Part shown: one piece after another, positions 1 through 64,000 of the stretch
How positions within the stretch are numbered: position 1 is the stretch's first letter
How the letters are laid out: each line of letters begins with the position of its first letter
Source of the DNA: Galbibacter mesophilus
Lineage (GTDB): Bacteria > Bacteroidota > Bacteroidia > Flavobacteriales > Flavobacteriaceae
Assembly: GCF_023721415.1 (NCBI RefSeq)
Contig: NZ_JAMQVC010000002.1
Coordinates: 248,001-312,000 of the forward strand
Length of the DNA: 64,000 nt
Reading direction: 5' to 3'
Made by a program: the position numbers and the translations under genes
The notes under the pieces: model-generated
Told to the model about the DNA's origin: nothing
Database searches by the model: none
The model's input: the letters and a program-made list of their open reading frames with translations, nothing else

Positions 1-161
1 GCGGTGAACAAAAATTCGTTTTGTGGTGTGAAACTTACATTGGCATATTCAAAAGTTTCTCCAACAATTACAGTTCCAGGTTCGCCCGGAGGGCCTTCTG
101 GTCCTTCACAAGCCGTAAATATAAAAGTCGATACAAATAAAAGTGCGATTATTTTTTTCAT
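1..161 (-). CDS. Lipoprotein with Gly-Pro-rich linker (5' part only)
   Basis: The reverse strand from 161 encodes a start Met, a short basic and hydrophobic signal segment and a lipobox ending FTAC, with the acylated Cys near residue 17. A collagen-like stretch EGPEGPPGEPG follows, then ordinary sequence running off the left edge. This is typical of Bacteroidota SPII lipoproteins that carry a short Gly-X-Pro stalk after the Cys. Only about 53 codons are visible, so function cannot be assigned. The forward reading frame over the same bases is a shadow: it lacks a signal and simply complements the Gly/Pro codons. Confidence 0.75.
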   Translation of the reverse strand, partial: MKKIIALLFVSTFIFTACEGPEGPPGEPGTVIVGETFEYANVSFTPQNEFLFT

Positions 162-254
162 AAGAGTGTTGTTTTATGTTGTTCAACGCAAATGCTATGC
201 CAACATTTTTTAAAGCATAGCATTTCCATTTCCAAAGTTAATAAATACGTAATG

Positions 255-1127
255 CTAAGGTACGTTTTTTTCAATGTAAGCGGTTAGTGTATTTATAACT
301 TTTTCATCTCCTAGAATTTTTCGGTGTCCTAGTCCTTCAGTAATAATAAGTTTAGAATTAGCTAGATTTTTATGAATGTTTTTAGAAGATTCCAATGGTG
401 AATCTAAATCATTTTTGTCGTGGATGAGTAAAACGGGAATAGCGACATCTTTAGCTGCAATACTTGCCGAATAATTATTGACATCCTCTTGCGCAATGGA
501 GTCAAACTTTTTCTTTACACGGTCACCTATGTTGTCTTTTAGTCCCAATTTATTGGTGAAATCGTAAATAATATCATTAATACTATCCCCACTTCCTACC
601 AAAACCATAGTCTTCAATTTCAGTCCGCTTCTTACCGCATTCAATAAGGTCATACTTCCTAATGAATGCCCTACAGCAGCTTCAAAAGGGCCATGTTTTT
701 TATCAACTTCTATTACTGCATCCACAAATTCAAGCATATTGGTGGTTTTACCTGGGGATTTTCCATGTGCTGGTCCGTCGAAGCTTATGGTGCTATAACC
801 TTGTTCCAGCAGAGCTTCAGCAATTTTAGCAAGCTGAGTGCCGCGTCCGCTCCATCCGTGTACCAAAAGAATTTTTTTCTTGCTATTTCCGTAGCTATAA
901 ACCACTATTTCCTTATGTAAGGAAGGGATTTGAAGCTTTTCTTTTATAGATTCTTGCTCCATTTTATATTCCCGCTTCGGAATTTTATGTTTCATTGGAG
1001 TAGCAAACAACCTAGCAACAAATTTACTCGCCAGTTTTGGGGAAACAAAAGCCAAGGCTTTTGCAGAGCAACTGATGGGTTTAGGTATTTTTATAGTTTG
1101 CTGATAGTTTTCTTTTTTTTGTTCCAT
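255..1127 (-). CDS. Alpha/beta hydrolase
   Basis: A 290-residue alpha/beta-hydrolase-fold protein, probably a cytoplasmic esterase-like enzyme of unknown substrate. Visible motifs: an oxyanion-type HGWSG near residues 90-94, the nucleophile elbow GHSLG with Ser about 155, an acidic HDKND near 236-240, and a late GLGH with His about 268, giving a complete Ser-Asp-His triad in the usual order. The start at 1127 (MEQKKE) is preferred over a 12-codon extension because the extra residues look like untranslated AT-rich DNA. The gene diverges from glgB, whose start lies about 130 bases away, so both probably use promoters in 1128-1254. The substrate cannot be told from sequence. Confidence 0.85.
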   Translation of the reverse strand: MEQKKENYQQTIKIPKPISCSAKALAFVSPKLASKFVARLFATPMKHKIPKREYKMEQESIKEKLQIPSLHKEIVVYSYGNSKKKILLVHGWSGRGTQLAKIAEALLEQGYSTISFDGPAHGKSPGKTTNMLEFVDAVIEVDKKHGPFEAAVGHSLGSMTLLNAVRSGLKLKTMVLVGSGDSINDIIYDFTNKLGLKDNIGDRVKKKFDSIAQEDVNNYSASIAAKDVAIPVLLIHDKNDLDSPLESSKNIHKNLANSKLIITEGLGHRKILGDEKVINTLTAYIEKNVP

Positions 1128-1254
1128 GAAATAAAAAATGAATTTGAGACTGCAATGTATCAAATTTAAATCCTTTTTTTATACATTTAGAATGGTTAAG
1201 TTATTGTCGCAAGCATGCGGCAAATACCGATTTACTTATAATTCAAATAAAATT

Positions 1255-3186
1255 ATGTCTTCTACTATAGAAAAAGTACTCCCTCACAGTTTATTTACCG
1301 AATTTGATATAGACCTTTTTAAAAGTGGAAAACATCATCGCCTTTATGAAAAAATGGGGGCACATCTCCTGGAAAAAGATGGTGTTAAAGGCTGCTATTT
1401 TGCTGTTTGGGCACCATCGGCAAAATCTGTTTCTGTGATTGGCGACTTTAACTACTGGCAGAAAGGTGAACACCCTTTGATGGTCCGTTGGGACGAATCT
1501 GGAATTTGGGAAGGATTTATCCCTGGAGTGGAAAAAGGAACTAAATATAAGTACAAAATAATTTCGCATAACCAAGATATTGAAACGGAAAAAGCCGATC
1601 CCTATGCTTTTTATACTGAACAATCGCCCAATACTGCTTCCGTAGTTTGGAATGATAATTATGCGTGGAAGGATACAAAATGGTTGAAAAATAGAGCGGC
1701 TGTAAACGGATTGGATAAGCCTTATGCTGTTTATGAGGTTCATTTAGGCTCTTGGAAACGGAAAATAGAAGAGGCAGGAAGGGCGCTTACCTATAAAGAA
1801 CTGGCAACGGAGCTGGTGTCTTATGTTAAAAAAATGAATTTTACCCATGTGGAATTCATGCCGGTGATGGAATATCCTTACGACCCGTCCTGGGGCTATC
1901 AAATAACGGGCTATTTTGCGCCAACTTCTAGATTTGGAGAACCTGAAGATTTTAAACTTTTGGTCGATAAATTGCACCAAGCCGGTATTGGTGTTATTCT
2001 AGATTGGGTACCATCCCATTTTCCTGATGACGCACATGGCTTAGGCTTTTTTGATGGTTCACACCTTTACGAACATCCTGACAGGAAAAAAGGCTATCAT
2101 CCTGATTGGAAAAGTCTTATTTTTAACTACGGAAGGAATGAAGTGCGTTCCTTTTTAATCAGTAATGCGCTATTTTGGCTCGATAGGTATCATGTAGATG
2201 GACTACGGGTAGATGCGGTGGCTTCCATGTTATATTTAGATTATTCACGGGAAGAAGGGGAGTGGGACCCCAATGTTTTTGGGGGACGCGAAAATTTAGA
2301 AGCAATTTCACTCATTAAAGAATTTAATGAAGCCGTTTATGCCAATTTTGAAGGGGTACAGACCATAGCGGAGGAATCTACTTCATTTACTGGCGTTTCA
2401 AAACCAGTATATCTGGGCGGATTAGGTTTTGGCATGAAATGGATGATGGGTTGGATGCACGATACTTTGGAGTATTTTAAAAAAGGACCTGTTCACAGAA
2501 AATACCATCAGAATGATATAACATTTAGTATGACCTACGCCTTTTCAGAGAACTTCATGTTGCCGTTAAGTCATGATGAGGTTGTACATGGTAAAAGCTC
2601 CATTTTTGGGAGAATGCCCGGCGATGAATGGCAACGATTTGCGAATCTACGGTTACTTTATGGCTACATGTTTACGCATCCAGGCGCTAATTTATTGTTT
2701 ATGGGAAATGAATTTGGGCAAACTAATGAATGGAATTTTCAAAACAGTTTAGACTGGCATCTGTTGCAGTACGAAGGACATAAAGGCGTACAGAGTTTTG
2801 TTTCTGATGTTAATTTATTATATAAAAAAGAAGCCGCTTTGCACGAAAAGCAGTTTAGTAATGAAGGCTTTGAATGGATAAATTACGGCGACGCCGATAA
2901 TTCTGTTTTATCCTATCTAAGAAAAGGACATTTTATTGAAAATGATTTGTTGATTGTCTGTAATTTTACCCCCGTTGTTAGAGAAAACTATAGAATTGGC
3001 GTTCCTCGAAAAGGAACCTTATGGGAAGCATTTAACAGCGACGATAAAAAATATTACGGTACCGGAATCAGCAATTCTAAAAGGTTGACTACGGAAGAAA
3101 TTCACTATAACGGTCGGGATTTTTCAGTAGCCATTACCTTGCCACCATTGGCTGTTGTAGTTTTTAAAATGGAGAATAGCGAATAA
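1255..3186 (+). CDS. glgB: 1,4-alpha-glucan branching enzyme
   Basis: Cuts alpha-1,4-glucan and reattaches the piece in alpha-1,6 linkage, making branch points in glycogen. The protein is 643 residues, shorter than the about 730 of E. coli, and lacks the extra N-terminal domain. A CBM48-like region occupies roughly residues 25-130 and the GH13 barrel about 150-500. Catalytic signatures are all present: GLRVDAV (nucleophile Asp about 320), IAEEST (acid/base Glu about 373) and LSHDEV (Asp about 441). The Met at 1255 is chosen because the 39 upstream codons are not protein-like. It is followed after 45 bases by a GH31 glucosidase gene, a likely co-transcribed alpha-glucan pair; no glgA, glgC or glgP is visible here. 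Confidence 0.93.
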   Translation: MSSTIEKVLPHSLFTEFDIDLFKSGKHHRLYEKMGAHLLEKDGVKGCYFAVWAPSAKSVSVIGDFNYWQKGEHPLMVRWDESGIWEGFIPGVEKGTKYKYKIISHNQDIETEKADPYAFYTEQSPNTASVVWNDNYAWKDTKWLKNRAAVNGLDKPYAVYEVHLGSWKRKIEEAGRALTYKELATELVSYVKKMNFTHVEFMPVMEYPYDPSWGYQITGYFAPTSRFGEPEDFKLLVDKLHQAGIGVILDWVPSHFPDDAHGLGFFDGSHLYEHPDRKKGYHPDWKSLIFNYGRNEVRSFLISNALFWLDRYHVDGLRVDAVASMLYLDYSREEGEWDPNVFGGRENLEAISLIKEFNEAVYANFEGVQTIAEESTSFTGVSKPVYLGGLGFGMKWMMGWMHDTLEYFKKGPVHRKYHQNDITFSMTYAFSENFMLPLSHDEVVHGKSSIFGRMPGDEWQRFANLRLLYGYMFTHPGANLLFMGNEFGQTNEWNFQNSLDWHLLQYEGHKGVQSFVSDVNLLYKKEAALHEKQFSNEGFEWINYGDADNSVLSYLRKGHFIENDLLIVCNFTPVVRENYRIGVPRKGTLWEAFNSDDKKYYGTGISNSKRLTTEEIHYNGRDFSVAITLPPLAVVVFKMENSE

Positions 3187-3231
3187 AAATTTTTTCAGAA
3201 ATAAAGAAATACCCCAAACCCTCGAAAAACT

Positions 3232-5631
3232 ATGATTACAAATACAGAACTGGAGTATAAAGGGAATTTGTTCCCAACACAGATAGTTTCGCACAATCGG
3301 GAGGTTGACAAAATTACTTTTTGTTCCCGAAATGATGTTAAATTGCAAATATCCTTTTTAAGGGATAGTGTTTTACGTTTTCGATATGCTGCAGGGCAAG
3401 AATTTGAAGACGATTTTTCTTACGCAATTGCGGAAGATGCGACGTACGGTTACAATCATTTGGAAGTAGAGGAAAAAGAAGATCATTTTTATATGAAAAC
3501 TTCTAAGTTGGAAGTACGCGTTTCCAAAATGGATATGCGACTCGCAATTTTGGACTTAGAAGGGAATATTTTAAATGAAGATGAGCTTGGTTTCCATTGG
3601 GAAGAGAGTTATGAATATGGTGGGAACATTGTTAAAATGAGCAAGTTCTCACAGGAGTCTGAAAGCTTTTTTGGTATGGGCGATAAGCCCTCCCAATTAA
3701 ATCTTCGGGGAAAAAGGATTGAGAATTGGGTAACCGATCAATATGCGTTTGCAAAAGATAGGGATCCTTTGTATAAAAGTGTTCCATTTTACATTGGGTT
3801 GCACCACAACACAGCATACGGAATTTTCTTCGACAATACCTTTAAAACACATTTCGACTTTTGTCACGAACGAAGAAATATAACCAGTTTCTGGGCTGAA
3901 GGTGGTGAGATGAACTATTATTTTATTTATGGTCCATCTGTTCCAGAAGTAGTGGCAGGTTATACCGATCTTACAGGGAAGCCGGATTTACCACCGCTTT
4001 GGGTGTTGGGCTTTCATCAATGTAAGTGGAGTTACTATCCTGAAAGTCGGGTGAAAGAAATTGCTCATAAATTCAGGGAATTACAAATCCCTTGCGATGC
4101 CATTTATCTAGATATTGATTATATGGATGGTTTTCGATGCTTCACTTGGAACCGAGAATACTTTCCTGATCCGAAGCAAATGGTAAGTGATCTAACAGAA
4201 ATTGGTTTTAAGACCGTCGCTATTATCGACCCTGGAATAAAGATTGACAAAAATTATTGGGTATATGAAGAAGCAGTAGAAAATGATTATTTCTGCAAAC
4301 GCGCCGATGGTCCTTATATGAAAGGAAAAGTGTGGCCTGGGGAATGTAATTTTCCAGATTTTACCAATCCGAAGGTTCGGGAATGGTGGGCAGGTCTATA
4401 CCAAGAACTTATAGCCGAAATCGGAATAAAAGGTATTTGGAACGACATGAATGAACCCGCGGTGATGGAAGTGCCGGGCAAGACATTCCCTGATGATGTA
4501 CGCCACAATTATGATGGCCATTATTGTAGTCATCGTAAAGCACATAATATTTACGGAATGCAAATGGCACGGGCTACATACGAAGGGGTAAAACGATTTT
4601 CATTTCCAAAAAGACCTTTTGTAATTACTCGGGCAGCATATTCGGGAACGCAGCGATATACTTCCTCTTGGACAGGCGATAACTTAGCTACATGGGAACA
4701 TTTATGGGTGGCGAATGTTCAGGTCCAGCGAATGGCAATGAGCGGAATGTCTTTTACAGGAAGCGACATCGGAGGTTTTGCCGAACAACCATCAGGGGAG
4801 CTTTTCGCCCGATGGATACAAATGGGGGTGTTTCATCCTTTTTGCAGGGTGCATTCCAGTGGTGATCACGGTCATCAGGAACCTTGGTCGTTTGATGATG
4901 AGGTTACCGACATTACCCGGAAATTTATCGAACTCCGTTACCAACTGTTGCCTTATTTGTACACCATGTTTTATGAGTACACAGAATATGGCACACCAAT
5001 GATAAAATCGTTAGTGTATTATGATCAAGATGATTTGCATACTCATTACCGTAACGATGAATTTATCTTCGGAAACCAAATACTTGTTTGTCCTATTTTA
5101 GAACCCAATTCCAAAGGAAGACGTATGTATATTCCAAGGGGAAATTGGTATAATTACTGGGAAGCAGAACTCGTAAAAGGAGGAAAAGAATGTTGGGTGG
5201 AAGCCGATATTGATAAAATTCCGTTGTTTGTAAAAGAAGGAGCAATTATTCCTAAATATCCAATTCAGCAATATGTAGGGGAAAAAGAGGTAGAATCTTT
5301 GAAATTGGATGTGTATTATAAGCTTGGAAAAGAAGAATCCCAAGTATTCGAAGATAAGGGCGATGGCTTCGACCATAAAAAGGGCCGATACAGCCTCCGC
5401 ACATTTCGGTTGACCGGAAAAGAAAACGAACTTATTATTCAGCATTTTAAAGAAGGGAAACATGAAACCACCTATTCTACCTTTGATATTAATTTAATTG
5501 GACTGCCTTTTAAAATAAAAACAATTCAATTGGATAATGTGGAAATTCCACTGGAGAGCTTAGTGACCAATGGCGATACCAACATGACCATCAGAAAGGA
5601 GTTTACAGAATTACATATTATCGGATTCTAA
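3232..5631 (+). CDS. Alpha-glucosidase, glycoside hydrolase family 31
   Basis: A 799-residue GH31 enzyme expected to release glucose from non-reducing ends of alpha-glucans or oligosaccharides. The N-terminal beta domain runs to about residue 235 and the barrel from about 250. The nucleophile signature GIWNDMNEPA puts the catalytic Asp near 405, and the acid/base Asp is near 483 in SWTGDN. No signal peptide is seen, so it should act in the cytoplasm. That fits intracellular glycogen or maltodextrin turnover together with the upstream branching enzyme. The strong FITRAAYSGTQRY and FRVHSSGDHG-like stretches (here FCRVHSSGDHG) are typical of maltase/glucosidase members; a xylosidase is unlikely but not excluded. 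Confidence 0.92.
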   Translation: MITNTELEYKGNLFPTQIVSHNREVDKITFCSRNDVKLQISFLRDSVLRFRYAAGQEFEDDFSYAIAEDATYGYNHLEVEEKEDHFYMKTSKLEVRVSKMDMRLAILDLEGNILNEDELGFHWEESYEYGGNIVKMSKFSQESESFFGMGDKPSQLNLRGKRIENWVTDQYAFAKDRDPLYKSVPFYIGLHHNTAYGIFFDNTFKTHFDFCHERRNITSFWAEGGEMNYYFIYGPSVPEVVAGYTDLTGKPDLPPLWVLGFHQCKWSYYPESRVKEIAHKFRELQIPCDAIYLDIDYMDGFRCFTWNREYFPDPKQMVSDLTEIGFKTVAIIDPGIKIDKNYWVYEEAVENDYFCKRADGPYMKGKVWPGECNFPDFTNPKVREWWAGLYQELIAEIGIKGIWNDMNEPAVMEVPGKTFPDDVRHNYDGHYCSHRKAHNIYGMQMARATYEGVKRFSFPKRPFVITRAAYSGTQRYTSSWTGDNLATWEHLWVANVQVQRMAMSGMSFTGSDIGGFAEQPSGELFARWIQMGVFHPFCRVHSSGDHGHQEPWSFDDEVTDITRKFIELRYQLLPYLYTMFYEYTEYGTPMIKSLVYYDQDDLHTHYRNDEFIFGNQILVCPILEPNSKGRRMYIPRGNWYNYWEAELVKGGKECWVEADIDKIPLFVKEGAIIPKYPIQQYVGEKEVESLKLDVYYKLGKEESQVFEDKGDGFDHKKGRYSLRTFRLTGKENELIIQHFKEGKHETTYSTFDINLIGLPFKIKTIQLDNVEIPLESLVTNGDTNMTIRKEFTELHIIGF

Positions 5632-5686
5632 TATTTTCCTTATTTTAGTATATAGAAATGCTTAACAGCTTAAAAAAATAATTACG

Positions 5687-6505
5687 ATGAAAAAGTATTT
5701 TTCTATAGGGGTTTTTGCCCTTTTAATATTAGCGTGTTCTACCAATCCGTTTACCGGGAAAAGCACGTTGAATTTTACATCTAACGATCAAATTTTTCCA
5801 ACGGCTTTTGCCGAATACGATCAGTTTCTCAAAGAAAATGAAGTCATAAAAGGGACCAAAGATGCAGAAATGATTAATAGAGTAGGGCAGCGTATTGCCA
5901 ACGCCGCAGAGCGTTGGTTTAATGCCAACGGTCACGAAGGCTATTTAAAAGATTATAGATGGGAATATAATTTGGTTAAAGACGAAGCGATGAATGCTTG
6001 GTGTATGCCAGGTGGTAAGATTGTATTCTACACCGGAATACTTCCAATTTGCCAAGATGAAACAGGCATTGCCGTGGTTATGGGGCACGAAGTAGCCCAC
6101 GCGTTGGCAAACCATGGGGCACAGCGTATGAGTGCTTCGCAATTGCAACAGTATGGAGCCATGGCCGGTAATTTGGCATTAGGGTTAGGCGGAAGTAGTG
6201 CGCAAACCGTAGAGCTTTTTAATCAAGCTTATGGAGTAGGAACCCATTATGGAGCCATGTTGCCTTTTAGCAGAAGTCATGAAAATGAAGCTGACGCTAT
6301 TGGTTTACGTTTAATGGCTATTGCTGGTTATAATCCAGACGAGGCGGCTCAACTTTGGAAACGAATGAGTGCCACAGGTGGGGAAGCGCCACCGGAAATT
6401 ATGAGTACACACCCTTCCAATCAAACGAGAATACAAAACTTAAAGGCTTTAGCTCCAGCAGCTAAGCAAGAAGCAGCTAAATTTGGGGTTACTTCTTTTA
6501 AGTAA
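5687..6505 (+). CDS. M48-family metalloprotease lipoprotein
   Basis: A zinc endopeptidase of the YggG/LoiP-like M48 group, anchored in the cell envelope. The signal peptide ends in a lipobox LILAC with acylated Cys 17. The zinc site is complete: HEVAH at residues 134-138 and a downstream RSHENEAD, whose RxxE glutamate (about 199) is the third ligand. At 272 residues it is the usual single-domain form with no TPR repeats. Family members degrade misfolded or orphan envelope proteins. It stands alone on the plus strand and is followed by a strong hairpin terminator, so it is probably monocistronic. Confidence 0.92.
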   Translation: MKKYFSIGVFALLILACSTNPFTGKSTLNFTSNDQIFPTAFAEYDQFLKENEVIKGTKDAEMINRVGQRIANAAERWFNANGHEGYLKDYRWEYNLVKDEAMNAWCMPGGKIVFYTGILPICQDETGIAVVMGHEVAHALANHGAQRMSASQLQQYGAMAGNLALGLGGSSAQTVELFNQAYGVGTHYGAMLPFSRSHENEADAIGLRLMAIAGYNPDEAAQLWKRMSATGGEAPPEIMSTHPSNQTRIQNLKALAPAAKQEAAKFGVTSFK

Positions 6506-6546
6506 TCATTTAATAACTTAGGTAAAGTTTTTATTATTTATATTTG

Positions 6547-6590
6547 AAATCAAGATGTCAAAAATAATGTTTTGACATCTTGATTTTTTT
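6547..6590 (+). terminator. Rho-independent terminator after the M48 protease gene
   Basis: A perfect stem of about 16 bp (AATCAAGATGTC with flanking A residues paired to its complement), a six-base loop and a trailing T tract. It lies 41 bases after the protease stop and just before the MFS gene, separating the two transcripts. Confidence 0.88.
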
Positions 6591-6606
6591 AATTCTATCC
6601 TAACCA

Positions 6607-7911
6607 ATGACTACACTACAAAAAGGAAGTAAAAAGTTACTAAATGCTTGGGCTTTTTATGATTGGGCTAACTCAGTTTACAGCTTAACCATTGCTTCGG
6701 CCATTTTTCCAATATTTTATGGAGCACTTTTCCGCGACGCAGGTATTGAAAAAATAACGGTTTTCGGAGGTGAAATAGCGAGAGGGCCGCTTATTACTTA
6801 TGTTACTTCTTTCGCTTTTTTAATAGTTTCCTTTCTTACGCCATTGCTTTCAGGTATTGCTGATTACGTGGGAAATAAGAAAGTTTTCCTTAAAATATTT
6901 TGCTATATAGGCGCTGTTTCCAGTATCGGTTTGTATTGGTTCAGTTTGGAAAATATATATTTGAGTTTGACCACCTATTTATTCGGACTTATAGGTTTTT
7001 GGGGCAGTTTGGTGTTCTACAATTCCTATTTGCCAGATGTGGCCTTCCCGGAACAACAAGATAGAATTAGCGCTAAAGGATATTCCCTGGGCTACATTGG
7101 GAGCGTGTTTTTACTACTTTTAAACCTTGCCATGATTATGAAATACGAATGGTTTGGTTTTAGCGGCGCGGGTGAGCCTACCAGAATCTCGTTTGTGCTT
7201 GTAGGTATTTGGTGGGCAGGTTTTAGTCAATATTCATTTTACTATTTACCAAAAGGGAATAGTAACACAGGAAAGTTTAGTAATAAATTGTTGCTGAATG
7301 GCTTTCGCGAACTAAAAAAAGTATGGGAAAAACTCGGAGATAACATTCCACTGAAGCGATATTTGGCGGCATTTTTTGTGTATAGCATGGGGGTGCAAAC
7401 TGTTATGCTGGTGGCTTCTTATTTTGCTGAAGAAGAATTGGCCTGGGAAAGCGATAGTCAACGAACCACTGGATTAATAATCAGCATTCTTTTAATACAA
7501 TTAGTGGCTGTTTTAGGGGCTACGATAACTTCGAGAGCATCTGAAAAGTTTGGAAACATTAAAACTTTGATTGCCATCAACATAATTTGGGTTGTTGTAT
7601 GTTGTTATGCCTATTTTGTAATAACACCCGAGCAATTTTACATTACGGCCTCGGTCGTCGGATTGGTAATGGGAGGTATACAAGCCCTTTCACGCTCTAC
7701 ATATTCCAAATTTTTACCGGAGACAAAGGATACCGCTTCCTTTTTTAGTTTTTACGACGTAGCTGAAAAAATCGGAATTGTAATAGGAATGTTCCTTTAC
7801 GGACTTTTGGCGCATGTAACGGGAAGCATGCGAAACTCTATCGTTTTATTGGGAGTTATATTTATTATTGGAGTGGTATTACTGCTGAAGGTGCCTCGTA
7901 AAACTACTTAA
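6607..7911 (+). CDS. MFS transporter, UMF1 (Atg22-like) family
   Basis: A 434-residue polytopic membrane protein with about twelve hydrophobic segments. The opening NAWAFYDWANSVY is the hallmark of the bacterial UMF1 branch of the major facilitator superfamily, related to yeast vacuolar effluxer Atg22. A loop with GGIQALSRSTYSKFLPE before the penultimate helices is also typical. The bacterial substrate is unknown; amino-acid or small-solute efflux is only an inference from Atg22. Its 3' end overlaps the convergent TetR gene by 8 bases, so the two transcripts run into each other. Confidence 0.88.
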   Translation: MTTLQKGSKKLLNAWAFYDWANSVYSLTIASAIFPIFYGALFRDAGIEKITVFGGEIARGPLITYVTSFAFLIVSFLTPLLSGIADYVGNKKVFLKIFCYIGAVSSIGLYWFSLENIYLSLTTYLFGLIGFWGSLVFYNSYLPDVAFPEQQDRISAKGYSLGYIGSVFLLLLNLAMIMKYEWFGFSGAGEPTRISFVLVGIWWAGFSQYSFYYLPKGNSNTGKFSNKLLLNGFRELKKVWEKLGDNIPLKRYLAAFFVYSMGVQTVMLVASYFAEEELAWESDSQRTTGLIISILLIQLVAVLGATITSRASEKFGNIKTLIAINIIWVVVCCYAYFVITPEQFYITASVVGLVMGGIQALSRSTYSKFLPETKDTASFFSFYDVAEKIGIVIGMFLYGLLAHVTGSMRNSIVLLGVIFIIGVVLLLKVPRKTT

Positions 7912-8497
7912 AACGTTGATTTATGGTGTCAATAATAATATTTACACAATCGGTGGTGTAGGATTTGTCGTGGGTGGTTTGACTCATAAATACAGCGCCA
8001 TTCAGTAGACTGAAAAACCGCTTTCCGTAAACATTTCCATTGATGGTGTTTCTAATTTCGCCTAAATGTTTGCCAGCTTCAATTTCTGTACGGATGTACC
8101 CTTCAATCTTGTGTATGGTTTCTTGTACTTTCTGAAGTAATTCTGGAAACGTATTATTGGCATCGGCTCCTGAATTTACAATGGGACAACCGCCAAAATT
8201 GTTCGTAAAATCGTAATAATTTTTATAAAACCGAATCAAGTAAAGTAAGCGCTCAAGCGGGGAAGAACCTTTTTCCATATATTGTTCGATTCGAGAGGTA
8301 ACCATGTTGGCATTGTATTCAAACACCTGCAACGCTAATTCCTCCTTGTTTTTAAAGTTCCCGTAAATAGCACCTTTCGTAAGTCCCGTTGCTTTGGTAA
8401 TATCACTCAAACTTGTGTCAGAATAGCCCTTTTTATTAAAAATCGGCGCTACAGTTTTAATAATAAATTGTGTGGTTTTTTCCGCTTTGGTAGTCAT
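7904..8497 (-). CDS. TetR/AcrR-family transcriptional regulator
   Basis: A 197-residue one-component repressor. The N-terminal helix-turn-helix occupies roughly residues 25-50, with the signature SLSDITKATGLTKGAIYGNF; the C-terminal ligand and dimer domain follows. The start at 8497 (MTTKAEK) is chosen over a 7-codon extension because it matches the usual distance to the helix-turn-helix. Upstream there is a TATATTTG promoter element and an inverted repeat ATAC-N6-GTAT at 8531-8544, suggesting autorepression. It converges on the UMF1 transporter gene, so the target need not be that gene. Confidence 0.9.
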   Translation of the reverse strand: MTTKAEKTTQFIIKTVAPIFNKKGYSDTSLSDITKATGLTKGAIYGNFKNKEELALQVFEYNANMVTSRIEQYMEKGSSPLERLLYLIRFYKNYYDFTNNFGGCPIVNSGADANNTFPELLQKVQETIHKIEGYIRTEIEAGKHLGEIRNTINGNVYGKRFFSLLNGAVFMSQTTHDKSYTTDCVNIIIDTINQRFK

Positions 8498-8515
8498 CTT
8501 TAGTGTAAGTATATT

Positions 8516-8544
8516 CAAATATATAAAATAATACTGAAAGGTAT
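8516..8544 (-). promoter_or_regulatory. tetR promoter element and candidate operator
   Basis: On the minus strand TATATTTG (8523-8516) fits the flavobacterial -7 consensus TAnnTTTG. Just upstream, 8531-8544 reads ATACTGAAAGGTAT, an inverted repeat with ATAC/GTAT arms covering the spacer and the place expected for the -33 element. A bound dimer there would block the promoter, the usual TetR autoregulation arrangement. The arms are only 4 bp, so this is a candidate. Confidence 0.45.
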
Positions 8545-8671
8545 GTTTTGAAAGTTCTGTCCGTTAAAAAGTGGGAAAACAGTATTTGTTTGGCTCATTT
8601 CCTTATTGGAAGTCATAGGAGGGTGCGATTATCTATTTGCAATTCGCTATTCAACTCTTGCAAAGTAGAAC
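8545..8671. other. Non-coding spacer between tetR promoter and clpB terminator
   Basis: No gene is supportable here. The part at about 8629-8661 has a weak 7-base rhythm on the minus strand (GAATAGC, GAATTGC, AAATAGA) that resembles the heptamer arrays elsewhere in the window but is too degenerate to call. Confidence 0.5.
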
Positions 8672-8708
8672 TAAAAAAAAAGCACCCGTAACTAGCGCTA
8701 CGGGTGCT
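8672..8708 (-). terminator. Rho-independent terminator of clpB
   Basis: A perfect 10-bp stem, AGCACCCGTA (8681-8690) with TACGGGTGCT (8699-8708), followed on the minus strand by a run of eight or more T. It lies about 127 bases past the clpB stop codon. Confidence 0.9.
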
Positions 8709-8834
8709 CAACTAACCAACCAACTTAAAACTAAATAATTCACTAGAATTATCTAACCTTATTTTTATATATTATTAACCTAACTAACACTCATTCAGTC
8801 GTGTAAAATATTTTTGCCTTACACCAAGGAAGTG

Positions 8835-11441
8835 TTAATTTTCTATTAAATCATTCTGATTCCTAAATACAAGTTCCCCATCAAATTCATCAATTAATAT
8901 GATGCTATCACTGCTTATTTTTCCGCTTAAAATTTCCTTTGAAAGATTGTTTAATACCTCTTTCTGAAGTACTCTTTTTACAGGTCTTGCACCGTATTGT
9001 GGGTCGTAGCCTACTTTAGCAAGATGACTGATGGCTTCTTCCGTTGCGTCGAGTGTAATATTTTGTTTCGCAACCATTTTGGTGATGCCTTTCAGTTGTA
9101 AACGAACAATATCTTTGATGTTGTCTGCAGTAAGCGGAGTAAACATTACAATGTCATCAATTCGGTTAATGAATTCAGGACGTACACTCTGTTTGAGCAA
9201 TCCTAAAACTTCAACTTTAGCAGCTTCAGTTGCGCTTTCAATATCTTGCGTAGCTTCAAACTTCTCTTGAATAATATGGCTACCAATATTGCTGGTCATA
9301 ATTATAATGGTATTCTTAAAATCTGCCAAACGCCCTTTGTTATCAGTAAGCCTACCTTCGTCCAACACTTGAAGCAAAATATTGAAAGTGTCCGGGTGTG
9401 CTTTTTCAATTTCATCCAAAAGAACTACCGAGTAAGGCCTCCTTCGAACAGCTTCGGTAAGCTGCCCGCCTTCATCATAGCCAACATACCCAGGAGGTGC
9501 ACCCACTAATCTACTTACGGAATGCCTTTCTTGGTACTCGCTCATATCGATACGTGTCATCGCTGCTTCATCATCAAACAGATATTCGGCCAACGCTTTG
9601 GCAAGCTCTGTTTTACCTACTCCCGTTGTACCTAGGAAAAGAAAGGAACCTATCGGCCTGTTGGCATCTTGAAGTCCGGCACGGCTTCTACGAATCGCAT
9701 CAGAAACCGATTGTATGGCTTCTTCTTGTCCTACAACCCTTCTGTGCAGTTCGTCTTCTAGCTTAAGTAATTTTTCACGCTCGCTTTGCAACATTTTTGT
9801 AACTGGAATGCCTGTCCATTTTGCAACCACTTCAGCAATATCGTCGTTGGTGACTTCTTCTTTTATCAAGCTTTTTCCAGAAGCCTGTTCCTCCTGAAGC
9901 TTTTTCTGAAGGGACTCCAGTTTTTCCTGCGACTCCTTTATTTTTCCGTAGCGTATTTCAGCAACTTTTCCATAATCACCATCCCTTTCAGCACGTTCTG
10001 CTTCCAATTTGTAGTTTTCAATATTCTCTTTTGTGGTTTGAATATCATCTACTACATCTTTTTCGCTTTTCCATTTGGCAAATACTTCATTTCTTTCCTC
10101 TTTAAGATTGGCCAAATCGGCATTAAGTGATTTTAGTTTACTCTCATCATTTTCGCGTTTAATGGCAGCAATTTCAATCTCCAATTGCATGATTTTACGG
10201 TCGAAAACATCCAATTCCTCCGGCTTAGAGTTAATCTCCATTCGAATTTTAGAGGCCGCTTCATCCATTAAATCAATAGCCTTATCCGGTAAAAAACGAT
10301 TGGTAATATATCGTTGCGACAATTCTACCGCAGCGATAATCGCTTCATCTTTAATACGGACTTTATGATGGGTCTCGTACTTTTCTTTTATTCCTCGGAG
10401 TATAGAAATAGCACTTTCCGTATCGGGTTCGTCCACCAAAACTTTTTGGAATCTACGTTCCAGCGCTTTATCTTTTTCAAAATACTTTTGATATTCGTCT
10501 AAAGTAGTCGCTCCAATGGCACGAAGTTCCCCTCTGGCTAATGCTGGTTTTAAAATGTTGGCGGCATCCATAGCACCTTGTCCACCACCAGCACCCACCA
10601 AAGTGTGGATTTCGTCTATAAAAAGAACGATGTTTCCATCAGAAGTTGTTACTTCTTTTATAACCGCTTTCAATCGCTCTTCAAACTCACCTTTGTATTT
10701 AGCGCCGGCAATTAAAGCTCCCATATCCAACGAAAAAATTTGTTTTTCTTTTAGGTTTTCGGGAACATCGCCTTGAACAATTCTATGTGCCAAACCTTCT
10801 GCAATAGCAGTTTTACCAACACCTGGCTCCCCAACCAGCATTGGGTTGTTTTTGGTTCTTCGGGAGAGGATTTGGAGTACACGACGTATTTCTTCATCAC
10901 GGCCAATAACAGGGTCTAATTTTCCATCATTGGCTAGCTGATTAAGATTTTTTGCGTATTTATTTAAAGAATTATAAGTGTCTTCTGCACTTGCAGACGT
11001 TACTCTGTCTCCTTTACGTAACTCTTCAATGGCACTTTTAAGTCCTTTTTCGGTTACGCCTTGGTCTTTAAGAATTTGGGCAATTTTACTGTTGGATTTA
11101 AAAATGGCCAATATTAAATGTTCTACTGAAACAAATTCATCATTCATCTTTTTCGCGATGATGCTTGCTTCATTAAGCGCTTTTCCGGCTTCCCGTGAAA
11201 GCATAAGTTCGCCACCTTCTACTTTAGAAAAACTGTTTAAGGTGCTGTCCAACACTTGCTTGAGTAGGGTAACATTTACATTCAATTTCTTCAGAAGAAA
11301 AGGCAACACATTTTCATCAACCTCAAATAAGGCTTTAAAAATATGCTCGTTTTCAATTTGTTGATGTCCATATCCTTGCGCAATTTGCTGCGCTTGTTGT
11401 ATGGCTTCTTGAGATTTTATGGTAAAATTATTTAAGTTCAT
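8835..11441 (-). CDS. clpB: ATP-dependent disaggregase chaperone ClpB
   Basis: An 868-residue Hsp100 hexameric unfoldase that pulls proteins out of aggregates together with DnaK. Order: N-terminal Clp repeat domain (1-145), first AAA+ module with Walker A GEPGVGKT (204-211), a coiled-coil M domain (about 400-525) that separates ClpB from ClpA/C, and a second AAA+ module with GTTGVGKT (604-611) and [16 protein letters not shown]. No ClpP-binding IGL/F loop is evident. Length and the [11 protein letters not shown] start are typical of Bacteroidota. The upstream region carries two operator-like repeats (see 11500-11543), consistent with heat-shock control. A strong terminator follows. Confidence 0.97.
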
Positions 11442-11499
11442 TATATTTAAGTTTTATTATCGACATTTGTATAGCAATTAATATTCCGATTTAAAAAAC

Positions 11500-11543
11500 T
11501 GTCTTTTTGACATTTATTTTTGAAAATCGAATGACTTTTTGAC
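11500..11543. promoter_or_regulatory. Two operator-like repeats upstream of clpB
   Basis: TGTCTTTTTGACA at 11500-11512 and TGACTTTTTGAC at 11532-11543 are near-identical 11-12 bp elements with the same 5-T core. They are offset by 32 bases, about three helical turns. The first is palindromic around the core (TGTC/GACA). They sit between divergent clpB and ytxJ, closer to the clpB promoter region. A heat-shock operator is an inference; no regulator gene is adjacent. Confidence 0.5.
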
Positions 11544-11585
11544 GGATTGTTTTGCAATCACAATTAATTTTCACATCTATAATTT

Positions 11586-11972
11586 ATGAATTTTTTTAAA
11601 TCATTCTTTGGCGAAAATCAAGAAAAAAATAACAAATCCCTGGCGTGGAATCCTCTAACCGAAGTTTCTCAGTTTGATACCATTGAAGAGGAATCTAAAT
11701 CGAAATGTGTGATTGTCTTTAAACATAGCACGCGTTGTGGTATAAGTAGGTTTGCGTTGAGTAATTTTGAAAGTGCATATTCAATTTCTGAAGAAGATGC
11801 TAAACTTTATTTTCTTGATATTTTGAGCAACAGGGATGTTTCCAATTCTTTTTCAGCTCGGTTCGATGTAATACATGAGAGTCCGCAACTCATCATCATT
11901 AAAAATAGAAAGGCTGTTTATAACGAATCCCACGGACAGATAGACGCGGAGAAAATAGCGGAGTTTATTTGA
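11586..11972 (+). CDS. ytxJ: Bacillithiol-system redox protein YtxJ (monothiol bacilliredoxin)
   Basis: A 128-residue thioredoxin-fold protein of the YtxJ family. The diagnostic stretch is FKHSTRCGISRFAL with a single active-site Cys at about 51. The cis-Pro region follows in HESPQLIII and the C-terminal helix in GQIDAEKIAEFI. Family members remove bacillithiol from mixed disulfides on proteins. The protein implies that this organism makes bacillithiol, although none of the bsh genes is in the window. The gene is divergent from clpB and is followed after 9 bases by a GNAT gene, so the two are probably co-transcribed. Confidence 0.85.
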   Translation: MNFFKSFFGENQEKNNKSLAWNPLTEVSQFDTIEEESKSKCVIVFKHSTRCGISRFALSNFESAYSISEEDAKLYFLDILSNRDVSNSFSARFDVIHESPQLIIIKNRKAVYNESHGQIDAEKIAEFI

Positions 11973-11981
11973 GATATTTGG

Positions 11982-12431
11982 ATGATAAAACTAATTAGAA
12001 CCGATGCTTCTCACCTAGATTTTCAGCATTTGGTTAAGCATTTAGATGTGTATTTGGCAAAAATGGATGGCGATGCTCATGCATTTTACGACCAATTCAA
12101 TAAAATAGAAAACCTGACGGAGGTTGTTTTGTGCTATAAAAATGAAAAACCGGTTGCTTGCGGAGCATTCAAAAGTTTTGATAAGGATACCGCTGAAATT
12201 AAACGAATGTACGTCGACCCAAACTCTAGGGGCGAAGGCGTAGCATCTGCCATTTTAAAAGAGTTGGAGAAATGGGCTGTTGAGTTGGGATTTAAAACGG
12301 TAATACTTGAAACAGGAAGCAAATATGAAGATGCCATTGCGCTGTATTTAAAAAACGGATATAAGAAATTCCCAAATTATGGGCAATATCAAGGAAGCGA
12401 TTTGAGTGTTTGCTTTAATAAAGTTTTATAA
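11982..12431 (+). CDS. GNAT-family N-acetyltransferase
   Basis: A 149-residue single-domain acetyltransferase. The acetyl-CoA pyrophosphate-binding motif A is clear: KRMYVDPNSRGEGVASAIL at about residues 70-90, followed by the motif B ILETGSKYEDAIALYLKNGY typical of small GNATs. Substrate unknown. It begins 9 bases after the bacilliredoxin gene and ends at a strong terminator, so the pair form a two-gene transcript. A link to thiol chemistry is suggested only by proximity. Confidence 0.88.
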   Translation: MIKLIRTDASHLDFQHLVKHLDVYLAKMDGDAHAFYDQFNKIENLTEVVLCYKNEKPVACGAFKSFDKDTAEIKRMYVDPNSRGEGVASAILKELEKWAVELGFKTVILETGSKYEDAIALYLKNGYKKFPNYGQYQGSDLSVCFNKVL

Positions 12432-12437
12432 AAGTAA

Positions 12438-12473
12438 AAGCCCCTTTTCTACTAGAAAAAGGGGCTTGTTTTT
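12438..12473 (+). terminator. Bidirectional terminator between the GNAT gene and fahA
   Basis: An 11-bp stem AAGCCCCTTTT (12438-12448) pairs with AAAAGGGGCTT (12457-12467) and is followed by a T tract. The upstream A residues would give a shorter U tract in the other direction, so it may also stop the convergent fahA transcript. Confidence 0.9.
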
Positions 12474-12485
12474 TATCTTAAAAAC

Positions 12486-13781
12486 TTATTTTTTGTTCTT
12501 TTTAGGATTGAACGGAGGCAATAGTTTGTTGGAAACTTCACCAAAACCAATTCTTACCTTATCGTTTTTGCAATAACCGCGCATGGTTACCGTATCTCCA
12601 TCATTTATAAACTTACGTTCGCTGCCGTCTTTCATTTTAATTGGCTTTTCGCCTTTCCATGTCAACTCCAACATAGACCCATATGAGTCTGGCGTAGGCC
12701 CGGAAATGGTTCCGCTTCCCATCATGTCACCGCTAATTACGTTGCAGCCATTAATGGTGTGGTGCGCCAATTGTTGCGACATGTTCCAATACATGTATTT
12801 GAAGTTGCTTTTTGTTACCGTAACAGGTTCTCCGTTTTCAGGAGTAATAGCAACTTCTAGATTTATGTCATAACTTTTCTTTCCTTTAAAATGAAGGTAG
12901 GGAAGTGGTTCAGGCTCTTGCTTAGGGCCCTCAACTTTAAAAGGTTGCAAAGCGTCCAGCGTTACAATCCATGGAGAAATGGAAGATGCAAAGTTCTTCG
13001 CTAAAAATGGACCTAGCGGAACATATTCCCACTTTTGAATATCCCGAGCACTCCAATCGTTAAACAGGACCATCCCAAAAATGTAATCTTCAGCTTCTTC
13101 AACAGGAATAGGTTCTCCAAGGTGGTTCGCATCGGTAGTAATAAAAGCCATCTCCAATTCAAAATCTACTAATTTTGAAGGGCCAAAAACAGGTTCTTTG
13201 GCATCGGCTGGCATGGTTTGCCCTTTTGGTCTTCTTATAGGAATTCCGCTAGGAACAATAGAAGAGCTTCTTCCGTGGTAACCAACAGGTATGTGCAACC
13301 AGTTTGGCAGCAAAGCATTATCGGGGTCCCTAAACATGGTACCTACGTTTGTGGCATGTTCTTTACTACTGTAAAAATCAGTATAATCTCCAATCTGTAC
13401 CGGCAATTGCATTTCAATTTCATCTAACGAAAACAACACGATTTTGCAATGTTCCTCATGGTTTTTTAAGGTTTCATTGTTAGCATCAAAAATCTCTGCA
13501 ATCCGGTTTCTAACAAGTCGCCACGTTTTTTTTCCGTCGGAAATAAAGTCGTTTAATGTGTCCTGAAGAAAGATGTCGTCTGTAAGCGGAATCCCATCAA
13601 AATATCCTAATTGATGCAAAGCACCAAGGTCGATGGCGGTATCGCCAATTCGAGTCCCGATGGTGATAACATCATCACGGGTTAAAAAAACACCAAAAGG
13701 AATGTTTTGTATGGGGAAATCAGAATCTGGGCTTACCGGGAGCCAAGACTTTCTATTTGGATTGTTTGCTGTATCAGACAT
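12486..13781 (-). CDS. fahA: Fumarylacetoacetase
   Basis: Hydrolyses 4-fumarylacetoacetate to fumarate and acetoacetate, the last step of the tyrosine and homogentisate catabolic pathway. The 431-residue protein has the N-terminal SH3-like domain (SWLPVSPDSDFPIQNIPFGV, around residues 13-33) and the FAH fold with its metal and active-site segments: DYTDFYSSKEHATNVG, PVGYHGRSSSIVPSG, DFELEMAFITT and FNDWSARDIQKWEYVPLGPF. Length agrees with the about 420-residue eukaryote-like form. Other pathway genes are not adjacent. Convergent with the GNAT gene and divergent from glyA. Confidence 0.96.
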   Translation of the reverse strand: MSDTANNPNRKSWLPVSPDSDFPIQNIPFGVFLTRDDVITIGTRIGDTAIDLGALHQLGYFDGIPLTDDIFLQDTLNDFISDGKKTWRLVRNRIAEIFDANNETLKNHEEHCKIVLFSLDEIEMQLPVQIGDYTDFYSSKEHATNVGTMFRDPDNALLPNWLHIPVGYHGRSSSIVPSGIPIRRPKGQTMPADAKEPVFGPSKLVDFELEMAFITTDANHLGEPIPVEEAEDYIFGMVLFNDWSARDIQKWEYVPLGPFLAKNFASSISPWIVTLDALQPFKVEGPKQEPEPLPYLHFKGKKSYDINLEVAITPENGEPVTVTKSNFKYMYWNMSQQLAHHTINGCNVISGDMMGSGTISGPTPDSYGSMLELTWKGEKPIKMKDGSERKFINDGDTVTMRGYCKNDKVRIGFGEVSNKLLPPFNPKKNKK

Positions 13782-13951
13782 GACAATTTTGTTAATTATT
13801 GTTTGATAAATTAGGATTTAAAGGTATTAATTTCTACCAATTTACCGAATCTATTTTATATTTTTGACCATTCTTTAACGAAATACTCCCAAATGAAACA
13901 TTCTTAGTTAATTCTAAGTTGTAAAAGGGAATGATTTTACGGATGTTCCAC

Positions 13952-13976
13952 CTGCCTGCCGTCAAGGGAGGTGTAA
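13952..13976. repeat. GC-rich CCTGCCTGCC fragment in the fahA-glyA spacer
   Basis: A GC-rich island, CACCTGCCTGCC followed by GGGAGGTG, in an otherwise AT-rich spacer; the CACCT/AGGTG ends can pair. It resembles part of the clearer palindrome at 47663-47695. Possibly a decayed copy of a small interspersed palindromic repeat. Confidence 0.35.
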
Positions 13977-14005
13977 AACTTGAAAAGACAATTAAAAAGA
14001 GACAC

Positions 14006-15280
14006 ATGAAAAGAGACGAACAGATTTTTGATCTTATAGCGGCTGAAAAGAAACGCCAACTAGAAGGGATTGAGCTTATTGCTTCAGAAAATTTTGTAAG
14101 CGAACAGGTAATGGAAGCTGCAGGTTCTGTACTAACCAATAAATACGCCGAAGGATACCCAGGTAAACGATATTATGGTGGTTGTGAAGTTGTGGACGAA
14201 GTAGAAACCATCGCTATTGAGCGCGCAAAAGAACTTTTTGGTGCAGTTTATGCCAATGTGCAACCGCATAGTGGTTCGCAGGCAAATACAGCTGTTTTCG
14301 CTGCCTGCTTAAAGCCAGGTGATAAAATTCTAGGTTTCGACCTTTCTCATGGTGGACACCTTACCCATGGGTCTCCAGTAAACTTTTCTGGAAAATTATA
14401 CAATCCTGTTTTTTATGGGGTGGAAAAAGAAACAGGACGATTAAACTATGATAAAATAGCGGAAGTTGCCAAAAAGGAACAACCAAAATTAATTATCGCC
14501 GGTGCATCGGCTTATTCAAGGGATATCGATTTTAAAAAGTTTCGGGAAATTGCCGATAGCGTTAATGCTATATTGTTGGCAGATATTTCCCACCCAGCTG
14601 GTTTAATTGCCAAAGGTGTGTTGAGTGACCCAATTCCACATTGCCATATCGTAACTACTACAACCCATAAAACGTTGCGTGGACCTAGAGGTGGACTAAT
14701 ACTGATGGGTGAGGATTTTGAAAATCCGTTTGGATTAAAATTGAAGAATGGAAATTTAAAAATGATGTCTTCGCTGTTGGATAGTGCTGTATTCCCAGGG
14801 AACCAAGGAGGGCCACTGGAGCATATTATTGCTGCTAAGGCAATTGCTTTTGGCGAAGCTTTAAGCGAAGAATTCTTGCATTACATAGTTCAGGTTAAGA
14901 AAAATGCCGCTGCCATGGCGAAAGCGTTTGTTGAAAAAGGTTATAATATTATTTCTGAAGGAACGGATAACCACATGATGTTAATCGACCTTAGAAATAA
15001 GGATATTTCTGGAAAAGAAGGGGAAGAGGCTTTAGGGAAAGCTAACATTACCGTTAATAAAAACATGGTTCCTTTTGATGATAAGAGTCCGTTTGTAACT
15101 AGCGGAATCCGAATAGGAACGGCTGCAATAACCACTCGTGGATTGGTAGAAGAAGACATGGAAGCGGTTGTAAATCTTATTGATGAAGTTTTAATGAACC
15201 GTGAAGATGATACCAAAATAGAGGCTGCCAAAAATCACGTGTATCGATTAATGGCGCACAGACCTTTGTTTAAGAGTTAA
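14006..15280 (+). CDS. glyA: Serine hydroxymethyltransferase
   Basis: Interconverts serine and glycine using pyridoxal phosphate and tetrahydrofolate, the main source of one-carbon units. The 424-residue protein has the PLP-binding lysine in [14 protein letters not shown] (Lys about 222), ELIASENF near the N-terminus, and the folate/active-site region [12 protein letters not shown]. The start at 14006 ([10 protein letters not shown]) matches the family; an upstream extension would translate the repeat-containing leader. Followed by a terminator with a clear T tract, so monocistronic. Confidence 0.97.
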
Positions 15281-15306
15281 TTAAATATATTTTTATATAG
15301 TAGAAG

Positions 15307-15335
15307 GGCTCTAATCTTTTGGTTAGGGCCTTTTT
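15307..15335 (+). terminator. Rho-independent terminator of glyA
   Basis: GGCTCTAA (15307-15314) pairs with TTAGGGCC (15323-15330), with one G-U pair in the RNA, and is followed by five T. It reaches the stop codon of the convergent DUF3124 gene. Confidence 0.82.
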
Positions 15336-15864
15336 ACTTTATTTGTATTCCTGTTGTTGTAAAAGAAAGGCCTTGTTGACCAGCAGTAGAAATCATCACA
15401 GCCTCAAAATGAGGTGATGGAGTTCCTTTTTTAGTAACCCAGTTGAAAATAAAATTCCCGCCCGGTCCACCTTGGTTATCTTCACTTGCAATTACAATCT
15501 CCAAAGTTTCCAGCGGTGCCATAAAAATAGGTTTTTTCATATAAGACCTAATTTGTTTACCGTTTTCATTGTAATAGTTCGCTTTAGTGATAAAGATGGT
15601 GTCTGTTTCACTAATGTTCCGCATACTTACGGTAGTGGTTAGATTTTGTTTTGCATCTTGGGTGTAACTGTAGATTTGGGAATAAACCGATAAATACGTT
15701 TTCCCCTCTTTCAAAGAGTCCTTGCTGGAAATAGTTGTTTGTCTTTGTTCCCAATTTATTTTAGGATTGTTTCCTGCTTCAGAAGTATTACCATCTTCAC
15801 AGGAGAATAGTGATAGTGTCAAAAATACGGTAATTGTGTATTTGTATACAAGTAAGTTCTTCAT
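15334..15864 (-). CDS. DUF3124-domain lipoprotein
   Basis: A 176-residue lipoprotein with signal sequence and lipobox SLFSC (Cys about 22). The rest matches the DUF3124 pattern as I recall it: SMRNISETDTIFI, then YYNENGKQIRSYMKKP, MAPLETLEIVI and a C-terminal GGPGGNFIFNWV. The function of the family is not known; it looks like a small periplasm-facing beta domain. The start at 15864 gives a proper signal peptide, whereas the 22-codon upstream extension does not. Convergent with glyA. Confidence 0.75.
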   Translation of the reverse strand: MKNLLVYKYTITVFLTLSLFSCEDGNTSEAGNNPKINWEQRQTTISSKDSLKEGKTYLSVYSQIYSYTQDAKQNLTTTVSMRNISETDTIFITKANYYNENGKQIRSYMKKPIFMAPLETLEIVIASEDNQGGPGGNFIFNWVTKKGTPSPHFEAVMISTAGQQGLSFTTTGIQIK

Positions 15865-16062
15865 GGAATCGAAAAAAAATAAATATACTAAAATTTGAAT
15901 TGAGAAGATAAAGAATCCGAATTGCAGCACAATAAAATGTCATCAACAAAATATTTTCAAAATATGACTAGATTGATAATTACGGACTAAAAATGGTAGA
16001 ATATTGTTATTTATCTAAATTTATATTCATAATTTAATGATTTTAACCAAACTACACCCTAA

Positions 16063-17955
16063 ATGATAACCACTACCAATCATTTATTTCAAAAAATATT
16101 TACGTTATTCTTACTACTAAATTCTTTTGTTTTACTTGCTCAGCATGCAGATCCATCTACAGAGAGCATTACCTTGGAAAACCCAATTAGCATTTCTTAT
16201 TTGAAAAAGAAATTACCTAAAAGCGGCCCAAAACTTATTTTAAATGAAAAAATTGCTCGGAAGTTAAGGAGGGAATTAAAGACAGATCCGGTTGTTCAAA
16301 ATATGTATGAAGCTATAAAGCTTAATGCGGAACAAATTCAGAAGAAACCATTATTGAAAAGAGAAATGGTTGGCAGAAGATTATTGGCAACTTCAAGGGA
16401 GATGCTATATAGAATGAATGTACTGGGTATGGTTTATTTCATTGAAAAAGATCCTGAAGTTTTGAAGAGAATAGATGCCGAATTGATAGCCGTTTGCCAA
16501 TTTCCCGATTGGAACCCTTCCCATTTCTTGGATGTAGGTGAAATGGCCTTGGCGGTATCTATTGGCTTAGATTGGACTGTAGGTAATTTGCCGAAAGAAA
16601 CGCAGGCAATAGCAAAAACTGCATTAATCGAAAAAGGATTAACTCCAAGCTTTCCCCAAGGAAACCAACATTGGTGGGTGACTGCCGAAATGAATTGGAA
16701 TCAAGTTTGTCATGGAGGTGTGACAGCCGCAGCCATTATGATCGCTGATGTAAATCCAGAATTGGCTGCCAAAACCCTGCACAGAAGCTTGCAATACATA
16801 CCGCAAGGGCTCATGGCGTATGCTCCCGATGGTGCCTATCCAGAAGGACCAACGTATTGGGATTATGGATCGATGTATACGGTAATAACAATTGCTATGC
16901 TAGAAAGTACTTTTGGTACTGATTTTGGCATTTCTAAGGCACCAGGATTTTTGGAAAGTGCAGATTACAGAGTTCTTTCTGCGTCGCCAACTGACCGTTT
17001 TTACAATTATGCCGATAGTAAAGAAATTCGCCCCAAAAATGGCGATATAACTTTAGCTTGGTTTGCTTCAAAAACAGGTAATAATGTATATCTCGAAAAA
17101 GAACGATTTTTGATTCCTATTTCTGAAATGGAACCGCTCGATAGACATGCTGGTATAGGGTTAGTATGGTTGTCTCAGTTCAATCAAAAAAGTGATCATA
17201 ACGTTCCCTTAGCTTGGAGAGGAGATGGTTCTAATCCAGTGGTTTTTATTAGAGGCGGGGAGGAAGATCCTGCCGGGTATTATTTAGGTTGCAAAGGAGG
17301 AAAAGGAACCAATAATCATGGAAATATGGATGCTGGTTCTTTTATTTTTGAATTGAACGGAATTCGCTGGTCGGTAGATCTTGGTATTCAGAGTTATAAT
17401 AGTATAGAAAAAACTGGATTTAATTTATGGGACGACTGTCAGGATTGCCCGCGATGGACGTTGATTTCAAAAAATAATTTTGGACATAGTACCTTGAGCG
17501 TTAACAACGAATTACATAAGGTGGACGGACAAGCATTTTTTACGGAATTTCAGCAGAAACCCTTTCCAAAAGCTACATTGGACATGTCTGCAACCTTTGA
17601 CGGTCTTTTGAAGAGTGCGTCCAGAACCTTTATTAAAGATTCACCTTCCTCTTTAATTATTGAAGACACTGTTGTTAAAAATGACTCAACTGAGTTAATA
17701 ACTTGGCAAATGATGACTACGGCAGAAGTAGAAATTACCCAGGGTGGAGCTTTGCTCAAAAAAGATGGTGAACTGTTAAAACTGGAAAATCTCTCACATC
17801 CTAAAATTTCGGTTTCAATTGTGCAATTAGACCCGCCACCTTTAGAAATGGATAAGAAAGTGGAAAATTTAAAAAGGATTGAGTTGCGAATCCCAGTCTA
17901 TCTACTAACGGAGGGAAACAATACAATAAAGGTTCGGTTGTCTGATGGAAAATAG
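16063..17955 (+). CDS. Secreted heparinase II/III-family polysaccharide lyase-like protein
   Basis: A 630-residue exported protein with a signal peptide ending near residue 27 (LLNSFVLLAQ). Residues about 60-330 form the alpha-helical toroid typical of PL families, with conserved NWNQVCHGG and AYPEGPTYWDYG. Residues about 390-600 are the heparinase II/III beta-sandwich, opening with GTNNHGNMDAGSF, where His and surrounding polar residues form the usual metal and catalytic site. It should cleave an acidic polysaccharide by beta-elimination, but the substrate (heparin-like, alginate or other uronate glycan) cannot be read from sequence. No SusCD or sulfatase genes are adjacent, so it is not in a classical utilization locus. 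Confidence 0.87.
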   Translation: MITTTNHLFQKIFTLFLLLNSFVLLAQHADPSTESITLENPISISYLKKKLPKSGPKLILNEKIARKLRRELKTDPVVQNMYEAIKLNAEQIQKKPLLKREMVGRRLLATSREMLYRMNVLGMVYFIEKDPEVLKRIDAELIAVCQFPDWNPSHFLDVGEMALAVSIGLDWTVGNLPKETQAIAKTALIEKGLTPSFPQGNQHWWVTAEMNWNQVCHGGVTAAAIMIADVNPELAAKTLHRSLQYIPQGLMAYAPDGAYPEGPTYWDYGSMYTVITIAMLESTFGTDFGISKAPGFLESADYRVLSASPTDRFYNYADSKEIRPKNGDITLAWFASKTGNNVYLEKERFLIPISEMEPLDRHAGIGLVWLSQFNQKSDHNVPLAWRGDGSNPVVFIRGGEEDPAGYYLGCKGGKGTNNHGNMDAGSFIFELNGIRWSVDLGIQSYNSIEKTGFNLWDDCQDCPRWTLISKNNFGHSTLSVNNELHKVDGQAFFTEFQQKPFPKATLDMSATFDGLLKSASRTFIKDSPSSLIIEDTVVKNDSTELITWQMMTTAEVEITQGGALLKKDGELLKLENLSHPKISVSIVQLDPPPLEMDKKVENLKRIELRIPVYLLTEGNNTIKVRLSDGK

Positions 17956-17958
17956 ACA

Positions 17959-17989
17959 CAAGCTTATTCTAAAGTTAAGCTTGCTTTTT
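17959..17989 (+). terminator. Hairpin terminator of the heparinase-like gene
   Basis: CAAGCTTA (17959-17966) pairs with TAAGCTTG (17976-17983), then C and five T. It starts 4 bases after the stop codon and overlaps the 3' end of the convergent gene. Confidence 0.72.
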
Positions 17990-18508
17990 GCTCATTAACT
18001 CAGCTGCTTTTCCGCGCCAATCGTCTCTTTTTATTCTTCCCGGGAAAAACTCTATCAGTTCTGTAATGGTTTCAATATCTTTGTCAGTGAGACGGCTAAT
18101 TTGTTCGTATTTGAAAATACCGATGCTATTCAATTTCTTTTCAATAAAGCTGCCAATGCCATCAATTTTTTTCAAATCATCTTTAGCATCTTCCGAAGCA
18201 ATTCCGATACTGGAAAAGTCTAATTTAGGAGTTGCATTGCTTTTTGTGATAACACCCAATTTTAAATCGGTTTCCAGCGCCATGCCGCTTCTTCCTCGTG
18301 TTTGAACAGCTTTTATGGTGTTGTCTTCCGTAAAAGAAATATTATTATTTTGAACATGATTGGCCAGTCGGCTTTTTTCAACCTGAATTTTCTCTATTTC
18401 ACTTTGATATTTATGATTTTTTAGAGCCCTACCAATAAGTAAACCTAAAATGAAGGCTATAATGGCAATGGCCGGAATAAAATAAGGAGAGTCAACTGCT
18501 TCAATCAT
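17975..18508 (-). CDS. Membrane-anchored helix-hairpin-helix protein
   Basis: A 177-residue protein with one N-terminal transmembrane helix (YFIPAIAIIAFILGLLIG, residues about 8-25), a charged, coiled-coil-like linker, and a C-terminal helix-hairpin-helix-type domain: DLKKIDGIGSFIEKKLNSIG, then LTDKDIETITELI. The domain has the form seen in many proteobacterial and Bacteroidota proteins resembling a fused 50S L21/NuoE-like tail, where it may bind nucleic acid or act as a protein-interaction module. The specific role is unknown. Tethering such a domain at the inner membrane is the main clue. Convergent with the heparinase gene. Confidence 0.72.
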   Translation of the reverse strand: MIEAVDSPYFIPAIAIIAFILGLLIGRALKNHKYQSEIEKIQVEKSRLANHVQNNNISFTEDNTIKAVQTRGRSGMALETDLKLGVITKSNATPKLDFSSIGIASEDAKDDLKKIDGIGSFIEKKLNSIGIFKYEQISRLTDKDIETITELIEFFPGRIKRDDWRGKAAELMSKKQA

Positions 18509-18647
18509 TATCAGGGGGTGCTAGGTAGTTGGTTATAAGTTTAATAGTTCACTAATTTATAAAATAGGGATAAAGTTTTCAATAAAAGCGATGCAAAATT
18601 TTGAAAGAAACCAGCTAAAAATCATAATTGCATTAAAAGTAAAGCGC

Positions 18648-18681
18648 AAAAAAATCCCCGAAAGCAGATGCTCACGGGGAT
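18648..18681 (-). terminator. Rho-independent terminator of the OmpA-like gene
   Basis: ATCCCCG (18654-18660) pairs with CGGGGAT (18675-18681), and an inner AGC/GCT pair extends the stem. On the minus strand a T tract follows. It sits about 30 bases past the stop of the gene at 18711. Confidence 0.82.
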
Positions 18682-18710
18682 CATAAAATTAAATCAGGTT
18701 TAATTTTTAG

Positions 18711-19472
18711 TTAGTTACTCTTTTTCAATTCATCTCTAACTTCCAAATAGAATTCGTTAAAATCAGGATGTAAATGAACCAACGTATAATCTTGTCCATT
18801 GGATTTTGTAGTTACTTTTAATCGGTTTCCTTTCACTTCGTACTCCTCTTCAAAAAGTTTTGCAACTGAAGAAGCCCTAAGTGCATTGATTCCCCAATCG
18901 CCTCCGCCGGTTTCAACAGAAACACTTAAGGTTTCATACTTTTTTAAAGTAGCAGCAATTCTATTGATGAAATCCTTCGCATTTTCTTCAACTACGGAAT
19001 TTCCCTCTTTAGAACCGAATAAATATGGATTGTCCATTTTTACAATAATAGAGCCTTTTTCAACTCCAACTTGTGCATTTTCGCCTAAAGTTCTTTTAAA
19101 ATCAGTCAAAACTGCAAAGGCAATTGAATCTTGGGAGCTAAAATTATCTCGAATACCTTTAATTTGATTTTCTTTTTTTCTAAGTGCCTCCAAAGTTCTG
19201 CTAATGCTGTTGGATTGTTGTTTAGAAGTTGATAGGAAGTTATTCATATTGTCTAGAAGCCCCTGGTTTGTTTCCTTCAATGAATTTACTTGAGCATCAA
19301 GACTTGCAATTCTATTTTGGGCAACAGTAAGTTCACCTTCTGTTTTTTTGCAATCTTTTAAGCGCTCGTTCAATTGCGAAACTTCTTCTTTAAGTTCTTT
19401 TCTACTTTGTGCACTAATAGGGGAAGCAATACCTAGCATAACTAAAGCTAGTATGAAAGTAATAATTCTCAT
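18711..19472 (-). CDS. Exported coiled-coil protein with OmpA/MotB-like C-terminal domain
   Basis: A 253-residue exported protein. The signal peptide ends around residue 22 (SPISAQS). Residues about 25-110 are a heptad-rich coiled coil (KELKEEVSQLNERL and similar). Residues about 130-240 resemble an OmpA/MotB-type fold: a strand GSIIVKMDNPYLFGS, a helix ending in VVEENAKDFINRIAATLKKY, and WGINALRASSVAKLF, which corresponds to the LSxxRAxxV helix of OmpA domains. The usual NxxLSxxRA residues are only partly kept, so peptidoglycan binding is uncertain. An alternative start 6 bases upstream is possible. Confidence 0.68.
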   Translation of the reverse strand: MRIITFILALVMLGIASPISAQSRKELKEEVSQLNERLKDCKKTEGELTVAQNRIASLDAQVNSLKETNQGLLDNMNNFLSTSKQQSNSISRTLEALRKKENQIKGIRDNFSSQDSIAFAVLTDFKRTLGENAQVGVEKGSIIVKMDNPYLFGSKEGNSVVEENAKDFINRIAATLKKYETLSVSVETGGGDWGINALRASSVAKLFEEEYEVKGNRLKVTTKSNGQDYTLVHLHPDFNEFYLEVRDELKKSN

Positions 19473-19657
19473 GGTCATTAAATATTTAATAGGTGTATTA
19501 AAACGGAGCACAAGATATTATTTTTTTCAGAATTAGAGATGGTAAGCACAAAATCCTTTAAAATTTTATTGGGTATAAAACGGTATCGTTTTAAATTTAA
19601 CTTTTATACTTTAAAACGATAGATTTTATACTTTTTAATGAAAAAACTAAAATATAA

Positions 19658-19690
19658 TTTGCATTTAATTTTTTAAATCAGTTAAATTTG
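19658..19690 (+). promoter_or_regulatory. his operon promoter
   Basis: TAAATTTG at 19683-19690 is an exact match to the Bacteroidota -7 consensus TAnnTTTG, and TTTG at 19658-19661 provides the -33 element with a 21-base spacer. Initiation would fall near 19696, leaving an untranslated leader of only about 13 bases before the hisL start. Confidence 0.75.
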
Positions 19691-19708
19691 TGGAAGAATA
19701 AAAAAACA

Positions 19709-19765
19709 ATGACAATTTTTACATCACATCATCACCATTTTCATGCATTCGCTCAGGCGAGGTGA
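19709..19765 (+). CDS. hisL: his operon leader peptide
   Basis: An 18-codon frame, too short for ordinary gene calling, encoding MTIFTSHHHHFHAFAQAR and a TGA stop. Five of the 18 residues are His, four in a row (CAT CAT CAC CAT), then Phe and a fifth His. It begins about 13 bases after the predicted transcription start and ends 27 bases before a strong terminator that precedes hisG. This is the layout of the histidine attenuator of enteric bacteria: low charged tRNA-His stalls a ribosome on the His run and frees an antiterminator. The peptide is expected to be a sensor only. Confidence 0.85.
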   Translation: MTIFTSHHHHFHAFAQAR

Positions 19766-19827
19766 TATTGTTATGTGTGATTTTAACATAATAAAAACCC
19801 GTTTGAGTATTCAAACGGGTTTTTTTA
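19731..19827 (+). promoter_or_regulatory. Histidine transcription attenuator with alternative hairpins
   Basis: Three pairings can be drawn. (1:2) ATCACC (19731-19736, inside the His codons) with GGTGAT (19761-19766, at the leader stop), plus TCGC (19749-19752) with GCGA (19757-19760). (2:3 antiterminator) CTCAGGCG-A-GGT (19752-19763) with ACCCGTTTGAG (19797-19807): eleven pairs, two of them G-U, one bulged A. (3:4 terminator) 19793-19806 with 19811-19824. Stalling at the His codons removes 1:2, permits 2:3 and so prevents 3:4. A further small hairpin TTATGT/ACATAA (19771-19791) lies between. Confidence 0.82.
19793..19827 (+). terminator. Attenuator terminator upstream of hisG
   Basis: A perfect 14-bp stem, AAAAACCCGTTTGA (19793-19806) with its complement (19811-19824), a 4-base loop GTAT and a tract of T. 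It lies 52 bases before the hisG start, so it can only act as a regulated terminator. Confidence 0.92.
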
Positions 19828-19878
19828 TGCTCTGTTTTAAATGAAAACAAAAATTGAGAAAGATATTTTTAGAAAGAT

Positions 19879-20742
19879 ATGGAAGAAAGAAAAATAAAAA
19901 TTGCGATTCAAAAATCGGGAAGACTTAACGAAGATTCATTGAAAATTCTTAATGATTGCGGAATTTCCATCGATAACGGAAGAGATCAATTAAAAGCCTC
20001 TGCACGTAATTTTCCATTGGAAGTTATGTATTTAAGAAACGGCGATATACCTCAATACTTAAGGGATGGAGTGGTAGACTTGGCTATTGTAGGTGAAAAT
20101 CTGCTTATAGAAAAAGGGAAGGACCTTCAAATAATAGAAAAATTAAGGTTTTCCAAATGTCGTGTTTCTTTGGCGGTTCCCAAGGGAAGCAGTTTTAAGT
20201 CCGTTAAAGATTTAGAAGGAAAAAAAATTGCAACTTCTTATCCTAATACCGTAAACGAGTTTCTTCAGCGGGAAAAAATAAATGCCGAATTACATATTAT
20301 CAATGGTTCTGTTGAAATTGCTCCAAATATTGGGTTGGCAGATGCTATTGTTGATATTGTTTCCAGTGGAAGTACGCTTTTTAAAAACAACTTAAAGGAA
20401 GCCGTAACTATTTTAAGAAGTGAAGCAGTTTTGGTGGCACCACCGCAAATCGATGAAGCTATTAGACCTATTGTAGAAAAACTTAAATTTAGGATTCAGT
20501 CGGTCTTAAAAGCGCGAGATTCTAAATATGTCTTGCTGAACGCACCGAACGATAAAATTGATAAAATTATTGAGTTGTTACCGGGAATGCGTAGTCCAAC
20601 TGTACTCCCGTTGGCGGAAGAAGGTTGGAGCTCTATTCATACGGTTATCAACAAAGATCGTTTTTGGGAGATTATAGATGAATTAAAAGCTATTGGAGCA
20701 GAAGGAATTTTAGTTTGTCCGATTGAAAAAATGGTTATTTAA
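19879..20742 (+). CDS. hisG: ATP phosphoribosyltransferase (long form)
   Basis: First step of histidine synthesis: joins ATP and PRPP to give phosphoribosyl-ATP. At 287 residues it is the long hexameric form that needs no HisZ. The two-lobed catalytic core covers residues 1-215, with the PRPP-binding loop at DIVSSGSTLFKNNL. The last 70 or so residues (GMRSPTVLPL onward) form the ACT-like domain that binds histidine for feedback inhibition. The gene lies directly downstream of the attenuator, so it is controlled both by transcription and by product inhibition. hisD follows after about 100 bases. Confidence 0.97.
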   Translation: MEERKIKIAIQKSGRLNEDSLKILNDCGISIDNGRDQLKASARNFPLEVMYLRNGDIPQYLRDGVVDLAIVGENLLIEKGKDLQIIEKLRFSKCRVSLAVPKGSSFKSVKDLEGKKIATSYPNTVNEFLQREKINAELHIINGSVEIAPNIGLADAIVDIVSSGSTLFKNNLKEAVTILRSEAVLVAPPQIDEAIRPIVEKLKFRIQSVLKARDSKYVLLNAPNDKIDKIIELLPGMRSPTVLPLAEEGWSSIHTVINKDRFWEIIDELKAIGAEGILVCPIEKMVI

Positions 20743-20845
20743 GTTCTTTTAAAAGTCTACTCCGTGTAACTTGATTTGGCAGTTTGCCGATATTTTATCT
20801 GAAGGTAAAGTCAGGCGGGCAGCGAAATTATTTAATTAAGAAATT

Positions 20846-22129
20846 ATGCAGAAAATATATAATCCAGAACAAGAAACGTGGGCCGAACTTTTAAAAAGGC
20901 CAACCAAAACCGTTGAAGATATAGAGGAAACGGTTAATGAGGTGTTTAATGAAGTTAAAACCAAAGGCGACAATGCCGTTAAAAAATACACCAGTTTGTT
21001 TGATGGGGTATCATTGGACAACAATTTGGTTTCTTCAGAAGAAATTGAAGAGGCTACTAAAAAGGTTTCAGAAGCATTGAAAGAAGCAATTTCCATCGCA
21101 AAAGAGAATATTGCTAAATTTCACAAAGCCCAAAAAACAGATAAAGTTTCTGTAGAGACGACCAACGGAGTATCCTGCTGGCAAGAAAAAAGGCCCATTG
21201 AAAAAATCGGACTTTATATTCCTGGGGGAACGGCACCATTGTTTTCTACCATTTTAATGCTGGCCGTACCTGCCCAGATTGCAGGATGTAAAGAAGTTGT
21301 TTTATGTACACCTCCAGACAAAAAAGGAAAGGTAAATCCGGCTATTTTATATGCTGCAGTTTTGTGTGGAGTAGATAAGATTTATAAAGTAGGAGGAATC
21401 CAAGCCATTGCAGCAATGACTTTTGGCACGGAAACCATTCCTAAAGTGTATAAAATATTTGGACCTGGGAATCAGTTTGTAACGGTTGCCAAGCAACTGG
21501 CTACCCGTTTTAATGTTGCTATCGATATGCCAGCCGGACCTTCAGAACTGTTGGTAGTGGCAGATGAAACTGCTAATGCAGCTTATGTCGCTTCCGATTT
21601 ATTGTCGCAAGCGGAACACGGAACCGATAGTCAGGTTATCTTGGTTTCCACTTCGCAGGATTTCTTGGAAGATGTTACTACTGAAATCAATGGGCAAATC
21701 AAAGATCTGCCTAGAGCTGCAATTGCTGAAAAGGCTATTGAAAATTCACGTTTTATTTACTTGGATAGCGATGAAAAAGCATTGAATTTAATCAATGAAT
21801 ACGGTCCGGAACACTTCATTGTGGTTACTGCAAGCGAAGATTTTTATGTGAAGGGTGTAACGAATGCAGGTTCTGTTTTTATTGGTGATTATACGCCGGA
21901 AAGTGCGGGGGATTATGCTTCTGGAACTAATCACACACTTCCGACAAATGGCTATGCCAAACAATACAGCGGAGTGAATTTAGACAGCTTTATGAAGAGC
22001 ATGACTTTTCAGAAAATTTCAAAGGAAGGAATCAAAAATATCGGTCCGGCTATTGAGTTGATGGCGGATGCAGAAGGATTGGGAGCGCACAGGAATGCTG
22101 TTTCGCTTCGTTTAAAAGATATAAAATAG
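20846..22129 (+). CDS. hisD: Histidinol dehydrogenase
   Basis: Oxidises L-histidinol to histidine in two NAD-dependent steps. The 427-residue protein shows the family landmarks: IGLYIPGGTAPLFSTILM, GPGNQFVTVAKQ, DMPAGPSELLVVADE, and SQAEHGTDSQ, which holds the zinc and catalytic Glu/His, and later GPEHF and ASGTNHTLPT. The preceding 103-base spacer contains a small GGCA/TGCC hairpin and a GC-rich patch around 20810-20825 but no promoter that I can defend. hisC begins 2 bases after the stop, so translation is probably coupled. Confidence 0.97.
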   Translation: MQKIYNPEQETWAELLKRPTKTVEDIEETVNEVFNEVKTKGDNAVKKYTSLFDGVSLDNNLVSSEEIEEATKKVSEALKEAISIAKENIAKFHKAQKTDKVSVETTNGVSCWQEKRPIEKIGLYIPGGTAPLFSTILMLAVPAQIAGCKEVVLCTPPDKKGKVNPAILYAAVLCGVDKIYKVGGIQAIAAMTFGTETIPKVYKIFGPGNQFVTVAKQLATRFNVAIDMPAGPSELLVVADETANAAYVASDLLSQAEHGTDSQVILVSTSQDFLEDVTTEINGQIKDLPRAAIAEKAIENSRFIYLDSDEKALNLINEYGPEHFIVVTASEDFYVKGVTNAGSVFIGDYTPESAGDYASGTNHTLPTNGYAKQYSGVNLDSFMKSMTFQKISKEGIKNIGPAIELMADAEGLGAHRNAVSLRLKDIK

Positions 22130-22131
22130 CA

Positions 22132-23178
22132 ATGGTTACAAGTTTCAATATATACACGCTAGTGCGGGAAAACGTTCAAAGAATGAAACCGTACTCTTCT
22201 GCAAGAGATGAATTTAAGGATTTTAAAAAAGACATGGTATTTTTGGATGCCAACGAAAACCCCTTCAACAATGGTGTAAATCGGTATCCAGATCCGCAGC
22301 AATATTCACTAAAAGAACTTTTGGCAAAACAAAAGGGAGTAGAGGTTTCTCAGATTTTACTGGGAAATGGCAGTGATGAGGTGTTGGATTTGCTTTTTAG
22401 GGCTTTCTGTGAACCTAAAAAAGAAAATATAATAACTTTGCCGCCTACGTATGGAATGTATAAAGTTTTGGCAGAAACCAACGCCGTTCAAAATAATGAA
22501 GTGTTGCTTACAGATGAATTTGAGCCCAATGTCGACAAGATTTTGAACACGATAGATGAAAATTCTAAACTTTTGTTTCTCTGTTCTCCAAACAATCCCA
22601 CAGGAAATTCGTTTAAAGTTGAAAACATAAAAAAACTGTTGGAAAATTTTAACGGACTTGTAGTAATTGATGAAGCTTACATCGATTTTTCCAATGAAGA
22701 GAGCTGGGTTGGGCAATTGCGTAATTATCCTAATTTGGTGGTCACCCAAACATTGTCTAAGGCATATGGAATGGCGGGAATTCGTTTGGGTATTTGTTAT
22801 GCTTCGGAAGAAATTATTTCCGTTTTAAACAAGATTAAACCGCCGTATAATGTAAATGAACTAACCCAGCAACGTGCGTTGGAACGTGTAGCAAATGAAG
22901 ATTTTGTGAAAAACGAAATCAATCAAATTTTAAAGGAGCGAACTGTTTTATGTGATTCGTTGCGTGAAGTTAGTTTTGTTGAAAAGATATATGCTTCAGA
23001 TGCAAATTTTATACTAGCAAAAGTGGATGATGCCAACAAACGATACAAAGAGTTATTGGATAAGGGTGTTGTGGTAAGAAACCGTTCTACACAACCACTT
23101 TGCGAAAATACACTTAGATTCACCATTGGAACACCTGAAGAAAACCAAAAATTGATAGCAGCTTTAAAGGAATTGTAA
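22132..23178 (+). CDS. hisC: Histidinol-phosphate aminotransferase
   Basis: A PLP enzyme of fold type I that converts imidazole acetol phosphate and glutamate to histidinol phosphate. The 348-residue protein has DANENPF near residue 40, CSPNNPTGN around 151-159, the aspartate in [10 protein letters not shown], and the PLP lysine in [14 protein letters not shown] (Lys about 210). The start lies 2 bases after hisD and its TAA overlaps the hisB ATG by one base, a tight translational coupling chain. A Met at residue 18 is an alternative start, but the upstream VRENVQR is typical of the family. Confidence 0.96.
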
Positions 23179-24314
23179 TGACAAAAAAAGTACTTTTTAT
23201 AGACAGGGACGGGACGCTTATAAAGGAACCAGCAGATGAACAGATTGACTCGTTCGAGAAATTGGATTTTTATCCGCAGGCCTTTACGTACATGCGTAAA
23301 ATTGCCGAAGAATTAGACTATGAATTGGTTATGGTAACCAATCAAGACGGTTTAGGTACGGAAGTGTATCCAGAAGACACTTTTTGGCCAGTCCATGACT
23401 TTATAATGCGATCTTTTGAAAATGAAGGCGTTGTTTTTAACGAAGTTTTTATCGACCGTACATTCGCAAAGGATAATGCACCCACAAGAAAACCGAATAC
23501 AGGATTGCTGACAAAATACTTTTCTGATGAGTACGATTTAAAAAGTTCTTTTGTAATCGGTGATCGATTAACGGATATTGAATTGGCAAAAAACCTCGAT
23601 GCCAAAGGTATTTTTATAAATGATGAAAGTTATTTAGGCGCCAATGAAATATCTGTAAAGAGAACCGATTTAGATTCGTGTATCGCTTTGGAAACGGCTA
23701 GTTGGAAAGCAATTTATGAGTTTTTAAAATTGGAAAATCGCACGGCGGAAATAAAAAGAAAAACCAACGAAACCGACATTTACATTAAACTGAATCTTGA
23801 CGGTACAGGTAAGAGTGAAATCAGTACAGGTTTGCCATTTTTCGACCATATGTTGGATCAAATTTCCAGACATGGACAAATGGATTTAACCATACAAGTT
23901 AATGGAGATTTAGAAGTAGATGAACACCATACCATTGAAGACACAGCAATTGCTCTTGGAGAAGTTTTCAGTAAAGCGTTGGGTGATAAACTGGGAATTG
24001 AACGCTATGGTTTTTGTTTGCCAATGGACGATTGTTTGGCGCAAGTGGCTATTGATTTTGGCGGAAGAAATTGGCTGGTGTGGGACGCAAAATTTAAAAG
24101 GGAAATGATAGGACAGATGCCTACCGAGATGTTTTATCATTTCTTTAAATCGTTTACGGACGGAGCAAAAGCCAATATAAATATTAAAGCTGAAGGCGTA
24201 AATGAACACCATAAAATTGAAGCTATTTTTAAAGCATTTGCGAAAGCAATTAAGGTAGCAGTGAAAAGAGACTCAGAAAAAATGATTTTACCGTCCACTA
24301 AAGGAATGCTTTAG
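23178..24314 (+). CDS. hisB: Bifunctional histidinol-phosphatase / imidazoleglycerol-phosphate dehydratase
   Basis: A fusion that performs two steps of histidine synthesis. Residues 1-165 are a HAD-type phosphatase with FIDRDGTLI (catalytic Asp 9 and 11) and [11 protein letters not shown]. Residues about 190-378 are the dehydratase with its two manganese-binding HHxxE motifs, [10 protein letters not shown] and [10 protein letters not shown]. The fused form is known from enterics and is common in Bacteroidota. Its ATG overlaps the hisC stop codon. A 111-base spacer follows before hisH; it holds no hairpin or clear promoter. Confidence 0.97.
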
Positions 24315-24425
24315 GTGAGAAATGTAAATTACTGGTAATCATTTTGATAAAATTTAATTCAGAAAATAAGTTATTAGTGATTTTTAACTGAAAAGTTCTA
24401 ATTCCTAATACACAATTTGTAAATA

Positions 24426-25019
24426 GTGAATATAACAATAATAGATTACGGAGCGGGAAATATACAAAGCATAAAGTTTGCTTTTCAGCGGATTGGAATT
24501 GACCCTCAGTTGACGGATGACCCAGAAATTATTAAGAAAGCAGAGAGGGTAATTTTTCCCGGCGTTGGGGAAGCGAGCAGTGCCATGCGAAAATTAAAAG
24601 CAACTGGTTTGGATACCCTTATACCAAAACTTACGCAACCCGTTTTGGGAATTTGTTTGGGCATGCAGCTAATGTGTAATAAATCCGAAGAGGGAAATAC
24701 AAAAGGTTTGGGTATTTTCGATGTGGACGTTAAACGCTTCAGTAATAAGGTGAAAGTTCCACAGATTGGTTGGAATCAAATTTCAAACTTAAAAACAGAT
24801 TTGTTCGAGGGTATTTCCGAAGAAGAATACATGTACTTGGTGCACAGCTATTATGCGCCACTTTGTGCGGAAACCATTGCCACATCGCATTACGAATTGG
24901 ATTATTCATCGGCATTGCGAAAAAATAACTTTTATGGAACGCAATTCCATCCTGAAAAAAGTAGTTTAGCAGGACAAAAGGTTTTAGAGAATTTTTTAAA
25001 GTTAAAAGTACAAGGGTAG
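24426..25019 (+). CDS. hisH: Imidazole glycerol phosphate synthase, glutaminase subunit
   Basis: Class I glutamine amidotransferase that feeds ammonia to HisF. Triad: Cys about 77 in LGICLGMQ, and His about 175 and Glu about 177 in QFHPEKSS. The start codon is GTG at 24426; no ATG is available before the conserved ITIIDYGAGN. The last codons (LKLKVQG-stop) lie inside a heptamer repeat array (25001-25035), so the natural C-terminus seems to have been replaced or extended by repeat DNA. This should not matter because the conserved fold ends earlier. Its partner hisF is separated by three genes. Confidence 0.96.
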   Translation: MNITIIDYGAGNIQSIKFAFQRIGIDPQLTDDPEIIKKAERVIFPGVGEASSAMRKLKATGLDTLIPKLTQPVLGICLGMQLMCNKSEEGNTKGLGIFDVDVKRFSNKVKVPQIGWNQISNLKTDLFEGISEEEYMYLVHSYYAPLCAETIATSHYELDYSSALRKNNFYGTQFHPEKSSLAGQKVLENFLKLKVQG

Positions 25020-25035
25020 AAGTACGAAGTTGTAA
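25001..25035 (+). repeat. Heptamer repeat array, left arm
   Basis: Five consecutive 7-base units: GTTAAAA, GTACAAG, GGTAGAA, GTACGAA, GTTGTAA. The hisH stop codon is inside the third unit. The array is in inverted orientation to the one at 25447-25510, and together they bracket the four-helix-bundle gene. Confidence 0.6.
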
Positions 25036-25045
25036 AAACATCTAA

Positions 25046-25414
25046 ATGAGCCAGAATAATTTACTGGATAGGACAAAAAAATTTGCAATTGATTGTTGGA
25101 ATTTTTGTTTTAAAATCCCAAAATCTAGAGAATACAATGCGTTTGTAAATCAGTTAATACGAAGTTCAAGTTCTGTGGGAGCCAATTACAGAGCATCGCA
25201 GAGAGCCAAATCTACTGCTGATTTTATCAATAAACTAAAAATAACCGAAGAAGAAATTGATGAAAGCATTTATTGGTTAGAAATATTCGAAGCCATTTCG
25301 TCTGATAACACTTCAGAAATAAAAACATTAAAAAAGGAAGGTAAAGAGCTTTTAGCTATAATAGTAGCTTCAATTAATACTTCCAGAAAAAATATGAAAA
25401 AAAAATCGTTTTAA
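25046..25414 (+). CDS. Four-helix-bundle protein (23S rRNA intervening-sequence/S23 family)
   Basis: A 122-residue helical protein of the family named after proteins encoded in 23S rRNA intervening sequences. The characteristic segment FVNQLIRSSSSVGANYRASQRA lies around residues 34-55, followed by KLKITEEEIDESIYWLE. Family members form pentameric four-helix bundles; their function is not established. Such genes are scattered in Bacteroidota genomes. Here it interrupts the his operon between hisH and hisA in the same orientation, bracketed by inverted heptamer arrays, and is probably a passenger insertion. Confidence 0.88.
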   Translation: MSQNNLLDRTKKFAIDCWNFCFKIPKSREYNAFVNQLIRSSSSVGANYRASQRAKSTADFINKLKITEEEIDESIYWLEIFEAISSDNTSEIKTLKKEGKELLAIIVASINTSRKNMKKKSF

Positions 25415-25446
25415 AGTTTTACGAGCGAAGTTAAACGTTCAGTGTA

Positions 25447-25510
25447 TTCTTAACTTCTAACTTCTAACTTCTAACTTCTAACCTCGTACTTTTAATTTCT
25501 AACTTCTAAC
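25447..25510 (-). repeat. Heptamer repeat array, right arm
   Basis: Units on the plus strand: TTCTTAAC, TTCTAAC four times, CTCGTAC, TTTTAAT, TTCTAAC twice. Read on the minus strand the consensus is GTTAGAA, matching the left array in opposite orientation. It ends 8 bases before the hisA start, so it forms most of the hisA 5' region. Confidence 0.85.
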
Positions 25511-25518
25511 TTAATAAA

Positions 25519-26247
25519 ATGAGAATTATCCCAGCGATAGATATAATTGACGGAAAGTGTGTTCGGCTTTCCAAAGGTGATTACAACACCAAAAAAGTGT
25601 ACAACGAGCATCCACTGGAAGTGGCAAAGGAATTTGAAGCTCATGGAATTGAGTATTTACATTTGGTCGATTTAGATGGAGCCAAAAGCAAGCATATCGT
25701 AAATTACAAAGTGTTGGAGGCAATCGCTTCTAAAACAAGTTTGAAAATTGATTTTGGTGGCGGATTGAAATCGGATGAAGATTTGAAAATTGCTTTTGAA
25801 AGTGGCGCGAAACAAATTACTGGAGGAAGTATTGCGGTAAAAGAACCAACAGTTTTTGAGAGTTGGATTGAAAAATACGGTAGTGAAAAAATAATTTTGG
25901 GTGCCGATGCCAACAATGAAAAAGTAGCTGTTTCCGGTTGGTTGGAAGAATCAGAGGAAGAATTACTTCCCTTTATTGCCAAATACCTTCAAAAAGGAAT
26001 AGAATACGTAATTTGTACAGATATAAGCAAGGACGGTATGTTGCAAGGTCCTTCATTCGAACTTTACCAAAAGATTATAGAAAATTCAGAAAATATAAAA
26101 CTGATTGCTTCAGGGGGGATTTCAACTTTTGATGAACTTCCGAAACTGGCAGAAATTGGCTGCGAAGGCACCATTATTGGGAAAGCAATTTACGAAGGTC
26201 GCATCAGCTTAAAACAATTGGAACAATTTATCCTCGGAAATTCTTAA
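25519..26247 (+). CDS. hisA: ProFAR isomerase
   Basis: Converts ProFAR to PRFAR by an Amadori rearrangement in histidine synthesis. A 242-residue (beta/alpha)8 barrel; catalytic Asp 8 in [14 protein letters not shown], second catalytic Asp in [16 protein letters not shown], phosphate-binding loops in DFGGGLKS and IASGGIST. The start lies immediately after the right-hand heptamer array, so its translation-initiation region is built of repeat DNA. Confidence 0.97.
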
Positions 26248-26284
26248 ATTAAGAATGTTTTGAGGATACTTTAAATATGAAATT

Positions 26285-26494
26285 ATGGAAGTAAAAGACA
26301 GTAATGGGAATGTTCTAAATGATGGAGATTCTGTTCATTTAACCAAAGATTTAAAGGTTAAGGGGATGTCTAAGACCCTAAAACGAGGAAATGTTATCAA
26401 GAATATCCGTTTAACGGGTAGTCCTGAAGAAGTAGAATGTAGGGTTGGCAAGAGTACTATCGTTTTAAAAACCCAATTTTTAAAGAAAAGTTAG
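26285..26494 (+). CDS. Stand-alone PhnA/YjdM C-terminal domain protein
   Basis: A 69-residue protein equal to the C-terminal domain of PhnA/YjdM (VKDSNGNVLNDGDSVHLTKDL, then KGMSKTLKRGNVIKNIRL). Full-length YjdM has an additional N-terminal zinc ribbon, absent here. Despite the old name alkylphosphonate utilization protein, no role in phosphonate use has been shown for the domain. The stop codon is immediately followed by the hisF ATG, so it is firmly part of the his transcript and likely coupled to hisF translation. Function unknown. Confidence 0.85.
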   Translation: MEVKDSNGNVLNDGDSVHLTKDLKVKGMSKTLKRGNVIKNIRLTGSPEEVECRVGKSTIVLKTQFLKKS

Positions 26495-27256
26495 ATGCTT
26501 ACAAAGAGAATTATTCCTTGTTTAGATATTAAAAACGGCCGAACGGTTAAGGGAGTCAATTTTGTTGATTTAAGGGATGCCGGTGACCCAGTGGAGTTGG
26601 CAAAGATTTATGCTGAAAACGGTGCGGATGAATTAGTGTTCTTAGATATTTCTGCTACCGAAGAACGTAGAAAAACATTGATAGATTTGGTGTTGCGTGT
26701 TGCAGAACAGGTGAATATACCTTTTACTGTTGGTGGTGGAATTTCTTCCGTTGAGGATGTAGATCTTTTGTTGAAATCGGGAGCAGATAAAGTGTCGATT
26801 AATTCTTCCGCAGTTAAAAATCCGCAACTAATTAATGATTTATCAGCAAAGTTTGGGAGTCAGTGTGTGGTTGTAGCGATTGATGCCAAACAGATAAACG
26901 GGCAATGGAAAGTGCATTTGGTAGGCGGTAAAGTGCCAACAGAACTGGATTTATTCGATTGGGCTAAGGAAGTTGAACAGCGTGGAGCAGGAGAAATTCT
27001 ATTCACCTCCATGGATAATGACGGTACTAAAGATGGTTTTGCAAACGAAGCTTTGGCTCGATTGTCTACAGAATTGAATATTCCCATAATAGCATCTGGC
27101 GGTGCAGGTAAGATCAATCATTTTACGGATACATTTAAAGATGGAAAGGCAGATGCAGCTTTGGCAGCTAGTGTTTTTCATTTTAAAGAAATAGAAATCA
27201 ACGATTTAAAAAAGGAATTAAGAGATAATGGTATAGCTGTTCGTATTCCCTCGTAA
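26495..27256 (+). CDS. hisF: Imidazole glycerol phosphate synthase, cyclase subunit
   Basis: Uses ammonia from HisH to close the imidazole ring, yielding imidazole glycerol phosphate and AICAR. The 253-residue barrel has catalytic Asp 11 in [18 protein letters not shown], a second Asp in [10 protein letters not shown], phosphate loops [10 protein letters not shown] and IASGGAGK, and the HisH-contacting [13 protein letters not shown] segment. The ATG directly abuts the PhnA-domain stop codon. A hairpin-forming repeat follows before hisIE. Confidence 0.97.
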
Positions 27257-27297
27257 ATGCGGACCTAGTTGGGACGAACCTATGTGTTCGTCCGCAT
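27257..27297. repeat. Hairpin element between hisF and hisIE
   Basis: GGACGAAC (27272-27279) pairs with GTTCGTCC (27286-27293) around a 6-base loop; outer ATGC (27257-27260) and GCAT (27294-27297) pair at the base with an asymmetric bulge. No T tract follows, so it is not a simple terminator. It may be a REP-like element or an RNA processing or stabilising hairpin between two his cistrons. Confidence 0.5.
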
Positions 27298-27345
27298 AAA
27301 GCCAGATTCATATCCACCATTCCATAACTATCAAAAAAACAAATA

Positions 27346-27948
27346 ATGCAATTAAATATAGATTTCAATAAAAACAATGATGGGCTTGTCCCGGCGGTCA
27401 TTCAAGATGAAAAGACGAAAAGTGTCTTGATGTTGGGATATATGAATGAAGAAGCCTACCAAAAAACCATTGAAACCAAAAAGGTTACTTTTTTCAGCAG
27501 AACAAAGCAACGACTTTGGACAAAAGGGGAAGAAAGTGGAAACTTTTTAGCACTAAAGGAAATAAAATTAGATTGTGATAACGACACCCTATTGGTGTAT
27601 GTTAATCCGGTGGGGTCCACGTGTCACAAAGGTGATGATACCTGTTGGGCGGAAGAAAATGAAGCCAAATTTGGCTTTTTAAGCGAATTGGAAACCATAA
27701 TTAAAAGCAGAAAAGAAAATGCGGAAGATGAGAAAAGCTATGTAGCCTCATTGTTTCGAAGCGGGATAAATAAAATAGCACAAAAAGTAGGTGAGGAGGC
27801 TGTTGAAACGGTTATTGAAGCAAAAGATGACAATGCTGATTTGTTTTTAAATGAAAGCGCCGACCTGCTTTTTCACTACCTAATTTTGCTACAAGCCAAA
27901 GGTTACACTTTGAAAGATATTGTAAAAGTACTTGAAGAAAGGCATTAA
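27346..27948 (+). CDS. hisIE: Bifunctional phosphoribosyl-AMP cyclohydrolase / phosphoribosyl-ATP pyrophosphatase
   Basis: A fusion for steps two and three of histidine synthesis. Residues 1-105 are HisI, with LMLGYMNEEAYQKT, FFSRTKQRLWTKGEESGN and the zinc-binding Cys/His cluster in GSTCHKGDDTCW. Residues about 110-200 are HisE, an alpha-helical NTP-pyrophosphatase-like domain with KKVGEEAVETVIEA (here AQKVGEEAVETVIEAKDD) and LFLNESADLLFHYLILL. It is the last gene of the his transcript; no convincing terminator is seen before corA. Confidence 0.97.
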   Translation: MQLNIDFNKNNDGLVPAVIQDEKTKSVLMLGYMNEEAYQKTIETKKVTFFSRTKQRLWTKGEESGNFLALKEIKLDCDNDTLLVYVNPVGSTCHKGDDTCWAEENEAKFGFLSELETIIKSRKENAEDEKSYVASLFRSGINKIAQKVGEEAVETVIEAKDDNADLFLNESADLLFHYLILLQAKGYTLKDIVKVLEERH

Positions 27949-28027
27949 TATCATTTTCTTTTTTCAATAAATCTCAAATAGGAACTGGTATAAGTTTATT
28001 ATTTTTAAAGAATAACGTTTTGTATTC

Positions 28028-29119
28028 ATGAAGAAAGCCAAGCTAAACTTAAAGAAAGTAATTCCGAAGCCATTTAAATCACTGAAGAAAATAGGGAAAG
28101 CTCCCGGTACGGTTACGTATATGGGTTTGCGGCAAGACGGTGTTAATAAAGTTGCTGTTACCGATTATGCTGATGATTTTTACCAAGCCGGAGTACTTGA
28201 AAAGGTAGAAGATGCTTTGAAATTTAGGGATACCGATACGGTTTCTTGGATAAACGTGCAAGGGCTGAGCAATGAGGCTGAAATTGAAAAACTAGGAAAG
28301 TACTACCAAATAAATCCGCTTGTTCTTGAAGATTTGGTTAACACCAATCAGCGACCGAAGATTGATGAATACGACGATTACATTTTCTGCGTGCTGAAAA
28401 TGCTTTATCTAGATGATTCTTTAAAACTAGTTACCGAACACGTTGCTTTAATTCTTACCGAACATGCAGTATTGCTTTTCCAAGAAGTAGAGGACGATGT
28501 TTTTACAGGGGTTAGGGAAAGGTTGGCAAATAAATACGGCCGAATACGAACCCGAGGAGCTGATTATCTTTTCTTTGCTTTGACAGATGCTATTGTGGAT
28601 CAATATTTCGTGATATTGGAGGATTTGGCGAATCAAATAGAATTGTTGGAAGAGCAGGTTTATAACGATCCAGAGCCGGAGATTGCTAATAGAATACAGG
28701 CTTTGCGAAAACAAGTGATGTCTATAAGAAAAAGCATTGTTCCAGTACGGGAAATTACCAATCGACTGGTTAAAACAGATCACCGATTATTTCAACCAGA
28801 AACCAAGTTATTTTTAAGTGATATTCACGACCACAGTATTCAAATACACGAAACTTTGGAGATGTTGCGGGAGATGAGTATGAGTCTCATGGAAATGTAC
28901 ATGAGTAACGTAAGTAATAAAATGAACGAAGTGATGAAGGTTCTTACCATCATGGCAAGTATTTTCATTCCGCTTACTTTTATTGCCGGTATTTACGGAA
29001 TGAACTTTCAATATATGCCGGAACTCGACAACCGCTATGCCTATTTTATCGTTTTGGGTATTATGTTCGTAATTCTGGTCGGGATGCTTATATTTTTTAA
29101 ACGGAAGAAGTGGCTTTAG
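28028..29119 (+). CDS. corA: Magnesium/cobalt transporter CorA
   Basis: A 363-residue homopentameric divalent-cation channel of the inner membrane. A long cytosolic funnel domain (1-295) with extended helices precedes two transmembrane helices. The invariant YGMN motif is at about residues 323-326 between TM1 (MASIFIPLTFIAGI) and TM2 (YFIVLGIMFVILVGMLIFF). The C-terminus ends with the basic KRKKWL expected at the cytosolic face. A heptamer repeat array begins 11 bases after the stop. Confidence 0.95.
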   Translation: MKKAKLNLKKVIPKPFKSLKKIGKAPGTVTYMGLRQDGVNKVAVTDYADDFYQAGVLEKVEDALKFRDTDTVSWINVQGLSNEAEIEKLGKYYQINPLVLEDLVNTNQRPKIDEYDDYIFCVLKMLYLDDSLKLVTEHVALILTEHAVLLFQEVEDDVFTGVRERLANKYGRIRTRGADYLFFALTDAIVDQYFVILEDLANQIELLEEQVYNDPEPEIANRIQALRKQVMSIRKSIVPVREITNRLVKTDHRLFQPETKLFLSDIHDHSIQIHETLEMLREMSMSLMEMYMSNVSNKMNEVMKVLTIMASIFIPLTFIAGIYGMNFQYMPELDNRYAYFIVLGIMFVILVGMLIFFKRKKWL

Positions 29120-29129
29120 AGAGTGAAAA

Positions 29130-29213
29130 AGTTAAAAGTTAAAAGTGAAAAATGAAAAGTGGATTGTGAATAGTTAATGGTTAAAAGTGAATAGTGCAAA
29201 GTGAACAGTCAGT
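29130..29213 (+). repeat. Heptamer repeat array after corA
   Basis: Twelve consecutive 7-base units, degenerate around AGTKAAA: AGTTAAA twice, AGTGAAA, AATGAAA, AGTGGAT, TGTGAAT, AGTTAAT, GGTTAAA, AGTGAAT, AGTGCAA, AGTGAAC, AGTCAGT. The period is the same as in the his operon arrays and the consensus is close (GTTARAA in the same register). It lies in the convergent space between corA and the tauE-like gene. Confidence 0.8.
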
Positions 29214-29227
29214 TCCCACTACTCAAA

Positions 29228-30070
29228 TTACCCTTTAATAATAAAATTAGACATCATAATTAATGCGGCTAGTACCAACCCCATGCCGATAAGTTTTTCC
29301 AATGTGTCGTTTTTCATTTTCAGGTTTAATTGCTGTCCGATTACGGCTCCAATTGCAAATCCTAAGATGATGGGCCAAGCTTTAGATAAATCTATGTGTC
29401 CGAGCATATAATGGGTAAAAGAACCCGTAGTGCTGGTAATTACAATCATGAACAAAGCTGTGGCTGTCGCTATTTTTGCAGGCATTTTAAATACTTTCAG
29501 CATGATAGGGGTTTTTAGGAAACCACCACCAATTCCAAAAAGTCCGGCAAGGGTACCCGCCAGCAACCCAAAAAACATAACCATCCAAAGGCTAAACCGG
29601 TAAGCTACATGATTTTTGAAATTCTTTATGATGTATCTTGGTGGATAAGTATTCAGGGTATAGAAAAATCCTCTTTTGCGCCTCCGTTTGCCTTTTTTGC
29701 CTCTCTTCAGAAAAAAAGAAACACCCAAAAACAAAACAAGCACCGCAAACAAAACCTCCAAGCGTTCTGCGGAAATATAAGAAAGCAATAAACTCCCAAC
29801 AACTACACCCAAAATAGTGGGTATTTCCAGTAATATTCCCATTCTAAAATCCACAAAGCCCTCCCTTCGGTTTAAATAGGTAGAAATGAGCGAGGAGGGA
29901 ATTAAAGAGAGCATGACCGATCCCACGGCTGTTGCCAATGGAAAATTAAAGATGGTAATAAGAATGGGAACCATAAAAATACCCCCGCCAAAACCAACTA
30001 CAGAGCCAAACATGCTTATAGTGATACTAATGAGGATTAAAATAATGGTAATGATAACGGCCGTATCCAT
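29228..30070 (-). CDS. TauE/SafE-family sulfite/sulfonate exporter-like membrane protein
   Basis: A 280-residue membrane protein with about eight hydrophobic helices in two repeats, each with the family glycine-rich motif: VGFGGGIFMVPIL near residue 27 and LFGIGGGFLKTPIML near 180. A basic loop GKKGKRRRKRGFF joins the halves. TauE/SafE proteins move sulfite, sulfoacetate or other organic anions, but most are uncharacterised. It follows cysM by 76 bases on the same strand, and the cysE-cysM context supports a sulfur substrate; that is an inference. Confidence 0.88.
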   Translation of the reverse strand: MDTAVIITIILILISITISMFGSVVGFGGGIFMVPILITIFNFPLATAVGSVMLSLIPSSLISTYLNRREGFVDFRMGILLEIPTILGVVVGSLLLSYISAERLEVLFAVLVLFLGVSFFLKRGKKGKRRRKRGFFYTLNTYPPRYIIKNFKNHVAYRFSLWMVMFFGLLAGTLAGLFGIGGGFLKTPIMLKVFKMPAKIATATALFMIVITSTTGSFTHYMLGHIDLSKAWPIILGFAIGAVIGQQLNLKMKNDTLEKLIGMGLVLAALIMMSNFIIKG

Positions 30071-30146
30071 AGTTGAAATATTCGGTAATATTACAAATTT
30101 AGAATATTTCTTTTGTAAGAAAATCTATTCGGTAAATAGGGTAGTG

Positions 30147-31034
30147 CTAATCAAATAAATCAGAGGAAAGATAACGATCACCTCGATCACAAATAATCAC
30201 TACGATAACACCTTTATCGATGGTTTCTGCTAACTTCAAAGCAGCTGACACCGCACCACCACTGCTCATACCAGAGAACACGCCTTCTTTTTTGGCAAGT
30301 TCTTTAGCCATTGCTCGCGCTTCGGTTTCACTTACTTCAATAACTTGATCTACTTTTTTCGGATCGAAAATTTTAGGCAGGTATTCTTCTGGCCATTTTC
30401 TAATCCCTGGTATTCTAGATTCGTCTGTGGGTTGAACGCCAACAATCTGTATTTTATGGTTCTTTTCCTTTAAAAATGTTGAAGTCCCCATGATAGTTCC
30501 CGTGGTGCCCATAGAGGATACAAAATGAGTGATTTTTCCATCGGTATCACGCCAAATTTCGGGTCCGGTTGTTTTGTAATGCGCTTTCCAATTATCATCA
30601 TTTCCAAATTGGTTCAGCATTACATACCCTTCATTTTTCACTTTATTTTCTGCATAATCCCTTGCGCCTTCAATACCAACATCAGCCGGGGTAAGGGTAA
30701 GTTTTGCACCGTAGGCACGCATGGTTTGTATACGTTCTTTAGTGGAATTTTCTGGCATTACCAATTCCAAATCCAAATGAAATAAACCGGCAATCATTGC
30801 TAAAGCTATTCCTGTATTACCACTGGTAGCCTCAATTAGTTTTGTTTTTTCAGAAATATCGCCTCTCTCCAAAGCGCTCTTGATCATATTATATGCTGGA
30901 CGATCCTTAACGCTTCCTCCAGGATTATTTCCTTCCAATTTAAAGAGTAAGGTTACGTTTGGTTTGTTCAGTAAAACTTTGGAGGTAACTAAAGGGGTAT
31001 TTCCAATTTGGTCTAGTATAGATGTACTATTCAT
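30147..31034 (-). CDS. cysM: Cysteine synthase (CysM type)
   Basis: PLP enzyme that makes cysteine from O-acetylserine and sulfide (CysM-type members can also use thiosulfate). The 295-residue protein has the PLP lysine about 43 in GGSVKDRPAYNM, the substrate loop EATSGNTGIALA and the phosphate-binding GTTGTIMGTS. The KDRPA form rather than KDRIA points to the CysM branch. The start overlaps the end of cysE by 8 bases, so serine acetylation and sulfhydrylation are coupled in one transcript. Confidence 0.95.
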   Translation of the reverse strand: MNSTSILDQIGNTPLVTSKVLLNKPNVTLLFKLEGNNPGGSVKDRPAYNMIKSALERGDISEKTKLIEATSGNTGIALAMIAGLFHLDLELVMPENSTKERIQTMRAYGAKLTLTPADVGIEGARDYAENKVKNEGYVMLNQFGNDDNWKAHYKTTGPEIWRDTDGKITHFVSSMGTTGTIMGTSTFLKEKNHKIQIVGVQPTDESRIPGIRKWPEEYLPKIFDPKKVDQVIEVSETEARAMAKELAKKEGVFSGMSSGGAVSAALKLAETIDKGVIVVIICDRGDRYLSSDLFD

Positions 31035-31815
31035 GAGTAGTAGTCTTTATTTTAATATCTGGGGTGTGAGACACCACCGAGTTTGCGGGAATGGACTTTG
31101 TTAACCAAACATTTCCACCAATAATACTGTTTTCGCCAATAATGGTATCCCCACCCAAGATGGTAGCATTGGCATAAATGGTTACGTTATTTTCTATGGT
31201 TGGGTGCCTCTTGGTATTTTTAAGGGTTTTAGCCACATAAAGTGCGCCCAAAGTAACTCCTTGATATATTCTTACCTGATCTTTTATAACGGCGGTTTCA
31301 CCAATAACAATACCCGTGGCATGATCTATAAAGAAAGATTTGCCAATCTTTGCGCCTGGGTTAATATCAACCCCCGTAAGTCGGTGCGCATATTCTGTCA
31401 TAAGCCTTGGAACCAAAGGAAAACCAACTTGGTAAAGCTCATGCGCCAATCTATAAATCGCGATGGCATAGAATCCGGGATAGCATAAATATACCTCTTC
31501 CTGAGAGAGGGCTGCGGGATCATCTTCTACAAAAGCCAGTGCATCCAAGTTTAACAGCTCTAAAATATGTGGTAACTTGGCAGTGTAATTTTCCCACACT
31601 TTTACGCAAGGTTTTTCTACATCCCAGCATGCTAGTTCTACCAATTCTTCAAAAGTAGTTTCCAGCTGTTTCATGTTTTCTGCCACTGGGGTTTCAGCAT
31701 CAAAAAGGGTGTAGAAAAGTAAATCAGTAAACTTTTCTGCCGTTTCTTTTAACCTGAATTTTAAATTGGGCTGTTGCTTGTGTTTTATAATGCTCTCAAC
31801 AATAGAATTTCCCAT
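31027..31815 (-). CDS. cysE: Serine O-acetyltransferase
   Basis: Acetylates serine with acetyl-CoA, the first committed step of cysteine synthesis. The 262-residue protein has an N-terminal helical domain and, from about residue 140, a left-handed beta-helix of hexapeptide repeats (DINPGAKIGKSFFIDHATG, VIGETAVI, GVTLGALYVAKTL), with the catalytic FIDHATGIVIGE segment. The C-terminus, SVVSHTPDIKIK, could give feedback inhibition by cysteine. An exact TAATTTTG -7 element lies just upstream. First gene of cysE-cysM-tauE-like. Confidence 0.94.
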   Translation of the reverse strand: MGNSIVESIIKHKQQPNLKFRLKETAEKFTDLLFYTLFDAETPVAENMKQLETTFEELVELACWDVEKPCVKVWENYTAKLPHILELLNLDALAFVEDDPAALSQEEVYLCYPGFYAIAIYRLAHELYQVGFPLVPRLMTEYAHRLTGVDINPGAKIGKSFFIDHATGIVIGETAVIKDQVRIYQGVTLGALYVAKTLKNTKRHPTIENNVTIYANATILGGDTIIGENSIIGGNVWLTKSIPANSVVSHTPDIKIKTTTHE

Positions 31816-31832
31816 TACGTTTTCTTTTGTAT

Positions 31833-31840
31833 CAAAATTA
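31833..31840 (-). promoter_or_regulatory. cysE promoter -7 element
   Basis: On the minus strand TAATTTTG matches TAnnTTTG and lies 17 bases from the cysE start. The nearest TTG upstream is 25 bases away, a little too far for a good -33 element, so the call rests on the -7 box only. Confidence 0.4.
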
Positions 31841-31910
31841 AGAATAATTAGTTCTTATGTGCCTTCAATTTCTATAACTTTATAAATCTATAACAAAACT
31901 TTTAAGTCGT

Positions 31911-32588
31911 ATGTCCATTACTCACATTTCACCTTCTGCCTATGTTTTTTTAAAGTCGCTTAAAAAGAACAACAACCGCGATTGGTTTGCCGACCATAAA
32001 AAGGAGTTTAAAAAGGAAGAAAAAGAAGTGAAGCTTTTTTATAATGAGTTGCTCTCGGCACTTAGAACACACGATGAAATAGAAAGCGTAAAGATGTTCA
32101 GAATTTATAGGGATGTACGTTTTTCGGCCAATAAACAACCGTATAAAGAGCATTTTTCTGGTGCTTTTACAAGACTGAAACCAAGATTACGAGGCGGTTA
32201 TTATCTGCATATTGAACCCGGTAACACCTTTCTCGCTTGTGGGTTTTGGGCTCCCGAAAAAGAGGATTTAAAGAGAATACGACAAGAATTTGAGATTGAT
32301 GCTTCTGAAGTTAGGGAGATTTTAAACGAAAAGAATTTTAAAGCAGCGTTCGGTGACTTGGAAGGGGAGGAAGTAAAAACAGCGCCTCGCGGGTTTGATA
32401 AAGAACATCCTGCTATTGATTTGATTCGGAAAAAGCAATTCATCGTAACGAAAAAGTTTTCGGATAAGGAAGCGACTTCACCTGGTTTTTTAGAAAAGGT
32501 AAACGACTCATTTAAAACTGTTCGCCCATTTTTTGATTATATGAGCGAAGTGCTTACCACCGACTTAAACGGAGTGCCTTTGGTCTAA
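31911..32588 (+). CDS. DUF2461-family protein
   Basis: A 225-residue protein of the DUF2461 (TIGR02453) family, widely conserved in Bacteroidota and of unknown function. The typical opening LKSLKKNNNRDWFADHKKEFK at residues about 13-33 and the middle FRIYRDVRFSANKQPYKEH are present, then GGYYLHIEPGNTFLACGFWAP and KRIRQEF. The fold is not that of a known enzyme by eye. Divergent from cysE, with a 95-base shared spacer. Confidence 0.88.
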   Translation: MSITHISPSAYVFLKSLKKNNNRDWFADHKKEFKKEEKEVKLFYNELLSALRTHDEIESVKMFRIYRDVRFSANKQPYKEHFSGAFTRLKPRLRGGYYLHIEPGNTFLACGFWAPEKEDLKRIRQEFEIDASEVREILNEKNFKAAFGDLEGEEVKTAPRGFDKEHPAIDLIRKKQFIVTKKFSDKEATSPGFLEKVNDSFKTVRPFFDYMSEVLTTDLNGVPLV

Positions 32589-32977
32589 TTTTAACAGTTT
32601 ATGCTTTAGGCAAAGTGGGCCTTGCTAAGCAATAAGTGGTTAATGTTGTAGCTGAAGTGTATATTGCTAACCAACGAGCCGATATTGTTTTCAACAAAGA
32701 GCTTCCTGAAACTCCCAGAGTGGATGTTGCTTTACCCGGAGAGGTCAATGCTGCCGAGCAAGCAGGTGTTGTTGTACACGAAGTAGGTATTTTATTTATT
32801 GTGAAAATTATACAGCAATCGAATCCCAGTTCTTCTGTATCATTTTTTTCACCAAGTCAACCCTTACAATCCTTAATTAAGGATTAATAAGCGTTGGCAG
32901 TGATTAAGTTAATCAAATTTGAATACAATATTCCGCAACCTTTTTAATAAAACATCATCTTTAAATAAATCTGAATC
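32589..32977. other. 389-base spacer with no supportable gene
   Basis: A GTG-started frame at 32636-32887 (84 codons, valine/alanine-rich) and an opposing frame are both open, and the base composition is a little less AT-rich than other spacers. Neither translation looks like a family I know, neither has a plausible start, and the opposite frame reads like a codon shadow. The stretch could be a gene remnant. I see no tRNA, repeat or hairpin terminator. Confidence 0.4.
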
Positions 32978-33409
32978 ATGCAAAAAAGAATTTATAAAAT
33001 GCTGCTACTAGCAATATTATCTTTGGCTTTTAATTCTTGTAGTAATGATGATGATAATATTGAAAGTCTAAGTTTGAGCGGAAATTACAACGGAATTTTT
33101 ACGGTTGAATATTTAAACGGAGACAAATTTTCAAATCCTGTTACTGTAAAATTTAGCAGCAACAATAATTATCATAGTAGCGGAAACGGAAATAAAAATG
33201 ATTTTTATCCAGCTGGTGGAAATGGTACTTATGAAATGAATAATTCTAAAATCATTTTCTCTGATTCTAATATTTGGTTAGCTCATTTTGACTGGAATTT
33301 AATTTTAGCTGGAGAATATGAATATTCAAAAAGCGGAAATGAATTAATTATTTCAGCTTACAGATCTAAATTCGGATTATATAGATATGAATTGATAAAA
33401 GAACAATAG
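32978..33409 (+). CDS. Small hypothetical lipoprotein
   Basis: A 143-residue lipoprotein with a clear signal peptide and lipobox AFNSC (Cys about 21) followed by the acidic SNDDDN run that often follows the Cys in Bacteroidota surface lipoproteins. The rest is short beta-rich sequence: GNYNGIFTVEYLNG, VTVKFSSNNNYHSSGNG, GNGTYEMNNSKIIFSD, resembling lipocalin-like META/DUF4923-type small barrels. I do not recognise the family. Codon use is markedly A/T- and Asn-rich, slightly unlike its neighbours. Confidence 0.7.
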   Translation: MQKRIYKMLLLAILSLAFNSCSNDDDNIESLSLSGNYNGIFTVEYLNGDKFSNPVTVKFSSNNNYHSSGNGNKNDFYPAGGNGTYEMNNSKIIFSDSNIWLAHFDWNLILAGEYEYSKSGNELIISAYRSKFGLYRYELIKEQ

Positions 33410-33424
33410 CAGATATAAAGAATG

Positions 33425-34033
33425 CTAAGGCTTCTTATTAAGCTTTCTTTTCAGCTCTAATTTTACATTTCGTTCCCAATCATATTTCAAAATACTCAAC
33501 ATTACTGCGTCTGATCGTCCATTTCCATTAGTTGCCGGAAAGATTCCGCGTAAAACACCTTCTTTTTTACATCCAACACTTTGCATTGCCGCAATGCTTA
33601 TTTTGTTTTCTGCATAGGCTGCAAGTCCAATTCTTTCAGCTCCCATTTTCTCAAAGGCAAATTCAAAAAGTAGGTATTTGCAATGTTTGTTAAGTCCAGT
33701 TCCTCGAAATTCCTTACCATACCATGTATATCCTAATCGTATAGCTTTTAAAGGAGGAACTATCTCACAGTATCTTGTGCTACCTGCAAACTTATTTTTG
33801 ACCTTGTCAAAAACGATGAAAGGATAATCTTTTTTTGCTTCTCTATTTTCAATGGTAGCACGGATATATCTAGTAAGATTTTCAATCCCGTTTCCTTTTA
33901 AAAAGGAGTATTTCCAAATGTCCGTTTCATTCGCTATTTCTATTAAATTTTCAACGTGTTCAATTTTTAGAGGACTTAATTTTACAAAATCATCTTCTAA
34001 AATATAGTCTTCGTTAAAGTCAAAATTTAACAT
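33425..34033 (-). CDS. GNAT-family N-acetyltransferase (RimJ/RimL-like)
   Basis: A 202-residue acetyltransferase of the RimJ/RimL-like branch. N-terminal FVKLSPLKIEHVENLIEIANE, motif A region RLGYTWYGKEFRGTGLNKHCKYLL around residues 110-135, then FEKMGAERIGLAAYAENKISIAAMQSVGCKKEGVLRG, the standard motif B and C-terminus. Substrate could be a protein N-terminus, a small amine or an antibiotic; not resolvable. The start at 34033 (MLNFDFNEDY) is preferred to the upstream Cys-rich extension. Confidence 0.88.
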   Translation of the reverse strand: MLNFDFNEDYILEDDFVKLSPLKIEHVENLIEIANETDIWKYSFLKGNGIENLTRYIRATIENREAKKDYPFIVFDKVKNKFAGSTRYCEIVPPLKAIRLGYTWYGKEFRGTGLNKHCKYLLFEFAFEKMGAERIGLAAYAENKISIAAMQSVGCKKEGVLRGIFPATNGNGRSDAVMLSILKYDWERNVKLELKRKLNKKP

Positions 34034-34182
34034 GCGATTTGTTTTGAAGCATACACAAAAAAAGAGACAACAATGCAACTCTTACACCAATTAGATGTAA
34101 AATTTAAATACTGAATGGTCAGTTGCTGTTAAAAACCAATTTCTAGGCGGTAAAGCCTTTTAAAGAAACTGCAGTCGTCTAA

Positions 34183-34590
34183 CTAAACAAATACCTCGCT
34201 TTCCAAAAGTTGAATTTGGTCTTTGAGCCTTTCAACAACAATATTCATCATTCTTTTGTTCAGCGCGGATGAATTTTCAATGTACGTTAAGTACTCTTCA
34301 ACACTAAACTGACCGATAATCATTCCTTTTAAAGAATTTCTAAACTTGATGTCTTTCTGAATGGCATTCTCGATGTAATGGAAACGTTTTTCTAGGGAAA
34401 AAGTAAAGAAAACCCCTTTGTGTTTGTTGGCATAATTTTTAAAAGCTTCAATTAATAAATCATTTTGCAGCTTAATCACCGGGCGCAACGTAACGTTTTG
34501 AAAACGCTCGTCTTTGCTCATGGAATCATAAACTATTGCTGATGGAATTTCGGGACGTACACTAAGTAAATCCGATGTTCTGGTGTCCAT
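34183..34590 (-). CDS. Conserved helical Bacteroidota protein of unknown function
   Basis: A 135-residue cytoplasmic protein with no signal or membrane segment. It is mostly helical and has the patterns LRPVIKLQNDLLIEAFKNY, KRFHYIENAIQKDIKFRNSLKG and LNKRMMNIVVERLKDQIQLLE. I recognise this as a protein conserved across Flavobacteriaceae that is sometimes labelled glyoxalase, but I see no glyoxalase metal ligands or beta-alpha-beta-beta-beta units, so I do not accept that label. Single gene, divergent from the aldehyde dehydrogenase gene. Confidence 0.7.
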   Translation of the reverse strand: MDTRTSDLLSVRPEIPSAIVYDSMSKDERFQNVTLRPVIKLQNDLLIEAFKNYANKHKGVFFTFSLEKRFHYIENAIQKDIKFRNSLKGMIIGQFSVEEYLTYIENSSALNKRMMNIVVERLKDQIQLLESEVFV

Positions 34591-34734
34591 AATAGTGAAG
34601 TTTTCTTAAAGGTATAAATTTATTTAGCGCTTAAAATGAGGTAGTTTGCATACTTTTCAACGATGTTATAAACAATAACATTCCTTTAAGAAGATTCGCT
34701 TCTTTAAAATAGTAAATTGATTAAAAATTTTTCT

Positions 34735-36087
34735 ATGATACATTCCACAAATCCTTATACAGGAGAAAAAATATATAGCTTCCAACCTTTAACTGCGGAA
34801 GAAGTTTCAGAAAAAATAGCACATTCAAATGAAGTTTTTAAAGATTGGAAACAAACCACTTTCCAGGAACGGGCAAAGTTGATGATGAATGCAGCCGATG
34901 TGCTTGAAAAACGTAAAAAAGAATACGGAAAGGTGATTTCCGAGGAAATGGGAAAGCCCATTGGTCAGTCTATTTCAGAAATAGAAAAGTGTGCTTGGGT
35001 TTGCAAGTTTTATGCTAAAAACGCCGCCAATTTTTTAGCTTCCGAAGAAATAAAAACAGACGCTGAAGAAAGCTTTGTAAGTTATGAGCCCTTGGGTGTT
35101 TTGTTGGCAGTAATGCCGTGGAATTTTCCTTTTTGGCAAGTCTTTCGGTTTGCAGCCCCTGGATTAATGGCGGGGAATGCCGCTGTGTTAAAACATGCTT
35201 CTTCTGTTATGCAAAGCGCCAATAATATTCAAAAAGTATTTGAAGAAGCTGGATTTCCAAAAGGATTATTTCAAAATTTGGTGATTGGCAGCGATAAGGT
35301 AGAAGCCATTATAGAAAACGAAATTATAAAAGCGGTTACCTTAACAGGAAGTGAGCCTGCTGGGAGTTCGGTGGCCGGTTTGGCCGCGAAGAAAATTAAA
35401 AAGGCCGTATTGGAGCTTGGTGGAAACAATGCTTTTATTGTTTTGGATGATGCAGATTTGGAAAAGGCAGTTGAAGTAGGGGTAAATGCACGGTATCAAA
35501 ATACGGGTCAGAGTTGTATTGCCGCCAAAAGATTGTTGCTTCAGGAAGGCATTGCCGAAGAATATTTAGAAAAATATATTGACAAAGTGAAGCAGCTAAA
35601 AAGCGGGGATCCATTGGTTTCTGATACGTATATTGGAGTTTTGGCCAGTGAGAAATTGGCAAAGGACTTGGAAAAGCAAGTGAACGAATCGGTAAAAATG
35701 GGTGCTAAAATTTTGGTGGGCGGAAAGCGTGATAAAGCGTATTTTGAACCAACTGTTATTACTAACATATCGGAAGAAATGCCCGTCTTTAAGGAAGAAA
35801 CCTTCGGACCTGTAATTGCCGTACAAACCTTTAAAGATTTAGATGAAGCGATCGAAATATCCAATAATTCTAAATTCGGATTGGGGGTTTCGCTCTTTAC
35901 GGAAGATATTGAAATGGCTAAAAAAGTTGCACCTAGATTTAATGAAGGAGCCGTTTTTGTGAATGAGATGGTAAAATCCGATCCCCGATTGCCTTTTGGA
36001 GGGGTAAAATCTTCCGGTTTTGGCAGGGAATTGAGTAGCTTTGGGATTAAGGAATTCACTAATATAAAAACGGTGTACATAAAATAG
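34735..36087 (+). CDS. NAD(P)-dependent succinate-semialdehyde-type dehydrogenase
   Basis: An aldehyde dehydrogenase of 450 residues, of the shorter succinate-semialdehyde branch. Catalytic Glu about 227 in KAVLELGGNN and Cys about 261 in NTGQSCIAAKR; NAD-binding segments MPWNFPFWQVFR and LTGSEPAGSSVA. It would oxidise succinate semialdehyde to succinate (GABA shunt), though substrates in this branch vary. The start is the ATG at 34735; the frame can extend to a TTG at 34717, but MIHSTNPYTGE is the family-like beginning. The DUF72 gene starts 6 bases after the stop. Confidence 0.9.
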   Translation: MIHSTNPYTGEKIYSFQPLTAEEVSEKIAHSNEVFKDWKQTTFQERAKLMMNAADVLEKRKKEYGKVISEEMGKPIGQSISEIEKCAWVCKFYAKNAANFLASEEIKTDAEESFVSYEPLGVLLAVMPWNFPFWQVFRFAAPGLMAGNAAVLKHASSVMQSANNIQKVFEEAGFPKGLFQNLVIGSDKVEAIIENEIIKAVTLTGSEPAGSSVAGLAAKKIKKAVLELGGNNAFIVLDDADLEKAVEVGVNARYQNTGQSCIAAKRLLLQEGIAEEYLEKYIDKVKQLKSGDPLVSDTYIGVLASEKLAKDLEKQVNESVKMGAKILVGGKRDKAYFEPTVITNISEEMPVFKEETFGPVIAVQTFKDLDEAIEISNNSKFGLGVSLFTEDIEMAKKVAPRFNEGAVFVNEMVKSDPRLPFGGVKSSGFGRELSSFGIKEFTNIKTVYIK

Positions 36088-36093
36088 TTTAAA

Positions 36094-36993
36094 ATGAAGT
36101 TTGGTAAAGTAGATAATCCGGAGAATATCGATTTCAGCATTCCTGAAGACCACCCTGAAACTGCCGTGGTTTTGAATAAGTATAAAAATGATAACAATCC
36201 ATTTAATGTATATGTTGGCTGTGCCAAATGGAATAAGCAGGATTTAAAGGGGTTTTATCCACGCGGAACAAAAGATGAGCTTCAATATTACGCTACGCAG
36301 TTTAATTCCATTGAAATGAATTCTACTTTCTACCGAAACTTTCCTGTGGAACAGTTTGAGAAGTGGTATGAAAAAGTGCCAGCGGATTTTAAGTTTTTTC
36401 CGAAGGTAAACCAAATGGTAAGCCACATGAAACGGCTTATCGATTCCGACAAATATGTGCCGGAATATCTGGATGGGGTAGTTCATTTCAAAGAAAAATT
36501 GGGAACTATATTCTTGCAAATGCACAATAATTTTGCTCCCAAAAATTTCGATAGGGTAGTGTCGTTTATTGAAAACTGGCCAAAAGAATTAAAGCTGGCC
36601 GTGGAATTTAGACACACCGATTGGTTTAATGATGAAAAAGTAGCTCAGGAACTTTATCATTTATTAGAAGAAAACAATATTGCCAATGTTTTGGTAGATA
36701 CTGCTGGAAGAAGGGATTTAATGCATATGCGACTTACCAATAACGAAGCTTTTATACGGTATGTGGGCGCCAATCATCCAAGCGATTATGCCCGACTGGA
36801 AAGCTGGGTACAACGACTTAAAAGTTGGAAAGACCAAGGATTGAGTAACATTCATTTTTTTGTGCATCAAAACTTGGAAAAGGAATCGCCTTTGCTTTCA
36901 GCTTATTTCATTAAAGAATTAAATAAAGAACTGGGAACGAGCCTTACCGTCCCGAAAACCCAAAATGGGAAGAACGACCCTACGCTTTTTTAG
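36094..36993 (+). CDS. DUF72-family protein
   Basis: A 299-residue barrel-like protein of the DUF72 (YecE) family, function unknown. Signatures: VYVGCAKWNKQDLKGFYPRG near residue 31, QFNSIEMNSTFYRNFP, DFKFFPKVNQMVSH, LGTIFLQMHNNFAP and LAVEFRHTDWF. The start is 6 bases after the dehydrogenase gene, so they are co-transcribed. The 3' end overlaps the convergent mechanosensitive channel gene by 14 bases. Confidence 0.9.
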   Translation: MKFGKVDNPENIDFSIPEDHPETAVVLNKYKNDNNPFNVYVGCAKWNKQDLKGFYPRGTKDELQYYATQFNSIEMNSTFYRNFPVEQFEKWYEKVPADFKFFPKVNQMVSHMKRLIDSDKYVPEYLDGVVHFKEKLGTIFLQMHNNFAPKNFDRVVSFIENWPKELKLAVEFRHTDWFNDEKVAQELYHLLEENNIANVLVDTAGRRDLMHMRLTNNEAFIRYVGANHPSDYARLESWVQRLKSWKDQGLSNIHFFVHQNLEKESPLLSAYFIKELNKELGTSLTVPKTQNGKNDPTLF

Positions 36994-38284
36994 GGTTCGT
37001 CCTATTATGGATTATCAATTCTTTTAGGTCCGATCCTGAAGGGCTTTCAAATATTTCCAAATCAAAATGTGGTACGGCTGCGATAATGTGTTCAAAGATA
37101 TCTGCCATGATGCGTTCGTAATTCTCCCATCGTTTGTCGCTTGAAAATACATAGATTTCAATAGGGATACCTTCTGAAGTAGGAGCAAGGTGTCGTGTCA
37201 TCATAAGCATATCCTTGTTCGTAGCGGGATGATTTTGCAGATACAGATCGCAGTATTTTCTGAAAATTCCCAAATTTGTTTGGTTTCGGCCGTTTACAAT
37301 GTTTAAACTCTTATCAAACCCGTGTTCTTGGTTGTGCTTTTTAATGTCTTTTTGTCTATGATCGATATACTGCTGAACCGCTTGAATGGTTTGGTATTTT
37401 GCTAAATCTTCTTCCGTTAAAAACTTCACACTGGAAGCTTTAATGTAAATACAACGTTTCACCCTTCTTCCGCCGCTTTCCTGCATTCCTCGCCAGTTCT
37501 TAAACGAGTCGGAAATCAATGCGTAGGTGGGAATAGTGGTAATGGTGTAATCAAAATTTCTAACCTTTACGGTTGCCAAGTTAATTTCAATAACATCACC
37601 GTCGGCACCGTACTTTTCCATGGTTATCCAATCTCCAATACGAACCATATCGTTGGCCGAAGTCTGAATACTCGCTACAAAACCGAGAATGGTATCTTTA
37701 AAAATCAATAATAAAATGGCGGAAGCAGCACCTAAAGTGGTAAGAAACTTAAGGATAGAAAGTCCGGTTAATTCAGAAAAAGCAAATATTAATCCGAAGA
37801 ACCATATAAAAATAATAACCACTTGGGCGTAACTGTCCAGAGGTTTGTCGTAAAACCTATCGGTTGTTCGCAAATAGTTTTTTACACTTCTTACAATACT
37901 CCTTAAAATATAAACTACCAAAAGGATGATGTAGATGTCGATTACCTTAAGAAAAAATAATTCCAATTCATGAAAATCGGTAAAAACGTATGGAATAAGA
38001 TGTTTTATAAGAATAACGGGAAATATACGGGCTACGTACTTTGGGAAGTTACTCTTAACCAAATAATCATCAAAAGTAGTCTGACTCTTATTGGTAAAGG
38101 CATAAAAAAACTTGATTACAACGCTTCTCAGAATAAAATCGACCAGTAAAACTATAGTAGTTAATACCAAAAAATTAATCAATAGATTAATTTTTTGTGC
38201 TGTTCCCGTGGCGTAATCATTACTTATTAGCCAATCGTGTACATAACAACTTATTCTTGATAAAAACTCGCTTTTTTCTTCCAT
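36980..38284 (-). CDS. Mechanosensitive ion channel, MscS family (YbdG-like)
   Basis: A 434-residue inner-membrane channel that opens under membrane tension to protect against hypo-osmotic shock. Four to five N-terminal helices precede the pore-lining helix (LGAASAILLLIFKDTILGFVASI, residues about 175-197) and the beta domain (VRIGDWITMEKYGADGDVIEINL). The extra C-terminal domain with RHLAPTSEGIPIEIYVF is that of the YbdG/MscM subgroup. It follows the penicillin-binding protein gene by 72 bases on the same strand. Confidence 0.9.
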   Translation of the reverse strand: MEEKSEFLSRISCYVHDWLISNDYATGTAQKINLLINFLVLTTIVLLVDFILRSVVIKFFYAFTNKSQTTFDDYLVKSNFPKYVARIFPVILIKHLIPYVFTDFHELELFFLKVIDIYIILLVVYILRSIVRSVKNYLRTTDRFYDKPLDSYAQVVIIFIWFFGLIFAFSELTGLSILKFLTTLGAASAILLLIFKDTILGFVASIQTSANDMVRIGDWITMEKYGADGDVIEINLATVKVRNFDYTITTIPTYALISDSFKNWRGMQESGGRRVKRCIYIKASSVKFLTEEDLAKYQTIQAVQQYIDHRQKDIKKHNQEHGFDKSLNIVNGRNQTNLGIFRKYCDLYLQNHPATNKDMLMMTRHLAPTSEGIPIEIYVFSSDKRWENYERIMADIFEHIIAAVPHFDLEIFESPSGSDLKELIIHNRTNPKKA

Positions 38285-38356
38285 AAGTTTATTCCGTATT
38301 CTTTTGCAAAGTTAGTAGAAATGCAGGATTATCGTATAAAAGTCCCAAAAGTAATG

Positions 38357-40627
38357 TTAGTCTTCAGTTTTGAATTTCTTGCTTTTCTTTTTATCAGGAT
38401 TTGAAAATAACCTTTTAAAGAATCCGTCTTTTTTTTCTGGATTGCAGTCCAAACTTTCTAAAACTTCTTCTGAAGGCTTTTCGAATTTAGCTCTTGTAAT
38501 GGGATTAAACTGTTTTTCTTTAGTAAGTTTTTGATACCATTTGCCAAATATTGGCAATGCAGCGTTGGCACCTTGTCCCATAGCGGTAGTTTTAAAACCT
38601 ATTTGATGGTTATCCAGCCCTACCCAAGTAACGCTTACCAATTGCGGAGTAATGCCTACAAACCAAGCATCTTTGTTATTCTGTGTAGTTCCTGTTTTCC
38701 CGGCAATATCATTACTTAAACCATAGGTGGATCGCAATCGGGTTGCAGTACCCGAATTAACGGTTGCTTTCATGATTTCCAACATGGTTTCTCGTGTCGT
38801 ATCAGAAAAGGCTTGTTCCTTATTTTCTTTTTTTTCTTCTTTTTTCCATAGTTCATTTCCATGATTGTCTTCAATCTTAGTAATGAAATATGGAGTAGAA
38901 GGTACGCTGTTATTTACATAACTTGTGTAAGCTTTTGCCATTTCCATAAGGCTAACTTCCGCAGTTCCTAAAGCCAATGAAGGAACTTCTGGCAGGGTAG
39001 AGGAGATACCCATTTTTTGTGCTTGAAGTATGGTATTTTGAATACCTGCTTTTTCTAAAACCTTAACCGCAATGGTGTTGATGGAATTACTTAAAGCATA
39101 TTCCATGGAGTAATTCATATAATCTTGGTCGTCATCTTCATCATTGGAAGCATTTTTAGGCGTCCATCCTTTTAAATTTTCGTATTCCACAGGTGCAATG
39201 GAAAAATAGGAACAAGGATCGATGCCATTTTCAATAGCTGTGGTATATACAAACGGTTTAAAAGTGGAGCCCACTTGGCGTTTACTTTGTATTACGTGGT
39301 CGTATTTAAAATACTCATAATTAATCCCGCCAACCCAAGTTTTTAGCGCGCCATCTTGTGGGTTTATAGCCACAAAACCTGTATTTAAGAATTTTAAATA
39401 ATGCTGTAAACTGTCGATGGTGCTCAACGTGTCCTTTCTTTTTTCTTCCCAAGAAAATACTTCCATGGGTTTTTTCTTCTGAAGGGAATCCCAAATTTGT
39501 TCTTTGGGAAGGCCTTTGTTGGCTAATGTTTTATATGCTAAAGTCTTTGACAGCTCATCTTCCAGCAATGCTTTATTGGTAAGCCAAGGAGCCGATTCAC
39601 CGTAACTTGCTTCAAATTCCTTTTGAAGCTTACTGATATGTTCTTTTACAGCTTCTTCTGCCAATTGCTGCATATCGTAATTTATGGTGGTATGTATTTT
39701 TAGTCCGTCAGTATAAATATTTATGGATGTGTCTTTCTTTTCGTTGTATTTGCGCAGCCATTCCTTTAAATAAAGGCGTACATGTTCCCTGAAATAGGGA
39801 GCTAAACCGTCGTTATAACTGTACTGTTGAATATCGAGTTCTAAAGAATCCTTTACCAAACTATCGTAAGCTTTTTCATCTAAATATTCATAATTTTTCA
39901 TCTGACTTAAAACGACGTTTCTTCGTTGCAAACTGCGTTCAGGGAACAATTTCGGATTGTAGTAATACGTTGCCTTTAGAGAACCGATTAAAGTAGCTGC
40001 CTCGGTAGTGGAAAGTTGCGCGGTAGATTTATTAAAAAAGTGTTTAGCAGCACTTTCGATTCCGTAAGTATTATCGCTGAAAGGAACGGTGTTTAGGTAA
40101 TTCAGAAGAATCTCTTCTTTGCTGTAAACATCTTCCAGTCTTTTCGCAATAATGGACTCCCGTAATTTGTGCACCACAATTCCGAGCGAACCTAAATTCT
40201 TTCTCGGATATAAATTTTTTGCTAGTTGCTGGGAAATAGTACTACCACCGCCAGAAGATTCGTCTTGCAGTAATATGGTTTTAAAAAATACTCTTAACAG
40301 ACTTCTATTATCTACGCCATTATGCTCGTAAAAACGGGCATCTTCCGTAGCAATTAAAGCATGTATTAAATTTTCGGGAATACTGTCAAACGGAATCGGT
40401 TGTCTATCGTTTATGTAAAGTTTACCAAGCAATCGGCCGTCATCGGCAAGAATTTCAGTAGCTTGGTCCAAATCTAAATTTTCAAGTTCTTCTTCGGAAG
40501 GAATTGGTCCCCATGCACCGAGATAAACGCTGGCAATAAAAATAATAAAAAGCCCAAAAAGGCTTCCCAACAGTATTAAAATGTGTCTTTTATATTTTTT
40601 TAAGAAGGTTGTTATCATAGCATACAA
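38357..40627 (-). CDS. Class A penicillin-binding protein (PBP1A-like)
   Basis: A 756-residue bifunctional peptidoglycan synthase. One N-terminal membrane anchor (residues about 15-38), a GT51 transglycosylase domain with catalytic Glu about 95 in ATEDARFYEHNG and GGSTISQQLAKN, then a transpeptidase domain with SxxK (STFK about 454-457), SxN (SIN about 515-517) and KTG (about 644-646). It polymerises and cross-links the cell wall in the periplasm. A Met three codons in (40618) is an equally good start. The rpoD terminator lies just upstream. Confidence 0.93.
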   Translation of the reverse strand: MYAMITTFLKKYKRHILILLGSLFGLFIIFIASVYLGAWGPIPSEEELENLDLDQATEILADDGRLLGKLYINDRQPIPFDSIPENLIHALIATEDARFYEHNGVDNRSLLRVFFKTILLQDESSGGGSTISQQLAKNLYPRKNLGSLGIVVHKLRESIIAKRLEDVYSKEEILLNYLNTVPFSDNTYGIESAAKHFFNKSTAQLSTTEAATLIGSLKATYYYNPKLFPERSLQRRNVVLSQMKNYEYLDEKAYDSLVKDSLELDIQQYSYNDGLAPYFREHVRLYLKEWLRKYNEKKDTSINIYTDGLKIHTTINYDMQQLAEEAVKEHISKLQKEFEASYGESAPWLTNKALLEDELSKTLAYKTLANKGLPKEQIWDSLQKKKPMEVFSWEEKRKDTLSTIDSLQHYLKFLNTGFVAINPQDGALKTWVGGINYEYFKYDHVIQSKRQVGSTFKPFVYTTAIENGIDPCSYFSIAPVEYENLKGWTPKNASNDEDDDQDYMNYSMEYALSNSINTIAVKVLEKAGIQNTILQAQKMGISSTLPEVPSLALGTAEVSLMEMAKAYTSYVNNSVPSTPYFITKIEDNHGNELWKKEEKKENKEQAFSDTTRETMLEIMKATVNSGTATRLRSTYGLSNDIAGKTGTTQNNKDAWFVGITPQLVSVTWVGLDNHQIGFKTTAMGQGANAALPIFGKWYQKLTKEKQFNPITRAKFEKPSEEVLESLDCNPEKKDGFFKRLFSNPDKKKSKKFKTED

Positions 40628-40689
40628 ACAAACAAAATATTTGATTTGGATAGGGTTAAATAAGTATTAAAGTTCGTTATGGTTTAGGC

Positions 40690-40717
40690 AAAAAAAATCC
40701 TGCTAAATAGCAGGATT
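40690..40717 (-). terminator. Rho-independent terminator of the primary sigma factor gene
   Basis: AATCCTGC with TAGCAGGATT-type complement forms an 8-10 bp perfect stem (40696-40717), followed on the minus strand by a T run. It separates the sigma factor gene from the downstream PBP gene. Confidence 0.88.
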
Positions 40718-40735
40718 GAGTTTTATAAAGCTTGC

Positions 40736-41599
40736 TTACCCAAGATACATTTTCAAAATCTTGCTTCGGGAGTTATGGCGCAATCTTCTAATTCCTTTTT
40801 CGCGGATCTGTCGCACACGCTCTCTTGTCAAATCAAAAACATCGCCTATTTCTTCTAAAGTCATAGGTTGTTGGTCCCCAATTCCATAGTTGAGACGAAT
40901 TACATCTGCCTCTCTATTGGTTAAAGTTTCCAACGCTCTGTTTATTTCAATATTCAAAGAATCGTGCAACAAGTCTTTATCAGGATTTGGGGATTCCCCA
41001 GAACGTACAACGTCATATAAATTAGAAGTTTCACCCTCTTTCAAAGGAGCATCCATGGAAAGATGTCTTCCGGAGTTTCGCATAGATTGCTTTACGTCTT
41101 TCACGGTCATGTCCAATTCTTTCGCAATTTCTTCAGCAGAAGGAGCACGCTCGTGTTCTTGCTCTAAGAAGGAATAGGCTTTATTTATTTTGTTTATAGA
41201 ACCGATTTTGTTGAGAGGCAACCGTACAATTCGGGATTGTTCCGCCAACGCTTGTAGAATAGATTGACGAATCCACCAAACGGCATAGGATATGAATTTA
41301 AAACCACGGGTTTCATCAAATCTTTTGGCAGCTTTTACCAAACCTAAATTTCCTTCATTAATTAAATCGGGTAATTTAAGTCCTTGATTTTGATACTGTT
41401 TGGCAACTGAAACTACAAAGCGCAAATTAGCTTTCGTTAATTTTTCCAAAGCAATTTGGTCACCTTCCCGTATCCGTTGTGCCAGCTCCACCTCCTCATC
41501 GGCGGTAATCATATCGATTTTACTGATGTCTTGTAAATACTTATCTAAAGACTTGGATTCTCGGTTGGTTACCTGCTTTATAATTTTTAGTTGTCTCAT
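40736..41599 (-). CDS. rpoD: Primary sigma-70 factor (short Bacteroidota form)
   Basis: The housekeeping sigma factor directing RNA polymerase to TTTG/TAnnTTTG promoters. The 287-residue protein lacks region 1.1, as usual in this phylum. Region 1.2/2 ([53 protein letters not shown]) and region 4.2 ([28 protein letters not shown]) are intact. The start at 41599 (MRQLKIIKQ) is the family start; the longer frame adds non-conserved residues. It ends at a terminator and is monocistronic. Confidence 0.95.
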
Positions 41600-41754
41600 A
41601 TATTTTTTTCTATAATTTAATTGTAACCTCGCATTAATAACCAATTTTTATCACAAAAGCAAGTAAAGTGGCCTTTTAATTGTGTTTTACATGATTATTT
41701 AGGAAATAATTAAGAAAAACAACCCAAATTGAAATTTAATTAAGATTTATTTAT

Positions 41755-41794
41755 AAAAAAATGCCCGAGTAAATAATAAGATTTCTCAGGCATT
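41755..41794 (-). terminator. Rho-independent terminator of the FKBP gene
   Basis: AATGCCCGAG (41760-41769) pairs with CTCAGGCATT (41785-41794), with one G-U pair in the RNA, followed on the minus strand by a T run. It lies 25 bases after the FKBP stop. Confidence 0.82.
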
Positions 41795-41818
41795 CTTGAT
41801 GTTATATTCAGCTTGGAA

Positions 41819-42247
41819 TTACTTTATTTCCAACACTTCAATATCAAATGTTAAGTCTTTTCCAGCCAATGGATGATTGGCATCTACCACAATTGATTCA
41901 TTTTTTACATCGGCTACAACCAATTGAATTTCTCTTCCTTCAGGAGTGCGGGAAACTAGTCCCATTCCTTTTTGAGGTTCAATATTTTCTGGTAATTCGC
42001 TTTTTGGAATTTCTTGAAATAACTCTTCCCTTACGTCTCCATAAGCTTCAGAAGATGGAATATTAATAGTCTTTTTTTCGTTCACCGACATATTTAAAAT
42101 TCCGTTTTCAAATCCAGGAATTAATTGACCTTGGCCAAGAGTAAATTCCAATGGCTCTCTTTCCAAAGAGCTATCAAATACTTGTCCGTCTTCTAATTTT
42201 CCTGTGTAATGAACTTTAACTGTGTCGTTTTCCTTTACTTGACTCAT
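41819..42247 (-). CDS. FKBP-type peptidyl-prolyl cis-trans isomerase (SlyD-like)
   Basis: A 142-residue proline isomerase and chaperone of the SlyD type. The FKBP core (VKVHYTGKLEDGQVFDSS; FTLGQGQLIPGFENGI) is interrupted by the insert-in-flap domain (about residues 70-125, EAYGDVREELFQEIPKSELP). The His/Cys-rich metal-binding tail of E. coli SlyD is absent. It should act in the cytoplasm. Divergent from the helicase gene. Confidence 0.93.
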   Translation of the reverse strand: MSQVKENDTVKVHYTGKLEDGQVFDSSLEREPLEFTLGQGQLIPGFENGILNMSVNEKKTINIPSSEAYGDVREELFQEIPKSELPENIEPQKGMGLVSRTPEGREIQLVVADVKNESIVVDANHPLAGKDLTFDIEVLEIK

Positions 42248-42497
42248 ACAAAAATTTTAATTGCGTTTGCTACTTTACAAACGATTAATTTTACTTAAAG
42301 TGCGAAACTACAGTAAATTAATGGAAAGACCATAGCATTAATGTTAAGTATTCCTAAAAGCCCTTACGCAAAGGTTTTCATAGACATTTAACTTCTCAAT
42401 ATGTATTAAATATATTGCTAAGAAAGAATGAAAAGGGAAGCCTCATTTGTTAATCTTGTGTTTAACACCCTATAAAATTTCATTCTAACCATAAAAC

Positions 42498-42529
42498 TAG
42501 CTAAATTTGCACGTTTAACCATTTAGCTA
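42498..42529 (+). promoter_or_regulatory. Promoter and overlapping inverted repeat of the helicase gene
   Basis: TAAATTTG at 42502-42509 fits the -7 consensus TAnnTTTG. It overlaps the left arm of a 9-bp inverted repeat, TAGCTAAAT (42498-42506) and ATTTAGCTA (42521-42529), so the repeat spans the -7 box and the start of the message. No clear -33 box is found. Confidence 0.5.
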
Positions 42530-42539
42530 AAGAAGAAGC

Positions 42540-44045
42540 ATGTTTGTGATTGACGAAGAAGAAAAAAAGGAGCTGTACGATTACCAAAAAGGGGCCATAG
42601 ACCAAATTTTTGACCGTATTCATAACCAGCCTCCTAATTATCATTTACTCTACCAACTGCCTACAGGAGGGGGTAAAACGGTTATTTTTTCTGAAATCGT
42701 ACGTCGGTATATTCAGCAGTACAATAAAAAGGTGGTCGTTTTAACCCACCGAATTGAGCTGAGTAAGCAAACTTCTAAAATGCTTCGTGGTTTTAATGTA
42801 AAGAACAAGGTTATAAATAGTAAGGTTAAAGAGCTTCCCGACCAAAAGGAGTACATGTGTTTTGTGGCCATGGTGGAAACACTTAAAAACCGACTGAATG
42901 ATAATAAACTAGAAATAGATGATGTTGGTCTGGTTATTATTGATGAGGCGCACTACAATTCCTTTAGAAAGTTACTCTCTTACTTTAAAAACAGTTTTAT
43001 CCTGGGTGTAACGGCAACGCCGTTGAGTTCGAATATAAAACTCCCTATGAAGGATAATTACAACGAACTTATAATCGGGGAAGCTATAAAAACGCTTATT
43101 GAAAAAGGATTTCTGGCGAAAGCCGAAACCTATTCTTATGATGTTGGATTGGGTGCATTAAAAATTGGTATCAATGGCGATTATACCGTAAAATCTTCCG
43201 AAGCGTTGTATTCTAATTTGGAGATGCAAGAGAAGCTTTTGTTTGCTTACGAAGAGAAGTCCAAGGGAAAGAAAACGCTTATCTTTAATAATGGTATCAA
43301 TACTTCCTGGTATGTTTACGAAATGTTTAGGGAGGCGGGTTACCCGGTTCGCCATTTAGATAACACGCATAGCAATAAAGAGCGTAAAGAAATCTTGAAA
43401 TGGTTTAAAAATACACCGGATGCTATTTTAAGTTCTGTGAGTATTCTAACCACCGGTTTTGATGAACCTTCCGTAGAAACCATTATTCTTAACCGTGCTA
43501 CGCGTTCCCTCACGCTTTATTTCCAGATGATTGGTCGTGGTTCACGAGTGTTGGAAAACAAAAGTAAATTTACCGTCATTGATTTGGGGAATAATGTTGC
43601 CCGTTTTGGTCTTTGGAGCGAGCCTGTAGATTGGCAACATATCTTTAAATATCCTGACTTTTACTTGGAGAATATTAAAGATGATGAAGAGATTGAGAGC
43701 AATTTTGTGTATGAAATGCCAGCTCAATTACGTAAAAAGTTTGATAAGACGGATGATGTGTCCTTTGATATTGAAACACTTTACGATGATGTGATTAAAA
43801 AAGGACTGCGCTCTAAAATTATTTTGGAAAAGTCTTTAAAGCAACACACGGAAATGTGTGTGGAAAATAGTGAAGATGCCTACGAGGCACGTATGCTTGC
43901 CATGGAACTTAAAGAAGATATCGATAGCCGTATTAAACGCTATTCGTATTGTATTAGTAAAAGCACTAAAAATTATAGAGATTGGTTGGCGGAAGATTAT
44001 TTTAGGAAACTCAGAATGAACATTGTAAAAGAATATCAATCATAA
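42540..44045 (+). CDS. DEAD/DEAH-box superfamily 2 helicase
   Basis: A 501-residue SF2 helicase of the type with HKD and helicase C-terminal domains only. Walker A PTGGGKT (41-47), DEAH at about 135-138, motif III-like GVTATPL, and in the second RecA lobe SILTTGFDEPSVETIILNRAT and QMIGRGSR, the arginine-finger motif VI. The size and order resemble UvsW/RadD-like DNA-unwinding enzymes, so a role in DNA repair or branched-DNA processing is plausible. The C-terminal 130 residues have no recognised domain. A terminator follows 1 base after the stop. Confidence 0.88.
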   Translation: MFVIDEEEKKELYDYQKGAIDQIFDRIHNQPPNYHLLYQLPTGGGKTVIFSEIVRRYIQQYNKKVVVLTHRIELSKQTSKMLRGFNVKNKVINSKVKELPDQKEYMCFVAMVETLKNRLNDNKLEIDDVGLVIIDEAHYNSFRKLLSYFKNSFILGVTATPLSSNIKLPMKDNYNELIIGEAIKTLIEKGFLAKAETYSYDVGLGALKIGINGDYTVKSSEALYSNLEMQEKLLFAYEEKSKGKKTLIFNNGINTSWYVYEMFREAGYPVRHLDNTHSNKERKEILKWFKNTPDAILSSVSILTTGFDEPSVETIILNRATRSLTLYFQMIGRGSRVLENKSKFTVIDLGNNVARFGLWSEPVDWQHIFKYPDFYLENIKDDEEIESNFVYEMPAQLRKKFDKTDDVSFDIETLYDDVIKKGLRSKIILEKSLKQHTEMCVENSEDAYEARMLAMELKEDIDSRIKRYSYCISKSTKNYRDWLAEDYFRKLRMNIVKEYQS

Positions 44046-44046
44046 A

Positions 44047-44077
44047 TAAAAAAAAGAGCCGATTTCGGCTCTTTTTT
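44047..44077. terminator. Bidirectional terminator between the helicase and vWA genes
   Basis: A-rich 5' side plus GAGCCGA (44056-44062) pairs with TCGGCTC (44065-44071), followed by T6. Both flanks have A or T tracts, so it can serve both convergent genes. Confidence 0.88.
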
Positions 44078-44099
44078 ATTTGTATTGTTTAGTATTTAA

Positions 44100-45155
44100 T
44101 TATTTGCAACCACCTGTAAAGCCAGTAGCATCAAATGAAGTTTTTACGGAACCTTGCTTTTCTCCTTGTACCGCTTGTATAATTAAATCGTTTACACCGC
44201 TTCTTTTCGGACTGCAATATTCGAATAAGTAATAACTTTTTGCTTGTCCAGCTACGTTTTCAGAAATGTCTTCAAAAGTGTCCACCAACTCATCTTTGTT
44301 GCTGGCAACAGCCGTTCCTGTTTTTCCAATTCTCTCCAATACCTCGGCATCAATTTCATTTCCTAAACCAATAGTGAAGAAAGAAATATTTTCATCCGCG
44401 TTTTCCACTGTACTAATGGCGGTACTTTCACTTACACGAGCAGCTTGGTCGGTACCGTCGGTAAAAATAACAACGGAAGAAGCCGCTAAAATATCCTTTT
44501 CTTCGTTTTCCTTTAAAATATCATCTGCAATTTTGGTGGATTGTACCACGGCACCATAAAGGTTGGTAGAGGCATCAGTACTAATGTCTTCCGTAATTCC
44601 TTCCACGGCCATTTTTAAAGAATCTTTGTCTGTTGTGAGCGGATTTAATTCGTGCAGCATTTCTTCGCCGTCAAACCAATAAATTGCCATTTTAAACTGT
44701 TCGCTTGCCGCAGTAGGCATTACTTCGTCTATAAAACTTATGGAAGCTACTTTCAATTCTTCCAAGCTAGAACTTAAAACACTGTTACTAAGGTCTAAAA
44801 CCAGAATGGTATTGGTGTTGAAAATCTGTTCGTTTGGTGAAATTCTGCTGAAGGCTTCGGAAGCTGAAATACTTCGCGGGCAATTATCGTTACTTCCTTG
44901 TTCAAAAATGTTGAAGTTACTCGCCTGAAGATTAGGCACTGCATTTCCTTCTGTATCATTTACTTTAAAAAATACTGAAACTTTACCGGGCAAAGTGGTA
45001 AATTCATCTTGAATAGTCAATTTTAAAGTAGCCTTTTCAAACCCAAGGCAATCTGGAATCCCTCCATCACTATTAAAATCATCATCTGATGACCCACAAG
45101 CTATAAGCAGTGAGGTAATTGCCAAGATACTGAATATTGATTTGATTATTTTCAT
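44100..45155 (-). CDS. von Willebrand factor A-domain lipoprotein
   Basis: A 351-residue surface or periplasmic lipoprotein with lipobox SLLIAC (Cys about 20). An Ig-like segment with FFKVNDTEGNAVPNLQASNFNI is followed by a vWA domain from about residue 110: MIDAS motif LDLSNSV (DxSxS), TNLYG, and VIFTDGTDQAA. vWA domains bind metals and protein ligands, but the partner is unknown. The C-terminus (YCSPKRSG, then GSVKTSFDATGFTGGCK) is Cys-containing. Convergent with the helicase gene. Confidence 0.88.
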   Translation of the reverse strand: MKIIKSIFSILAITSLLIACGSSDDDFNSDGGIPDCLGFEKATLKLTIQDEFTTLPGKVSVFFKVNDTEGNAVPNLQASNFNIFEQGSNDNCPRSISASEAFSRISPNEQIFNTNTILVLDLSNSVLSSSLEELKVASISFIDEVMPTAASEQFKMAIYWFDGEEMLHELNPLTTDKDSLKMAVEGITEDISTDASTNLYGAVVQSTKIADDILKENEEKDILAASSVVIFTDGTDQAARVSESTAISTVENADENISFFTIGLGNEIDAEVLERIGKTGTAVASNKDELVDTFEDISENVAGQAKSYYLFEYCSPKRSGVNDLIIQAVQGEKQGSVKTSFDATGFTGGCK

Positions 45156-45382
45156 ATAAAATTTGCGTTTTTGATGTTGCTATTAAAACGTATCAAAAAG
45201 ATTAAAATTATGTTACACTGCCAAATGTTTAACTTTTTATAAAGATTTAGCTACTAATTCTGGAATACGTATTTAAGTTGATACGCTTTAATATTTTAAT
45301 TGTAAATAGTTGATAAAACAGTGTTTTGGTGTGAGAATCTAGTTTTGGATAATTTATTTACTCCCAATATTTTATTACACAT

Positions 45383-46543
45383 CTATAATTCATCAAACGA
45401 TGCTACCCCAATATTTGAATCTGCCATTCCGTAATAAAGAAACCATTTGTCTTTAAATTTTACCAATCCTTCCAAAAAAGTAACATTTGACATTTGTCCT
45501 TTTTGTTCCGAAGACTTTTCAGCATAAAAGAAAGGTTCTTTACATCTTTTAATTAAACATGTTGGGTCATTCTTGTCAAATAGGGCATAGCCACCACTAT
45601 ATGCATTCTCTGGGTATTTTGGATCTCCAGTTTTTGCATTATTTGCTCCGTTGTATATCAACAAAATACCCTCGTCTGTTATAATTGCCGGAGGACCTGG
45701 CTCAACAAGCTTGCTGTCAAAATTATGAAGTCTAGGTGTTAATGCGGTGGTTAAAACTGTTTGGGATTTTGGTATACTTACATCGTACTTCCCTTTTGAA
45801 ATGTGTCGTAGCCTTTTTTCAACTATCTGGGTGTTAGTTACTGGCTCCCAATCTATAAGGTTTTCAGAGGTCGCCAGATATATATCCGATTCGCCCCAAT
45901 ACATCCAATATTTTCCATTTATTTTAGTTGCAACAAGTTCTCCGTCAATCTCTTTTGTAACAATAGCACCGGCCTTAGACCATAAATCACCGAATTCTCC
46001 GCTTTCTGCTTTTCCAAATGCCGGGCCGTGCTTTTGCCAGCTCATCAAATCTTTTGAAGTCGCTATGCATAAACGAGCAACATTGCCGTCAAAAGCAGTA
46101 TAGCACATAATATAAACTCCATTGTTAGACTTTACTATACGCGGGTCTTCACAACCACCTTCCCATTCAAACCTCTTAAATTCATCATTGTCTGGGTAAA
46201 AAACAGGTTCTTCCTTTCTTTCAAAATTTATACCATCGTAGCTCCATGCTAGTCCTAAGCGAGAAGTTCCAGCATGAACACCTACAGTATCTTCTGCTCT
46301 GTACAGTAGATAAATCTTATTGTCCTTAACAATTGCTGCTGGATTAAAAACGTCTTTTTGTTCCCATAATATTTCTTGTTTCTGTATGGGGCAAAAGAAT
46401 TTAGTATTCTCCAATGGCCATATAACTGGGTTCGTATTGTTTAATTTAGTAATTCCTTCGAAATATTTATCATTCTGTGCAATTATCCTATTATTAATGG
46501 TTAATAGTAGAATTGCAACCATTACATATCGTAGTCTTTCCAT
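45383..46543 (-). CDS. Exported GH130/GH43-like five-bladed beta-propeller glycosidase
   Basis: A 386-residue exported protein (signal to about residue 22, NNRIIAQ). The fold is the five-bladed propeller of GH130, GH43 and GH32: blade signatures FNPAAIVKDNKIYLLYRAED, WEGGCEDPRIVKSNNG, KYWMYWGESDIYLATS and GILLIYNGANNAKTGDP. The GGCEDPRI element is typical of GH130 mannoside phosphorylases and hydrolases, so a beta-mannoside substrate is the best guess. It is a single gene, without SusCD neighbours. Confidence 0.8.
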   Translation of the reverse strand: MERLRYVMVAILLLTINNRIIAQNDKYFEGITKLNNTNPVIWPLENTKFFCPIQKQEILWEQKDVFNPAAIVKDNKIYLLYRAEDTVGVHAGTSRLGLAWSYDGINFERKEEPVFYPDNDEFKRFEWEGGCEDPRIVKSNNGVYIMCYTAFDGNVARLCIATSKDLMSWQKHGPAFGKAESGEFGDLWSKAGAIVTKEIDGELVATKINGKYWMYWGESDIYLATSENLIDWEPVTNTQIVEKRLRHISKGKYDVSIPKSQTVLTTALTPRLHNFDSKLVEPGPPAIITDEGILLIYNGANNAKTGDPKYPENAYSGGYALFDKNDPTCLIKRCKEPFFYAEKSSEQKGQMSNVTFLEGLVKFKDKWFLYYGMADSNIGVASFDEL

Positions 46544-46912
46544 GTTTTAGTTTTGAAATATTTAGTTACTTGTATTTAACTACCGTTTTCTTTGTGATAT
46601 TGAACCGTTACGTTATGTCTTCCGTCCAAATATTGGCTCCTAAAACCTCGAAAAAAATAATAGCGAATACATCGTTGCCAAACGGTTTTTATAATCAAAC
46701 ATAATCAATTTCGTTCGTATGTTCAGTCGATATTTTGTGTAAGTCAATACTTCTGGAAAGGTCGAAAACTATTCCTTTATCAGCATAAATTTGTGTTAGT
46801 AATTCAATTCTAGGCATAAATTTCAATCATGTCTGTTTACAAAATTTATATAAAACTTAAATTTAGTAAAGCTCTATGTTCAATTAACAATTTACATTCC
46901 TAAAACCTAAAA
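46544..46912. other. 369-base AT-rich spacer
   Basis: A small plus-strand frame (46513-46704) is a shadow and has no family features. I see no tRNA, terminator hairpin or repeat. It contains the upstream region of the GH130-like gene, with an AACGGT motif occurring twice on the minus strand (46575-46604 region) of unknown meaning. Confidence 0.5.
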
Positions 46913-47614
46913 TCAAATCCTTTCTGATAGCCATTTGTGGAAGGCATAAAAGTTTTGCGGTGCAACTCCGTGGCCAACAGGAAACTCTTCATAGACATGT
47001 TCCACTTTTAAGGATTCTAGAAAAGGAGGGGTTTTGCGAGCCCAATCAACTGGAATTACTTGGTCTACAGAGCCGTGCGAACAATAAAATTTCAGATTCG
47101 ATAAATCCCTATTTTGGTAACCGTCTTTTATTATGGCAGTATTAATATAACCGCTAAGCGCAATTACATTGTTTACTTTTTCAGGATAGGAAAGTGCAAC
47201 GGCGTAGCTTAAAATAGAACCTTGGCTAAAACCAAGAAGCGTAACGTTGTTTTTGTTAAGTTGATACGTTTCTACCGCTTCATCAATAAAAGTGGCGATA
47301 GCTTCCCTCGACTCAATGGCTTGCTTGTCATCACTCCATTTACCGTCTTCAGCATTAAAATGAATGGCGTACCAAGCATGTCCGTATGGCATTAAATTAT
47401 AGGGTGCTCGAACGGAGATTATAAATAATTCATCAGGCAACTCTTCAGCAAAGGAAAATAAATCTTCTTCGTTACTTCCATAGCCATGAAATAGGAATAA
47501 TGCCGGAGGGTTTTCCGTTTGTTTTTTGGGTTCCCTTATTATATGATGTAGTGATAATGTTTTTGTCTGCAAATCGTATTCGTTATTTATTGGCGCCGCC
47601 AAAGGGTATAACAC
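46913..47614 (-). CDS. Phospholipase/carboxylesterase-family alpha/beta hydrolase
   Basis: A 233-residue esterase of the phospholipase/carboxylesterase (acyl-protein thioesterase-like) branch. LFHGYGSNEEDL around residue 42 is the oxyanion region, LLGFSQGSIL carries the nucleophile Ser about 130, then CSHGSVDQVIPVDWARK (Asp) and FPVGHGVAPQ (His). The frame has no ATG before the conserved part; translation must use GTG at 47614 or another weak start. Substrate unknown. Last gene of a minus-strand run that begins with the BatA-domain protein. Confidence 0.85.
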   Translation of the reverse strand: MLYPLAAPINNEYDLQTKTLSLHHIIREPKKQTENPPALFLFHGYGSNEEDLFSFAEELPDELFIISVRAPYNLMPYGHAWYAIHFNAEDGKWSDDKQAIESREAIATFIDEAVETYQLNKNNVTLLGFSQGSILSYAVALSYPEKVNNVIALSGYINTAIIKDGYQNRDLSNLKFYCSHGSVDQVIPVDWARKTPPFLESLKVEHVYEEFPVGHGVAPQNFYAFHKWLSERI

Positions 47615-47662
47615 CCCGAGGCTTGCCTCGAAATTAAAAACTTGTTTCTATAAAATCCTCAT

Positions 47663-47695
47663 GTGCCTGCCTGAACGGCAAAGGCAGGCCCGCAC
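47663..47695. repeat. GC-rich palindromic repeat
   Basis: GCCTGCCT (47665-47672) pairs with AGGCAGGC (47682-47689) with a 9-base loop; outer GTGC and GCAC add to the stem. There is no T tract, so not a terminator. It resembles a small interspersed palindromic repeat seen in Flavobacteriaceae, with partial relatives at 13952 and about 20810. Confidence 0.5.
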
Positions 47696-47704
47696 CGAGG
47701 TAGT

Positions 47705-48034
47705 TTACTTGATAAAAGTAAACCATCGTTGAAAAAACTTTCCAACTAATGGTACTTCAGTGTATTTTTCTTGTAACATGGTTATAAAACCATAAATCCA
47801 CAAAATGGAAATAAATATATAGAAAGGAAGGGTAATAAACCAAGTGTCAAAATACCCCATAACATAGCCAAGGACGACAAAAAGTAAGTTTAAACCTAAT
47901 GCTTGGCGAATATGAAAACTGGCAAATGGATTTTGTTTATCCATATTTAAAATGTAAGCTATTAGCGTACCAAAAAAGGTGAAATACGCTATAATAGCAT
48001 TTGTTTTTCCTTCGCGTTCTGGTTTAATTTCCAT
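47705..48034 (-). CDS. Small membrane protein, DUF4870-like
   Basis: A 109-residue inner-membrane protein with about three hydrophobic segments: NAIIAYFTFFGTLIAYILN, LGLNLLFVVLGYVMGYF and LPFYIFISILWIYGFITML. Composition and the PFASFHIRQAL motif resemble DUF4870-type proteins, whose role is unknown. Its ATG overlaps the stop codon of the upstream dihydroorotase-like gene by one base, indicating translational coupling. Confidence 0.72.
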   Translation of the reverse strand: MEIKPEREGKTNAIIAYFTFFGTLIAYILNMDKQNPFASFHIRQALGLNLLFVVLGYVMGYFDTWFITLPFYIFISILWIYGFITMLQEKYTEVPLVGKFFQRWFTFIK

Positions 48035-49290
48035 TATTCTTTAATGAGTATTTTGTTATTGGCGATAATTCCGTAAGCCATTCCTTTTAATTTCTCGCCC
48101 AAAAAAGCACTGTTTTTGGAAGTGGAAATAATATTTTCTTGAGTAAAACTATATTCTTTCGAAGGATTAAACAAACTCAAGTTTGCTTCAGCGCCTATTT
48201 TAATTCCTTCGGAAGGAAGGTTAAATCTAGCTTTTCCTGCCGTTAAACATTTTATGGTATTTTCCAGTGGTACAAGTTTGTTAAGAGCTCCAAAAGCACT
48301 TTCCAGTCCGATACTTCCGTACATGGCATGGTCGAACTCTACTTTTTTCTGCTCCACATCAATAGGATTATGGTCTGAAGTCACAAAATCGATGATGCCT
48401 TCTTCCAGTCCTTTCAACAAAACATCTACGTCTTTTTGTGTACGAAGCGGAGGCAGTAATTTATAGTTAGTGTCAAATTCTTCCAATTTGTCGTCTGTCA
48501 ATAGCAAGTTGTGAATAGCTACACTACAACTTACATCTAATCCTTTTGCTTTTGCCTCTTTTATCAAGGCTACCGACTTTTCAGTAGAAACAGTAGGAAT
48601 GTGTAATTTTCCACCCGTATATTCCAAAATAAACAAATCCCTAGCAATTTGAAGTTCTTCCGCCAAAGCGGGAATCCCTTTTAACCCTAACTTTGTGGCA
48701 TTTGCTTCTTCATTTACAATTCCTTTTCCGGCAATTTTGTTTTCCTGCGGAAAGGAAATCACCAAACCATCAAAATTTTGAGCGTATTGCAGGGCTATTT
48801 TCAACAGATTAGGATTACTTATCGGGTGCTGATAGTCGCCAAATGCAACCGCGCCGGCATTTTTCATGTCATAAAGTTCAGCAAGATCTACGCTTTCACT
48901 TTTTACGGTAAGCGCCCCAATGGGAAATAAACTAGTGGCTTTGCCCGATGCTTTTGCTTTTAAAAAGCCAATATCTGCATTTGTATCCGCAACAGGATTA
49001 GCATTTGGATTAACTGCTACCGCTGTAAAACCACTCAATCCCGCTGTTTTAAGTCCGTTTTCTATGGTTTCCCTTTCTTCAAATCCAGGCTCACCAAAAG
49101 AAACACTGCTGTCAAACCATCCTTCGGAAACGTGTAGGTTTTCAAAAGTTACTACCGTGTAATCCTTTTCCTCGGAGATAGAGTCTTCAATTTTGGAAAT
49201 CACTCCATTTTCAATAAGGATGTCTTTTGTTTTTTGATGATATTCGCTACTGGGAGCTATTATTTTAGCAGACTTTACAAGGATATTCAT
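48034..49290 (-). CDS. Dihydroorotase-family protein with degenerate metal site
   Basis: A 418-residue amidohydrolase-fold protein closest to class I dihydroorotase. It is very probably not a normal dihydroorotase. At the HxHLR metal motif it has DSSVSFGEPG (residues about 60-69), replacing both His and the Arg. The His of the AHCED motif is replaced (LVISFPQEN), and the CHVST His by Thr in HIPTVST. Only the Asp of FGDYQ and the Asp of TSDHNP remain. Pseudo-dihydroorotases are known as structural partners of aspartate transcarbamoylase. It overlaps BatA by 4 bases and the small membrane protein by 1. Confidence 0.85.
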   Translation of the reverse strand: MNILVKSAKIIAPSSEYHQKTKDILIENGVISKIEDSISEEKDYTVVTFENLHVSEGWFDSSVSFGEPGFEERETIENGLKTAGLSGFTAVAVNPNANPVADTNADIGFLKAKASGKATSLFPIGALTVKSESVDLAELYDMKNAGAVAFGDYQHPISNPNLLKIALQYAQNFDGLVISFPQENKIAGKGIVNEEANATKLGLKGIPALAEELQIARDLFILEYTGGKLHIPTVSTEKSVALIKEAKAKGLDVSCSVAIHNLLLTDDKLEEFDTNYKLLPPLRTQKDVDVLLKGLEEGIIDFVTSDHNPIDVEQKKVEFDHAMYGSIGLESAFGALNKLVPLENTIKCLTAGKARFNLPSEGIKIGAEANLSLFNPSKEYSFTQENIISTSKNSAFLGEKLKGMAYGIIANNKILIKE

Positions 49291-51203
49291 TTAAAATATT
49301 TTAGAATGAGCAGTTCGATGCACAACAGTATCAATGCAAAAATAACAAACCATTTCCAAAGCTCATCGACATTGTTTTCACTTTTTATATTTTTAAAAGT
49401 TTCTTCAATGGAAAATGTGGTATTTTCCGTTTCGAGTTGGGAAATATTAAGATAAGCGAGCTCACTTTCTTTCCTTGAGTGATTAAAAGCAACTTTCAAT
49501 AAAGAATCATTTTCCTTGGCAACGGTATAAACGCCCGCATTGTTGGGTTGATTCTTAGCGGTTATTCTAACTCGGTTGTTAAAAGTTTGCTGTAGGGGTA
49601 TAAATGAATTTTCTGAATTGGAAATTGTGAGTATTTCATCTGAGTTTAACGTTGCAGGCACATCGAAAATGTTGTCGTTTTCAATAGTGAAATTTAAGGT
49701 AGGAATAGAAAGGCTTTCTTTACCAATATTATAAAACGTAGGCACGATGAGCGGTGCATTTTGAAAATTGGTGATATTGGTATTTAAAGGTGAGGTAAAA
49801 ACATACAAACCGTTGTTTTCAGCTAAAAAAGGGCTTCCATCCGAAAAGGAAATTGGACTTCCGAAATTTCCTGAAATCGAATAACGCAATGTGGTTTTTG
49901 GGTATTGAAAGTTGGTTACCCGCTCTTCAAAAACATTTTTGAACAAGGGATGGTCGAAAGCAATAGTGGTAATCTGGTTATCTTTTTGAATATTCTCCTT
50001 AAGTTGTAAGCTGCCTATGCTGCTAAAAAAATTATTGTAAGTGGGTAAACTTGATTTTTCAGAAGGGATTACAACCATTTTCATCCCGTTTTGCATGGCA
50101 GACGTTAACGCAGTGCCTAACGTGCTCGACAAAACTTTTAATTCGTTAAGGATAATAAGGTTTTGCTGCGGAATTATGTTAAAATCCAAATTGGAAACAT
50201 TTACCGAACTATACTCGAATTCATCTTCCGTAAAAATACGTTTAAGAAAAGTATCATCTGCCTCGTTGATGGCCAGAACGCGTATTTTAGCCTGTTTATT
50301 TATGGTAAAATAAAGTTTATTATCGTATTGAAGTGCATTGTCTTCAATGGTTACGGTGCCTTGAATTTCTTTATTTTCTGCTGGAATGGTAAAATTCGCT
50401 ATTGCTTTTCCATCTTTAAAATTAGCAGCAGTTTTGGCAATTAATTGCTTTCCGTTATACAACGAAATACCGGTATTTTCAGTGTTGAAATTACTGGACA
50501 ACATTACGCCGCATTGATAATTGTCTAAATCTTTTTCAACAATATAAATGCTGTCTACGGAAATGTTATCGGTAACAGAAGGTTTTAACTGCACCCAATT
50601 TAATTTTATATCATTTAGAGAATCTTGTAAGGACTCCCTTTGTTGGAAATCCGAAATAATCAATAAATTTTTAATCGAATTTTCAGTATTGAAAAACTGT
50701 TTGCCTTTTAGCGTAATTTCATCCAAAGAGAGTTGTGAAGCCGAATAAGGGAGCGCTAACAACTCGTTTTTAATATCGTTGATGGTAACATCTTTAAACG
50801 TTTCCGTATTCGTAAATAGTGAAAAGGTTTCTTTTTCGGGGATGTTTTCAATCAATTGGGTAACAGCACTCGGCAACAATTCTCCTTTTGGTCCTTTCAA
50901 TTGCATGCTGAATGAATTATCCAAATAAATAACTTTTTCTTCGGAAGTGGTGACAACATCTCTGTTAGAAAAATAAGGCTGGACGAAAGCCAAAACCAGC
51001 GCCGTAATTGCCAGCAAACGCGTGATAAGTACCAACCATTTTTTCAGTTTGGCACTTTTTCGGGTTTGCAAGTTCACTTTTTTCAAAAAAGCAACATTGG
51101 TAAAAGCTTCTTTTTGAAACCTTCGGAGTTGAAATAAATGGATAAGAATAGGAATTATGAATAGAAAAAGCGCCCACAGAATTTCCGGATGTTTAAACAG
51201 CAT
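49287..51203 (-). CDS. BatA-domain membrane protein
   Basis: A 638-residue protein that begins with the BatA aerotolerance-type N-terminal pair of membrane helices (ILWALFLFIIPILIHLFQLRRF; WLVLITRLLAITALVLAFV) and a vWA-like stretch with MIDAS-type YLDNSFSM (DxSxS). A long extracytoplasmic region and a final helix (LWKWFVIFALILLCIELLILKYFK) follow. Proteins of this kind sit in MoxR/Bat-type gene sets in Bacteroidota; function not known in detail. It is the first gene of a coupled minus-strand run. Confidence 0.83.
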   Translation of the reverse strand: MLFKHPEILWALFLFIIPILIHLFQLRRFQKEAFTNVAFLKKVNLQTRKSAKLKKWLVLITRLLAITALVLAFVQPYFSNRDVVTTSEEKVIYLDNSFSMQLKGPKGELLPSAVTQLIENIPEKETFSLFTNTETFKDVTINDIKNELLALPYSASQLSLDEITLKGKQFFNTENSIKNLLIISDFQQRESLQDSLNDIKLNWVQLKPSVTDNISVDSIYIVEKDLDNYQCGVMLSSNFNTENTGISLYNGKQLIAKTAANFKDGKAIANFTIPAENKEIQGTVTIEDNALQYDNKLYFTINKQAKIRVLAINEADDTFLKRIFTEDEFEYSSVNVSNLDFNIIPQQNLIILNELKVLSSTLGTALTSAMQNGMKMVVIPSEKSSLPTYNNFFSSIGSLQLKENIQKDNQITTIAFDHPLFKNVFEERVTNFQYPKTTLRYSISGNFGSPISFSDGSPFLAENNGLYVFTSPLNTNITNFQNAPLIVPTFYNIGKESLSIPTLNFTIENDNIFDVPATLNSDEILTISNSENSFIPLQQTFNNRVRITAKNQPNNAGVYTVAKENDSLLKVAFNHSRKESELAYLNISQLETENTTFSIEETFKNIKSENNVDELWKWFVIFALILLCIELLILKYFK

Positions 51204-51328
51204 TCCTAAGTTTTAAAGATACTTTATCAAATATACAGCAAACCATCGTTGTTTTGCAAAATTTGGAAGGGGAATCGTTTGAAGAGTGGGAGTTGATTTT
51301 TGAGAGCAATTTTGAGGTCATATTTTAA

Positions 51329-52378
51329 TTAAATTAATTCTTTTACTATTCTATCCATTTGATATTTTGTTAGAACAGGTTCAAAATATTGAATATAGTC
51401 ATTCATTTCTTTTAGAAGCTTTATTTTTACGTATTTAAACTTGCCTTTTGGCTTATTGTTTATCATAACAATAAGATTTCGTATGGGAATTTGTTGCTCC
51501 CCCCAATGGTGATCATATAAAGTTATGTTTTCAGAGAGATATACATAAAGAGCAAAATTTGCTCTTTCAATTTGTTCTATTGGAGACCTTAAACTCAATG
51601 AATTAACTGATGATTTACTCCAATTCTTTGTTTCAATAATAAAAATTCCTGCTTTTGAAATCAAAAGATGGTCAATTTGTATAGAGTAAATCCTTTGATT
51701 GTATTTTTTGTAAAAAATCGGTCGAGGAAAATTCAACTTAAAATCATTAATTAAAACAAAATCGTCTGAAAGTTTTTTAATTTCTTTGACAACTAAGTTT
51801 TCTCCTATTGCTCCAGAAATTAGATTCTTTGAGTTTTCTAAAACGTTCCGGATATATTCTAATTTTTCTGTTTTAGGTTTTGTTTTTTGTTCTATTAAGT
51901 TCTGCTTTTCAATTTTATATTTCTTTATGAAAAGTCTATCATTCTCAATAGTTACGGATATTTTTTTTACTGAAGAGTTTATCAATCTAGCTCTATTTTT
52001 TACCAAACCCATGTATTGGTTTTTAATAAAATAGAGATTAAACTCCAAGACTATTTTTTTAAGAAGGTTTTTTCCTTTATAACTCTTAATTAGATTGATT
52101 TTCGTTTTTAAAACAGAAAGTGAATGATATAATTTTTCTTTTTCAAAATTGATTGTTTCATTTTTTATTTTAATGTTTTTTTCGATATTTCTGAGTGTAT
52201 CAAAATATTCTCTTTCTAAATCTTTCGATGCTTCATTAAGAATTGCTAGCTTTTCAGTATTATAATTAGATAAAAAAGTTTTAATATCCCTTATAGAACT
52301 AAATATAAAAATTCCCCTATCCTCTAATTCGCATTTCAAGGATTTCAGTGATTCTATTTTTCCATAAACTCTAGCCAT
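51329..52378 (-). CDS. Orphan NERD-domain nuclease-like protein with coiled coil
   Basis: A 349-residue protein. The first 185 residues are helical with extensive charged heptads and no recognised domain. The C-terminal half, about 186-300, is a NERD (nuclease-related) domain: GAIGENLVVKEI with the Glu about 193, IQIDHLLIS with Asp about 236, and FIIETKNWS with Glu about 249 and Lys about 251, matching the PD-(D/E)xK nuclease pattern. NERD domains occur in DNA-processing and defence contexts. The gene is very A/T-rich and lies alone between housekeeping genes, consistent with acquisition by transfer. Confidence 0.83.
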   Translation of the reverse strand: MARVYGKIESLKSLKCELEDRGIFIFSSIRDIKTFLSNYNTEKLAILNEASKDLEREYFDTLRNIEKNIKIKNETINFEKEKLYHSLSVLKTKINLIKSYKGKNLLKKIVLEFNLYFIKNQYMGLVKNRARLINSSVKKISVTIENDRLFIKKYKIEKQNLIEQKTKPKTEKLEYIRNVLENSKNLISGAIGENLVVKEIKKLSDDFVLINDFKLNFPRPIFYKKYNQRIYSIQIDHLLISKAGIFIIETKNWSKSSVNSLSLRSPIEQIERANFALYVYLSENITLYDHHWGEQQIPIRNLIVMINNKPKGKFKYVKIKLLKEMNDYIQYFEPVLTKYQMDRIVKELI

Positions 52379-52482
52379 TTATCAAACTTTCAAATTATAA
52401 CTAACAGTACTGTTTTCCCAAACCCATAAGCGTAGCAGTCTTGAATATTTTCTCAAACAACAGCTAAATGACAAACCTTAAT

Positions 52483-53967
52483 TTAGTACTTCGCCGGTTT
52501 CCCTTGACTGGCAGTCGATTTTATAAACGTTCGAATATCTTCGTTTGCAGACTGTAAATCTTCTTTTCGTAAATACATCATGTGTCCGCTTCTATAGCCC
52601 TTAAAATGCAAGCGTTCCTTCATTTTCCCTGATGGATCCAATTGCCACATACTGTATTTGGTGTTAAAATAGGTGGTAGCACCGTCGTAATACCCAGCTT
52701 GGTAAAGCACTTGTAAATAAGGATTTTCCGCCAGTGCCTTGCGCAGATCTTCCCGCGTGTTGTCATCATCAAAATCCCATGGATGTACATCGCCAAACAT
52801 TTGGTAGGGAGCATCTGTTTTAAACTTCAATTCCTCCTGAAGGTAATAATTGATAGCTGGCGTAAACGAATGCAGCCAAGAGGTTAGCTCGGCATTATAA
52901 TCTGGGCGGGTTCCAGCGTCCATTTTGTCGATTCCCAAATAACGCGAGTCGAGTCTACCTACTGTATACCCGCGATCGCGCAGCAATTCTTTCCAAAAGA
53001 AAGATGTCGGCACATCTAGGTTGTGTTGCAGAATAGACTGTTTTGAAAGTCCGGAATAAGCAGCCATTTGGTTGGCTACCTCTGACTTTTCAGTATCCGA
53101 TAGCATACTTCCCTTGGCCAGTGCTGGCAGTAGTGAGTTTATGGTATAATTTTCAACTTCAGGAAGAATTTCCAAAAGATCTTTTTGCTGTAAATTAGCT
53201 CCTAAAGCTTTTTGATGCCAAGCGGCAGCGGCATAATAGGGTAGGTTTAAAGCGGAAGAAACCGGCCCGCCAATTCGAATCACTTTATAATCTGCTGGAG
53301 AAACCATTATAACGCCGTTTAAATACATCCATTCTTGTTCTTGGAGTGCTAGGGCAAGTCCGGCAACTCTTGTTCCACCGTAACTTTCTCCAATTAAATA
53401 CTTTGGTGATCGCCAACGGTTGTTGCGTGTAACAAAAGTGGTTATCCAATCAGCTAAATATTTTATATCGGCATTTACGCCAAAAAACTTTTTTCCTTCG
53501 GGGTATTTTCCTTCTTTATCCGCAACCATCGCAGAATATCCCGTATTAACTGGATTTACATACACAATATCTGCTACATCCAAAATTGAGTTTGGATTGT
53601 CTTTCACGCCGTAAGGCTGAATTGGGTAGCCTTCTTCATCAATATTAAGAATTTTCGGTCCCGTATAGGCCAAATGCATCCAAACCGAAGCAGAACCCGG
53701 ACCCCCATTGAATGAAATAACTAAAGGTCTGGTGGTATTGTCATCAACATCCGTTCTATAATAATAAGTGTGGAAAAGCGTAGCGATTACATTCCCTTTT
53801 TCATCCCAAACGGGTAAAGTACCTGTACTGGCTTTATAAGGGACTTTTTCCCCCTGAATGGTCACTTGATGGGAAGTGGTAATTATTGTATCGGTGGGTA
53901 TTTTTCGGTCTTGGGCTTTACTGAAAGAGACAAGTAAAATGAATATTGAGAGGGTGTATTTTAACAT
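52483..53967 (-). CDS. Exported serine carboxypeptidase, family S10
   Basis: A 494-residue exported peptidase (signal to about residue 18, SFSKAQ). Catalytic Ser about 195 in IGESYGGTR, oxyanion NGGPGSASVW around 87-96, and later GYYDGATTYFNTKYSM (Asp) and GYRSGHMMYLR (His). Removes C-terminal residues from peptides in the periplasm or outside. A 9-bp inverted repeat is found in its short leader (53973-54004). Upstream on the same strand is the diheme peroxidase gene. Confidence 0.93.
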   Translation of the reverse strand: MLKYTLSIFILLVSFSKAQDRKIPTDTIITTSHQVTIQGEKVPYKASTGTLPVWDEKGNVIATLFHTYYYRTDVDDNTTRPLVISFNGGPGSASVWMHLAYTGPKILNIDEEGYPIQPYGVKDNPNSILDVADIVYVNPVNTGYSAMVADKEGKYPEGKKFFGVNADIKYLADWITTFVTRNNRWRSPKYLIGESYGGTRVAGLALALQEQEWMYLNGVIMVSPADYKVIRIGGPVSSALNLPYYAAAAWHQKALGANLQQKDLLEILPEVENYTINSLLPALAKGSMLSDTEKSEVANQMAAYSGLSKQSILQHNLDVPTSFFWKELLRDRGYTVGRLDSRYLGIDKMDAGTRPDYNAELTSWLHSFTPAINYYLQEELKFKTDAPYQMFGDVHPWDFDDDNTREDLRKALAENPYLQVLYQAGYYDGATTYFNTKYSMWQLDPSGKMKERLHFKGYRSGHMMYLRKEDLQSANEDIRTFIKSTASQGKPAKY

Positions 53968-53972
53968 TTAAA

Positions 53973-54004
53973 TTAGGCTTTAAAATATTGATTTCAAAGC
54001 CTAA
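53973..54004 (-). repeat. Hairpin between peroxidase and S10 peptidase genes
   Basis: TTAGGCTTT (53973-53981) and AAAGCCTAA (53996-54004) form a 9-bp stem with a 14-base loop in the 70-base space between the genes. The T tract on the minus strand is short, so it may be a weak terminator for the peroxidase gene or a 5' hairpin of the peptidase message. Confidence 0.5.
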
Positions 54005-54037
54005 AATTAGTTATAATTGATTATAGAAACCTATTAT

Positions 54038-55840
54038 TTATTCAATTTCTTCTGGAATATCATCATTTAAAGTATGTAAAAATTCTATTAAATCTTTTTG
54101 TTCGATTTCTGTTAATTCCAAAGAATCAGGCGGAAGCGTTTGGTTGTCAAGGGAAATTCCTATCCCAGCACCACCGCCTCGGTTGTAAAAATCTATTACC
54201 TCTTTTAAATTCTTAAATACTCCATTATGCATATACGGAGCAGTCAGGGCGACATTTCGTACAGTAGGAGTTTTAAAAGCGAATCTCTTAAGTTCTCCAC
54301 CGTGATTATTGTATTCGCCTAAATCCTCGTCGACCAAAGCATTTATAGTGTCATTTTTAATGGGAACGCCCAAAACTTCGCTTTCAGTTTCCAAGTAAAG
54401 GGGTGGGACGCTTCCATTGAATAGGGGGAAGAAGTGGCAAGTGGCACATTTACCTTTGCCCATAAAAATATTAAATCCATTGATTTCAGATGGAGTAAGT
54501 GTGACTTCATCCCTTAAATATTTATCAAACTTTGAGTTTATATGAGAGAGCGACCGAACAAAACTACCAATAGCCTTTAGCACATTTAATTCTGTTATGC
54601 TACTGTCTTTATTAAAAGCATTTGAAAAAGTTTTTTGATATTTTTCTGAGGTTTTTAATTTATTCATCGCACCGTCAAAACTACCATGCATTTCTTCTTT
54701 GTTATTAATGACCATTTTGGCCTGATCTTCTAAATATGCCAATCGGCCATCTAAAAAAATGGTATTTTGGTAAGCGGAATTTAAAAGAGTGGGGGTGTTT
54801 CTAGCCACGGCTCCATCTCCAGAAATAGCTGTTGTTTTATGATCTGCATATCCCTGAGAAGGGATATGGCAGGTGGCACAGGAAACTTTATCATTACCAC
54901 TTAAAATAGGGTCGAAAAAAAGTTGTTTTCCCAATTCTATTTGCGCTTTGTTTGCATTCTTGTTGTAGGAAGGCGCGAAGTAGTTTTGATTGTAGGAATT
55001 TTTTTGAAAAAAATCTGATACTTCTAAATTTACAGCCGTAGTAAGTTGATTGTTTGGTATACCATTCCTTTGCTGAATTCGAAACAGTGTTTCGCAAATG
55101 GGAATACAATGATTTTTAATGAATTCCGCTCTGTTGAAAGTATTGAAATCGGTATTTTCTGAAAGATAATCAATGGCTTCAACGAAGGTTTTTTGCTCTT
55201 CTGAAGAAAGCTCCGTAAAAATTCCAACATAATCTCTAATGGCATTTAAACTAGCCTTAGTTTCCGGTAAGGAATAAAACGCTACGGGAGAATCGAAACC
55301 TGTAATGCCCTGGCTCATAAGTCGGAGCATATGCAACCGTAAAGCTTCAAAAATATTGGTTTCGTTTAATCCAAGGGTTTTTATTTCCGGTAGAAGAGCT
55401 TTTATATAGCCATTAAGCGTAGCAATTTCCTTAGTGATTTCGGTGGTGTCTATTTTTTCTGAAAACAATAATTCTTCCACAACCTGAAATCCTGTTGCAT
55501 ATAAAATTTTTCGGTTCGTATCGTCGAGATCGTTTTTGTCAATGGCCGCTCCATTTATTTTTTTTGAGTATTGGGGGTAGTAAAAGGCGAAAATCGGTTC
55601 TACTTTTTTATATTCCAGTCGGGCCCTATTAAATTGCTTCTGAAGTTCTTTTACTTCAAAACTACTTCGGGCAACACTGTCCATAATTTCGGTTGCAGTT
55701 ATAAGACTAGCGTAATGATTATTAAGTGCCAATCTTGTTTTTTCAACCGGAGTTTGAAAAATGGCAACGGTATTTTCTTTGTGTTTTTTACAACTTGAAA
55801 ATATGAAGATGCCAATTAAAAGGTGAATTAATAGCTTCAT
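54038..55840 (-). CDS. Diheme cytochrome c peroxidase lipoprotein with N-terminal helical domain
   Basis: A 600-residue lipoprotein (lipobox IFSSC, Cys about 17). Residues about 30-270 are helical and resemble an imelysin-like domain, while residues about 285-595 are a CCP/MauG-type diheme peroxidase with CATCH at 321-325 and 465-469. Each heme also needs a distal ligand, and the C-terminal part keeps LTAPYMHNGVFKNLKEVIDFYNRGGG, typical of the family. It would reduce peroxide or oxidise a substrate at the periplasmic face. The PhoX-like gene lies upstream on the same strand. Confidence 0.88.
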   Translation of the reverse strand: MKLLIHLLIGIFIFSSCKKHKENTVAIFQTPVEKTRLALNNHYASLITATEIMDSVARSSFEVKELQKQFNRARLEYKKVEPIFAFYYPQYSKKINGAAIDKNDLDDTNRKILYATGFQVVEELLFSEKIDTTEITKEIATLNGYIKALLPEIKTLGLNETNIFEALRLHMLRLMSQGITGFDSPVAFYSLPETKASLNAIRDYVGIFTELSSEEQKTFVEAIDYLSENTDFNTFNRAEFIKNHCIPICETLFRIQQRNGIPNNQLTTAVNLEVSDFFQKNSYNQNYFAPSYNKNANKAQIELGKQLFFDPILSGNDKVSCATCHIPSQGYADHKTTAISGDGAVARNTPTLLNSAYQNTIFLDGRLAYLEDQAKMVINNKEEMHGSFDGAMNKLKTSEKYQKTFSNAFNKDSSITELNVLKAIGSFVRSLSHINSKFDKYLRDEVTLTPSEINGFNIFMGKGKCATCHFFPLFNGSVPPLYLETESEVLGVPIKNDTINALVDEDLGEYNNHGGELKRFAFKTPTVRNVALTAPYMHNGVFKNLKEVIDFYNRGGGAGIGISLDNQTLPPDSLELTEIEQKDLIEFLHTLNDDIPEEIE

Positions 55841-55863
55841 AAATAGGATATTATAGAAACGTC

Positions 55864-55898
55864 AAAATGAGCCTGAAGAATTATTATCAACAGGCTCA
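55864..55898 (-). terminator. Candidate terminator after the PhoX-like gene
   Basis: TGAGCCTG (55868-55875) pairs with CAGGCTCA (55891-55898), an 8-bp stem with a 15-base loop; the minus strand then has a short run of T. It falls in the gap between the PhoX-like gene and the peroxidase gene. Confidence 0.55.
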
Positions 55899-55933
55899 GA
55901 ATGATGTTAAATTATTGAAAGTATTTTGAATAG

Positions 55934-57400
55934 TTATCTCGCCAAACCTTTAAGCAGCACAACTTCGCTTCCTTGGTTTTCGTTCGGACGAATGCTTCCG
56001 CCATCTACACCTTTGAATTCATCTTTTCTCCAAGTGTGTGTTTGAATACATAGCATGAAAGTATCGTCTATTCCTAAAGTTTCTGATACATCGATAAGCG
56101 CCCCATATTCCCAAGCACCAAAACGTGCGTCACGACCTCCGTAAATATCATCTCCGGCTCCGTTTCTATCGTGATCCAATTCAAAAACTACTTTCAGTCC
56201 ACCAGTTTTAATATCGTATTGATAAAGGTAAGAGTCGTGTGTTTCGTCTCCATATCCGTTAGGATCTTCTTGAACATACACATAGTTTTTAGTAACACAA
56301 ATATTATCTGGATTTTGAAATTCTTTTGCAATGCCATTTCTATCATCACCATCCAATACCAATGTAAGTTTTCCTTTAAGAGGATTGTTTTTATCCATCT
56401 TCAGTTTGTATACACGTCCGTACTTAGATCGCGAATAATCAGCATTTGCTCCGGAATTGTTCTGCCCTGTAACGTTAAAATATACTTCGCGTTCATTTCC
56501 ATCTCCTTTGCGGTAATCGAGATCTTCAACACGTCCAAAGGCAATAGACATTAATTCTTCAGAATACATGTTGTTTTGTTCACCTGTGTTTGTAGAAGCA
56601 TTAGGTACTTCAACAAATTCAACGTCATAAGTGTTGCCTGTGATCATATCCATTTCCCTAGTATTTTTATCTTTTCTTCTTAGCACAAACACTTTTCCGT
56701 TTTCCAAGTCGCCAGTTTGACTTACGTACATAGCTACTTGTCCGCCGTACGTGCCAGAGTCATCATCACCAATAATTATTACGGTAGCTCCTGGATATGC
56801 CTCTTTTGGCATTGGCATTGCATTTTCCGCGTTCCACCTACCTAATCCAGTAAGTGGTCTTGGCAAAGATGCATTTGTAAGATCATCACTTGGGAGTACT
56901 CCTTTAGATTGCGATTCTGGACCACTTTCTCCAGCTGAAATAAAAATAGGACCAAAACCGTGCACTTCTGGAGTAGCTAAAGTCGCGGAGCACACTCGAG
57001 TTCCGGATCCATCTGAATTTAAAACATAGGCTCCTTCAACAGGCTTAAAAGTTTTGTCGAACGTTATTCTGGATATAGCGTAATTGTCTTCGTTGTTTAC
57101 GAAATAGGTGAAGTTTTCCCCTTCTTTTAGAAGTCCGGCTCCATCCGCAGAACCACCAAAAATATAATCAGGAGTACCTTCAAAAGTATCGGCACTACTA
57201 AAAAGAGAATACGTTTCAATATCCGAGAATCCGTCTTTTTTTAGTAGCAACGCTGGGGTTACTGAGTGGTTCTTCAAAACAATTTCGTCATTGTTTCCTC
57301 CGTCTCCACCTCCATCTCCTGGATTAAAATCATCAATATATTTACAAGATGATAGCGAAACCAAGGCTATTGCCAAGGTGCATTTTGCAAGATTTTTCAT
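55934..57400 (-). CDS. PhoX-like (DUF839) lipoprotein
   Basis: A 488-residue lipoprotein with lipobox SLSSC (Cys about 19) and a Gly-Asp-rich linker (GGGDGGNND). The rest is beta-propeller-like. SRITFDKTFKPVEG, CSATLATPEVHGFGPIFISAGE and NPDNICVTKNYVYVQEDPNGYGDE resemble parts of PhoX-type calcium-dependent phosphatases (PxNxxV-type DNI and QED segments). Enzyme activity is not certain. It precedes the diheme peroxidase gene on the same strand. Confidence 0.62.
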   Translation of the reverse strand: MKNLAKCTLAIALVSLSSCKYIDDFNPGDGGGDGGNNDEIVLKNHSVTPALLLKKDGFSDIETYSLFSSADTFEGTPDYIFGGSADGAGLLKEGENFTYFVNNEDNYAISRITFDKTFKPVEGAYVLNSDGSGTRVCSATLATPEVHGFGPIFISAGESGPESQSKGVLPSDDLTNASLPRPLTGLGRWNAENAMPMPKEAYPGATVIIIGDDDSGTYGGQVAMYVSQTGDLENGKVFVLRRKDKNTREMDMITGNTYDVEFVEVPNASTNTGEQNNMYSEELMSIAFGRVEDLDYRKGDGNEREVYFNVTGQNNSGANADYSRSKYGRVYKLKMDKNNPLKGKLTLVLDGDDRNGIAKEFQNPDNICVTKNYVYVQEDPNGYGDETHDSYLYQYDIKTGGLKVVFELDHDRNGAGDDIYGGRDARFGAWEYGALIDVSETLGIDDTFMLCIQTHTWRKDEFKGVDGGSIRPNENQGSEVVLLKGLAR

Positions 57401-57593
57401 GTGCTGTTGGTTTTAGATGTTATTTATTATAAAAGTATAACATGCAGACAGCTAATTGATTACTGAAGTATTTTGTTTAGTTGAATAAAATGTGAATTAA
57501 ATGTTATCACTTAAAGAGAACATTAATAATTAGAATGGTTCTCGATTACTTGAGAATTTCAACCCTCCAGCTTCGGACATCAAGCTAAAAATC

Positions 57594-57611
57594 AAAAACC
57601 CTCAATGAGGG
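57594..57611 (-). terminator. Terminator of the TIGR02757 gene
   Basis: CCCTC (57599-57603) pairs with GAGGG (57607-57611) around a 3-base loop, followed on the minus strand by T5. It is short but immediately beyond the stop codon. Confidence 0.65.
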
Positions 57612-57612
57612 A

Positions 57613-58377
57613 TCAAAACTTCTCAAAAACGCCCAATCCAAAAAGGGCAAAATCGTATTTGACGGGGTCGTTGGAGTCCAGTTTCCTTAGATTGGTGTCC
57701 AATTCTGCTAAAGCTTTGGCATCGTTTTGTTTCCGTTTTAACAAGGAAAGCTTCCTGGCTACATTTCCGGAATGCACATCGAGCGGACAAGAAAGTTGGG
57801 AAGGAGCTATTTTATTCCAAATACCAAAATCTACGCCTTTGTTGTCTTTTCTTACCATCCAACGTAAAAACATGTTGATTCTCTTGGCAGAAGAACCTTT
57901 AAGCGGATTAGAAACATGTTTTTGGGTTCTTTGTAAATGCTCAATTTCAAAAAAGAGCGTTTTAAATTGGGCTATAGCTGGTTGTAACGAATTTTTGTTG
58001 GCATGTTTTGCAAATACAGCTTCCAAACCATTATGCTGCGTATAGATATGTTGAAGACTCTTTATAAATTGAATGAAATCATAACCATTAAAAGTGCGGT
58101 GCACAAAGGGAAGCAGCTTTTCAAGGTCGTTTTCGTTATGATGCATCACAAAAGCGTGCGGGCTATTGCCCATATAATCCATCATTTTTTTGGCATTGGT
58201 AATAATACTCTTTCGGTTTCCCCAAGCAATGGTAGCCGCTAAAAATCCTGCGATTTCAATGTCTTCTTTTTTTGAGAATTGATGTGGAATTTGAATCGGG
58301 TCTGTAGTTATGAAATCGGGATTGTTATAAAAATCAGCCTTTTCGTCTAAGAATTCCTTTAATTCTGAAGTTTTCAA
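57613..58377 (-). CDS. TIGR02757-family protein (DUF2400)
   Basis: A 254-residue conserved protein of unknown function. Characteristic stretches are DPIQIPHQFSKKEDIEIAGFLAATIAWGNRKSI, RTFNGYDFIQFIKSL, KRINMFLRWMVRKD and the C-terminal DVHSGNVARKLSLLKRKQND. The pattern (helical, HhH-like C-terminus with Arg/Lys and a metal-binding His in DVHSGNV) recalls DNA glycosylase-like folds, which is an inference. It starts 29 bases after an ABC ATPase gene on the same strand. Confidence 0.87.
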   Translation of the reverse strand: MKTSELKEFLDEKADFYNNPDFITTDPIQIPHQFSKKEDIEIAGFLAATIAWGNRKSIITNAKKMMDYMGNSPHAFVMHHNENDLEKLLPFVHRTFNGYDFIQFIKSLQHIYTQHNGLEAVFAKHANKNSLQPAIAQFKTLFFEIEHLQRTQKHVSNPLKGSSAKRINMFLRWMVRKDNKGVDFGIWNKIAPSQLSCPLDVHSGNVARKLSLLKRKQNDAKALAELDTNLRKLDSNDPVKYDFALFGLGVFEKF

Positions 58378-58406
58378 ATCTATAAAATGCTTTTGCTGGA
58401 GTTTAA

Positions 58407-59069
58407 CTAAACTACAATATTTCCATCAACCATGGTGAGTTTTCGGTCGGCCATATCCGCCAGTTCTTCGTTGTGGGTTACAATTACAAATGTTTGTCCG
58501 AATTTATCCCTTAATTCAAAAAATAGATTGTGTAGTTTGTCGGCACTTTCAGAATCTAAATTTCCGCTAGGTTCATCAGCAAAAACAATAGAAGGGTTAT
58601 TAATGAGTGCCCTAGCCACAGCTACACGTTGCTGTTCCCCACCCGAAAGCTCGTTTGGTTTATGATTTATTCTGTGTGCAAGACCTAAAAAATCCAGTAG
58701 TTCTTTTGCCCTTTTTTCTGCTTCAGGTTTGGGCGTTTTCTTAATAAATGCAGGGATGCAAACATTTTCAAGAGCCGTAAATTCTGGTAACAATTGATGA
58801 AACTGAAAAATAAAGCCAATATGTTCATTTCTAAACTTTGCCAATTCTTTGTCCTTAAGTTTGCTAACTTCAGCATTGTTTATCAAAAGTTGTAAGTCCG
58901 CTAACTTGTCTGGTTTATCCAACGTACCTAAAATCTGTAGTAAAGTTGTTTTTCCTGCACCCGAGGCACCAACAATAGAAATAACTTCCCCTTTGTTTAT
59001 AGTAACATTTACTCCTTTTAGAACTTCTAAAGCGCCAAATGTTTTGTGGATATTTTTAGCTTCAATCAT
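58407..59069 (-). CDS. ABC transporter ATP-binding protein (LolD/MacB-like)
   Basis: A 220-residue ATPase of the LolD/MacB/FtsE type. Walker [10 protein letters not shown] (34-42), Q-loop [19 protein letters not shown], signature [15 protein letters not shown] (about 142-156), Walker [14 protein letters not shown] and H-loop VTHNEELA. In this class the ATPase works with a membrane permease for lipoprotein release or macrolide-type export; no permease is beside it, so the partner is elsewhere. Co-transcribed with the TIGR02757 gene. Confidence 0.92.
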
Positions 59070-59484
59070 AAAAACATTGTGTAAAGCTGCTAAGTTATCG
59101 ATTCGCTATTTAAAACAAAAGTTTATATGGGCTATTTGTAATATGTTCGGTTATAAATTATGGAATTATCATTTTTTAAGATTTATTCTCTTAAAGCGCT
59201 AGTTTTAAAACAAATTATTAGTCTATTGTGAAAAAAGTTATATTTTTAGGACCGTAATAGAATTTCTAGTGATTAATCTATAAAAACATCTGTTTTTTTC
59301 TTTTGAAGTTAGAGCGTTTAATATGCTTTAAAACTTAATCGATTTAGACCTCTGAATAGTGGATAGTCAGATTTAAGAAAATACGGACATTAATCATAGT
59401 TAAGAAGTTAGGAAAATTAATACAAATGGTTTTCTGTTTTTTACTGAAGACCGTGCACTTATCAAATTTCAAAAACACAACTGA
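59070..59484. other. 415-base spacer before tldD
   Basis: AT-rich, no gene. Two adjacent heptamers, GAATAGT and GGATAGT (59354-59367), and AGTTAAGAAGTTAG near 59397-59410 resemble the heptamer arrays but are too few to call an array. The promoters for the divergent ABC gene and for tldD must lie here; I could not pick a convincing -7/-33 pair. Confidence 0.5.
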
Positions 59485-61125
59485 ATGAAAAGAAGAGATT
59501 TTGTACAACTTACCGGTTTAGGGGCAGGAGCATTAATGATGCCCATGGCTATGATGGGCAAGATTATTCCTGCGGAAGCGCTTTTAGACCCAGGAATGGA
59601 TGTAGCACTTAAAAAGAAAATGGCCGATGTTGCCTTAAACACAGCCAAATCATTAGGCGCAAGTTATGCCGATGCACGTATTGGGAGGTATCTTAATCAA
59701 TACGTCTTTACAAGGGAAAATAAGGTGCAAAACGTAGTTAATACCGAGTCATTTGGTATTGGTATTCGCGTTATCGCAAATGGAACTTGGGGCTTTGCAT
59801 CTACAAATACAGTTACTGAGGAAGGTATTAAAAAAGCGACACAGCAGGCCATTGCAATTGCAAAAGCAAATGCCACGATTCAGAAGGAACCTGTAAAGCT
59901 AGCACCTGTTCAGGCGCATGGAGAGGTTTCGTGGAAAACACCCATAAAGAAAAATTTTAAAGACGTTCCTGTTTCCGAAAAGGTAGATTTACTATTATCT
60001 GCTAATGCTGCAGCGATGGACAATGGAGCTGATTATGCCAGCTCTGCTTTGTTTATGGTGAATGAACAAAAGTATTTTGCATCTACAGACGGTTCGTACA
60101 TCGATCAAGACATTCATAGAATTTGGCCAACTTTCGATATAACTGCTATTGATAAAAACGCTGGCAAATTTAAAACTAGGGATGCTTTGAGCGCACCTAT
60201 GGGAATGGGGTACGAATATTTAGACGGACTCGATTCTGAAAAACTGAAAGGCCCTGATGGACTAATTCTTTACCGTAATAGTTACGATATGGTGGAGGAT
60301 GCAAAATTTGCAGCGCAACAAGCAAGGCAAAAGCTCAGTGCAAAATCGGTTGATCCTGGGAAATACGATTTGGTTTTAGAGCCGAACCATTTAGGCTTGA
60401 CCATTCACGAATCGGTTGGTCACCCATTGGAATTAGATCGCGTGTTGGGTTACGAAGCGAATTATGCAGGTACAAGTTTCGCTACATTGGATAAGTGGAA
60501 ATCGGGTGATTTTAAATATGGAAGTGATATTGTGAATCTTGTAGCTGATAAAACACAACCAAACTCTTTGGGTGCTGTTGGCTACGATGATGAAGGTGTT
60601 AAAACCAAGAAATGGGATTTGGTAAGAAACGGAGTCTTAACCAATTATCAAGCGATCAGAGATCAAGTACATATGATTGATCAAAATGAATCGCATGGAT
60701 GCTGTTATGCGCAAAGCTGGAACGATGTACAATTTCAGCGTATGCCAAATGTTTCTTTAGAACCTGGTAAAGAGAAATATTCAATTGAAGAAATGATAAA
60801 GGATGTTGAGAAAGGTATTTACATTGCCGGTCGTGGGTCTTATTCCATCGATCAGCAACGTTACAATTTCCAGTTTGGAGGTACCGTTTTTTACGAAATT
60901 AAAGATGGTAAAATTGTGGGAATGTTAGAAGATGTGGCTTACCAATCCAATACGCAGGAATTTTGGAATTCTTGTGTGAAAATTTGTGATGAGAGCGACT
61001 ACCGTATGTTCGGTTCTTTCTTTGATGGTAAAGGACAGCCTTCCCAGATTAGTGCCGTTTCCCACGGAAGTTCTACAACTAGGTTTAACAACGTAAACGT
61101 TATTAATACTGGAAGAAACATTTAA
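59485..61125 (+). CDS. tldD: TldD-type metalloprotease with twin-arginine signal
   Basis: One partner of the TldD/TldE heterodimeric peptidase. At 546 residues it carries an N-terminal extension with a Tat-like motif, KRRDFVQLTG followed by a hydrophobic GLGAGALMMPMAMMG, so it may be exported folded. The metal-binding HExxxH is HESVGH at about 308-313. The later parts (GYDDEGVKTKKWDLVRNGVL, SHGCCYAQSW, AGRGSYSIDQ) match the TldD family. The TldE-like partner gene follows after 33 bases. Confidence 0.92.
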   Translation: MKRRDFVQLTGLGAGALMMPMAMMGKIIPAEALLDPGMDVALKKKMADVALNTAKSLGASYADARIGRYLNQYVFTRENKVQNVVNTESFGIGIRVIANGTWGFASTNTVTEEGIKKATQQAIAIAKANATIQKEPVKLAPVQAHGEVSWKTPIKKNFKDVPVSEKVDLLLSANAAAMDNGADYASSALFMVNEQKYFASTDGSYIDQDIHRIWPTFDITAIDKNAGKFKTRDALSAPMGMGYEYLDGLDSEKLKGPDGLILYRNSYDMVEDAKFAAQQARQKLSAKSVDPGKYDLVLEPNHLGLTIHESVGHPLELDRVLGYEANYAGTSFATLDKWKSGDFKYGSDIVNLVADKTQPNSLGAVGYDDEGVKTKKWDLVRNGVLTNYQAIRDQVHMIDQNESHGCCYAQSWNDVQFQRMPNVSLEPGKEKYSIEEMIKDVEKGIYIAGRGSYSIDQQRYNFQFGGTVFYEIKDGKIVGMLEDVAYQSNTQEFWNSCVKICDESDYRMFGSFFDGKGQPSQISAVSHGSSTTRFNNVNVINTGRNI

Positions 61126-61158
61126 TTTCATTTCTCACATTTTAATTTAGAGCATATT

Positions 61159-62472
61159 ATGGCAATATATACAAAAGAAGAAGCAAGAAAGATAATGGAA
61201 AAAGCCTTGAGCTTTTCTTCCGCAGATGCTTGCGAAATTAATATGAGCGGCAGCGAAAGTGGTAACATTCGGTATGCTAGAAATACCGTTTCTACATCGG
61301 GTCACCGTTCCAACCAAACTTTGGTAGTACAATCTAGTTTTGGAAAAAAATCGGGTACTGCTACGATAGATGAATTCGATGATGCTTCCTTGGAAAAAGT
61401 AGTAAAAAGAGCCGAGGAATTGGCAAAACTCTCTCCGGAAAATCCAGAGTTTATGGAGCCACTGGGGCCGCAAACGTATGACGAATCGATTACGTATGTA
61501 GATAAAACGGCCAACATTTCTCCAGAATACAGAGCAAGTGTAGCTAAAAAAAGTATAGAACCGGCAAATGCCAAGGATGTAACGGCTGCTGGATTTTTTA
61601 ACGATCGCCACGGATTCAGCGCTATGCTTAATTCCAAAGGACTCTTTGCCTACAATCAAGCTACCAACATGGATTTTACCGTTACCATGCGTACCAATGA
61701 TGGTACTGGATCAGGTTGGGTAACACGGGATTTTAACGATGTTAGCAAGTTCGATGCTTCTGAAGCTTCAAAAGTCGCTATCGATAAAGCGGTAATGTCT
61801 AAACAGGCTAAGGCTATTGAACCCGGAAAATACACTGTAATTCTTGAGCCCGCAGCTTCCATAGATCTTTTAAGCAATATGGCATATTCTTTTGATGCAC
61901 GTAGGGCCGACGAAGGACGAAGTTTTATGTCTAAGGATGGAGGTACCAAACTTGGTGAAAAAATCGTTGATGAAAGGGTGAATATTTATTCTGATCCATT
62001 GCATCACGATGTTCCGAGTGCAACTTGGAACGGCGAGGGACAACCTATCAAAAAGATGAAATGGATAGAAAATGGGGTGGTTAAGAACTTAGCTTACAGC
62101 AGGTATTGGGCAAAAGAAAAAGGAGTGGAGCCTGTTCCATTTCCGTCCAATTTTATCATGGAAGGTGGAAGCGCTTCGCTGGAAGATCTTATTAAGAATA
62201 CCAAAAAGGGAATTTTGGTGACACGCCTGTGGTATATTAGAAGTGTAGATCCACAAACCTTATTATACACGGGACTTACCCGTGACGGAACATTTTATAT
62301 TGAAAACGGAAAACTTAAGCATCCGGTTAAGAACTTTAGGTTCAACGAGAGTCCGATTATTATGTTGAATAATTTGGAAACGCTCGGACAACAAGTTCGA
62401 ATCGACGGGAATTTAGTTCCGTATATGAAAGTGAGGGACTTTACTTTCACAAGTTTGTCCGACGCCGTTTAA
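61159..62472 (+). CDS. tldE: TldE/PmbA-type partner of TldD
   Basis: A 437-residue homolog without the HExxxH motif, as expected for the TldE/PmbA subunit, which completes the active-site chamber of TldD. Family segments: SADACEINMSGSESGNIRYARN, FFNDRHGFSAMLNSKG, SKDGGTKLGEKIVDERVNIYSDP, and LVTRLWYIRSVDPQTLLYTGLTRDG. It has no signal peptide of its own, unlike the Tat-type partner, so it may act in the cytoplasm or be co-exported with TldD. A terminator-like hairpin follows. Confidence 0.9.
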   Translation: MAIYTKEEARKIMEKALSFSSADACEINMSGSESGNIRYARNTVSTSGHRSNQTLVVQSSFGKKSGTATIDEFDDASLEKVVKRAEELAKLSPENPEFMEPLGPQTYDESITYVDKTANISPEYRASVAKKSIEPANAKDVTAAGFFNDRHGFSAMLNSKGLFAYNQATNMDFTVTMRTNDGTGSGWVTRDFNDVSKFDASEASKVAIDKAVMSKQAKAIEPGKYTVILEPAASIDLLSNMAYSFDARRADEGRSFMSKDGGTKLGEKIVDERVNIYSDPLHHDVPSATWNGEGQPIKKMKWIENGVVKNLAYSRYWAKEKGVEPVPFPSNFIMEGGSASLEDLIKNTKKGILVTRLWYIRSVDPQTLLYTGLTRDGTFYIENGKLKHPVKNFRFNESPIIMLNNLETLGQQVRIDGNLVPYMKVRDFTFTSLSDAV

Positions 62473-62488
62473 GTCTTTTTAAAGAAAC

Positions 62489-62526
62489 AACTGGTTGTAC
62501 AGATTTTGTTCTTGCAACCAGTTTTT
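62489..62526 (+). terminator. Terminator after tldE
   Basis: AACTGGTTG (62489-62497) pairs with CAACCAGTT (62515-62523), with a 17-base loop, followed by T. It divides tldD-tldE from the DUF4159-moxR unit. Confidence 0.75.
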
Positions 62527-62571
62527 AATTTCAGGAATCATTTCCAATGAGACTGAACAAATGAAAATGGA

Positions 62572-63267
62572 TTGAAAAAGAAGAAGAGCGATTTAAAGGA
62601 TACCTCTATTGATGAAAAGCAAAGTTTAGGTACCCAAACCATGCGTAAGGCAGATGAATTCTTTTTTACCAGATTACAGTACGAATCTGGAGATTGGGAT
62701 GTAGATCAGCGTATGCCTTCCAATGTTTTAAATTCGTTGGTGGAATACACCACGCTTCCAGTTGATACCAAAGAAAACATTATTTCACTAAGCAGCGACG
62801 ACATCTACAATTGTCCGTTTTGCTATATATCCGGACATAAATTGGTGCAATTCACCGCCAAAGAGCAAGAAAACTTTAAAAATTATGTCAATAATGGCGG
62901 TTTCGTATTTGCCGATGATTGCAATCATGATATTGATGGTCTTTTCGCCAAATCTTTTGAACGGCAAATGGCAGAAATCTTTGGAGCCGATGCATTGAAA
63001 AAAATTCCTAACGATCACGAAATTTACAATGCTTTTTTCTCTTTTGAAGACGGCCCGCCAACAACTTCTCAGGAATTAAATGGTTGGGGAGATGATTTGG
63101 TACATGATTACCTGAAAGCCATCGAAATTAACGGAAGAATCGGTGTCCTGTATAGCAATAAAGACTATGGATGCGAATGGGATTACGACTTCAGGAATAA
63201 AAGATGGTACAAAAAAGACAACACCAAATTTGCCGTAAATATTGTAATGTACGCGCTTACATCGTAA
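62572..63267 (+). CDS. DUF4159-domain protein
   Basis: A 231-residue protein of the DUF4159 family, often next to MoxR/Bat genes in Bacteroidota. Segments FFFTRLQYESGDWDVDQRMP, SSDDIYNCPFCYISGHKL, NYVNNGGFVFADDCNHDID and GRIGVLYSNKDYGCEW are as expected (the last two resemble the GATase-like/ThuA core). The frame opens with TTG at 62572; no in-frame ATG occurs before residue 24. An ATG frame at 62561 is closed by an early TGA, so the true start is unclear. The moxR start follows by 19 bases. Confidence 0.8.
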   Translation: MKKKKSDLKDTSIDEKQSLGTQTMRKADEFFFTRLQYESGDWDVDQRMPSNVLNSLVEYTTLPVDTKENIISLSSDDIYNCPFCYISGHKLVQFTAKEQENFKNYVNNGGFVFADDCNHDIDGLFAKSFERQMAEIFGADALKKIPNDHEIYNAFFSFEDGPPTTSQELNGWGDDLVHDYLKAIEINGRIGVLYSNKDYGCEWDYDFRNKRWYKKDNTKFAVNIVMYALTS

Positions 63268-63286
63268 AGTGATTAAAAAGAACTAA

Positions 63287-64000
63287 ATGAGCAAAGAATT
63301 AGTAGCCTTAGAAAAAGAAATAAACACGCTTACCGCAAAGCTTGAAAGCTTAAAGAAAGAAATTGGGAAAATTATTGTAGGTCAGGAAGAAACCGTAGAG
63401 TTATTGCTTACCGCACTGCTAGCGGGTGGACATGCACTATTGGAAGGGGTTCCTGGACTAGCAAAAACATTAATGATAAGAACTTTATCCCAAGCGATTG
63501 ATTTAAAATTTAAGCGTATTCAATTCACACCCGATCTAATGCCATCGGATATTATTGGGACAGAGATATTGGAGGAAGACCATACAACAGGCAGAAAGTT
63601 TTTCGAATTTAATAAAGGCCCCATTTTCGCTAACATCATATTGGCGGATGAAATAAACAGGACTCCGCCCAAAACGCAAGCAGCGCTTCTAGAGGCGATG
63701 CAAGAGTTTGAAGTTACATATTCGGGTAAAACGTATGAGCTGGAAAGGCCATTTTTCATTCTGGCAACCCAGAATCCCATCGAGCAATCGGGAACGTTTC
63801 CTTTGCCGGAGGCGCAACAGGACCGGTTTTTATTGTATTTAAAAATTGGATACCCTTCACCTTCCGAAGAAATAGATATTTTAAAATTCACCACAGGGAA
63901 AAAATCAGTTTCTATTCAGCCTATTCTTACGGGGGCAGAATTAACTCGACTCCAAACACTTGTTCGTGAAGTTCCCATTAGCGACGATTTAATTGAATAT
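63287..64000 (+). CDS. moxR: MoxR-family AAA+ ATPase (5' part)
   Basis: The first 238 codons of a MoxR-type ATPase, running off the right edge. N-terminal coiled segment MSKELVALEKEINTL, then IVGQEETVELLLTALLAGGH, Walker A GVPGLAKT (54-61), FTPDLMPSDIIGT, Walker B IILADEINRTPPKTQAALLEAMQE, and FILATQNPIEQSGTFPLPEAQQDRFLLYL. MoxR ATPases cooperate with vWA proteins; in Bacteroidota DUF58 and BatA/B genes often follow downstream, so the neighbouring sequence to the right is likely a Bat operon. Confidence 0.95.
   Translation, partial: MSKELVALEKEINTLTAKLESLKKEIGKIIVGQEETVELLLTALLAGGHALLEGVPGLAKTLMIRTLSQAIDLKFKRIQFTPDLMPSDIIGTEILEEDHTTGRKFFEFNKGPIFANIILADEINRTPPKTQAALLEAMQEFEVTYSGKTYELERPFFILATQNPIEQSGTFPLPEAQQDRFLLYLKIGYPSPSEEIDILKFTTGKKSVSIQPILTGAELTRLQTLVREVPISDDLIEY

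Follow-up and report, generated by a model that had tools for sequence, protein, structure and literature searches.

We conclude that the leader of the his operon in Galbibacter mesophilus is very probably a ribosome-mediated transcription attenuator that senses charged tRNA-His. Based on sequence, folding and comparison with relatives, a classical attenuator of this kind, as put forward in a preliminary description of the same DNA, is the best reading. The window (the whole stretch of 64,000 nucleotides that was analysed) carries a complete his operon behind the leader, hisG to hisIE by NCBIfam assignment. A short ORF rich in codons for the end product precedes the operon, an intrinsic terminator lies between this ORF and the first gene, and the leader RNA can fold in alternative ways. 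The features, all on the plus strand, are:

19658 to 19661, plus strand: possible -33 element TTTG, 21 nt before the -7 box (from sequence)
19683 to 19690, plus strand: -7 promoter box TAAATTTG, Bacteroidota-type (from sequence)
19709 to 19765, plus strand: leader peptide ORF MTIFTSHHHHFHAFAQAR, 18 codons (from sequence; His-rich peptide conserved)
19720 to 19777, plus strand: 1:2 hairpin, a protector or pause hairpin that includes the His codons (from folding)
19727 to 19744, plus strand: putative regulatory His codons, four consecutive at 19727-19738 and a fifth at 19742-19744 (from sequence)
19751 to 19763, plus strand: strand 2, left side of the antiterminator, overlapping the end of the peptide ORF (from folding)
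19768 to 19794, plus strand: inner hairpin 19768-19776:19786-19794, inside the antiterminator (from folding)
19793 to 19826, plus strand: intrinsic terminator 3:4, stem 19793-19806:19811-19824, T-run to 19826 (from sequence, folding and covariation)
19797 to 19808, plus strand: strand 3, right side of the antiterminator, common to the left terminator arm (from folding and comparison)
19879 to 20742, plus strand: hisG, the first gene controlled (TIGR00070, E 1.5e-55)
20846 to 27948, plus strand: hisD, hisC, hisB, hisH, a four-helix-bundle gene, hisA, hisF and hisIE (from ORFs and NCBIfam)

An AT-rich gap separates hisG from a divergent minus-strand ORF at 18711-19511. The box TAAATTTG and the possible -33 element are what we take, from the Bacteroidota promoter motif, to be the promoter. 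In the window and 78 of the named relatives (the best 80 of 583), the motif TAnnTTTG was sought 8-32 nt ahead of the leader ATG. It is exact in 19 of 79 cases, against a shuffled mean of 1.9, and has no more than one mismatch in 72, against a shuffled mean of 29.2. With the -7 box at 19683-19690, the expected transcription start is close to 19696, which would leave about 13 bases ahead of the peptide. The promoter placed there by the preliminary description is thus borne out as a Bacteroidota-type box, and the start itself as an expectation. No Shine-Dalgarno-like site was seen by eye before the peptide, as had been stated; the term ‘leaderless-like’ initiation is too strong for a leader with a probable 5’ UTR of ~ 13 nt. 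The hisG promoter, which is not of the sigma-70 type, is absent from the output of simple scans, and these give the terminator hairpin only in its minus-strand reading. Within the operon, the four-helix-bundle gene (TIGR02436) occupies 25046-25414, between hisH and hisA.

The leader ORF extends from an ATG at 19709-19711 to a stop codon at 19763-19765, and its 18 codons and five His codons are as first described. When ATG-started short ORFs of 7-40 amino acids were collected from both strands of the window, 5 of 762 proved His-rich, and the leader ORF alone was His-rich with a terminator within 90 nt.

Folding places the His codons inside the 1:2 hairpin at 19720-19777, in agreement with the original claim (-17.2 kcal/mol for 19716-19785). 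The antiterminator, 19751-19763 with 19797-19808, closes around the inner hairpin with 12 pairs and one bulge (-22.8 kcal/mol); it had been given as 11 pairs between 19752-19763 and 19797-19807, so its presence stands and its extent is revised. The terminator has the 14 bp stem already reported (-17.7 kcal/mol), followed by a T-run up to 19826; a further 52 bases separate this run from the hisG ATG. Compared with shuffled sequences, the RNA of 19747-19810, which holds the antiterminator, has a folding z of -5.16, and the entire leader has a z of -5.10. The antiterminator and terminator hairpins are mutually exclusive.

From this arrangement we infer a transcription start, ribosome stalling, termination in the cell and a response to histidine, which would proceed as follows. 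RNA polymerase would begin near 19696 and a ribosome would begin on the leader ORF. If charged tRNA-His were scarce, the ribosome would stall on the His run, leaving strand 2 (19751-19763) free to pair with strand 3 (19797-19808); this pairing would block the terminator, and hisG to hisIE would be transcribed. If tRNA-His were charged, a ribosome at the stop codon would cover strand 2, strands 3 and 4 would pair, and transcripts would end near 19826. With no ribosome on the leader, the 1:2 hairpin would sequester strand 2 and termination would again be favoured. A folding model agrees with this scheme if the ribosome is taken to mask everything up to 15 nt beyond the first base of the A-site codon. 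A stall at each of the four His codons in a row preserves the antiterminator (-22.7 to -22.8 kcal/mol); a stall at the fifth reduces it to -11.9, and with the ribosome at the stop codon none of it remains (0.0). Window folding and the partner-swap test described below together point to a stalled ribosome that frees an antiterminator exclusive of the terminator. As soon as strand 4 is available, terminator pairing is energetically roughly on a par with the antiterminator or better, which means that the switch has to work kinetically; the known his and trp attenuators likewise choose kinetically between the two structures.

How well comparison supports the helices differs from one to the next. 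In the partner-swap test, own pairing is set against partners exchanged among loci, with kinship uncontrolled. The antiterminator gives z 5.1 for 32 distinct family arms and z 8.8 for 49 other arms (0/5000 each), and z 2.4 for 27 named arms (77/5000); the 1:2 hairpin gives z 7.9 for 78 named, 6.1 for 61 family and 8.6 for 53 other loci (0/5000 each). Kinship was controlled by pairing closest relatives that differ in a strand and exchanging the partners. The antiterminator then shows no significant covariation signal in named, family or other-family close pairs (own better:worse:tie 8:3:25, 10:3:15 and 10:5:12, p 0.09 to 0.3). The 1:2 hairpin scores 20:3:3 in other families (p 5e-4) and is unsupported by close pairs inside the family (17:13:9 named, 19:11:0 family).

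An alignment of the window with 53 named relatives (A2) provides a third comparison. For the terminator, 97.4% of cells are paired and 5 of 12 pairs have changed on both sides, with 0/500 shuffles as good. For the antiterminator, 91.8% are paired with nearly invariant sequence, a level that 46/500 shuffles reach. The 1:2 helix, drawn on one sequence type, is paired in 62.0% of cells (0/500 shuffles); its covariation score is reached by 7/500, and one slid version scores higher. We therefore regard the terminator as firmly supported by comparison and the 1:2 hairpin as supported outside the family, with weak support within it. For the antiterminator, support comes from its conserved pairing, its layout and its folding, and not from covariation with kinship controlled. 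Covarying hairpins, proposed earlier as a check, are thus found for the terminator and, in other families, for 1:2; inside the family 1:2 falls short, and the antiterminator contributes conserved pairing.

The element is widespread in the class Bacteroidia and patchy beyond it. Four overlapping draws of genomes were searched for hisG, which turned up in 49 of 60 family genomes, 78 of 148 genomes of the order, 68 of 149 of the class and 128 of 148 of the phylum. The loci compared are the upstream DNA of 48 family matches besides the window, together with loci from the wider draws; as the latter are mostly the best-scoring, sampling is uneven and covers a subset of the hisG matches. An ORF of 7-40 amino acids located no more than 300 nt ahead of hisG counted as a leader peptide if three His fell within six residues. 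By this test the window’s family has a leader peptide at 61 of 63 hisG loci, other families of its order have one at 20 of 36, other orders of its class at 31 of 33 (in 18 of 20 families) and other classes at 24 of 44 (in 5 of 19 families). The two family misses are a contig end (L031) and an ORF with two His (L035), and all 16 misses in the order belong to one family, f16. Peptide and terminator occur together in 61, 19, 27 and 14 of these loci, respectively. Over 176 distinct loci, 136 have the peptide, 121 the peptide and terminator, 15 a peptide without a recognised terminator, and 40 are negative for the peptide by this test. Conservation in relatives, on which the preliminary description had staked its reading, is thus present. 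In control sequences the peptide test is positive in 4/156 reverse complements, 1/155 and 5/154 segments farther upstream and 0/90 segments inside hisG, and peptide with terminator in 0, 1, 0 and 0 of these sets.

Among the named relatives (best 80 of 583), 79 have both peptide and terminator, the latter without a score cut, and all 79 terminator arms are of a single CC(C/T)G(T/C)(T/C)TG-like type. The remaining one, L193, has by eye a TTG-started ORF with two His. Both parts were likewise seen by eye in 7 of 7 genomes examined from the genus, the window’s own included. In other orders the layout is the same and the sequence different, for example GGCTTACC arms. Presence throughout the phylum was considered and rejected: 16 of 20 further loci lack the peptide, all 16 from other classes.

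Two families stand out. The f16 genomes are 0.6 Mb, endosymbiont-sized, and their 16 loci (L056-L058, L060, L062, L063, L065-L067, L069, L073-L078) all keep hisG without a leader peptide by our test. In f89, from another class, ten loci (L131-L133, L137, L145-L147, L151, L154, L155) have long His-rich hisG leader peptides, such as HHAHHGHHHIHVQ, with a recognised terminator in 2 of 10. These leaders possibly control at the level of translation.

The f89 leaders bear on a different account of the window, in which the peptide itself acts by specific nascent-chain arrest, or in which only hisG translation is controlled, without His-codon sensing. The scarcity of terminators in f89 would suit it, as would the C-terminal QA(R/S) of the leader peptide, common in the window’s family. 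However, QA(R/S) is encoded by the DNA of antiterminator strand 2, and this accounts for the conservation of the motif; elsewhere in the class the C-terminus varies while the His codons and terminator stay, so we consider this account very unlikely. Still harder to credit is an ordinary terminator beside a chance ORF with no regulation. Although intrinsic terminators are common between genes, the upstream gene here is divergent and needs none at this place, and peptide and terminator recur together before hisG as counted above and are rare in control windows. We give this reading practically no weight.

Another alternative is lateral acquisition of a proteobacterial his leader. In enterobacteria this leader has a His-rich peptide, 1:2, 2:3 and 3:4 hairpins and a terminator before hisG. 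The leader described here shares all of these with the enterobacterial one (RF00514), and is unlike it in its sub-threshold RF00514 score, the lack of a Shine-Dalgarno-like site, the Bacteroidota -7 box and a 5’ UTR that is probably ~ 13 nt long. In favour of acquisition, the highest bit score among 37 weak Rfam matches in 19600-19900 belongs to RF00514 (His_leader), whose alignment is full-length (E 0.0023). Its 30.8 bits are set against a gathering score of 49, and an unrelated Streptococcus sRNA model precedes it by E-value (0.00078). No Rfam family reaches its gathering score in the window, where an existing his leader had been suggested as a search target, or in 20 loci scanned; RF00514 is above threshold in 0 of 40 relatives, with an E of up to 0.001 in 2 of 40. 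Old descent or repeated origin is indicated instead, because arm sequences differ between orders while the layout is constant, and lateral acquisition appears extremely improbable. No T-box model matches at gathering in the window, and none is among the 37 weak matches in 19600-19900. A genome of the same genus, G467, has sub-threshold RF00514 matches at L158 and L160 (40.4 and 36.5 bits), away from its hisG, which are possibly other attenuators. The tRNA-His-sensing attenuator thus remains our preferred reading.

The genome of the window carries further leaders of this type. A Trp-rich peptide, MRTFRTNTWWWSNLRKTS, precedes a PF04715 gene that we take as trpE (L249) and a Phe-rich one, MLANGYIWNFYFFFFYFFNKRTGRL, precedes pheA (PF00800; L248), each with a terminator next to it; by eye, the same holds for an Ile/Val-rich peptide, MKIANKNIIIISIVINSS, before ilvD (TIGR00110; L251). 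No such leader was seen by eye at the second PF04715 locus of this genome (L250). Across the family, 29 of 31 PF04715 loci examined have a Trp leader with terminator, and 14 of 30 PF00800 loci have a Phe leader; four of the PF00800 misses touch contig ends. Covariation in the trp antiterminator gave no significant signal in the family (z -0.2).

Many relatives have an additional segment, which we call D, between the terminator and hisG. It is complementary to the left terminator arm and loop; in L049, for example, GTTTGAGTAAATCA pairs with TGATTTACTCAAAC. Other loci with D include L012, L034, L092 and L052, the sequence being unrelated in the last two. At a score cut of 20, D is found in 39 of 63 family loci and 51 of 79 named loci, and by gapped score in 13 of 54 other loci. 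Against permuted partners, its pairing yields z 11.8 in the family and 12.8 in the named set (0/10000 each), and 7.7 among the others (49 distinct arms, 0/5000). Using one locus per distinct target, the score is 19.5 against a permuted maximum of 17.45 (n=42), and z is 8.3 for n=31. The 24 family loci below the cut give no signal (z 0.3, 4039/10000). Close pairs favour own over swapped partners (own:swapped:tie) by 21:2:1 among named D-bearers (p 6.6e-5), 31:7:1 among named pairs without selection on D (p 1.2e-4), 22:3:5 in the family (p 1.6e-4) and 20:4:3 elsewhere (p 1.5e-3). In 46 of 51 named loci the distance from the end of D to the hisG ATG is 13-21 nt; the minimum is 13 nt, and outliers extend to 101. 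Median energies in named D-bearers are -10.9 kcal/mol for 2:3, -13.3 for 3:D and -16.5 for 3:4.

Being transcribed after the terminator, D could act only in readthrough mRNA. Together with a pairing strength between those of antiterminator and terminator, this suggests that D could take strand 3 from strand 2 after polymerase escape and so affect hisG translation or mRNA stability, a serious possibility that we hold as tentative. If true, such a latch would write the decision of a transcription attenuator post-transcriptionally into the finished mRNA. The latch reading concerns relatives rather than the window’s copy, since none of the seven genomes of the genus has a recognisable D: the search in the window was negative (p 0.47; score 13 against a cut of 20), as were those in the six other genomes (genus scores 9-16). 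At other leaders in the family D also gave no signal (trpE z 0.7, n=29; pheA z -1.1, n=14).

Hiding of the hisG start codon, considered as a general function of D, is unsupported, as the AUG of D-bearers pairs much as it does with a scrambled spacer (unpaired 0.42 vs 0.43 in the named set, n=51, p 0.73; 0.38 vs 0.42 in the family, n=39, p 0.19). The AUG is less open than with the scrambled spacer where hisG starts with ATGAGTA (0.29 vs 0.42, n=29; 0.30 vs 0.40, n=32) and more open at other hisG starts (0.59 vs 0.44, n=22; 0.72 vs 0.49, n=7). In favour of start hiding, the AUG of family D-bearers is less open than that of non-bearers (0.38 vs 0.60, p 1.8e-4); the corresponding values in the named set are 0.42 and 0.46 (p 0.38). 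Covariation between D and the hisG start has z 3.6 in the family (0/10000) and z 2.0 in the named set with one locus per start (n=33, 280/10000).

Leaders that act both during transcription and afterwards are known, for example the TRAP-controlled trp leader. The Bacillus subtilis vmlR leader, as presented in the accessible parts of its description, is a precedent for this dual action, as proposed for D (PMC9226507). Neither of the two is a His-peptide leader, and translation control by D is itself only a proposal.

The preliminary description was aware of no experimental demonstration in Bacteroidota. A structured hisG 5’ element, shared with other genera of the Flavobacteriaceae and lacking Rfam hits, is already in print in a Flavobacterium psychrophilum transcriptome (2021), along with clues to leader-peptide attenuation at amino-acid operons of that species; the accessible parts of this source stop short of demonstrating the mechanism (PMC9723704). 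That element belongs to the same gene, and the same parts give no peptide, alternative structures or spread beyond the family (PMC9723704). For Bacteroides, leader-peptide-like sORFs are mentioned in a paper whose main text lacks ‘histidine’ and ‘hisG’ (PMC7366714). In the portion available of a study on the Bacteroidota superphylum and its his genes, attenuation is described for S. enterica and E. coli (PMC8305728), and other studies, likewise available in part, treat leaders including His leaders of Proteobacteria or Firmicutes (PMC4833913, PMC2965389, PMC9413887). The Firmicutes peptides are likewise His-rich, with attenuator hairpins, outside Proteobacteria; however, they come from another phylum and few lineages, and no word beginning Bacteroid- appears in the text of either source (PMC9413887, PMC2965389). 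Among the titles and abstract starts of the openly accessible literature searched, there was no other Bacteroidota his leader and no description of D, a sharply testable RNA feature.

What is new here is the class-wide spread, the helix-by-helix comparative tests, the Trp, Phe and Ile-Val leaders in the same genome, and strand D in relatives. Leader-peptide attenuation is known mainly from Proteobacteria, and Bacteroidia generally initiate translation without Shine-Dalgarno pairing. Our findings suggest that amino-acid operons of the class Bacteroidia are commonly controlled by leader-peptide attenuation. Because attenuation needs ribosome and RNA polymerase to keep pace, these leaders may also provide a natural reporter of transcription-translation coupling in the phylum.
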